A stretch of DNA of 26,762 nt from a virus. Numbering within the stretch: position 1 is the first letter of the stretch; every line of letters starts with the position of its first letter. Under the pieces are notes generated by a model, which saw nothing but the letters and a program-made list of their open reading frames with translations, was not told the origin of the DNA and did no database searches. Location of the stretch: positions 1 to 26,762 of IMG/VR virus record IMGVR_UViG_3300026078_000080; one strand, written 5' to 3'. Below are positions 1 to 26,762 of this stretch, in pieces. The translations under genes and the position numbers were made by a program.

Positions 1-167
1 CTTGGGAAAAGCGTATCCCAACGCTTGTCAATCGGTTCAGGGCGAGGACCACAGAGGTGGTCAACAATCTCTCTCACCTGTTGTGAGAGAAGAATGGCGC
101 GAGCAAACACGTCGTCTACGTGCTCTAACACATTCCTTTGCGCGCACTTATCGTCGTCATAGGACAT
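1..167 (-). CDS. hypothetical phage protein, 3' end beyond window
   Basis: This is an open frame of 55 codons read leftward from an ATG and still open at the window edge, so the C-terminus is missing. The protein begins MSYDDDKCAQRNVLEHVDDV and continues with a helix-forming stretch ending in a CGPRPEPID segment. Helix followed by a 'CGP.PEP' turn reminds me of small coiled-coil phage proteins, but I cannot name a family. A GGAAAA stretch about 9 bases upstream is a weak ribosome binding site. It follows a likely terminator, so it may belong to a separate transcript from the operon on its right. Confidence 0.5.
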   Translation of the reverse strand, partial: MSYDDDKCAQRNVLEHVDDVFARAILLSQQVREIVDHLCGPRPEPIDKRWDTLFP

Positions 168-394
168 GATTATTTTCCAAGAGTTGAAAGATGAAAAGCC
201 CGACCAACAGTTATGCCGATCGGGCCGATATCCTCCCGAAGAGGAGTTGGTATAGGTGAACGGCTCCAGCGACTATCGCGCGCCACGGTCTTGCCGCTGT
301 GTGCACCAGCGCAGCAACTTGCTTAACCGGCCCGAAGGCTACCGTTCTAGCGCCGTAGCGCATCGTTATACTGTTTTTGCGGAAAGGTTATAAC
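168..394. other. gap between the first gene and the leftward operon
   Basis: No convincing gene is seen here. A 50-codon minus-strand frame (363 down to 211, starting MRYGARTVAFGP) exists, but it has no ribosome binding site and runs into the terminator hairpin, so it is not called. A second small hairpin, TCCTC-CCGAA-GAGGA, lies at 231-245. No tRNA T-loop is present. Confidence 0.4.
194..225 (-). terminator. probable rho-independent terminator, leftward
   Basis: On the minus strand GCCCGA and TCGGGC form a 6-bp stem around a 16-nt loop, followed by TTTT. It lies between the end of the leftward operon and the partial gene at 1-167. The stem is short and the U-tract is only four bases, so termination may be partial. 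Confidence 0.5.
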
Positions 395-649
395 TCATGA
401 CGGGCCAAGCGTTGCATACCGGTCACTGGCTTCTTGGCTTCCGCGCCTATCCAGTATGCCGCCGTCATGTTCCTCTTGGGAGGAATGGGTATCGAGAAGG
501 CGACCGCTGGGCCGCTTGAGATGTTCGGTTAGCAACGCGGCTGCTAGCCCAGAGCACCACCGAACATCATCGCCTTCCAGATTTCGTCGCTCGGAACCGA
601 AGCCCCGAGCCGAGGGGGTTCCCGGTGGCCAAACCGGGTCTTGCCTCAT
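395..649 (-). CDS. possible small hypothetical protein
   Basis: An 84-codon frame starts with ATG two bases after the stop of the preceding operon gene, which is a typical operon position. The product (starting MRQDPVWPPGTPSARGF) is rich in Arg, Ser, Gly and Pro and shows no domain. I see no good ribosome binding site, and the composition is what a chance frame in GC-rich DNA often gives. It is kept because nothing better fills this stretch and it fits the operon spacing. It may be non-coding. Confidence 0.3.
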   Translation of the reverse strand: MRQDPVWPPGTPSARGFGSERRNLEGDDVRWCSGLAAALLTEHLKRPSGRLLDTHSSQEEHDGGILDRRGSQEASDRYATLGPS

Positions 650-651
650 AT

Positions 652-1323
652 CTATGCCGCGATCTGGCGTTTGCGTTCCCGTTCACGACGCTGGCCGTTC
701 CGCCACTGAACCCAATCGAACTTTTCGGCTCGGATGGCTTCTTTCTGGGCTAGAACGTCTGCGTCATTCCAGTGGCGCGGCTCTGTGATGTTGATATAGT
801 TATGCACCGTTTTGGGTCGTTCCTGCAACATGGTGTTTTGCAGCATCCGTATATCTTCCAACGTGTTGCGAAGGAAAATTGCAGTAATGCATGAAACAGC
901 CGCGTCCTTGCGCCGTGTCCCGGTGTTCCGGTGGACGCGTTCGACATCCTGACACCAGCGGCTAAAACTCATGCGCCGACTTTCAGTACCGCCCTTCGGT
1001 GTTCCCCGCAACGTTCCAGCTTCAGCACTCGCCCATGCCCACAGGCACCGACGGTCACGCTCCCGAGGAACGAAGGTCATCAGCTCGTTGCAAAGCTCCC
1101 ACTGGGATATCTCTTCCTTCTTGAGCCTAGTGGTTCGGCTCGACAGAAAGTCAGCGCGCTCTTCTTGGTAACGCTCCGATCCCCAGCCATTTACATCGAT
1201 CTGGCTATGGAAATACGGGATGGCCTGAGCCTTGAGCTGCGCCGGCCGTTCGCCGTTGGATGGAAGCCGCCGATCGGTATGAGCAGCCGCGATGAAAAGC
1301 TCTTCGATTTCCTGGAATGTCAT
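652..1323 (-). CDS. DUF6362-like phage protein
   Basis: The 223-aa protein begins MTFQEIEELFIAAA, preceded by GGAG seven bases upstream; a longer frame exists but lacks such a site. Recognisable elements are a RRLP segment near residue 20, a VNGWGSERY segment near 45, a W-rich ERDRRCLWAWASAEAG block near 90, and an RWCQDVERVHRNTGTRRKDA block near 125. This order resembles the DUF6362 family of alphaproteobacterial phages, whose function is unknown to me. The C-terminus is very basic (RNGQRRERERKRQ), which suggests nucleic-acid contact. It starts one base after the upstream gene's stop and is probably translated by coupling. Confidence 0.65.
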   Translation of the reverse strand: MTFQEIEELFIAAAHTDRRLPSNGERPAQLKAQAIPYFHSQIDVNGWGSERYQEERADFLSSRTTRLKKEEISQWELCNELMTFVPRERDRRCLWAWASAEAGTLRGTPKGGTESRRMSFSRWCQDVERVHRNTGTRRKDAAVSCITAIFLRNTLEDIRMLQNTMLQERPKTVHNYINITEPRHWNDADVLAQKEAIRAEKFDWVQWRNGQRRERERKRQIAA

Positions 1324-1324
1324 C

Positions 1325-1741
1325 TCATTGCTCCAAATCTTGCTGACCGTAGAATTTTCGTAGTTCGCGATATACCATGCCAGAGAGCGCATCTCTCTGC
1401 TTTATCATGCCTTTAAGGCCATGTGATACGGATTGCAGGTAGCCAATTGGCAGAGAATCCCATCTTTCTAGCCAAGTGCTGGCATCCTGCTCGATTTCGG
1501 CATGAAATACCCTCACCATGTCGGAGGCTGTCCAAATGCTCACTTCGTCAAGCATGGCCCGATTATTTTCAGTTTCAGCCAATGTCATGAGCACTAGACG
1601 CGCATGCTTCTCGCCCAAACGATCAATGATGCGGCGGATGGTGTTGACAGCGCGTGTCTGCCCCAGACGTGGGTATGCGGTGCCTTCTATGGCCTCGATA
1701 CCAACTTCTTCGCAAAGGGCGGAAACGCGCGGGTCGATCAA
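1325..1741 (-). CDS. hypothetical phage protein, TTG start
   Basis: The 138-aa product begins LIDPRVSALCEEVGIEAIEG (Met at the start), using TTG in a TTGA overlap with the preceding stop; AAGG lies about seven bases upstream. It is mostly helical, with no membrane segment and no motif that I recognise. A region around residues 30-60 (AVNTIRRIIDRLGEKHARL) could be a helix-turn-helix-like bundle, but that is weak. Its place between an HTH protein and a DUF6362-like protein suggests a small regulatory or packaging-related module. No function is assigned. Confidence 0.6.
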   Translation of the reverse strand: MIDPRVSALCEEVGIEAIEGTAYPRLGQTRAVNTIRRIIDRLGEKHARLVLMTLAETENNRAMLDEVSIWTASDMVRVFHAEIEQDASTWLERWDSLPIGYLQSVSHGLKGMIKQRDALSGMVYRELRKFYGQQDLEQ

Positions 1742-2061
1742 ATCGCCTTCCCCGCCTTAGTCCTGACCCGAACCGGCCACCCATGCTTTTGGCGAAAAGC
1801 CCTGACGGTGCGCGCACTAATATGGAAACGCTGACAGATACGCTCTACCGCTATGCCAGCCTCATAATCTTCCCGGATCTGGGCCAAGGTCGCGAAATCA
1901 ATCTTGGAATGGACTTCCTGCCGCTGTGGCTTCACCGCGAGCCGTTCGTACTCTTCCTTGGGGCGAACTACCTTTGGCTCTACAATGCCGCCCTTGGGGT
2001 TGCGTAGACGTGCTGTGACGCCTTGGTATTTGGCTTTGATATAGGTTTCGAAGTGAACCAT
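1738..2061 (-). CDS. small helix-turn-helix protein
   Basis: The 107-aa protein has a basic N-terminal half and a C-terminal helix-turn-helix. Residues about 58-95 read FATLAQIREDYEAGIAVERI then CQRFHISARTVRAFRQKHGW, the pattern of a resolvase/transposase-type HTH (IAxxFxISxxTVxxxxxxxGW). It would bind DNA. It may be a transcription regulator or a terminase-small-subunit-like protein; the sequence alone does not decide. ATG is preceded by GAGG at seven bases. It overlaps the next gene by four bases. Ten bases separate it from the upstream gene. Confidence 0.65.
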   Translation of the reverse strand: MVHFETYIKAKYQGVTARLRNPKGGIVEPKVVRPKEEYERLAVKPQRQEVHSKIDFATLAQIREDYEAGIAVERICQRFHISARTVRAFRQKHGWPVRVRTKAGKAI

Positions 2062-2070
2062 GCCGAAACC

Positions 2071-2316
2071 TCAAAAATCGAAGTTCGGGCTACCGGGCTT
2101 GACGGTCCACTCAAGATGAACCCATCCAGAAGGGATATAGTGGCTTATCCCCGATGCATCGAAGATACGGTGACCGCCTGAATCGCTGACGTGCAGCCAA
2201 AGAGGATCGGCGATTGTCACGATCTGCGCGGAGAAATGATATGAGCGCGAGACTTCGCTACTGATATCCTTGAACTCAAGCCCCGATTTGTTGATGAACC
2301 CAGCGTCAATTGCCAT
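2071..2316 (-). CDS. hypothetical phage protein
   Basis: The 81-aa product starts MAIDAGFINKSGLEFKDISS. The start is fixed by AAAAGGA eight bases upstream and overlaps the end of the XF1762-like gene by 11 bases; a longer frame upstream has no ribosome binding site. The protein is predicted to be mostly beta strand, with aromatic residues towards the C-terminus (SGWVHLEWTVKPG). I do not recognise the family. The overlap indicates co-translation with its upstream neighbour. Confidence 0.6.
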   Translation of the reverse strand: MAIDAGFINKSGLEFKDISSEVSRSYHFSAQIVTIADPLWLHVSDSGGHRIFDASGISHYIPSGWVHLEWTVKPGSPNFDF

Positions 2317-2767
2317 GATTGAATTCCTTTTCGAAGAGCAATTTGTCGGAGGTAGGGTGATTGTCGAACCGCGGGCGGGACGGCGCATTCCAAGAGCGGC
2401 CCTTGACTTCGCCGATCTGCCGCCAGCCAGAAGCGCGCAACGTCGTTCCTGGCTCGCTGGCGAGGATGTATGTGCCTATGCGGCGATATCCGAGGGAGAA
2501 GGCAGCCCGAGCAGCTGCGCCATAGAGAAAAGAGCAGGCGTTCTTGGTACCATCCGTAGCTAGGCGAGTTACTTCAAACGTCCAGCCATTATCGCGGACG
2601 CGGGATACCGGTCTACCTACGATGACGATCCCGACAATGTCGTTGTCCTTCATGCAGCCGAGACTGAACTTGTGCCCCACAACCGGCTTGTGATGGCGAT
2701 GGAAGAAGCTCACCCAATCGTTGGCGCTCTCCAGATCCATCGGAACCACGAACAGTTCCCGGCTCAT
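2306..2767 (-). CDS. XF1762 family protein (GNAT-like)
   Basis: The 153-aa protein matches the pattern of the XF1762 family found in many phages and prophages: ANDWVSFFHRHHKPVVGHKF near residue 15, IVGRPVSR near 50, a FEVTRLATDGTKNACSFLYG block near 65, and ILASEPGTTLRASGWR near 100. The fold looks like a GNAT acyltransferase, with the LYGAAARAA segment where acyl-CoA would bind, but no substrate is known to me. Start ATG overlaps the upstream stop as ATGA, so it is translationally coupled. Confidence 0.85.
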   Translation of the reverse strand: MSRELFVVPMDLESANDWVSFFHRHHKPVVGHKFSLGCMKDNDIVGIVIVGRPVSRVRDNGWTFEVTRLATDGTKNACSFLYGAAARAAFSLGYRRIGTYILASEPGTTLRASGWRQIGEVKGRSWNAPSRPRFDNHPTSDKLLFEKEFNHGN

Positions 2768-3027
2768 GCTCTCGCCCTCTGTGGAGTAAAGTAGGTTTCC
2801 GCTTCACGACGATGAGTGCCGATGATCTCGCCGGAGCGGAGCATGGTAGGCTGCTCAAGGGCATAGAGAATGCGCCAGGCGACACACTCAGCCTCGAATG
2901 CCGTCTTGAAATAGAGGACATTGCCGTCCCTATCTTCGACATTTCGAAACGTAGCGGCCCATACGGGGCGGAATTTGCCGATGTAACCGCCCAAACGGGC
3001 TTCGGAGGTGGCGGCAGAATGGTTCAT
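2764..3027 (-). CDS. hypothetical phage protein
   Basis: The 87-aa product starts MNHSAATSEARLGGYIGKFR. The ATG overlaps the stop of the cytosine methyltransferase as ATGA, and an AAAGGA stands nine bases upstream; another ATG nine bases earlier sits directly on that site and is less likely. The middle (FRNVEDRDGNVLYFKTAFEA) looks like a small beta-sheet domain, followed by ECVAWRILYALEQP. No family is recognised. Being coupled to the methyltransferase may be only operon packing. Confidence 0.6.
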   Translation of the reverse strand: MNHSAATSEARLGGYIGKFRPVWAATFRNVEDRDGNVLYFKTAFEAECVAWRILYALEQPTMLRSGEIIGTHRREAETYFTPQRARA

Positions 3028-4679
3028 GCTGCACATTCCTTTATGATCTGCTCAACCATTTCGATGCGCCGTCCTATCCAGCGCACGGCATTGGCTGAAA
3101 ACCCGTTTCCGAGCGTTTTGTAGATCGGCCCGTCTGGTGGTGGGCTCTTGCCGCGCCACACAACATCATCGAAATAGTCGTCTGGTACGCCTTGAAGGCG
3201 GCAGCATTCTTTGTAGGTAAGACGTCGGACGGCCCATTCTGTCGCTATCGCTGGGGGATGAGCTCCAGCCGCAAGAGGATGGCAAGGATCACCTGGTTGC
3301 GGGTTGCTATAATTTGCTTTGCTGGTGATCTGCGTAGTATCGAAAGGGATAAGCGCATGTGGCTTATCACCGCCTCCTTCTCGACCGCGGATGGCTACAG
3401 ACACAGGAACAATAGGCGTTCCTCTCCCCGTCCCATCTTCGGAAGCATCGTAGCCTTCGGGCCGAAGGCTGTGCGCCACGAGGCCAGCGGCTTCCGGGAA
3501 GCCGCTGTGAGCGTCCCCATTGCTGGTGAGGGTGTCTGCTACATCGCGTGCCGTGCGAGCGATAACGACGTTATCGCTGTCGAGACGATGGCTATGTTGC
3601 GCCTGGGCTCGGAGCGGATTGGCGACTACGAACGTTTCACTGGCGAAATCTATACGGCCGGCAGGACCGCCGTGAGCCGCCAGTCTGGCGGCTGCCGTGA
3701 TTGGGCCTGAGCAATTATTCCCGCCATAGGCGACAAAGTTCTCTGTCTCCCAATCAAGGCGCTGGGCATAGCCCGCTGTGTCACAGCGGGCTACCGTGTC
3801 TACATGCGTAGCGGCAATGACATTGCCGCTGGCTAATTCGTCGGTTCCAGACTTTGATCCAAATCCCTGAGTGAGACTGCCCGTAACGCTGAAGCCAGTG
3901 CGATCGGCAGAGATTTTCCCCGCTTCTCTGACCGGCGGAGGATTCCCCGACATGCCTTCCCGCTCAAATAATACCGCTGCGGCACGTCGCCAGTCTCCAA
4001 GATATCCGACAACGAACACACGCCTTCGTCGCTGAGGGATAGCCCGTCCAAACCCGTCGATTCTGACATATTGAGTGTCAAGCACGCGCCATGCGAGGCC
4101 GTATGCGCGATTGTAGCCTTCGATAATGCCCGCAGACTTCCATCCCCCTTTCGGGGCTTCGACGCTTCGCCCGGAGAGCAATCCCAGAAGGCTTGCAAAG
4201 CTTCGTCCTCCATCGTGCGAAAGGACGCCGAAGACGTTCTCCCAGACCAGCCATCGGGGCCTGAACTTGCGAGCAATTGCAGCATAGGTGAGGGTGAGGT
4301 CACCACGCGGGTCATCCAATCCTTCTCGGAGACCCGCGATTGAATAGGACTGGCAGGGTGTTCCGCCGATGAGAAGATCGATAATTGCATCAGGCCATTC
4401 CTCGAATGTCGTCATGTCGCCATAGTTGGGAGGTCCGTTCGCGTCAGCCGGCAGAGAAGCTACCGCCTTTATTGCCGCACGGCGCTCCTTACGAGCTTCG
4501 GCTGTCAACCCAGCTTTATCTGGCGACGGCATGTTTTTCGGTCTGCCGCTCGAATGATGGTGATGGAGGACTGTCGATGCGAACGGGTCGATTTCCGCTA
4601 GGAATGCGGGTTGCCAGCCAAGTGGCTTCCAGGCGATGGCGGCACATTCGATTCCTGATGAAACAGAACCGTATCTCAT
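3024..4679 (-). CDS. DNA cytosine-5 methyltransferase
   Basis: The 551-aa enzyme would transfer a methyl group from SAM to C5 of cytosine in a specific site. The conserved motifs are all present in order: motif I SGIECA (residues 8-13), motif IV with the catalytic Cys in GGTPCQS (105-111), motif VI WENV (146-149), motif VIII QRRRR (216-220), motif IX VRRLTYKECCRLQG near 485, and motif X LGNGFSANAV near 523. About 260 residues separate motifs VIII and IX, longer than in compact enzymes of this class, and would include the target recognition domain. The start is chosen because motif I must be near the N-terminus; the ATG overlaps a 14-codon frame as ATGA. In a phage it most likely protects DNA from host restriction. 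Confidence 0.92.
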   Translation of the reverse strand: MRYGSVSSGIECAAIAWKPLGWQPAFLAEIDPFASTVLHHHHSSGRPKNMPSPDKAGLTAEARKERRAAIKAVASLPADANGPPNYGDMTTFEEWPDAIIDLLIGGTPCQSYSIAGLREGLDDPRGDLTLTYAAIARKFRPRWLVWENVFGVLSHDGGRSFASLLGLLSGRSVEAPKGGWKSAGIIEGYNRAYGLAWRVLDTQYVRIDGFGRAIPQRRRRVFVVGYLGDWRRAAAVLFEREGMSGNPPPVREAGKISADRTGFSVTGSLTQGFGSKSGTDELASGNVIAATHVDTVARCDTAGYAQRLDWETENFVAYGGNNCSGPITAAARLAAHGGPAGRIDFASETFVVANPLRAQAQHSHRLDSDNVVIARTARDVADTLTSNGDAHSGFPEAAGLVAHSLRPEGYDASEDGTGRGTPIVPVSVAIRGREGGGDKPHALIPFDTTQITSKANYSNPQPGDPCHPLAAGAHPPAIATEWAVRRLTYKECCRLQGVPDDYFDDVVWRGKSPPPDGPIYKTLGNGFSANAVRWIGRRIEMVEQIIKECAA

Positions 4680-4720
4680 AGGAATCGTCCCTGCCCTGTA
4701 TCGCTCAGATCGGTGAACAT
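4676..4720 (-). CDS. possible 14-aa leader peptide
   Basis: Between the helicase stop and the methyltransferase start lies a frame reading MFTDLSDTGQGRFL, ending in TGA that overlaps the methyltransferase ATG as ATGA. The methyltransferase has only a poor ribosome binding site of its own, so ribosomes finishing this short frame could re-initiate there. Its own Shine-Dalgarno (AGAGGA) is rather far upstream, so the call is tentative. Confidence 0.25.
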   Translation of the reverse strand: MFTDLSDTGQGRFL

Positions 4721-4722
4721 GG

Positions 4723-6195
4723 TCACAGCATCCTCTCTTGCGATGGTTTGGGCCGGCGACTGACATATTTGGTGAACATCGCATCAAAATTGACATGTCT
4801 CTTGACACGCTTGTCCCCAAACCGAAGTTTGATGCATCCGAGTTCGCCAGTGCCTTCGATCGGCACGTCAAAGGGTTTGGAATATGTCTGGTGGAACCGA
4901 GCCCTGATTTTTTCGGATTCGCGGTCGTCCTCAGCCGTATCAAGCTGGTTGTCCATATGAGCCTCAGCCCTGTAGAGATAGAAGATCGCGTCGAAGGGCT
5001 GCCGTGCTGCTTCGCCCCCGAAAAGATCAGCCGCTATTGGGCGCGGGTTGCTGCGCTTCATGCCAGAGCCGGAGCGCTGCTGAAGGATTAGAACGACGGC
5101 ATGCAGCTCTTTGGCCAATGATTTTAGACGCTGACCAATAGCCTTAGCCTTGGTGCCCTCATCTGGACGCGGGTCTTCAGGCTTGATCACTCCGATATGG
5201 TCAATGACGATTAGGGGTGTCTTCCCGTTCCGCTTTACCTTGCAAAATCTGGTTGCGTAGGCGGCAAGCTTCGAAACGGTATCTTCCGATTTGCAGTCGA
5301 TTACATCGAAAGGCAGAGAAAATATCTTCCGACTGAAGGCATAGCATTCATCGATTTCACGCTGGTTGAGGAGCGGATGCTCTGCTGAGTTTTCAAGTTG
5401 CCGGCGCATCTCGATCCCGAGGACTTGGGCCGCCATCTGAGCGACGAACTCGGTTCTCGTCTGATCATAACTTAGGATCTGTACTGGGTGACCAGCCATA
5501 AGGGCCGTATACACGACTTGCATGGTCAGGCTTGTCTTCCCCTCGCCGGAGCTTGAAAGCAAGCCGTAGAGACGTTGTGGCCGAAATAGCCCATCGCTGA
5601 GGACGGTTTGTAGTTCCGGCAAACAAACCGGCACACCGCCCGCATTCCCCTGCCCGCTGCCGCCAGTGATCGCGCTTAAATATTCGTCAGCTGCCTGATC
5701 AGCGTCCATGGCGTCATCTGCCATTAGGCTTTGCGTGACCTCGGCAAGACGTTGGCGTAACGCTGCTATATCGTCCGGTATTCTAAGTTCTTCTTCAAAG
5801 GCGATCTGTCTGAGATCGTCAGCCAGGGAATGGATCTCTCTCCGCGCCGCAGCCGCGGTAATAGCTGCGCACCAGTCAGGAATACTGAGAAACCCGACCG
5901 CGTTACCCATAAGCCGGGCCATATATTGCGAGATGTTTAAGTCGCCGACGCGCTCATTCGGCAGCATACCCTTTAGTGTGATCGGGCTGAACGTCTTGCC
6001 AGAAGCGCGAAGCTGCTGCATCGCCTCAAACATGAGGCAGTGAAGACGCTCTTCAAAATGGCGAGCCTCAAAAGTCGACGGGATAGCGTCGATGCTATCA
6101 TTTTTCATGAGGAACGCGCCCAATAGGGCTTGCTCAGCCTCAAGGGCATCAGGCAGCACAGGAGCGCCGTGGATATCGCGATGCTGGGTGTTCAT
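4723..6195 (-). CDS. dnaB: DnaB-like replicative helicase
   Basis: The 490-aa protein has the two-domain layout of DnaB helicases. Residues 1-150 form the helical N-terminal domain, beginning with LPDALEAEQALLGAFL as in bacterial DnaB. Residues about 185-480 form the RecA-like motor. The Walker A loop is SSSGEGKTS (214-222), Walker B is LIVIDHIG (328-335) with Asp332, and QRLKSLAKELHAVVLILQQ follows. It would unwind phage DNA at the fork as a hexamer. No separate helicase loader or initiator is recognised nearby. Start ATG overlaps the adenine methyltransferase stop as ATGA. Confidence 0.9.
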   Translation of the reverse strand: MNTQHRDIHGAPVLPDALEAEQALLGAFLMKNDSIDAIPSTFEARHFEERLHCLMFEAMQQLRASGKTFSPITLKGMLPNERVGDLNISQYMARLMGNAVGFLSIPDWCAAITAAAARREIHSLADDLRQIAFEEELRIPDDIAALRQRLAEVTQSLMADDAMDADQAADEYLSAITGGSGQGNAGGVPVCLPELQTVLSDGLFRPQRLYGLLSSSGEGKTSLTMQVVYTALMAGHPVQILSYDQTRTEFVAQMAAQVLGIEMRRQLENSAEHPLLNQREIDECYAFSRKIFSLPFDVIDCKSEDTVSKLAAYATRFCKVKRNGKTPLIVIDHIGVIKPEDPRPDEGTKAKAIGQRLKSLAKELHAVVLILQQRSGSGMKRSNPRPIAADLFGGEAARQPFDAIFYLYRAEAHMDNQLDTAEDDRESEKIRARFHQTYSKPFDVPIEGTGELGCIKLRFGDKRVKRHVNFDAMFTKYVSRRPKPSQERML

Positions 6196-6713
6196 GCTGC
6201 CACCGCCTCTCTCGCGAAGAAGCGGGGACCGCCGCTATGCTGGATATGGAAACGATGCCAAGCGGCGTTATCCTTGCCGGTAAACTGCGAATCCTCGATC
6301 CACTTCACTCGACCTACGGACGCGATATGACTGCACTGATCTATGAACGGTACGGCTTGCCGCGTATGCACCCAATCAGCGTCGAATAAGAGCCAAGTTG
6401 GCGCTATCGACTGAAACCGAAGGATCATCGGGTGCAGGATTTCACGGGTCCATGGCGGATTCGTTATGATCGCATCAAACGTCGCCTCGTCTTCGAAACG
6501 ATAGGACAGAGCGTCAAAACCAGTGTCGATATCCCCTTCATAGGCACACACAAGCCCATGGTTCTGCAGATGGCCCACAAGATGCCCCTCGCCTGCACAC
6601 GGCTCTGCGAACGTCCTGATGCCGCGTAGATGCGGGATAAGGGGAAGAACGGGTGCGGCCGGCGTGTGATAGGCGTCGTTCTTGCGGCGCTCAAAGGTGC
6701 TACGCTTTCCCAC
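6192..6713 (-). CDS. N6-adenine DNA methyltransferase-like protein
   Basis: The 173-aa protein carries the SAM-binding motif I FAEPCAGEGHL (residues 35-45) and the catalytic NPPW (85-88) of amino-methyltransferases acting on adenine. It is much shorter than typical restriction-associated enzymes and has no obvious target recognition domain, like many small phage methyltransferases. The GTG start shares one base with the preceding TAG stop (TAGTG) and has GGGAG nine bases upstream. Methylated site is unknown. It sits one gene from a GcrA-like regulator, whose host counterpart reads adenine methylation at GANTC. Confidence 0.85.
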   Translation of the reverse strand: MGKRSTFERRKNDAYHTPAAPVLPLIPHLRGIRTFAEPCAGEGHLVGHLQNHGLVCAYEGDIDTGFDALSYRFEDEATFDAIITNPPWTREILHPMILRFQSIAPTWLLFDADWVHTRQAVPFIDQCSHIASVGRVKWIEDSQFTGKDNAAWHRFHIQHSGGPRFFAREAVAA

Positions 6714-7381
6714 TATGCTGCACTCCCGAAGAGATCTACCGAGGCAGGACGCTCGTTGCGCTGCTGCAGGAGAGCCATAAATGCCGGGTGGAACTCCTTG
6801 TCGATGACACTCGCGTGGGCCCAGCTATGGGCGACGCCAAAGGCTTCCGCCGCATTGTGAGCCAAAGTCTTTTGAGGTGGCAGCGTGATGCCATCATTCT
6901 CACATTTGGCGACAGCCGCAGCCTTCCAGTCGTTCTGGAATTTAGGTTTCCCCTTCTCTACGACTTGGCGCCTTACCTTCTGGCCATTGACGACGATGCT
7001 TTCCATCACCGGCAGTTGGGGAGGTTTGAAACCGATGCCGTAGAACGGCTTCCGCCACGTCGCGGGGTGGATTGTCGCTATCGGGGTGCCATAGACGCCG
7101 AAAACCCCGGTAACCGTGCCTATGACGTTCCAAACCCAGATTATGCCATTAATACCGGTGCCTTGAGTGCTTTCCGAACCCTGTTCAATAACAATAATGT
7201 CAGGGCGCCCGAAGTCATTCACTCTTGATCGAAGTTTTCTTCCTAGCTGAGCCCCATACCAATAATAATTTGGGCTGTCCTTCATATCGAGGACTTCGCA
7301 GTGAGCGGCCGAAACCGAGCGCTCAGCATCGTATATGGCCAAGCCGCATTTGGAAGATGGATCAATGCCCCAGACGATCAT
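6713..7381 (-). CDS. RuvC-like Holliday junction resolvase
   Basis: The 222-aa protein has the RNase H-like fold of RuvC nucleases. The first acidic motif is VWGIDPSSKCGLAIYD with Asp7, the second is IIVIEQGSES with Glu66, and the C-terminal motif is HNAAEAFGVAHSW with His175, Asn176 and Glu179 where RuvC usually has Asp residues. An IHPATWRKPFYG segment near 104-115 matches the conserved region before the third motif. It would cut branched replication or recombination intermediates. The start overlaps the GcrA-like gene as ATGA. The changed acidic residues in the last motif leave activity unproven. Confidence 0.8.
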   Translation of the reverse strand: MIVWGIDPSSKCGLAIYDAERSVSAAHCEVLDMKDSPNYYWYGAQLGRKLRSRVNDFGRPDIIVIEQGSESTQGTGINGIIWVWNVIGTVTGVFGVYGTPIATIHPATWRKPFYGIGFKPPQLPVMESIVVNGQKVRRQVVEKGKPKFQNDWKAAAVAKCENDGITLPPQKTLAHNAAEAFGVAHSWAHASVIDKEFHPAFMALLQQRNERPASVDLFGSAA

Positions 7382-8052
7382 CGGCTAACTCCTTGGGTAG
7401 GAGTTATGGCCCGAAGCGGATACGCCAAACGATGATGATGATCGCAGTAGTGGGATCCCTCCCCTGCTTTAGCGCCACAGCATGGCATTGAGCCGTCAGA
7501 AGGCTCGTTCGCGCTAGATATGGGGAACTTGCACTGCCCCGCAGCCAGATCGATGAAGAGAACTGGGTTCACGCCAGGGATGGCGTACACCGAGCTATCA
7601 AAGCCCCTCAACGATCTCTCGGTGGCCTTCTTCTCCCGCTCGAACCGCAAGGAAACTGCCTTAGTTATGGCCGAAGCCCCACTATTGGGCCGTACGCGTT
7701 CCGGGAAATATTGGGGATACCGCTTGATGACATCGCCCATCGCCGCAGTGGAGACGTCCATGGTTTCGGCCATAGCCGTTATCACGACATTCCGTGACCA
7801 AAGGGCTGCAGCCTTCAGCAAGCGCTCCCTTGTCCAAGGCATGCGCTTATTTGCCGAAACTACCAAATCCCTTTGCTTCACATCGACAACGCGTCTCGGG
7901 AATATGTCACGGTTGCGGCCGGTATATCCGGAGATCGCGCCCTTATGAATTCCAAGAGCCGCGGCGATCTGAGTAAGGGTGCAATCCTTCTCCCACATGA
8001 TCCGAGCTTGTTCGCGGTTTTGGTCTGTCCACTTGAAGGGCCTGCTGAGCAT
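7378..8052 (-). CDS. GcrA-family regulator with two HTH units
   Basis: GcrA proteins are alphaproteobacterial regulators that bind sigma70-RNA polymerase and promoters carrying CcrM-methylated GANTC sites. This 224-aa protein has an N-terminal GcrA-type HTH (residues 8-52: WT, MW, IAAALG, FPRR) and a second similar unit (73-117: WT, LW, ITAMAE, FPER). The C-terminal segment 166-212 carries the GcrA signature FIDLAAGQCKFPI followed by CCG and HYCDHHHRLAYP, probably metal-binding (Cys174, Cys191/192, Cys203, His205-207). The start is chosen for its GAGG site and because a longer frame covers the neighbouring gene. The likely role is control of host or phage promoters. Confidence 0.85.
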   Translation of the reverse strand: MLSRPFKWTDQNREQARIMWEKDCTLTQIAAALGIHKGAISGYTGRNRDIFPRRVVDVKQRDLVVSANKRMPWTRERLLKAAALWSRNVVITAMAETMDVSTAAMGDVIKRYPQYFPERVRPNSGASAITKAVSLRFEREKKATERSLRGFDSSVYAIPGVNPVLFIDLAAGQCKFPISSANEPSDGSMPCCGAKAGEGSHYCDHHHRLAYPLRAITPTQGVSR

Positions 8053-8059
8053 ATTGACC

Positions 8060-8410
8060 TCACGAATGCTTGATTGTTGGGATGAGACGCCATTGGGCAA
8101 GTTGGCCGGAGCCGCCCTTGGAAACAGAAATCGTCCAGCCGTAGGGCTCGATCTTCCGGCGCAACTGGCTGACCTGAACTTTGAGGATGACATCGGCGCG
8201 CTCTGGGCCACCATCCGGTCTACCGCCGTAAATGCGATCAAGGAGCATATCGCGCCTTACAGAAGAACCGACCGACCGCGAAAGAGCGTCAAATATGATG
8301 CGATGCGCTGGAGCTGTTATCGCCGATTTGACGTCATCGACTGTTGCGGCCTCTCCGATGGCGTTTCCGCAGCATGGGCAAGAATATGATTGTCTGGAAT
8401 GGATCGTCAT
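8060..8410 (-). CDS. winged-helix protein with N-terminal Cys motif
   Basis: The 116-aa protein starts with a CPCCG zinc-knuckle-like motif (residues 11-15) and ends in an OmpR/PhoB-type winged helix. The recognition-helix pattern ADVILKVQVSQLRRKIEPYG is followed by the wing hairpin WTISVSKGG near residues 70-100. It would bind DNA as a phage transcription regulator or replication accessory. Its gene follows a strong hairpin and ends seven bases before the GcrA-like gene, so the two regulators are expressed together. Confidence 0.75.
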   Translation of the reverse strand: MTIHSRQSYSCPCCGNAIGEAATVDDVKSAITAPAHRIIFDALSRSVGSSVRRDMLLDRIYGGRPDGGPERADVILKVQVSQLRRKIEPYGWTISVSKGGSGQLAQWRLIPTIKHS

Positions 8411-8433
8411 GAAGTCACCACTAGGAGAGAAAG

Positions 8434-8457
8434 GACCGGATCATTCGCGATCCGGTC
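8434..8457 (-). promoter_or_regulatory. 9-bp perfect hairpin in operon gap, possible attenuator
   Basis: GACCGGATC and GATCCGGTC pair perfectly around a 6-nt loop in the 92-bp gap before the winged-helix gene. On the minus strand it is followed by CTTTCTCTCC, a pyrimidine tract with too few Ts for a clear terminator. It could reduce read-through into the helicase and methylase half of the operon, or protect a processed mRNA end. Confidence 0.55.
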
Positions 8458-8502
8458 AGTTAGCCCGCGCCGGGAGGAGGAGAACGCGAGCCAGGGAAGC
8501 AA

Positions 8503-9099
8503 TCAGTTCATGCGGCCGGTAGCGCCAGCAACGGCGAATGGGTCGTACCCATCGCTCTCAAAGGGGTCGCCGTCGCCCGCAGGAGGCTCTTCCTTGGAAG
8601 CCGCAGCCTCAATCTTGGCGATGATGTCGGGGATCTCGGTCTCGTATTCGGTCTTGCCGGCGTCGTAGGAGTCTAACCAGAGGCGATCATCCGAACTGCC
8701 GCCGTCATAGCCAGACACCCGATCCAGACCGAGCAGACCGGCCTTATAGCCCTTGGCGCGGACAAGCTGCTCTTTGTCGACACGGTCAACCTGGGCAAGG
8801 AGGTCACCGCCGCTGGTCGATGGGATGAGCCCAAGCCACTCGAGATTTTCGCGGTCAGACTTCAGGCGGTCAACCGGCTTCTGGTCATCCTCGCCGAAGT
8901 GACCCTTGAGATAGTGGTCGAACTTCTGAGCGGTGAATGTTGGATCGGCGCCCTTGGCAAGCTTGCGGTTTGCCGACTTCTCCTGTGCGCCTTCACGACG
9001 TTTCGTCTCTGCCACCAGTTCCTTTCGGAAATGATGCGCGAAAAGCTTCTGACGCTGTTCAGGCGTCAATTTCTTGTTGTCACCGGCCAGTGCCGTCAT
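8503..9099 (-). CDS. phage protein with RMF-like segment
   Basis: The 198-aa acidic/basic protein is largely helical at its N-terminus. Residues 112-150 read AKGYKAGLLGLDRVSGYD followed by DRLWLDSYDAGK, which follows the spacing of ribosome modulation factor (GYxAGxxG...Y...RxxWLxxW). The last 40 residues are acidic and probably disordered (EEPPAGDGDPFESDGYDPF). The whole family seems common in rhizobial phages, but its function is not known to me. ATG has AAAGGA nine bases upstream. Confidence 0.7.
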   Translation of the reverse strand: MTALAGDNKKLTPEQRQKLFAHHFRKELVAETKRREGAQEKSANRKLAKGADPTFTAQKFDHYLKGHFGEDDQKPVDRLKSDRENLEWLGLIPSTSGGDLLAQVDRVDKEQLVRAKGYKAGLLGLDRVSGYDGGSSDDRLWLDSYDAGKTEYETEIPDIIAKIEAAASKEEPPAGDGDPFESDGYDPFAVAGATGRMN

Positions 9100-9102
9100 C
9101 GT

Positions 9103-9489
9103 TTATTGTCCTTTTGCTCGCCTGACTTTCGCAGCCAGAGCTTCCACTTCACCCACAAGATCCTCAAAGCGATCATCCTTCCCCCGTACTTCCTCGACCT
9201 CTCTTTGGAGGTCGCTGATTTGTTGTTGGCAGTAGTCAAGATAAGCCGCGCGGATGGTCCAGAAGGCATCGACCGTGATCGACTTCGCCCGACCGGCGCG
9301 GAGATGCATAATCTGCCAGAAGGAAAGGCCGTGCTTGCGGGCAAGCCGGCGAATGGCGTTCTCGACGTCACCATTGCCAGCGGTTTCCCGCTCCACCATC
9401 CTCCTCACGTACTCACTGGCTAAAGCTGTACTCATCACTGTTTTTCCCTGTTTATTTTCGTGCAAACCGTGAATTTGATTCTCTGACAT
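9103..9489 (-). CDS. hypothetical DNA-binding-like protein with coiled coil
   Basis: The 128-aa product has a basic helical region, YVRRMVERETAGNGDVENAI then RRLARKHGLSFWQIMHLRAG (residues about 27-67), which looks like a helix-turn-helix. It is followed by a coiled coil (DYCQQQISDLQREVEEVRGK onward). A role in DNA binding is an inference. The ATG used here has AAGGA 11 bases upstream, held in the bulge of a long hairpin. A second ATG at residue 19 (position 9435) could be used instead, because the conserved-looking part begins there. Confidence 0.65.
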   Translation of the reverse strand: MSENQIHGLHENKQGKTVMSTALASEYVRRMVERETAGNGDVENAIRRLARKHGLSFWQIMHLRAGRAKSITVDAFWTIRAAYLDYCQQQISDLQREVEEVRGKDDRFEDLVGEVEALAAKVRRAKGQ

Positions 9490-9492
9490 CGT

Positions 9493-9545
9493 GAATGCCG
9501 TCCTTCTCGCTACGGGCTATGTTCTTCCCGTACCGAGCGGCATTC
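9493..9545 (-). promoter_or_regulatory. leader hairpin with Shine-Dalgarno in a bulge
   Basis: On the minus strand the leader folds as GAATGCCG, CTCGGTACGGG, a 10-nt loop, CCCGTAGCGAG, AAGGA, CGGCATTC. That is an outer 8-bp perfect stem and an inner 11-bp stem with one mismatch. The sole asymmetry is a 5-nt bulge that is exactly AAGGA, the Shine-Dalgarno sequence of the next gene (ATG at 9489). This looks like a translational switch. Confidence 0.6.
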
Positions 9546-9552
9546 GAAAGGT

Positions 9553-9681
9553 TCAGCCCCCGCCCACTGGCGAAGACTTGAAATGACGATCACGAACACG
9601 AAGCATTGCGCCGCTAAGTTTGGCGACGGAGGGCGCGGTAGCTTCGGTGGTCGTGGAAAATTTGGAGAATGAGGAGATCAC
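9553..9681 (-). CDS. possible 42-aa protein, GTG start
   Basis: This short frame begins with GTG overlapping the preceding TGA (GTGA) and ends just before the leader hairpin. The product begins MISSFSKFSTTTEATAPSVA and ends FKSSPVGGG; it is Ser/Thr-rich then basic. The overlap and exact filling of the gap argue for a real gene. There is no domain, and the start codon is weak. Confidence 0.4.
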   Translation of the reverse strand: MISSFSKFSTTTEATAPSVAKLSGAMLRVRDRHFKSSPVGGG

Positions 9682-9860
9682 TTCGTCACCTCACGGAGAA
9701 TACGGAGATCGCCTACAGGAGCGCCGGCCGCGTCGGTCTCATCCGAGGCACGAAGCTTCCACCGTGACCGGGCATAGAGATAGACACCCAAGACGAACGG
9801 AACCGGAATCCCGAGGATGAGCCCGAGGCACTTCACCATGAGAATGACGTTATCGGGCAT
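9678..9860 (-). CDS. small membrane protein (60 aa)
   Basis: The product begins MPDNVILMVKCLGLILGIPV and has one membrane segment at about residues 5-29, followed by a basic YARSRWKLR stretch that would stay in the cytoplasm. The start is the ATG overlapping the upstream 45-aa gene by 11 bases. A longer frame upstream reads through that neighbour in another frame and is not used. No family is recognised. Together with the 45-aa gene it forms a pair of co-translated single-pass proteins. Confidence 0.6.
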   Translation of the reverse strand: MPDNVILMVKCLGLILGIPVPFVLGVYLYARSRWKLRASDETDAAGAPVGDLRILREVTK

Positions 9861-9987
9861 TGTCGCGCTCCTCCTGGCTGGAGATGCGAGAGGAAAGCAT
9901 GCAAGCCGACAGGGCCGCGATAGTGCAGACGAAGAACCCAAGGGCTGCCGCAGATGCTAGAGCCGTTTCAAGGGAGATCGTGATCAT
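9850..9987 (-). CDS. tiny membrane protein (45 aa)
   Basis: This short gene starts with ATG overlapping the upstream stop (ATGA) and ends inside the start of the 60-aa gene. The product is MITISLETALASAAALGFFV followed by CTIAALSACMLSSRISSQEE and RDNAR. Residues 8-30 form one hydrophobic segment followed by a charged tail. A GGTGAT about five bases upstream could serve as ribosome binding site. Both flanks being coupled makes it more likely real than its length suggests. Function is unknown. Confidence 0.55.
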   Translation of the reverse strand: MITISLETALASAAALGFFVCTIAALSACMLSSRISSQEERDNAR

Positions 9988-10301
9988 GAGATCACCACGA
10001 TTTTGGGCTGGTAGTTCAGCATGGCTTGGAACTGGCTGATATCGGTCTTGCGCTCGACAACCGGCTTAAAACGCTTAGGGTCCCAGCCCTGCTCGTAAAT
10101 CATCCCGTTGTAGTGATCGAGTTCGTTGCGGACCTCATTGAGCCAGACGCAAGGGAGATCAATCAGCGTGCCGACTTCCCTTACCGTGTAAATCACCCCC
10201 ATCTCAGGAAGGACAACGCCGTCCAGCGGCGCTATAGCTCGCTGCCAAGGCTCCCAGTCTCGAATGCAAACGATCTTCTGCCCAACACGGAAATTGCTCA
10301 T
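9984..10301 (-). CDS. hypothetical protein, SH3-like
   Basis: The 105-aa protein reads FRVGQKIVCIRD near the start, then MGVIYTVREVGTL near residue 35, CVWLNEVRNELDHYNG near 50, and FKPVVERKTDISQFQAML near 78. This is the pattern of a small beta-barrel protein common in rhizobial and other alphaproteobacterial phages, ending with the conserved RKTDISxF segment. Its role is unknown. It overlaps genes on both sides by four bases (ATGA). Confidence 0.7.
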   Translation of the reverse strand: MSNFRVGQKIVCIRDWEPWQRAIAPLDGVVLPEMGVIYTVREVGTLIDLPCVWLNEVRNELDHYNGMIYEQGWDPKRFKPVVERKTDISQFQAMLNYQPKIVVIS

Positions 10302-10498
10302 GACTGCCTCACCTGAAACCGATTGGAATCCACCCGTTGATGGCCGACGCCCTCAACGGCTTGTGCTGCTGGGCATTCTGGTTCTGGAAATTTCTCTTCG
10401 AACAGGCGCTCAAGATCGGCGAGCCATTCGGCTCCGACAGGTTCCGGGTTCACTTCACGGCGCTGGATTTGACGGGCTGCGCAGATGTTGGAGCTCAT
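10298..10498 (-). CDS. small hypothetical protein (66 aa)
   Basis: The product begins MSSNICAARQIQRREVNPEP and has a short acidic helix (EWLADLERLFEEKFPEPE). There is no membrane segment and no motif I recognise. ATGA overlaps at both ends place it firmly in the operon, between a lipoprotein and an SH3-like protein. Confidence 0.55.
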   Translation of the reverse strand: MSSNICAARQIQRREVNPEPVGAEWLADLERLFEEKFPEPECPAAQAVEGVGHQRVDSNRFQVRQS

Positions 10499-10764
10499 TG
10501 AGCATCCTCCGTTCCAACTGTGTATTGCGGAACCGTGGTCTTGCCCTGCTGGCGCTCATACTTCGTCGTGACAGCGCCTTCCGGGCACCGTGCGAAATAG
10601 ACGTTTACGCCATCCCATACGCGCCACACGCGGCAGCCATCGACAGTTGCGATGAGATAAGCCGTAGCTCCGTTAGCCGAAGTCTCGGCCTTCATGGGCT
10701 CTTGCCCGCACGATGCGAGAGTGAGAAGAGAAAAAGCGGCAATGCCGGTATTGATGAGTTTCAT
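10495..10764 (-). CDS. small lipoprotein
   Basis: The 89-aa product has a typical lipoprotein signal peptide: Met-Lys, a hydrophobic core (GIAAFSLLTL), and the lipobox LASC with the lipidated Cys at residue 19. The mature part of about 70 residues contains two further Cys (GCRVWRVW and FARCPEG) that could form a disulfide in the periplasm. A lipoprotein expressed from an early operon suggests a change to the host envelope, for example superinfection exclusion. A spanin role is less likely, because no partner or lysis gene is nearby. It begins three bases after the previous stop. Confidence 0.7.
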   Translation of the reverse strand: MKLINTGIAAFSLLTLASCGQEPMKAETSANGATAYLIATVDGCRVWRVWDGVNVYFARCPEGAVTTKYERQQGKTTVPQYTVGTEDAQ

Positions 10765-10767
10765 GGC

Positions 10768-11154
10768 TCAGACTCCCCCTCCCACATCATCGATCAATGC
10801 GGGGCAGACGGATTCGACGGCGCCTGCCCCGATCTGGACCACCGCAGCCTCGATGTTGCCCAAAGGAGTCCAGGCCTCTGGGCTATCGGTGGCTGCGGCG
10901 GGTTTGGAATTGTCTCTGGCGATCACCTGAGAGGCGATCTTTTCCAAGTATTGGCGGTCGGAAAGCTCAGGAGCGCGAAGAATGCCAAGGTTGAGGTGCG
11001 CGCGTATAACTGCCGCAAACTCCCAGCCATGCGCCGGCATGTCATTGCGCTGGGTCTGGATCCAATCAGCCACCGTTGTCAGGGCGTCGTTATAACCTTC
11101 GGCATATTGTCCCTTGCAAACAGCCGCAAAGCTGAGATCGTTCATTTCCGTCAT
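10768..11154 (-). CDS. hypothetical phage protein
   Basis: The 128-aa product begins MTEMNDLSFAAVCKGQYAEG. The first half is helical (GYNDALTTVADWIQTQRNDM, then WEFAAVIRAHL), and the second half is acidic and Ala-rich, probably flexible. No family is recognised. The ATG overlaps the previous stop (ATGA); a second ATG three codons later is possible. Confidence 0.6.
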   Translation of the reverse strand: MTEMNDLSFAAVCKGQYAEGYNDALTTVADWIQTQRNDMPAHGWEFAAVIRAHLNLGILRAPELSDRQYLEKIASQVIARDNSKPAAATDSPEAWTPLGNIEAAVVQIGAGAVESVCPALIDDVGGGV

Positions 11155-11357
11155 GCCGCATCCCTCTCAGCAACCCAACGCTTCATCGCGTTCGTCAGCA
11201 CCCGCATATGCGCCGCCGTCAGTCTTCGGCTCGCCCCACCCTCACCGTGGATCACATACCCTCCACCAGAGCCTCGGGTGATTTTTGGGGCTTCATTGCC
11301 GTGGTAGAGCTTGTAGGCTCGGCTATAGGCGTGGGTGAGGAGATCGGAGGGGGTCAT
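11151..11357 (-). CDS. small hypothetical protein (68 aa)
   Basis: The product begins MTPSDLLTHAYSRAYKLYHG, continues with a Gly-rich turn (RGSGGGYVIHGEGGASRR), and ends in a helix LTAAHMRVLTNAMKRWVAER. The beta-turn followed by a basic helix could bind nucleic acid, but that is a guess. It is coupled by ATGA to the HNH endonuclease gene upstream. Confidence 0.55.
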   Translation of the reverse strand: MTPSDLLTHAYSRAYKLYHGNEAPKITRGSGGGYVIHGEGGASRRLTAAHMRVLTNAMKRWVAERDAA

Positions 11358-11986
11358 GCTGCCGCCCTCCCGCCATCGGCCAAACGCCTGTTTTCGTGGA
11401 AAAGCTCATGGCATTTGAAGCAGAGGACGATCAGATCCGAGGGGCGCTCTGCGCCTCGATTGACGTATGTCCTGTGATGAACATGCATCTTACCGGGTTC
11501 CGCGCACGTTTGGCAGCGGTAACCAGCTCGCCTCAACGCCTCTTTGCGTCTTGCCTGCCATTCTGCCGTAAGGAGATACTCCCGATACGGCATCGTCTTG
11601 AGAAGAGCCTTGCGCTCTTGTTCGGCGTTCCGCTCTTCCAAATTCTGGGCTTGTTGCTGCCGATAAATATCTTTTTTGCACTTGAGGCAGATACGAGGAT
11701 CTGCCCAGCGCGCCCGATGGCCCCAATCTTCCTCATCAAGATGTTTAATACGGTCCTTCGCCTGCGTTCGGGATTCCACCAAAACATCGTCGGCGCATTC
11801 TATGCAGGTCAAACCGCACACACGCGCCGGACCCACAAATTTCGTGAGGCACCCATCGACGGTGCGGTGGAACGCGTCGCCGATCTCGTGTGTATTGATA
11901 TCGGTCATCCAATAGAAATGAGCGACCTCAGTATCTCTGATCGGCTCTATGGACCATTTTGTCTGATCTTGGAGAAAGGCTATCAT
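11354..11986 (-). CDS. HNH endonuclease
   Basis: The 210-aa protein ends in a clear HNH nuclease domain. Zinc ligands are likely Cys158, Cys161, Cys189 and Cys192, and the catalytic core is KMHVHHRTYVNRGAERPSDL (167-186) with His170/171 and Asn176, closed by CHELFH (192-197). An additional Cys cluster (CGLTCIEC at 57-64 and CLKCKK at 100-105) suggests a second zinc-binding ribbon. It would nick or cut DNA; in this early position it may act in replication or homing rather than packaging. The start is the ATG that overlaps the Cro-like gene's stop. Confidence 0.85.
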   Translation of the reverse strand: MIAFLQDQTKWSIEPIRDTEVAHFYWMTDINTHEIGDAFHRTVDGCLTKFVGPARVCGLTCIECADDVLVESRTQAKDRIKHLDEEDWGHRARWADPRICLKCKKDIYRQQQAQNLEERNAEQERKALLKTMPYREYLLTAEWQARRKEALRRAGYRCQTCAEPGKMHVHHRTYVNRGAERPSDLIVLCFKCHELFHENRRLADGGRAAA

Positions 11987-12180
11987 GCCGCAGTCTCCGG
12001 CTGCCGGAAGAACGACTTCGGCTCGATTACCCCGCCGGAAGCGCGGCAAATCTCTTCAATGACGCTCTTGCTCAGATTCTCTCCGCGCATATACCGGTGC
12101 ACTTGCGCCCGGCTCTTGCCCAGCAAAGTTGCAAAAGCTGTTACAGTTGTGTGCTCGTGGATATAATCTTCAAGGGTCAT
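11983..12180 (-). CDS. Cro/YdaS-like HTH protein, first gene of leftward operon
   Basis: The 65-aa protein begins MTLEDYIHEHTTVTAFATLL and holds one helix-turn-helix: AFATLLGKSRAQVHRYMRGE (residues about 14-33), then a helix ending ICRASGGVIEPKSFF, as in YdaS/Cro-like phage regulators. It is divergent from the repressor gene and sits next to the operator, so it is the probable Cro counterpart. The start is the ATG with the promoter directly upstream; the -10 element lies so close that the mRNA may have almost no leader. A longer frame would read through that promoter. Confidence 0.8.
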   Translation of the reverse strand: MTLEDYIHEHTTVTAFATLLGKSRAQVHRYMRGENLSKSVIEEICRASGGVIEPKSFFRQPETAA

Positions 12181-12198
12181 GTCGCAATAATTGCTACA
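12180..12198. promoter_or_regulatory. repressor operator, leftward promoter
   Basis: TGTCGCAATAATTGCTACA is a near-perfect 19-bp palindrome (eight of nine arm positions match). It covers the -10 element of the leftward promoter and ends at the Cro-like start codon. The same TGT-N13-ACA form with a shared TGTAGCA half-site occurs at the rightward promoter. Confidence 0.75.
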
Positions 12199-12216
12199 CT
12201 TTTCACCCAATGTCAA
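12187..12216 (-). promoter_or_regulatory. leftward early promoter
   Basis: On the minus strand a perfect -35 (TTGACA, 12216-12211) is followed 18 bases later by AATTAT (12192-12187), a four-of-six match to the -10. The operator overlaps the -10, so repressor binding would block it. The predicted start of transcription falls at or next to the ATG of the Cro-like gene. Confidence 0.65.
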
Positions 12217-12222
12217 CGGGAG

Positions 12223-12241
12223 TGTAGCATTTTATGGCATA
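12223..12241. promoter_or_regulatory. possible second operator near repressor gene
   Basis: TGTAGCATTTTATGGCATA begins with the same nine bases as the rightward operator and keeps the TG and A positions of its right arm. It lies just upstream of the repressor start, where it could mediate autoregulation. The right half is poorly conserved. Confidence 0.4.
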
Positions 12242-12256
12242 GATCAAACCAAGAAG

Positions 12257-13048
12257 ATGGCGGATAAAATCGCCATGTCGAAAAACTGGCTTGAACCATT
12301 CATCAAAGCATCAAAAATTGGCTCACAAGAAGATCTAGCCGATCTGCTTGATCTTTCACGCGCCACAATCAATCGACTGGCCAATGATCATAAAAAGCTG
12401 AAAAGAGATCGCGCGGAAATTATGGCCCCACTCCTTGGGGTGAGCGCCAATGATCTGATGCTGAACAGAATTCCTGGAGGAAAAAGCAAATTAATTGACA
12501 GCTTCGATCCCGATGAGCCTGAAGCCCCATCTGCCGAACAGCAGATGACGATAGGCTCTGAGACGGGAGTGCGAGGGGTTCCTAAGGATGGATCGGCCCA
12601 GATAGACGCTACCGGCGGGATGGGTGGGGGTGGCCTCACCATTGTGTCAGAAGGTGTCCCGGGTCGACATGGAATGACATTCTCCGCTGACAACGTTCGC
12701 GACTATTGGCGGCTGCCACCTCCTATGCTCGTTTCTCTCGGCTTGGCGGCCCAAGATGTTGCTGTGTTGCCCGTTCAAGGAGATTCTATGCTGCCCACGC
12801 TCAACGAAGGTGATGTTGTCTTTATTGACACCCGCCATCGTTGGCCTTCGCCTTCCGGTCTTTACGCTGTGCTGGACGAGATTGGAGGGCTTGTCGTAAA
12901 GCGACTTGAGATCTCCAGCCAGCCTGGTGCCGAACAGCAAATGATAACTGTAATTTCCGACAACCCTCGCCACAAGCCGAAGGAATGGCGGGCCGAGGAT
13001 CTGTTTATTGTCGGTCGTGTGCTGAGAAAATTTGGAGTCGTTAACTGA
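12257..13048 (+). CDS. CI-like repressor with S24 (LexA-type) domain
   Basis: This 263-aa protein is the probable lysogeny repressor. Residues about 20-65 form the DNA-binding HTH (SQEDLADLLDLSRATINRLA). The C-terminal half (about 145-263) is an S24/LexA peptidase-like domain with Ser177 in VQGDSMLPTL and Lys215 in GLVVKRLE, the Ser-Lys pair of self-cleaving repressors. The linker is Gly-rich (DATGGMGGGGL). I see no Ala-Gly or Cys-Gly cleavage dipeptide in the linker. ATG at 12257 is used; ATG at 12275 (MSKNWLEPF) is an equally good alternative. Its stop overlaps the next gene's start as TGATG. Confidence 0.88.
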   Translation: MADKIAMSKNWLEPFIKASKIGSQEDLADLLDLSRATINRLANDHKKLKRDRAEIMAPLLGVSANDLMLNRIPGGKSKLIDSFDPDEPEAPSAEQQMTIGSETGVRGVPKDGSAQIDATGGMGGGGLTIVSEGVPGRHGMTFSADNVRDYWRLPPPMLVSLGLAAQDVAVLPVQGDSMLPTLNEGDVVFIDTRHRWPSPSGLYAVLDEIGGLVVKRLEISSQPGAEQQMITVISDNPRHKPKEWRAEDLFIVGRVLRKFGVVN

Positions 13049-13389
13049 TGTCATCAGAGCGCGAGAAAACCAGCTTTGCAGAGGCGATGCAGATTGATTT
13101 GAATTCGCTCAAGTTGTTCGGTCGCAAAATTAAACCAGAAGATTATGAAGCGACATTCTCTAAAAATTCTCTTCACCAAGATTTGGGATACATTGGCGCG
13201 ACACATCCTCATGTTTATGATTTGGATGATGACACCCGCGATCGTCTCATTGCGCATTCTAGGCAAGATATCGTTCTGACGTATGTTGCGCTGATCAACA
13301 CAAGAAAAGAGCTTCGCGGCCTTCGCGCTTTTGTCGTGCTACTTAGCATCATCAATACTGCCCTGTTAAGCATTCTGGTATTTAGATAA
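13048..13389 (+). CDS. tail-anchored membrane protein coupled to the repressor
   Basis: The 113-aa product has a soluble, acidic N-terminal part and a single C-terminal membrane segment (AFVVLLSIINTALLSILVF, about 94-112), so most of the protein would face the cytoplasm. Translation is coupled to the repressor (TGATG), so it should be made in the lysogen. That position is where lambda-like phages keep rexAB or other immunity and exclusion genes. The family itself is not recognised. Confidence 0.7.
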   Translation: MSSEREKTSFAEAMQIDLNSLKLFGRKIKPEDYEATFSKNSLHQDLGYIGATHPHVYDLDDDTRDRLIAHSRQDIVLTYVALINTRKELRGLRAFVVLLSIINTALLSILVFR

Positions 13390-13675
13390 AGCAAGATCAA
13401 AGACGGAGGGTGAGGTTATCACATCTATCCCGTCTTATTCCGTAGACTATAGCATTCGAAGATCAAACACGCTTTATCGACCGAGCTGATGCCGGATGCT
13501 ACCGGCGGCACTTAGGGGGCTCGCACTCCCAGGCGGAAGGCATTCGCGCCAAACCTCACCACTTTCGTCGTTTATCCACCCTTGCGGGGCGATCAAGGCC
13601 GTCCAAGCCCGCGCTTCAATCTCAAGCTGTCCATATGCCGGTTAGCCCGAATCATGGCGTCTCGGCACGTATGCT

Positions 13676-13696
13676 CCAATTCAGACTGGGAATTGG
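13676..13696. repeat. perfect inverted repeat (7-bp arms)
   Basis: CCAATTC and GAATTGG flank the 7-nt spacer AGACTGG. No T-tract follows, so it is not a terminator. It could be a protein-binding site or part of a structured RNA. Confidence 0.45.
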
Positions 13697-13855
13697 CACC
13701 GCATGGGATTGTTCATTGGCCGGAATGATCGGCTGGCGCGGGTGAACACCCGGAGACCGCTGCCTTTTATCGCCTTTCGGCACCTCTCAGCAGCATATCC
13801 GCTTCCATCAATAATTGTGATGTGGTAAGCTGGATTCATCAACGTACTGCATTGA

Positions 13856-13891
13856 GCGCCGGTCGGATCATCCCGCCGGCGCTTTTCTTTT
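13856..13891 (+). terminator. strong rho-independent terminator
   Basis: GCGCCGG and CCGGCGC form a perfect GC-rich 7-bp stem with a 13-nt loop, followed directly by TTTTCTTTT. It would stop rightward transcripts from the repressor side before the rightward early promoter. Confidence 0.8.
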
Positions 13892-13933
13892 GCGCCATCG
13901 CAAATCGCATGTCAAATATTTTGCGTCATTTTA

Positions 13934-13952
13934 TGTTACATGTCGATTGACA
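13934..13952. promoter_or_regulatory. possible upstream operator, rightward promoter
   Basis: TGTTACATGTCGATTGACA has the TGT-N13-ACA outline and lies one base from the stronger operator, a tandem arrangement as in lambda OR/OL. The inner positions match the other operators poorly, and its right end is also the -35 box. It may be a low-affinity site. Confidence 0.35.
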
Positions 13953-13974
13953 GTGTAGCATTATCTGTTACATT
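13947..13974 (+). promoter_or_regulatory. rightward early promoter
   Basis: A perfect -35 TTGACA (13947-13952) is followed 16 bases later by TACATT (13969-13974), a four-of-six -10 match. The operator at 13954-13972 lies between and over them. It would drive the rightward operon that begins at 14105 after a leader of about 125 bases. Confidence 0.6.
13954..13972. promoter_or_regulatory. repressor operator, rightward promoter
   Basis: TGTAGCATTATCTGTTACA matches 13 of 19 bases with the leftward operator read on the minus strand, including TGTAGCA and the closing ACA. It lies immediately after the -35 box, so a bound repressor would block RNA polymerase. Confidence 0.65.
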
Positions 13975-14092
13975 CATCCTCATCGAAGCCGCTACCGACT
14001 GACCAGCCCACGGGCTCAGAGAAACGGGATCGGCTCACACCAAACGGATTTCCCCCGCCACAAGGCGACGAGAGAAACCGAACGGGTAAGAG

Positions 14093-14107
14093 AGGATGAG
14101 GGAAATG
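14093..14107 (+). repeat. translation-start cassette, copy 1
   Basis: AGGATGAGGGAAATG is an identical 15-mer found at three gene starts in this operon (also 14636-14650 and 17069-17083). It holds two in-frame ATGs (encoding Met-Arg-Glu-Met) and two possible Shine-Dalgarno cores, AGG before the first ATG and GAGGG before the second. Confidence 0.7.
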
Positions 14108-14335
14108 ATCGCCGACAACGTACGCCATCAGGCCAAGCTCAATATCTGGCTCGCCCAAGCAAAGCTCTTCGGCTTGCGTCGCCGTCCATCGCGCAAGGCT
14201 GTCTACGGCATTGCTGCTGATCTTTGCGCAACGCAGGCCGATGAGGCCATGGGCGTCCGTTTCTTTGACAGCGCCCGCGATCTCTATCTGGCTCGCGATT
14301 ATTTGCGCGCTCGTCTCGCTGATCTTTCCGCCTGA
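14105..14335 (+). CDS. hypothetical protein, first gene of rightward operon
   Basis: The 76-aa product begins MIADNVRHQAKLNIWLAQAK and is a compact, basic, all-helical protein with no recognised domain. The start is the second ATG of the repeated start cassette; the first ATG (14096) would add three residues. A long minus-strand frame crosses this region, but it has no ribosome binding site and reads through the promoter region, so the plus-strand gene is preferred. As first gene after the promoter it should be made early and abundantly. Confidence 0.6.
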   Translation: MIADNVRHQAKLNIWLAQAKLFGLRRRPSRKAVYGIAADLCATQADEAMGVRFFDSARDLYLARDYLRARLADLSA

Positions 14336-14359
14336 TCCCACTTCACGGAGCCCTAAACG

Positions 14360-14581
14360 ATGACCAACCCGACAGAACTTTCGAAGCAGTGCGAATACGA
14401 CATGGATGCTGCTGTTGGCGGCGCTTACGTCATGGACGATGGGCGCACGTTCTGGGTGGACCACGCCACCGTGCGCGAAATCATGCGGCGTCTGCGCCCA
14501 ATCATCGGCGCCGAATGCGAGCGCAAGTATCTCGAAGGCACACGAAACCCAAACACTGCTTCGGCAAGCGGCGGTGCCTGA
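14360..14581 (+). CDS. hypothetical protein (73 aa)
   Basis: The product begins MTNPTELSKQCEYDMDAAVG, contains an AYVMDDGRTFWVDHATVREI stretch that looks like a strand-helix unit, and ends in a Ser/Ala/Gly tail. The ATG has GGAG nine bases upstream. No family is recognised. Its stop codon opens the first copy of a repeated intergenic unit (14579-14623). Confidence 0.6.
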   Translation: MTNPTELSKQCEYDMDAAVGGAYVMDDGRTFWVDHATVREIMRRLRPIIGAECERKYLEGTRNPNTASASGGA

Positions 14582-14593
14582 TCCCCTTCGGCG

Positions 14594-14609
14594 TGGACCT
14601 TCGGGTCCA
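14594..14609 (+). promoter_or_regulatory. UUCG tetraloop hairpin between genes
   Basis: TGGACC-TTCG-GGTCCA forms a perfect 6-bp stem closed by the very stable UUCG tetraloop, with no T-tract after it. It probably protects or separates mRNA segments rather than ending transcription. The flanks recur around another hairpin at 17503-17525. Confidence 0.6.
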
Positions 14610-14635
14610 GTTCGAAAGTGATCAGAACGACGAAA

Positions 14636-14650
14636 AGGATGAGGGAAATG
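14636..14650 (+). repeat. translation-start cassette, copy 2
   Basis: The second identical copy of AGGATGAGGGAAATG sits directly at the start of the 14648 gene. Confidence 0.7.
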
Positions 14651-14887
14651 ACGCTGATCGAAGAATTCAAGCAGTGCCTGAATACTATGAGCCATTGCCG
14701 CGCAGGTTGGGATTACGTTCTACCGGCGGCGCAGCGCGCCGAGGAAGATCGTCAAGAAAAGGCGGCGCTGATCCGTGCCCGGTCAATTTGGGCAGAAAAT
14801 CCTGATCTTCATGAAAAGCTCATTGTGGCCTTCGCCATTGCGTCTCCGCTCGCCTCAATGAGCGAGATTGACCAGCGCGCCGCCTAA
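14648..14887 (+). CDS. hypothetical protein (79 aa)
   Basis: The product begins MTLIEEFKQCLNTMSHCRAG and is helical and charged (AAQRAEEDRQEKAALIRARS in the middle). There is no membrane segment or known motif. It starts at the second ATG of the repeated start cassette; the first ATG (14639) would add Met-Arg-Glu. It shares only the start cassette, not protein sequence, with the 14105 and 17081 genes. Confidence 0.6.
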   Translation: MTLIEEFKQCLNTMSHCRAGWDYVLPAAQRAEEDRQEKAALIRARSIWAENPDLHEKLIVAFAIASPLASMSEIDQRAA

Positions 14888-14929
14888 CCCCACCCCCTAA
14901 ACGGATGCTCTGAACAGAGGACAACAGAC

Positions 14930-15328
14930 ATGACGACAGAAGCAGCAGCTCGCGCATACCTCGCAGACCATCTCGCCGATTGGGCAGGGAAGGGTTTCGC
15001 GGTTTCAAACCCGCATAACAGGCCGATTGAGGAATTGCCGGTCATTTACGGCTTCAACAACGGAGGCTCGTCCGGATGGATGAGTGCCTGTCTGATAGCC
15101 GAAGATGGAACCGGCCTTGGCGGTCATGCTTGCTCCCATGAAGGCTATATGCCCCATGATCTCGGAATCATCGACGGCTCGCGCCCAGATCGCCACGAAA
15201 AGTTCAGGGCCCATTATCCTGATGGTTATCGCATGGATTTCGTCTCGTACGATGACGTTCCTTCGCACGCCGGTCTCAAGAAGGCCTTTGAGCTGAATGA
15301 CGTCAAGCGCGAGCAGGCCGGTGCGTGA
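14930..15328 (+). CDS. hypothetical protein (132 aa)
   Basis: The product begins MTTEAAARAYLADHLADWAG, has a central Gly-rich stretch (IYGFNNGGSSGWMSACLIAE) and His-containing segments (GGHACSHEGYMPHDLG), and ends in a charged helix. The segment around residues 35-75 looks like an alpha/beta domain with possible metal ligands, but I recognise no family. ATG has AGAGGA eight bases upstream, and the stop overlaps the next ATG as TGATG. Confidence 0.6.
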   Translation: MTTEAAARAYLADHLADWAGKGFAVSNPHNRPIEELPVIYGFNNGGSSGWMSACLIAEDGTGLGGHACSHEGYMPHDLGIIDGSRPDRHEKFRAHYPDGYRMDFVSYDDVPSHAGLKKAFELNDVKREQAGA

Positions 15329-15540
15329 TGGCAACGCTCTCCACCTGCAATCTCTGCGCTGGAACCGGCAAGACCCTGACGAGGACTTTCTTCCCGTTCG
15401 AGAGCTTCGGATCTGCTCGTTGCTACGTGTGCCGCAGTTCTGGGTCGACGAAGGTTCAAGCATCTGACCAGTGGATTGGCGATCAGGCCCGGTTGCGGCG
15501 GATGGCTAAGGCTGCGGTTCGGGAAGCGGAGAAAGTCTGA
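15328..15540 (+). CDS. small zinc-finger protein (DnaJ-like Cys motifs)
   Basis: The 70-aa product begins MATLSTCNLCAGTGKTL. Two Cys pairs, CNLCAGTG (Cys7, Cys10) and CYVCRSSG (Cys32, Cys35), follow the CxxCxGxG pattern of DnaJ zinc fingers and would bind one zinc. The C-terminal half is a basic helix (ARLRRMAKAAVREAEKV). It is translated by coupling on both sides (TGATG). A role as adaptor or nucleic-acid binder is an inference. Confidence 0.65.
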   Translation: MATLSTCNLCAGTGKTLTRTFFPFESFGSARCYVCRSSGSTKVQASDQWIGDQARLRRMAKAAVREAEKV

Positions 15541-15794
15541 TGGACATGTTCTCACCCGAGACGATTGCAAAGACCGAGCGTTTCACCCGTCCGCGCATGA
15601 AGGTCTTCCATTACGTCGCGGTCCTGTTTGGGGATGGGACGGTGGATTATCTGGACCGGGACATGAACCTGTCACCGCACCGTGACGATGCCTTTGAGTA
15701 CGAGGATCTGAGCGAAGCCGAGTGTGACTGCGCCATCCTTGAAGCCCGTGATTTCAACGCTTCTGTCGAGACTTTTCAAAGGTTTTTCCAATGA
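15540..15794 (+). CDS. hypothetical protein (84 aa)
   Basis: The product begins MDMFSPETIAKTERFTRPRM and has a beta-strand-like core (KVFHYVAVLFGDGTVDYLDR) followed by an acidic helix (EYEDLSEAECDCAILEARDF). No domain is recognised. The ATG shares a base with the upstream stop (TGATG) and the end overlaps the next gene. Confidence 0.6.
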   Translation: MDMFSPETIAKTERFTRPRMKVFHYVAVLFGDGTVDYLDRDMNLSPHRDDAFEYEDLSEAECDCAILEARDFNASVETFQRFFQ

Positions 15795-15985
15795 TGAACA
15801 CGTTCCAGATCGAGCATGCCATCGACGCTACGCACCGGCTGAACCGAAAGCTGATCGAGGCGATATCGCTTCCGGTCAACTCTCCAGACCGCCGTAACCG
15901 TCTCGCCTCCTGCCAAGACAATCTTGAGACCCTGGCAACGCTCATGGAGCGGGTGCTGGTCGAGCAGGAACAGGACGCTGCGTGA
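15791..15985 (+). CDS. small helical protein (64 aa)
   Basis: The product MMNTFQIEHAIDATHRLNRK continues as two long helices and may form a helical hairpin (NRLASCQDNLETLATLMERV). No family is recognised. The start overlaps the upstream stop (ATGA), with a second ATG directly following. The stop overlaps the next gene (TGATG). Confidence 0.55.
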   Translation: MMNTFQIEHAIDATHRLNRKLIEAISLPVNSPDRRNRLASCQDNLETLATLMERVLVEQEQDAA

Positions 15986-16200
15986 TGGGCAAGGTTTTGG
16001 TCAAATGCAAAAACTGTGGTGACCCGTTCACTGCCCGAACTGCCGATGTGAAACGCGGCTGGGGAAAGTTCTGCTCCAAGTCCTGCAAAGCCATCAAGCA
16101 GGAACAGCGAACCGGTCAGCACGCAGCCCACAAGGCTCGCACCAATGATCGACTTTGGGGCGAACCTGAAGACCTTAGCTGGGATGCCCACAAGTTTTAG
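15985..16200 (+). CDS. small zinc-ribbon protein
   Basis: The 71-aa product begins MGKVLVKCKNCGDPFTARTA. CKNC (Cys8, Cys11) and FCSKSC (two Cys near 31-35) in the frame CxxCGxxF...GWGKFCSxSC form a treble-clef or MYM-like zinc knuckle known from many phage proteins. The C-terminus is basic then acidic. Nucleic-acid or protein binding is likely. The start is the ATG in a TGATG overlap. Confidence 0.65.
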   Translation: MGKVLVKCKNCGDPFTARTADVKRGWGKFCSKSCKAIKQEQRTGQHAAHKARTNDRLWGEPEDLSWDAHKF

Positions 16201-16237
16201 CCACCACTAGATCCGCTTAGGGCGGAAGGGGATAGTC

Positions 16238-17014
16238 ATGGAATTAGAAATCACCAGAGAAGTCGCAGAAAAGGTCCTGAAGGTCGTAGACGCCGGCCTT
16301 GTGTCTGGAATGGGAAAACCTGTCCCCGGTCAGATGTGCGTCGAGGCAGCCGTATGTTACGCCTTGGGCCTCCCGCACAGCGATGACCCGAAGTGTGTCG
16401 CACCTATCCTGCGTAGCCTAAAGATCCGATTGAATGACAGTTCATGGTCTTCGGATAAGGCTCGCGCTTCTGGACTTCGCCGTCTGGCACTGATCCAGCT
16501 CGGCAGCAAAGACAATCTCGACGACAAAGAATTCGCTCGTCGCCTCGTTGATCTTGCCATCGGCAAGCAAGTCCCTATCGCCCTTCGCGCAGCGGCATCT
16601 GTCCATAAGGACAGCAATCATAAGGCGGCACTCCTTGCGGCAGCAGACCGATGCGAAAAAGAGAGAAACAAGGAGGCGGCACTGAACGCGAGGGATATTT
16701 CGAGGGCAGCGAGGGATAACGCCGACGCCTCCGCCTACGCCTACGCCTCCGCCTCCGCCTCCGCCGACGCCTCCGCCTACGCCTACGCCTCCGCCTCCGC
16801 CTCCGCCTCCGCCTCCGCCTCCGCCTCCGCCTACGCCTCCGCCGACGCCTCCGCCTACGCCTACGCCTCCGCCTCCGCCTCCGCCAATTGGCTCAAGCAA
16901 CGCGACAAGGTGAAGAGCGCCTTTGCGGAAGACGTCGTCCAGATCTTGGTCGAGATGGGCGTTCCGGGGGCGCAGTGGCTCGACCTAGCCCCGTATGAGG
17001 CCATTGCAGCCTAA
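16238..17014 (+). CDS. phage protein with long Ala-Ser/Tyr/Asp repeat
   Basis: The 258-aa protein has a conserved-looking N-terminal domain (residues 1-150), with segments GQMCVEAAVCYALGLPHSDD, RRLALIQLGSKDNLDDKEFA and PIALRAAASVHKDSNHKAAL. A low-complexity tract (162-215) follows in which every other residue is Ala, then a C-terminal helix (FAEDVVQILVEMGVPGAQWL). I have seen this architecture in other phages, always with alternating Ala tracts of varied length, but know no function. AAGGGG precedes the ATG. Reverse-strand glycine-rich frames here are shadows of the repeat. Confidence 0.7.
   Translation: MELEITREVAEKVLKVVDAGLVSGMGKPVPGQMCVEAAVCYALGLPHSDDPKCVAPILRSLKIRLNDSSWSSDKARASGLRRLALIQLGSKDNLDDKEFARRLVDLAIGKQVPIALRAAASVHKDSNHKAALLAAADRCEKERNKEAALNARDISRAARDNADASAYAYASASASADASAYAYASASASASASASASAYASADASAYAYASASASANWLKQRDKVKSAFAEDVVQILVEMGVPGAQWLDLAPYEAIAA
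16721..16882 (+). repeat. 27-unit in-frame hexanucleotide repeat
   Basis: Twenty-seven head-to-tail hexamers GCC(TCC/TAC/GAC) encode Ala-Ser, Ala-Tyr or Ala-Asp. A 42-bp, seven-unit block (D S Y Y S S S) occurs three times, at 16721-16762, 16763-16804 and 16841-16882, separated by a six-unit stretch before the last. Because units are six bases long, gain or loss keeps the frame. Confidence 0.95.
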
Positions 17015-17068
17015 CCACCAATCGCCATAGGCGCGCGGACTAGGTCTTGAGTGCCCGTGGATTTTCAG

Positions 17069-17083
17069 AGGATGAGGGAAATG
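17069..17083 (+). repeat. translation-start cassette, copy 3
   Basis: The third identical copy of AGGATGAGGGAAATG lies at the start of the 17081 gene, about 3 kb from copy 1. Confidence 0.7.
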
Positions 17084-17491
17084 CTTTTCACTGCAACGAC
17101 AGAAAAACATAAGGCCGAGGTGCTGAAAGCGCTCGGGCTGGAGAAGGACTATCAGGACCCGGCTTGGCCCCTTCCAAACCTCAAGAAGTCTGAGGAAAAG
17201 ACCTTCTGGGGTTGGAGATCATCGTATTCGTTTAACGGCGAAGCATGGTGCGGCTCGAAGAAGATCGGTGACGAGTGGGCCACGATCCTCATCTACTATC
17301 TGGGTCATTCCCAATACATCGACGGCGGCTTCGCGGTTGCGATCTTTCGATCCTACCGAAGTGAGCGCGTCGAATACTACGAGTGGAAGGCCTGCGACCA
17401 CAAATTCAACGAACGGCGCACCGGGAACTGCCTTCATCTCTACACCTGCGAGAATTGCGGGAAATCCTACGAAATCGATAGCAGCGGCTGA
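17081..17491 (+). CDS. hypothetical protein with C-terminal zinc ribbon
   Basis: The 136-aa product begins MLFTATTEKHKAEVLKALGL, has an aromatic-rich middle (WGWRSSYSFNGEAWCGSKKI) and ends in a likely zinc ribbon: CDHKF, then GNCLHLYTCENCGKSYEID, with four Cys and one or two His. No family is recognised. The second ATG of the start cassette is used, because a longer GTG frame (17051) lacks a ribosome binding site. Its stop opens the second copy of the repeated intergenic unit. Confidence 0.6.
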   Translation: MLFTATTEKHKAEVLKALGLEKDYQDPAWPLPNLKKSEEKTFWGWRSSYSFNGEAWCGSKKIGDEWATILIYYLGHSQYIDGGFAVAIFRSYRSERVEYYEWKACDHKFNERRTGNCLHLYTCENCGKSYEIDSSG

Positions 17492-17502
17492 TCTCCTTCG
17501 GC

Positions 17503-17525
17503 ATCCCGCCTTTGGCAAGCGGGAT
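17503..17525 (+). promoter_or_regulatory. 7-bp hairpin between genes
   Basis: ATCCCGC and GCGGGAT pair perfectly around a 9-nt loop. No T-tract follows. The sequences just outside it match those outside the 14594-14609 hairpin, although the stems differ. Confidence 0.55.
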
Positions 17526-17559
17526 TTCGAAAGATGATCTTCAACAGGAGGGTTTGCTT

Positions 17560-17775
17560 ATGACCACCCGCAACTTCCAAACAGAATATCTCACCCCCAT
17601 CGAAGGAAACTGGTTCCTTCCCGATGCTCAGATAGCCGTCCTCGGCTTCAAGCTGGTCAAGGACGATCCCCGTCACCAGCACCACGACATGCGGGAACGT
17701 AAGAGGGCCAAGGCTAGACGGTCGTATTCGGTCGATGTGGTCTGTGTGCCGGAGATTGAGGTGCGTCATGTCTGA
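17560..17775 (+). CDS. small hypothetical protein (71 aa)
   Basis: The product begins MTTRNFQTEYLTPIEGNWFL and has a strongly basic middle (HHDMRERKRAKARRSYSVDV). The start is well supported by AGGAGG eight bases upstream, one of the strongest ribosome binding sites in the window; an ATG-less extension upstream is ignored. The end overlaps the next gene by eight bases. No family is recognised. Confidence 0.65.
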   Translation: MTTRNFQTEYLTPIEGNWFLPDAQIAVLGFKLVKDDPRHQHHDMRERKRAKARRSYSVDVVCVPEIEVRHV

Positions 17776-18079
17776 GGCAAAGCACACGGCCGGTCCTTGG
17801 CGCACCTTCAATGGAACTGACGTTTATCCCGACGATGGCGATACTGCGGCCATGAAGCACATCGCTGATTGTTCAATGGCTGGCAGCATTGGTGGAGACG
17901 AACAGAACGCCAACGCCCGCCTGATCGCTGCCGCGCCTGATCTCCTCGACGCTCTTCAGCACCTGTCGGACGTCTACGAACACATATGGGTTCAACTGTC
18001 TGATGGAGAAATGGCGATTGTCAAAGGGGCGTGGGAAGTCGCTGAGAGGGCCATCGCCAAGACGAGGGCCAAGCCATGA
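17768..18079 (+). CDS. conserved phage protein ('AGPW...LIAAAPDLL' family)
   Basis: The 103-aa protein begins MSEAKHTAGPWRTFNG and carries EQNANARLIAAAPDLLDALQ at residues about 44-64. These two blocks define a very widespread small phage and prophage protein family of unknown function. The C-terminal half is helical. The start is the ATG eight bases inside the upstream gene's end; the end overlaps the next start (ATGA). Confidence 0.8.
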   Translation: MSEAKHTAGPWRTFNGTDVYPDDGDTAAMKHIADCSMAGSIGGDEQNANARLIAAAPDLLDALQHLSDVYEHIWVQLSDGEMAIVKGAWEVAERAIAKTRAKP

Positions 18080-18285
18080 CCGATATTCAAGCCCGTCTGG
18101 CAGACATCAATAGACGTGCCGCTGCAGCTCAAGCCGCCCGTGACCGCCAGTTCCTTTCGATCATCGCCTACATCTGGATCGTGGCTATAGGCACTGTCAT
18201 CGCCATCTGGTCGCTCCCGCAGGCTGATTACGCCATCCACCAGCAAATTCTAGCCGAGCAGGAGTCGGTCGCTTGGACAAGGTAA
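18076..18285 (+). CDS. small single-pass membrane protein (69 aa)
   Basis: The product has a basic amphipathic N-terminal helix (DIQARLADINRRAAAAQAAR) and one membrane segment (FLSIIAYIWIVAIGTVIAIW, residues about 26-45), then a soluble tail. It is coupled to the upstream gene by ATGA and overlaps the ERF gene start by 13 bases. No family is recognised. Confidence 0.65.
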   Translation: MTDIQARLADINRRAAAAQAARDRQFLSIIAYIWIVAIGTVIAIWSLPQADYAIHQQILAEQESVAWTR

Positions 18286-19160
18286 TCGAGATCCAAGGTT
18301 CCGAAGAACATATCACCCAGCCCATCTCCCGAGTGCTGGCACAGGCAAAGCAAGCCATGGAGGCTAAAAAAGTGGGAAACGCATTAGAAATCCAGACGCC
18401 AGCCGATATCGTCGCCAACCAGCCACGCACCGTCATGACTCCCATGGAGATGCTGGACCGTGCTGTATCGTCCGGAGCGAGCGTTGAGACGCTAACGCAG
18501 CTTATGACGCTGCAGGAGCGCTGGGAAGCTAATCAGGCGCGGAAGGCCTTCGATGAGGCTATGGCTGCGGCTAAGGCCAATATGCCGGCTATCATCAAAA
18601 AGCGGAAGGTTGATTTCACTACCGCCAAGGGCCGCACCAATTACCAGTACGAGGATCTGGCCTCGATCATGAATCTTATCGGTCCTGTCCTATCCGCAAA
18701 TGGCCTTTCAGTTCGTTACCGCACCCAAGCAGAAACGAATATGCCCATTTCTGTTACCTGCATCATTTCTCACCGCATGGGCCATAGCGAGGAAAACACG
18801 CTTCTCGCCGGCCGGGACGAGAGCGGCAACAAAAACAGCATTCAGGCCATCGGCTCAACTGTGACCTACCTGCAGCGTTATACGCTCAAGGCAGCACTCG
18901 GGCTTGCTGCTGCGGCTGACGATGACGGTGGCAGTTCAGGCCAGACCGTCGATGACGCCAAGACGATCACCGAAGCGCAAGCCTCAGTCATTCGAGAACT
19001 TATCGAAAAGGGTGAGGTCGAGACGGCTGTGTTCTGCGAGCGCTGGCAGGTTGAGGCCGTCACGGAAATTCCGTTGAAGCAGTTCAACGAGGTCGTGGCG
19101 TCTCTTCGCCAGCGGGTCACCTATATCGCCAACCAGCGGAAGCAAGGGAGCGCGGCATGA
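18273..19160 (+). CDS. erf: ERF family single-strand annealing protein
   Basis: ERF proteins anneal complementary single strands during phage recombination, like lambda Bet. The 295-aa product has the ERF core at about residues 65-215: LQERWEANQARKAFDEAMAA, YQYEDLASIMNLIGPVLSAN, and SIQAIGSTVTYLQRYTLKAA followed by LGLAAAADDDG, the most conserved ERF block. The TTG start is chosen because AGGAG stands eight bases before it; the first ATG would drop 28 residues and has no such site. It is followed, with overlap, by its usual partner exonuclease. Confidence 0.9.
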   Translation: MDKVIEIQGSEEHITQPISRVLAQAKQAMEAKKVGNALEIQTPADIVANQPRTVMTPMEMLDRAVSSGASVETLTQLMTLQERWEANQARKAFDEAMAAAKANMPAIIKKRKVDFTTAKGRTNYQYEDLASIMNLIGPVLSANGLSVRYRTQAETNMPISVTCIISHRMGHSEENTLLAGRDESGNKNSIQAIGSTVTYLQRYTLKAALGLAAAADDDGGSSGQTVDDAKTITEAQASVIRELIEKGEVETAVFCERWQVEAVTEIPLKQFNEVVASLRQRVTYIANQRKQGSAA

Positions 19161-19771
19161 CGCTCCAGATCATCGATTGTGATCAGAACTCGCCCGAGTG
19201 GATCACGGCTCGCCTCGGCATCCCGACGGCCAGCAAATTCGCAACGGTCATGGCTAAGGGAGAAGGAAAGACGCGCAGCGAGTATATGCGCAAGCTGGCC
19301 GGAGAAATCCTCACCGAGGAACCGGCCGAGTCCTTCACCAGCACCCATACCGAGCGCGGCCACGATATGGAGGATATTGCCCGCAGGGAATATGCCTTCA
19401 TCACAGGCAACGAGCCGCAGCTTGTTGGCTTCATCCGTAACGGCAACAAGGGCGCGAGCCCCGATAGTCTGATCGGCACCAACGGCGGTTTGGAAATCAA
19501 GACCGCCATGCCTCATATCCAGATCGATCGCCTTGAGCGTGATCGTATGCCACCTGAACATAAGGCCCAGGTTCAGGGCAACCTATGGATATCAGAGCGG
19601 GAATGGTGGGATTTTGTATCCTACTGGCCGAAGCTTCCCGTCCTGACCGTGCGCGTGCCTCGCGATGAGGAATACATCAAGACCATGTCGGACGAGGTCG
19701 ATCGCTTCAATGACGAGCTTGCAGAGCTTGTCGAGCGCGTCCGCCGCTATGGGCAGAAGGAGGCTGCGTAG
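19157..19771 (+). CDS. YqaJ/lambda-type recombination exonuclease
   Basis: The 204-aa protein would resect double-strand ends to give single strands for the ERF protein. It has the PD-(D/E)XK active site of YqaJ and lambda exonuclease: SPEWITARLGIPTASKFAT near the start, Glu72 in the MEDIARREY helix, Asp103 in GASPDSLIG, Glu113 and Lys115 in GGLEIKTAM, and the helix HKAQVQGNLW. The start overlaps the ERF stop (ATGA). The last TAG shares a base with the GTG start of the next gene. Confidence 0.9.
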   Translation: MTLQIIDCDQNSPEWITARLGIPTASKFATVMAKGEGKTRSEYMRKLAGEILTEEPAESFTSTHTERGHDMEDIARREYAFITGNEPQLVGFIRNGNKGASPDSLIGTNGGLEIKTAMPHIQIDRLERDRMPPEHKAQVQGNLWISEREWWDFVSYWPKLPVLTVRVPRDEEYIKTMSDEVDRFNDELAELVERVRRYGQKEAA

Positions 19772-20580
19772 TGTTTCTGTCTAGATACAATGACCGCCCT
19801 TCGACCTTGAAGGTAGACAACGAGATCGAGACCAACATGGTAATCGATCTTGACGGAGAGAAAATCACGAAGGGGAGAAAGGGTACCGTCCATTCCCTGA
19901 ACGAATTTGATATCACCGTCTGGGAAGACGGCGAGGTCACGGCGCAGCGCAAATATTATACTAAGTCCGACCCCGGCAAGCACTTCCCAAATATGAGTGT
20001 CAGTGACGGTTCTATCAACTTCCCTATCGAGGATTTGGTTTCGTTCATCCTGGCCCGCATTTCTGCCGAGGAATTGGCAGACGGCATCATGAACGATGAC
20101 GAGGCACGATCTGGCTTAGTCCGCAAGATGGCCGAGCGCTTTGCTTCTCCGGGGTTTGAGGACGTGGACCGTCGCGAATTCCTGACAAAGATTCAGACGC
20201 AAATCTATGCCAAATCGATCGACCAAGCCATTGATCGGTTGAACACATACGAGACGAATAACCGATCTAGGTCAGATTACTATCGATGGAAGCCAATCGA
20301 GTTAGGCCACTACAAGGGCCTTTTTGAGCGCTACCAGGAAGCGCTGTACGAACTGCGGGAAGCTGGAAAGCTTGATGACGAAGGTGTGCGCGGCCGCCTT
20401 ATGCGCCACACCTCTCCGGATAATTTGGAAGCGTACATCAAGGAGAATCGTGACCCGATTGTCAGCGAGAGCGTAGGCCCGCAGTGGTACGAAAGCCGCG
20501 ACTACTGGCGAGCGGAACTGATGAAACATTTTCCCGAGCCTCTCCCTGACGATGAGTTAGCCAAGACAGCGGGGATTTGA
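19771..20580 (+). CDS. unknown protein within recombination block
   Basis: The 269-aa product uses a GTG start (TAGTG overlap) with AAGGAGG seven bases upstream, so the start is firm. The N-terminus is beta-rich (MVIDLDGEKITKGRKGTVHS), and the rest is helical and charged with several Tyr/Trp residues (DYYRWKPIELGHYKGLFERY). I do not recognise the family. Position between the exonuclease and NinB suggests a recombination or replication accessory. Confidence 0.65.
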   Translation: MFLSRYNDRPSTLKVDNEIETNMVIDLDGEKITKGRKGTVHSLNEFDITVWEDGEVTAQRKYYTKSDPGKHFPNMSVSDGSINFPIEDLVSFILARISAEELADGIMNDDEARSGLVRKMAERFASPGFEDVDRREFLTKIQTQIYAKSIDQAIDRLNTYETNNRSRSDYYRWKPIELGHYKGLFERYQEALYELREAGKLDDEGVRGRLMRHTSPDNLEAYIKENRDPIVSESVGPQWYESRDYWRAELMKHFPEPLPDDELAKTAGI

Positions 20581-20582
20581 TC

Positions 20583-21407
20583 ATGGGCCGTGCTTTGTTG
20601 GTTCTCGAATCTAACTTTGACCGCCGCAAGGCCGTCGATTGGATCGGCAAAGCGCCGGTCGGGACGCGCGTCGAGTTCAAGGCGTCCAAACGTACTCTGC
20701 CTCAAAACGACATGCTTTGGGCTCTCCTGACGGAAATAGCCCAGCAGCTCGGCCACGCCGGCAAGAAATACGACCCGTCACAGTGGAAGGCCATCTTTCT
20801 ACACGCCTTTGGCCGGGAAGTCAGCTTCCTGCCAAGCCTGGACCAGAAAACCTTTCTGCCTATCGAGCTTTCATCCTCAGACCTATCGAAGGACGAGATG
20901 ACCGATTTCATCGAATTCATCATGAAGGAAGCCGCCGAGCGCGGTGTCGTCTTCAAAGACCATCGCAATCAAGAAACAACCGAATCCGGCTCATCTGTCC
21001 CCTCTCGTGAGCCGGTAACAGCAGAGGAAGTGCCCAACGCCTCTGCCGCGTCCGATGATGCTGCCCCCTCGGTGTCATCGGACGCCCCCACCAAAGACCA
21101 GTCAGCGCTGTTCCCGATGGACAGAGCCGACCTGATTGAATGTTGCAAGAAGCTGATGTCCATCCCGGTAGACAAGACGTTGGCCACCCCAGAGGCCAAG
21201 CGCGGCGTTCTGGTGGCAGCCAAGGATAACTGGAAGGTCAAGCTTCCGGCTGAACTGCATGACCATATCAAGGCGTTTTTCGAGAGTGCTGATGCTCAGA
21301 TCAAAGCGCCGGCTAATGATTTCCAGCGGCTCAGATCATCGGCGCTGGAACAGTTTGCCGAGATGCTTGAATGCTCGGTCGAAGAGATCGGGGGCAACAA
21401 TGGCTGA
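20583..21407 (+). CDS. ninB: NinB-like recombination protein with C-terminal extension
   Basis: NinB (lambda Orf) binds single-stranded DNA and SSB and helps load the annealing protein. The 274-aa product has the NinB core in residues 1-130: FKASKRTLPQNDMLWALLTE, then KYDPSQWKAIFLHAFGRE and DLSKDEMTDFIEFIMKEAAE. Residues about 135-175 form a Ser/Pro/Ala linker, and 175-274 are an additional helical domain not found in lambda NinB, which is about half as long. The ATG at 20583 is used; a TTG two codons earlier is possible. Confidence 0.85.
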   Translation: MGRALLVLESNFDRRKAVDWIGKAPVGTRVEFKASKRTLPQNDMLWALLTEIAQQLGHAGKKYDPSQWKAIFLHAFGREVSFLPSLDQKTFLPIELSSSDLSKDEMTDFIEFIMKEAAERGVVFKDHRNQETTESGSSVPSREPVTAEEVPNASAASDDAAPSVSSDAPTKDQSALFPMDRADLIECCKKLMSIPVDKTLATPEAKRGVLVAAKDNWKVKLPAELHDHIKAFFESADAQIKAPANDFQRLRSSALEQFAEMLECSVEEIGGNNG

Positions 21408-22122
21408 TCGCCCTATACTCTTCTCGGCGCCGATGATCCGTGCCCTGCTTGCCGGCCGTAAGACGCAGACGCGGCGGGTCTTCAAGCCTCGTGGATTCGA
21501 ATTCTACACTCATCCTGTCAGCGGCGACCGATACAATGAGTACCGGCCTTATCGTGACGGCACGTGGGACGATAGTAGAATATCCGGTAGTGGCCCAATG
21601 CGACCCTTCGGGTGGGGCGAACACCTGTATTCCTATCTACCAGCCTATCCCGAAGATCGCCTCTATGTTCGCGAGGCATGGCATGCAGCCCGCAGTCTTG
21701 ACGGTACGCCGCCTCGGGACATCCCCCGCGACGCCGATATAGAGCATGCCGCCGCGGCTCGCAACTATGCTGAGATTGGGCTGAAAGGAGAACTGCGACC
21801 CGGAATTTTCCTGCCGCGCTGGGCCTCTCGCATCACACTCACGGTGACTGACGTTCGTGTCGAGCGGCTCAAGGACATTAGCCGCGAAGATGCAATCGCC
21901 GAAGGCCTGATAAAAATGCCAGGCGCCCCTTCGGTTGCAATTGAGATGGGATGTGATTGGGGATTTGACGGCGATAGTCGCCATGGCTCGCCGGTAAGCG
22001 CCTATTCCGCGCTCTGGAACCACATCAACGGTGAAGGTGCATGGGGAGCCAACCCCTGGGTCGTCGCCTACACCTTCTCGGTTCATCTCGGCAACATCGA
22101 CCAGATCGGAATGGCAGCATGA
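21400..22122 (+). CDS. ASCH-like phage protein
   Basis: The 240-aa product begins MADRPILFSAPMIRALLAGR followed by KTQTRRV, the signature start of a common phage family related to ASCH/PUA-like RNA-binding domains. Later blocks also fit: DRLYVREAWHAA (about 88-99), IFLPRWASRITLTVTDVRVE then LKDISREDAIAEGL (135-170), and ALWNHINGEGAWGANPWVVA near the end. The biochemical role is not known; binding or modification of RNA is the general expectation for the fold. The ATG lies inside the end of ninB. Confidence 0.8.
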   Translation: MADRPILFSAPMIRALLAGRKTQTRRVFKPRGFEFYTHPVSGDRYNEYRPYRDGTWDDSRISGSGPMRPFGWGEHLYSYLPAYPEDRLYVREAWHAARSLDGTPPRDIPRDADIEHAAAARNYAEIGLKGELRPGIFLPRWASRITLTVTDVRVERLKDISREDAIAEGLIKMPGAPSVAIEMGCDWGFDGDSRHGSPVSAYSALWNHINGEGAWGANPWVVAYTFSVHLGNIDQIGMAA

Positions 22123-22484
22123 GCCATTTCATGAAAGAGCCTTGTGCTCATTGCCCATATCGCCGTGATGTCAGGCCGTTCCTGCGCCTTGAGCGCGGTT
22201 ACGAACTATCAGACATCACTCAAAACAAATACAGCGAGTTTTTCTGCCACAAGACCTTAGATCACGACGATGAGGAAGGCGACACGATCATTGGTCGTAA
22301 GTCACTCATCTGCGCTGGATTTCTCACTCTCCAGATAAACGAGTCGGGCATCAAGACACCGGAAGGCTTTGAGCCTAGCATTCTTGCCTATGACAGCACC
22401 CATGAGATGGATGCTGCCTATGAGGATGAAGATGCTGGATGCTGGGAAACTCCGAAATGGCTTTCCGAGAGGAAGTCATCATGA
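22119..22484 (+). CDS. DUF6283-like Cys-rich protein
   Basis: The 121-aa product begins MSHFMKEPCAHCPYRRDVRP. The order PCxxCPYRR, then FFCHKT, then LICAGFL matches the layout of DUF6283-type proteins (PCxxCPWRR...FxCHxT...CAGxL), which look like metal-binding modules. The C-terminal third is acidic. Function is unknown. Start and stop overlap the flanking genes (ATGA). Confidence 0.7.
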   Translation: MSHFMKEPCAHCPYRRDVRPFLRLERGYELSDITQNKYSEFFCHKTLDHDDEEGDTIIGRKSLICAGFLTLQINESGIKTPEGFEPSILAYDSTHEMDAAYEDEDAGCWETPKWLSERKSS

Positions 22485-22900
22485 GCGCCTTCCGTATAGC
22501 CAATACCAACTTCGCCCCGACGCCAAAGGCAAAGCCGGCGAAGTCCAAGGGTTACCTTTCGTTCATCCATGAACTTCCTTCGGCAGTCTCAGGAGTTTAT
22601 GGCGTCGAGGCCGCGCACCTTTCCTTCGCCAACACTCTGTTCTGCCATTACGGCCGGGCGAAGAGCCATAAGGCAAGCGACGCTTGGGCGATCCCGCTGA
22701 CTCCGGCCGAACATTCCCGACAACATAAGATCGGCGAGGAAGCCTTTTGGGCCGAGACCGGCATCAATCCACACGCCACCGCCGCCGCGCTCTGGATGGC
22801 CTACAGCACCCTTGGGGATGAAGCTGTTCAGTTCGCCACCGCCCGCATCAACCAAGGCTTGGCTCTTGCCGGCCGACTTAGAGAGAGGATCGAGCAGTGA
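22481..22900 (+). CDS. DUF968/Ref-like HNH-type protein
   Basis: The 139-aa product shows the core of DUF968 and Ref-type nucleases: VEAAHLSFA (residues 42-50), HKASDAWAIPLTPAEHSRQH (63-82) and GEEAFWAETGI. Ref of phage P1 is a RecA-dependent nuclease. The Cys pair that normally stands just before the VEAAH motif is absent here (GVYG instead), so metal binding and cutting are uncertain. Start ATG overlaps the previous stop. Confidence 0.75.
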   Translation: MSAFRIANTNFAPTPKAKPAKSKGYLSFIHELPSAVSGVYGVEAAHLSFANTLFCHYGRAKSHKASDAWAIPLTPAEHSRQHKIGEEAFWAETGINPHATAAALWMAYSTLGDEAVQFATARINQGLALAGRLRERIEQ

Positions 22901-23100
22901 GCAACGATCAGCGACGCAATCTTAACCCACATGCCGAAGCCCGGCTGGCCATGGCCCTTTGGGGTAGTGAGTACGCTGCCCAAAGCGGCGGATCCATGGA
23001 TTTTTGGGACGGGCTGTCCGAATCCCGCAAAGCGCTGTGCGTCCGTCTTCTCAATGACATTCTCACTGCTGTCGAGAACGGCGGGAGGTATCAGCCATGA
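22897..23100 (+). CDS. small hypothetical protein (67 aa)
   Basis: The product begins MSNDQRRNLNPHAEARLAMA and is a single compact helical domain (DFWDGLSESRKALCVRLLND). The GTG start lies in a GTGA overlap with AGAGGA seven bases upstream, so it is well supported. The family appears common in alphaproteobacterial phages, with no function known to me. Confidence 0.6.
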   Translation: MSNDQRRNLNPHAEARLAMALWGSEYAAQSGGSMDFWDGLSESRKALCVRLLNDILTAVENGGRYQP

Positions 23101-23606
23101 TCACCAATGAGATGATCGAAGCCGCCAAGGCCAAGGGCCGCGAAATGGCAGGCAATCAGCCAGGGGCTCTTATAGAAGCGTTTGCCGAAGTGGCCGAAGC
23201 TGGAGCAACCGCAGCCCTTGCGCTGCTAACGGACCAGCCGGTCGGGTATACCACAGAGGGTGCCCTGTCAGTTCTGCGCCTTGGCGGCTCAGGCCTCATG
23301 GAAATATCCGCGAAAAGCGGCCCTCATCACAGACCTGACTGCACCATTCCCCTCTACACCTCCCCCACTCCCCACCTCTCTTTAGACAGAGAGGGGCTGC
23401 TGGAAGAAGCAAGACTGCTTTTGATCGACGTCGAGGAATTCGTCATCGATGGGATCACCGAACTAAAATCTCAGCTTGAGATGAACCTCCCATACCCCAG
23501 CCGGGCAGAACGGTTCCAAAGCAGACTGGATGAGGCCCGCAAGATCCACGCGTCGATGAAGGCGCTCTACTCCAAACTGGAGGCCTCTTCTAATGGAAAA
23601 GCTTGA
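23097..23606 (+). CDS. hypothetical phage protein (169 aa)
   Basis: The product begins MITNEMIEAAKAKGREMAGN, a helix typical of small modular phage proteins, with an AALALLTDQPVGYTTEGALS segment like other phage 'accessory' proteins. A proline-rich link (PLYTSPTPHLSLD) precedes a long C-terminal helix (residues about 105-165). No enzyme motif is seen. ATGA overlap with the upstream gene. Confidence 0.6.
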   Translation: MITNEMIEAAKAKGREMAGNQPGALIEAFAEVAEAGATAALALLTDQPVGYTTEGALSVLRLGGSGLMEISAKSGPHHRPDCTIPLYTSPTPHLSLDREGLLEEARLLLIDVEEFVIDGITELKSQLEMNLPYPSRAERFQSRLDEARKIHASMKALYSKLEASSNGKA

Positions 23607-23811
23607 AGAGCTGAACCATAGGACCAGATGCAAAGACTGCTCTGGACGTGGGTGGGCTTGGCAACTGCCGAACGGCATGAATGCCTTTGCCATGCGCATC
23701 GAAGATATCCAGATGCATTCACGGCGCGTCAATTGCTTCGCCTGTCACGGTGAGGGAACCATCACCCTCCGCTCCAAGCTCTCTCAGGAGAAGAACAATG
23801 CCGATAAGTGA
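23593..23811 (+). CDS. small DnaJ-type zinc-finger protein
   Basis: The 72-aa product begins MEKLEELNHRTRCKDCSGRG. The CKDCSGRG and CFACHGEG pairs form a DnaJ-like zinc finger, with 30 residues between. It overlaps the upstream gene by 14 bases, has GGAGG nine bases before its ATG, and its stop lies 11 bases inside the next gene. It resembles, but is not identical in order to, the 15328 protein. Confidence 0.65.
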   Translation: MEKLEELNHRTRCKDCSGRGWAWQLPNGMNAFAMRIEDIQMHSRRVNCFACHGEGTITLRSKLSQEKNNADK

Positions 23812-24955
23812 ACGGATTATTGAGGCCGCGAAAGATGTTGTTTCATCCAAGGTGTCCGACTTCAAAGCAAGAAACGGCAAGATGGTCGGCATCCAAGATG
23901 ATTCTGGCGAGAAGATGTGGATTGTGCCGTTTGATGAGATGTTCGAGCTCGAAGCGGCCCTTGCCGCCTCCCCCTCCGATGCTGAACGGCAGGAGAGGGC
24001 TGTACCGGAAATACCCACAATGCAACCCCCACCGTTGCCGCGTGAAGACGGAGAAACTTGGAAACAGGTTCTCACAATCTTCAAAGACAATGGAGAGGGG
24101 GCACCATCATGGAGGCTAAGAGATCGCCTCGTTGGAATACTTGTGTGGGCGCAGTATGGGCATGCTGTGGCTATGTCTGCCGCCCCATCCCCACCCGCAG
24201 CGGTGAAAGAGCCTGTGGCCGTGAAGACGCTGGAGTGGGAAGAGCCGCGCCCAACTGCACACTATCCGGAATGGCGGGCGCACAATCTGACAGTTGGTTT
24301 CGAGGCCCTTATCGACACCCACGAGCCTGTTTGCTTCGGAAAGTTCCCCCTCCGTATCAACGGCACAATGGTCAAGGAAAAGTTCTCAACAGTTGGGGCG
24401 GCCAAGGCTTACGCTCAAACGAAGTATGAGGGAGCCGTGCGCGATATCATGCGCTCCTCTCTTTCCACCTCCCAAAGCGACCCCTCAACCGAGATGGCCG
24501 GCAATGACATGGACCAAAGTCTATGGCGCTTCTGGAATGAAAAGGCACTCCAGCAGGCGGTCGAGATAGCCGCGCTTAGGGCATACGCCCACGAAGCAAC
24601 GAAGGTCATAACCGGCCTAGCTGGTGGAGGCTCCGAGAATTTCTCCGGCCAGATCGGCGACATGTTCAAGGCTGACCTTGAGTTGTGCGCCAAGAAAATC
24701 CGCGACCGTCATGAAATGATCCACGGTCTGGTCGTCAAGGCGAAGAAGGATAATGACACTCTTAGGGCTGAGAACGAGCGGTTGCGGGAGTCCGCGAACG
24801 CCGTAGTTCAATCGGCGTCCGATCATTATAAAAAGCGCAACGGACATCTCGCCAGTTTTGAAGACGAAAGCGGAGAAAAGTGCTGGATTGTTCCCTTCGA
24901 CGCCTTTGAGGACCTTCGCGCCGCCCTCACCCATCAGCAAGGGGAGGCGAAGTGA
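23798..24955 (+). CDS. modular phage protein with internal duplication
   Basis: The 385-aa product is a mosaic. Residues 25-55 (RNGKMVGIQDDSGEKMWIVP and on to LEAAL) recur as 347-377 (RNGHLASFEDESGEKCWIVP and on to LRAAL), with about 18 identities. Between them, residues 142-215 hold a common phage module (VKTLEWEEP then FSTVGAAKAYAQTKYEGAVR), and 240-335 form a long coiled coil. A proline-rich linker is at 75-135. No catalytic motif is seen. AGGAG seven bases before the ATG fixes the start. Confidence 0.65.
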   Translation: MPISERIIEAAKDVVSSKVSDFKARNGKMVGIQDDSGEKMWIVPFDEMFELEAALAASPSDAERQERAVPEIPTMQPPPLPREDGETWKQVLTIFKDNGEGAPSWRLRDRLVGILVWAQYGHAVAMSAAPSPPAAVKEPVAVKTLEWEEPRPTAHYPEWRAHNLTVGFEALIDTHEPVCFGKFPLRINGTMVKEKFSTVGAAKAYAQTKYEGAVRDIMRSSLSTSQSDPSTEMAGNDMDQSLWRFWNEKALQQAVEIAALRAYAHEATKVITGLAGGGSENFSGQIGDMFKADLELCAKKIRDRHEMIHGLVVKAKKDNDTLRAENERLRESANAVVQSASDHYKKRNGHLASFEDESGEKCWIVPFDAFEDLRAALTHQQGEAK

Positions 24956-25236
24956 TGGCCTACGGAGATTATAACGGCCCAAACAAGCCTGACAAAGGCA
25001 ACGAAGGCGGAAGCTGCAACCGTACGCGTTGCCAGTGCTCGCCGGCTAACTGGTACAACCACGGCTCATATGCATGGTACTGCGACGATTGCCGCGTCCA
25101 AATCCAGTTCGACCACATTAACCTGAGAGACTGGCAAACACGCTGGCAACCGAAGTGTGGTCACCCGATGTTCGAGACCCGCGAGATGATGGACGCCCGC
25201 GCCGCCCTCTCTGATGCACAGGAGGGGCGGAAGTGA
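24955..25236 (+). CDS. small Cys-rich phage protein
   Basis: The 93-aa product begins MAYGDYNGPNKPDKGNEGGS and has CNRTRCQC followed by WYNHGSYAWYCDDC, a zinc-binding pattern I have seen in other phage proteins (CNRxxCxC..WYN....YC..C). The C-terminal part includes CGHPMF. Start is ATG in a TGATG overlap with GGGGAGG upstream. Role unknown; possibly a metal-binding adaptor for the radical SAM protein it is coupled to. Confidence 0.6.
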   Translation: MAYGDYNGPNKPDKGNEGGSCNRTRCQCSPANWYNHGSYAWYCDDCRVQIQFDHINLRDWQTRWQPKCGHPMFETREMMDARAALSDAQEGRK

Positions 25237-26162
25237 AGTGGACCGGACCCGAGAGCAAATGGTCAGGTGGCTTAGCGCATTGGGTGGTAGGTGACCGCGC
25301 CTACCTTTCAGTTGCTTTTACCTTCAAACTGCCCGAGGCACGCAAGCTGGCGATCTATTATGCCGCAACAGGGCATAAGGTCTTTGCCGGCGGTCCTGCG
25401 CTCGCCCATATCAAGACACAGAAATTTCTCGAGGACGTGGCATGGGTTCCGCGCGGCGCTGGCAATCCCGGACGCCTAGACGGCGCGTTGCAGCGGCACA
25501 ATCCGGCCGCCACGATCGCAAGCCGTGGCTGCTCCGAGAAGTGCTCTTTTTGCATCGTGCCGTTTATGGAAGGGGATTTCACGGAACTCCCGGATTTCCC
25601 GGTTCTGCCTGTACTGTGCGACAACAACCTATCTGGCCTGCCTGGTGAATATCAGGATCATATTGTCGGTCGATATTTGGCCGAGGGCGTGCCGCTGCTC
25701 GACGCCAACAGCGGTTTCGAGCCGCGCACCTTCTCCTCATCCGTCTTCGAACGCTGGAGAGTAATCAACCGCGGCGTCTGGCGTCTGGCCTATGACGATA
25801 TGGTCGAGCGAGAATATATCAAAGAGGCGATGGCGATCCTTCGTGGCGCAGGCATACCACCTCGCAAGATCCAGATCTATACGCTGCTCGGCAATGAACC
25901 GTACGAAGCATGCATGCAGCGCGTCCATGAAGTCATCGAATGGGGCGGAGAGCCATACTGCCAGCCGCTCATGAAGCTGGTTGCTCTCACTCGTGACCCG
26001 CACGTTAAACATGATTGGACCGCTAAGAAGCTGCGCGGCGTTGCCCGGTGGGCGAATAACCATATGTGGCGATCGTCGGCTCTCCGCTTCGAAGATTACG
26101 ACCCATCCGTCCGTCGCGCGCCTCGCGCCCGCTACGATGCCAGCCAAGGATTGTTCATATGA
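25233..26162 (+). CDS. radical SAM enzyme
   Basis: The 309-aa protein contains the radical SAM cluster motif CSEKCSFC (Cys100, Cys104, Cys107) within [20 protein letters not shown], which binds a [4Fe-4S] cluster and SAM. Before it lies an alpha/beta segment ([20 protein letters not shown] then [11 protein letters not shown]) resembling the start of B12-binding radical SAM proteins. After it is a TIM-barrel-like region ([20 protein letters not shown]). The substrate is not known; DNA or RNA base modification is plausible in a phage. GTG start with AGGAGG seven bases upstream. Confidence 0.85.
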
Positions 26163-26662
26163 CCACCCTCAACGAATCCGCCCTCCAAGCCGCAGCAGAA
26201 GCCATAGCGGGATCTGAGATTGGCTATGAGATCAAGCTGACGAAGTTTGTCGACGGCGTTAGCGAATACAGCGTCACTTTCCCAGATGGTGGCGAGCCAC
26301 GAACCTTTCCAGGCTATAGCGCCGCCTCCGAATATGTCGAGCGCGAACGCAATCTCGCCAAGGCTAAGGCGGCGGTTGAGGCGTATCTGGCGATTGCTGA
26401 TGGGTGGATGCCGATCTATCACGAAGCCAGGAGCGGCGAGGATGGGCGCGCTTTCTCGATTGGCGACCATGTGCGCAAAACCAAAGGCTCTTCATGGCAA
26501 GGGAAGATCGTCGGCTTTTACAGCACCGACCTGACACCAGTCGGCTATTGCGTCGAAAGCGAGCGCGAGCCGGGTTCAGTTCAGATCTATCCGCAAGGTG
26601 CGCTTGAGGCTGTCCCCGCTCCTCCGTCTATCCGCTCTGACGATAGGGAGGGTGGGAGATGA
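26159..26662 (+). CDS. R67/DfrB-like dihydrofolate reductase domain, N-terminal fusion
   Basis: Residues 99-152 of this 167-aa protein closely match the SH3-like type II dihydrofolate reductase R67 (DfrB), which reduces dihydrofolate and resists trimethoprim. GSVQIYP (139-145) is the active-site motif: Gln142, Ile143, Tyr144 match R67 Gln67, Ile68, Tyr69; Lys107 matches Lys32 and Trp113 matches Trp38. By my recalled R67 sequence about 35 of 54 positions agree. Residues 1-95 are an additional, unrelated domain ([20 protein letters not shown], then a helix). R67 works as a homotetramer; whether this fusion can is unknown. ATG start in an ATGA overlap. Confidence 0.85.
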
Positions 26663-26751
26663 GCGAGATACCGGCCGATATCATGCAGGCTGCCTACGAC
26701 TGTGCTCGCGGCATCTATCTTAGCGTTGACGACGCTTACATCCCTATTTGA
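26659..26751 (+). CDS. very short phage protein (30 aa)
   Basis: The ORF reads [20 protein letters not shown] followed by [10 protein letters not shown] and a stop. Its start resembles a common phage protein family beginning with 'PADIMxAA', but those are longer, so this may be a truncated copy. It starts in an ATGA overlap. Six bases after its stop an ATG at 26758 may begin the next gene, which runs out of the window. Confidence 0.4.
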
Positions 26752-26762
26752 CGGACAATGAC

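Follow-up and report, generated by a model that had tools for sequence, protein, structure and literature searches.

In the early-type region of a linear viral record (26,762 bases; the whole stretch analysed, referred to here as the window), a small gene is preceded on the minus strand by a leader that can fold into an almost uninterrupted hairpin, in which the only asymmetric bulge is the Shine-Dalgarno (SD) sequence of that gene. This raises the question of whether the hairpin controls translation and, if so, which of its properties is under selection. The initial annotation of the locus proposed that the outer stem shows or hides the bulged SD, either as an RNA switch or as a protein-binding translational operator of an early phage gene.

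Architecture of the leader hairpin

Read 5' to 3' on the minus strand from 9545 to 9493, the hairpin consists of the 5' arm of the outer stem (GAATGCCG, 9538-9545), the 5' arm of the inner stem (CTCGGTACGGG, 9527-9537), an apical loop (AAGAACATAG, 9517-9526), the 3' arm of the inner stem (CCCGTAGCGAG, 9506-9516), AAGGA (SD1, 9501-9505) and the 3' arm of the outer stem (CGGCATTC, 9493-9500), after which ACG leads into the ATG at 9489. The outer stem comprises 8 bp and fills the spacer between SD1 and this start codon (start 1), the inner stem comprises 11 positions with one G-G mismatch, and the bulged AAGGA on the 3' side lies 11 nt 5' of the ATG; the hairpin matches the annotated one exactly. 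Within the loop, AACATA (9523-9518) is an instance of an AACNTA element, and CCTTTC, located immediately 5' of the 5' arm (9546-9551, minus strand), matches an enriched TCCTTT/CCTTTC element.

Folding of the leader with RNAfold, which the annotation had suggested as a check, returns both stems and the one-sided AAGGA bulge at -28.7 kcal/mol, compared with -13.9 +/- 2.7 kcal/mol for 200 dinucleotide shuffles, none of which folds as well (z = -5.6). Among 17,802 overlapping 61-nt windows taken from both strands, 52 fold as well as the hairpin, the strongest being clustered within other genes, and the hairpin is unusual in this GC-rich stretch, yet not unique. Since equally strong folds exist elsewhere in the window, folding energy alone is not decisive, and conservation is the deciding evidence. 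The SD itself is predicted to be unpaired in its bulge (pairing 0.01), and the opening cost computed for the window is not extreme, at 12.3 kcal/mol where the controls, in the same setting, have a median of 10.4 kcal/mol.

Two other structured places in the window are worth recording. The strongest-folding 61-nt segment (-37.3 kcal/mol) is located at 10838-10901, within a small open reading frame (ORF, 10768-11154), and a predicted C5 DNA methyltransferase gene contains a cluster of four inverted repeats (3485-3507, 3558-3578, 3769-3793 and 3810-3830), each with perfect arms of 10-12 bp around a 1-nt spacer, which overlap some of the strongest folds of the window.

The downstream gene and its neighbourhood

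The gene downstream of the hairpin (9103-9489, minus strand) encodes a protein of 128 amino acids whose only match is phrog_35370, a family of uncharacterised function. Its AlphaFold2 model contains a confident core from about residue 20, with a helix-turn-helix (HTH)-like fold followed by a C-terminal coiled coil, and an N-terminal tail of low confidence (residues 1-20, pLDDT about 46). The HTH_3 model is weakly matched by three family members (best E 1.2e-4), and a Foldseek search of the PDB gave no significant match, the top weak ones including Cro/C1-like controller proteins; on this evidence, assignment to the HTH class is likely but falls short of proof. Neither the domain models nor Foldseek recognised an RNA-binding domain in the encoded protein.

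The minus-strand region to which the gene belongs also encodes a DnaB-like helicase, a RuvC-like resolvase, a C5 DNA methyltransferase, an HNH nuclease and a protein with a GcrA cell-cycle regulator domain (PF07750, 3.7e-13), the last of which is located a few genes downstream of the hairpin gene (7378-8241, minus strand). In 36 of the 79 loci where this could be assessed, the downstream gene is homologous to the one at 8503-9099 in the window. Upstream, the small protein encoded at 9984-10301 (minus strand) and the products of upstream ORFs in L066 and L079 share a similar motif (GVIYTVRE, GVTYTLRG and GLVYTIRS), and the presence of this protein near the gene even in distant relatives suggests a conserved early gene neighbourhood.

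Conservation of structure with rewritten sequence

The gene family resides in phages and prophages of Rhizobiaceae and other Hyphomicrobiales. Relatives were collected by protein searches of viral contigs and of Rhizobiaceae and other Hyphomicrobiales genomes, and removal of near-identical leaders left 84 distinct ones, in which we placed start 1 according to the frame and the SD next to it. DNA and protein searches of a phage collection of about 50,000 catalogued records found no relative at the cut-off used. Among the order-level relatives, L066, L068-L071, L073 and L079 are distant; L067, L072, L074-L078 and L080 were left out as dubious homologs or because of uncertain starts, a choice that could favour the hypothesis in the order-level set only. 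A divergent set of 45 leaders (mean text similarity 0.48) was compared with 383 other gene starts from the same loci.

In nearly all of the 84 leaders, the best single hairpin ends just 5' of start 1 and holds the SD in its 3' arm. Across the 45 divergent leaders, the 5' arm occupies roughly -50 to -30 and the 3' arm -20 to -5, with a loop or dip near -25. Base-pair probabilities reflect this geometry: positions -50 to -30 act as 5' partners with values of 0.56-0.64, compared with 0.26-0.37 in the controls, and positions -20 to -5 act as 3' partners with values of 0.62-0.75, compared with 0.23-0.34, a 5'/3' polarity that is absent from the control gene starts. Mean SD pairing is 0.80 in the family and 0.54 in the controls (p = 7e-16, or 1.5e-9 for a coarsely dereplicated set), the opening cost is 16.1 against 10.5 kcal/mol, and the mean folding z of the family leaders is -2.9; L064, L032, L050 and L017 are weak folders.

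The letters that form this structure are almost completely different between relatives. Complementary arms are written as GTCCTTCGCT..AGCGAAGGAC in L052, TGCTCCATGC..GCATGGAGCA in L087, CTCCCTG..CAGGGAG in L069 and CGTCGTCTCCG..CGGAGACGACG in L079, and a compensated change separates L122 (GGTCGCT..AGCGACC) from L136 (GGTTGCT..AGCAACC). Formal pair counts were made in a clade of 16 sequences that can be aligned without gaps over 12 pairs; in MAFFT alignments of the type-B and TDSK clades, the 5' arm is too gapped for such counts. In the 16-sequence clade, 8 of the 12 pairs are altered on both sides, double-change cells number 35 against 15.3 after shuffling, and the covariation score is 0.47 against 0.28 (0/500 shuffles). 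The percentage paired exceeds all 500 shuffles and the number of pairs with a double change exceeds all but 14, whereas, of the five measures used, the count of further pair types shows no excess. Sliding the partner by one column reduces pairing from 83% to 34-50%. Two marks of an SD-occluding hairpin, an SD/start region held in a leader helix and compensatory change, are found in the family.

The annotation had named arms that change without compensation in homologous loci as grounds against the hairpin; both arms do change in the relatives, with compensation, and the hairpin stands. Because it is kept across very different relatives despite an almost complete change of letters, it is very likely, judged from these comparisons, that the hairpin is a real translation control element.

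The window arrives at occlusion through a paired spacer and a bulged SD. Within its own clade, the SD is bulged (the window) or partly paired, and an outer stem of 5-8 bp covers the spacer in the window, L033, L013, L032, L008 and L044, with L013 carrying a C-G to G-C double change in the outer stem relative to the window. In L009, L011 and L036 the outer stem is gone and the SD lies inside the inner stem, so the outer stem can be dispensed with where the inner stem covers the SD. Bulging of the SD is thus seen in a minority and is one of several solutions, the SD of most relatives being paired within a helix; what is conserved is therefore occlusion, and selection appears to act on the inaccessibility of the ribosome site and not on an SD presented in a bulge. 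Of the annotated device, the translational control element at an early-region phage gene is upheld by the compensating arms of the relatives, whereas the bulged SD, shown or hidden by the outer stem, is not supported as its essential part.

Elements in and around the hairpin

Conservation of the loop sequence is partial. AACNTA is found between -40 and -8 in 20 of 45 leaders and in 3 of 383 controls, typically at -21 to -26 and on the 3' side of the loop. The upstream TCCTTT (UCCUUU in the RNA) occurs in 13/45 leaders and 1/383 controls, and CCTTTC in 12/45 and 8/383, respectively. This element is located at about -50 to -65 from start 1 and resembles the anti-SD tail of 16S rRNA; an alternative fold in which it pairs with the SD is conceivable, as is a role as a signal in the DNA.

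When both strands of 836 kb are counted, the combined arrangement of CCTTY and AAMNTA has 37 occurrences at target leaders and 34 at other places. A hairpin model built from the 16-sequence clade gave a single strong match (3.5e-6) in 151 Rhizobiaceae genomes, located 5' of a family member; a mobile element or genome-wide regulon was considered and rejected, as the weaker matches of the model have no family gene and fall in coding or terminator-like contexts.

Among the nine type-B leaders (L002, L004, L005, L010, L014-L017 and L020), the apical loop GACAC or GACAU is complementary to GUGUC or AUGUC at the start codon in eight, with one matching change, and a loop-to-start-codon pseudoknot is possible in this group; with 5 bp only, it is not a general feature. 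Two further candidates were rejected: an intrinsic terminator, since no T tract lies 3' of the hairpin, and autoregulation of the BoxB/N kind, for which some pentaloops look similar, although an arginine-rich N-terminus was not noticed and the literature searched was uninformative.

Two in-frame starts

Start 1 (ATG, 9487-9489, minus strand) is in frame with the core in all relatives, and where an SD-bearing ATG is found near start 1, it is in frame in 35 cases and out of frame in 3. A second in-frame start (start 2, ATG, 9433-9435, minus strand) is located at the edge of the folded core and is preserved as ATG or GTG in 84/84 relatives, several aligned valines being GTG codons. It is preceded in the window by a candidate SD2, AGGGA (9445-9449, minus strand), with one mismatch to the anti-SD. 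In the start-2 region, 72/84 relatives have a start codon whose SD match reaches 4 nt or more, compared with 36% of comparable stretches elsewhere in the gene; the exact SD match at start 2 is often weak, and its SD pairing of 0.56 is average, not open.

The extension between the two starts (9436-9486, minus strand) is variable and predicted to be disordered. Differences by codon position are 0.40/0.25/0.36 in the extension and 0.23/0.07/0.70 in the core, values from pair counts that are not phylogenetically independent, and they suggest weak constraint on the extension at the protein level. In L068, L069, L070 and L071, the segment between the starts contains short repeats, for example TTTTTGCAG/TGCAAAAA, which may be operators or form small hairpins close to start 2.

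Given a second in-frame start in all 84 genes, the pattern is best explained by two-start translation in which start 1 would be gated by the hairpin. The annotation had treated translation from 9435 only as a possible refutation; as this start is kept in 84/84, the choice of start belongs to the system.

Proposed mechanism and alternatives

Building on the conserved structure, the covariation, the SD occlusion and the two conserved in-frame starts, all of them computational findings, we consider it probable that the hairpin is a cis-acting translational element that occludes the first ribosome site of an early-region HTH/coiled-coil gene and sets the ratio of its long and short products. The default effect of the hairpin would be to silence start 1 (9489) or keep its use low; most relatives would achieve this by pairing the SD, the window by holding it bulged between two helices with the spacer paired. 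Start 2 (9435), beyond the hairpin and at the edge of the folded domain, would yield a short form, so that the hairpin would set the amount of N-terminally extended protein relative to it. The enrichment of an AAC-type loop points to a trans-acting ligand, which may lock or open the hairpin; the gene's own product, acting on the mRNA that encodes it, is a possible candidate. A broader proposal, which we offer more tentatively and hold to be doubtful, is that of a new cis-regulatory hairpin family across Hyphomicrobiales phages and prophages, in which a factor reading the AAC loop would switch between long and short forms of an HTH-like regulator and so take part in early gene control or in the choice between lysis and lysogeny.

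One alternative is that the hairpin shields the gene from read-through, as for T4 e, soc, 49 and I-TevI: the gene would be silent on long upstream transcripts, and a promoter within the hairpin would give shorter, translated mRNAs that lack the 5' arm. The architecture is alike, with the SD or AUG in a helix (PMC3014915), the intergenic leader of the window (about 130 nt) has room for a promoter of its own, and AACNTA, where present, keeps a fairly constant position, mostly between -21 and -26. Against this, a sigma-70 scan of the window found no sigma-70-type promoter in or near the hairpin, the covariation of UA and the bases after it with the 5' arm is what RNA pairs should show and a promoter box should not, and a transcript started from AACNTA at -22 would land on or past the SD. 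We judge this explanation unlikely.

An account that we hold to be just as improbable makes the hairpin a purely autogenous operator, to which the encoded protein binds to repress all of its own synthesis, start 2 being minor. The restriction of the element to the hairpin gene's own family, as seen with the one-clade model in 151 genomes, would fit, and the conserved AAC of the loop recalls the UAAC/CAAC loop of the T4 gp43 operator. However, the HTH-like domain of the product suggests DNA binding and no RNA-binding domain is recognised in it, the hairpin is already occlusive without protein, and the strict conservation of start 2 is left unexplained.

With an HTH-like product and a regulatory region, the inverted repeat might instead act in the DNA, as a dimeric operator of a Cro-like protein with no role in RNA. 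A protein operator should keep its sequence and spacing, whereas the arms here vary freely with compensation, the loop length ranges from 3 to 20 nt, and the pairing keeps a fixed position relative to the SD and the start codon, which makes this very unlikely.

ROSE elements occur in rhizobia, and the leader hairpin, like those of the ROSE and fourU types, sequesters the SD. A fourU thermometer has also been reported in a prophage gene (PMC10586365). An RNA thermometer is nevertheless disfavoured to the point of being extremely doubtful, since the energy model predicts SD pairing to be temperature-insensitive (0.79-0.81 across 20 to 55 C), and no Rfam match was obtained. Chance or composition in GC-rich leaders, for which the 52 equally well-folding segments of the window might speak, can practically be discounted, as matched control starts from the same loci lack both the geometry and the SD pairing, and the 16-sequence clade covaries.

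Comparison with known systems

The window and 33 related loci gave no match to Rfam 15 at the gathering score, and no description of the hairpin was found in the open-access literature searched. The conserved starts and the loop element make cheap, concrete reporter tests possible in rhizobia.

In the leaders of T4 e, soc, 49 and I-TevI and of phage Aeh1 mobE, an mRNA hairpin hides the SD and/or AUG and lowers initiation (PMC3014915), and it is this placing of a phage mRNA hairpin over the SD and/or AUG that the present case shares. The T4-like phage examples concern lysis, capsid or endonuclease genes, whereas the gene here is an HTH-like one of rhizobial phages and prophages; further differences are the loop element enriched here, the two conserved starts, and a sigma-70 scan that found no promoter within the hairpin.

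Lambda S has two in-frame starts that give long and short forms, with the sdi RNA structure located at the first (PMC3359269, PMC9636201). The likeness to lambda S with sdi follows from the two starts, conserved here in every relative, with RNA structure at the first. The lambda S starts are 2 codons apart, compared with usually 12-22 codons here, and the product here is soluble; a sequence relation is not expected. By analogy, the hairpin would resemble the T4-type and lambda S systems in its working, which does not show membership of either.

The operator of T4 gp43 (DNA polymerase) also combines a hairpin beside the ribosome site with a conserved AC-type loop. There, the gp43 protein has been shown to bind and the hairpin is about 40 nt upstream of the start codon, whereas the present hairpin overlaps the SD and its binder is putative. 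Hairpins over ribosome sites are already known from single model phages; that one has persisted throughout a highly divergent family of phage proteins as its letters were rewritten is direct evidence, of a rare kind, for long-term selection on the translational gating of one phage gene.
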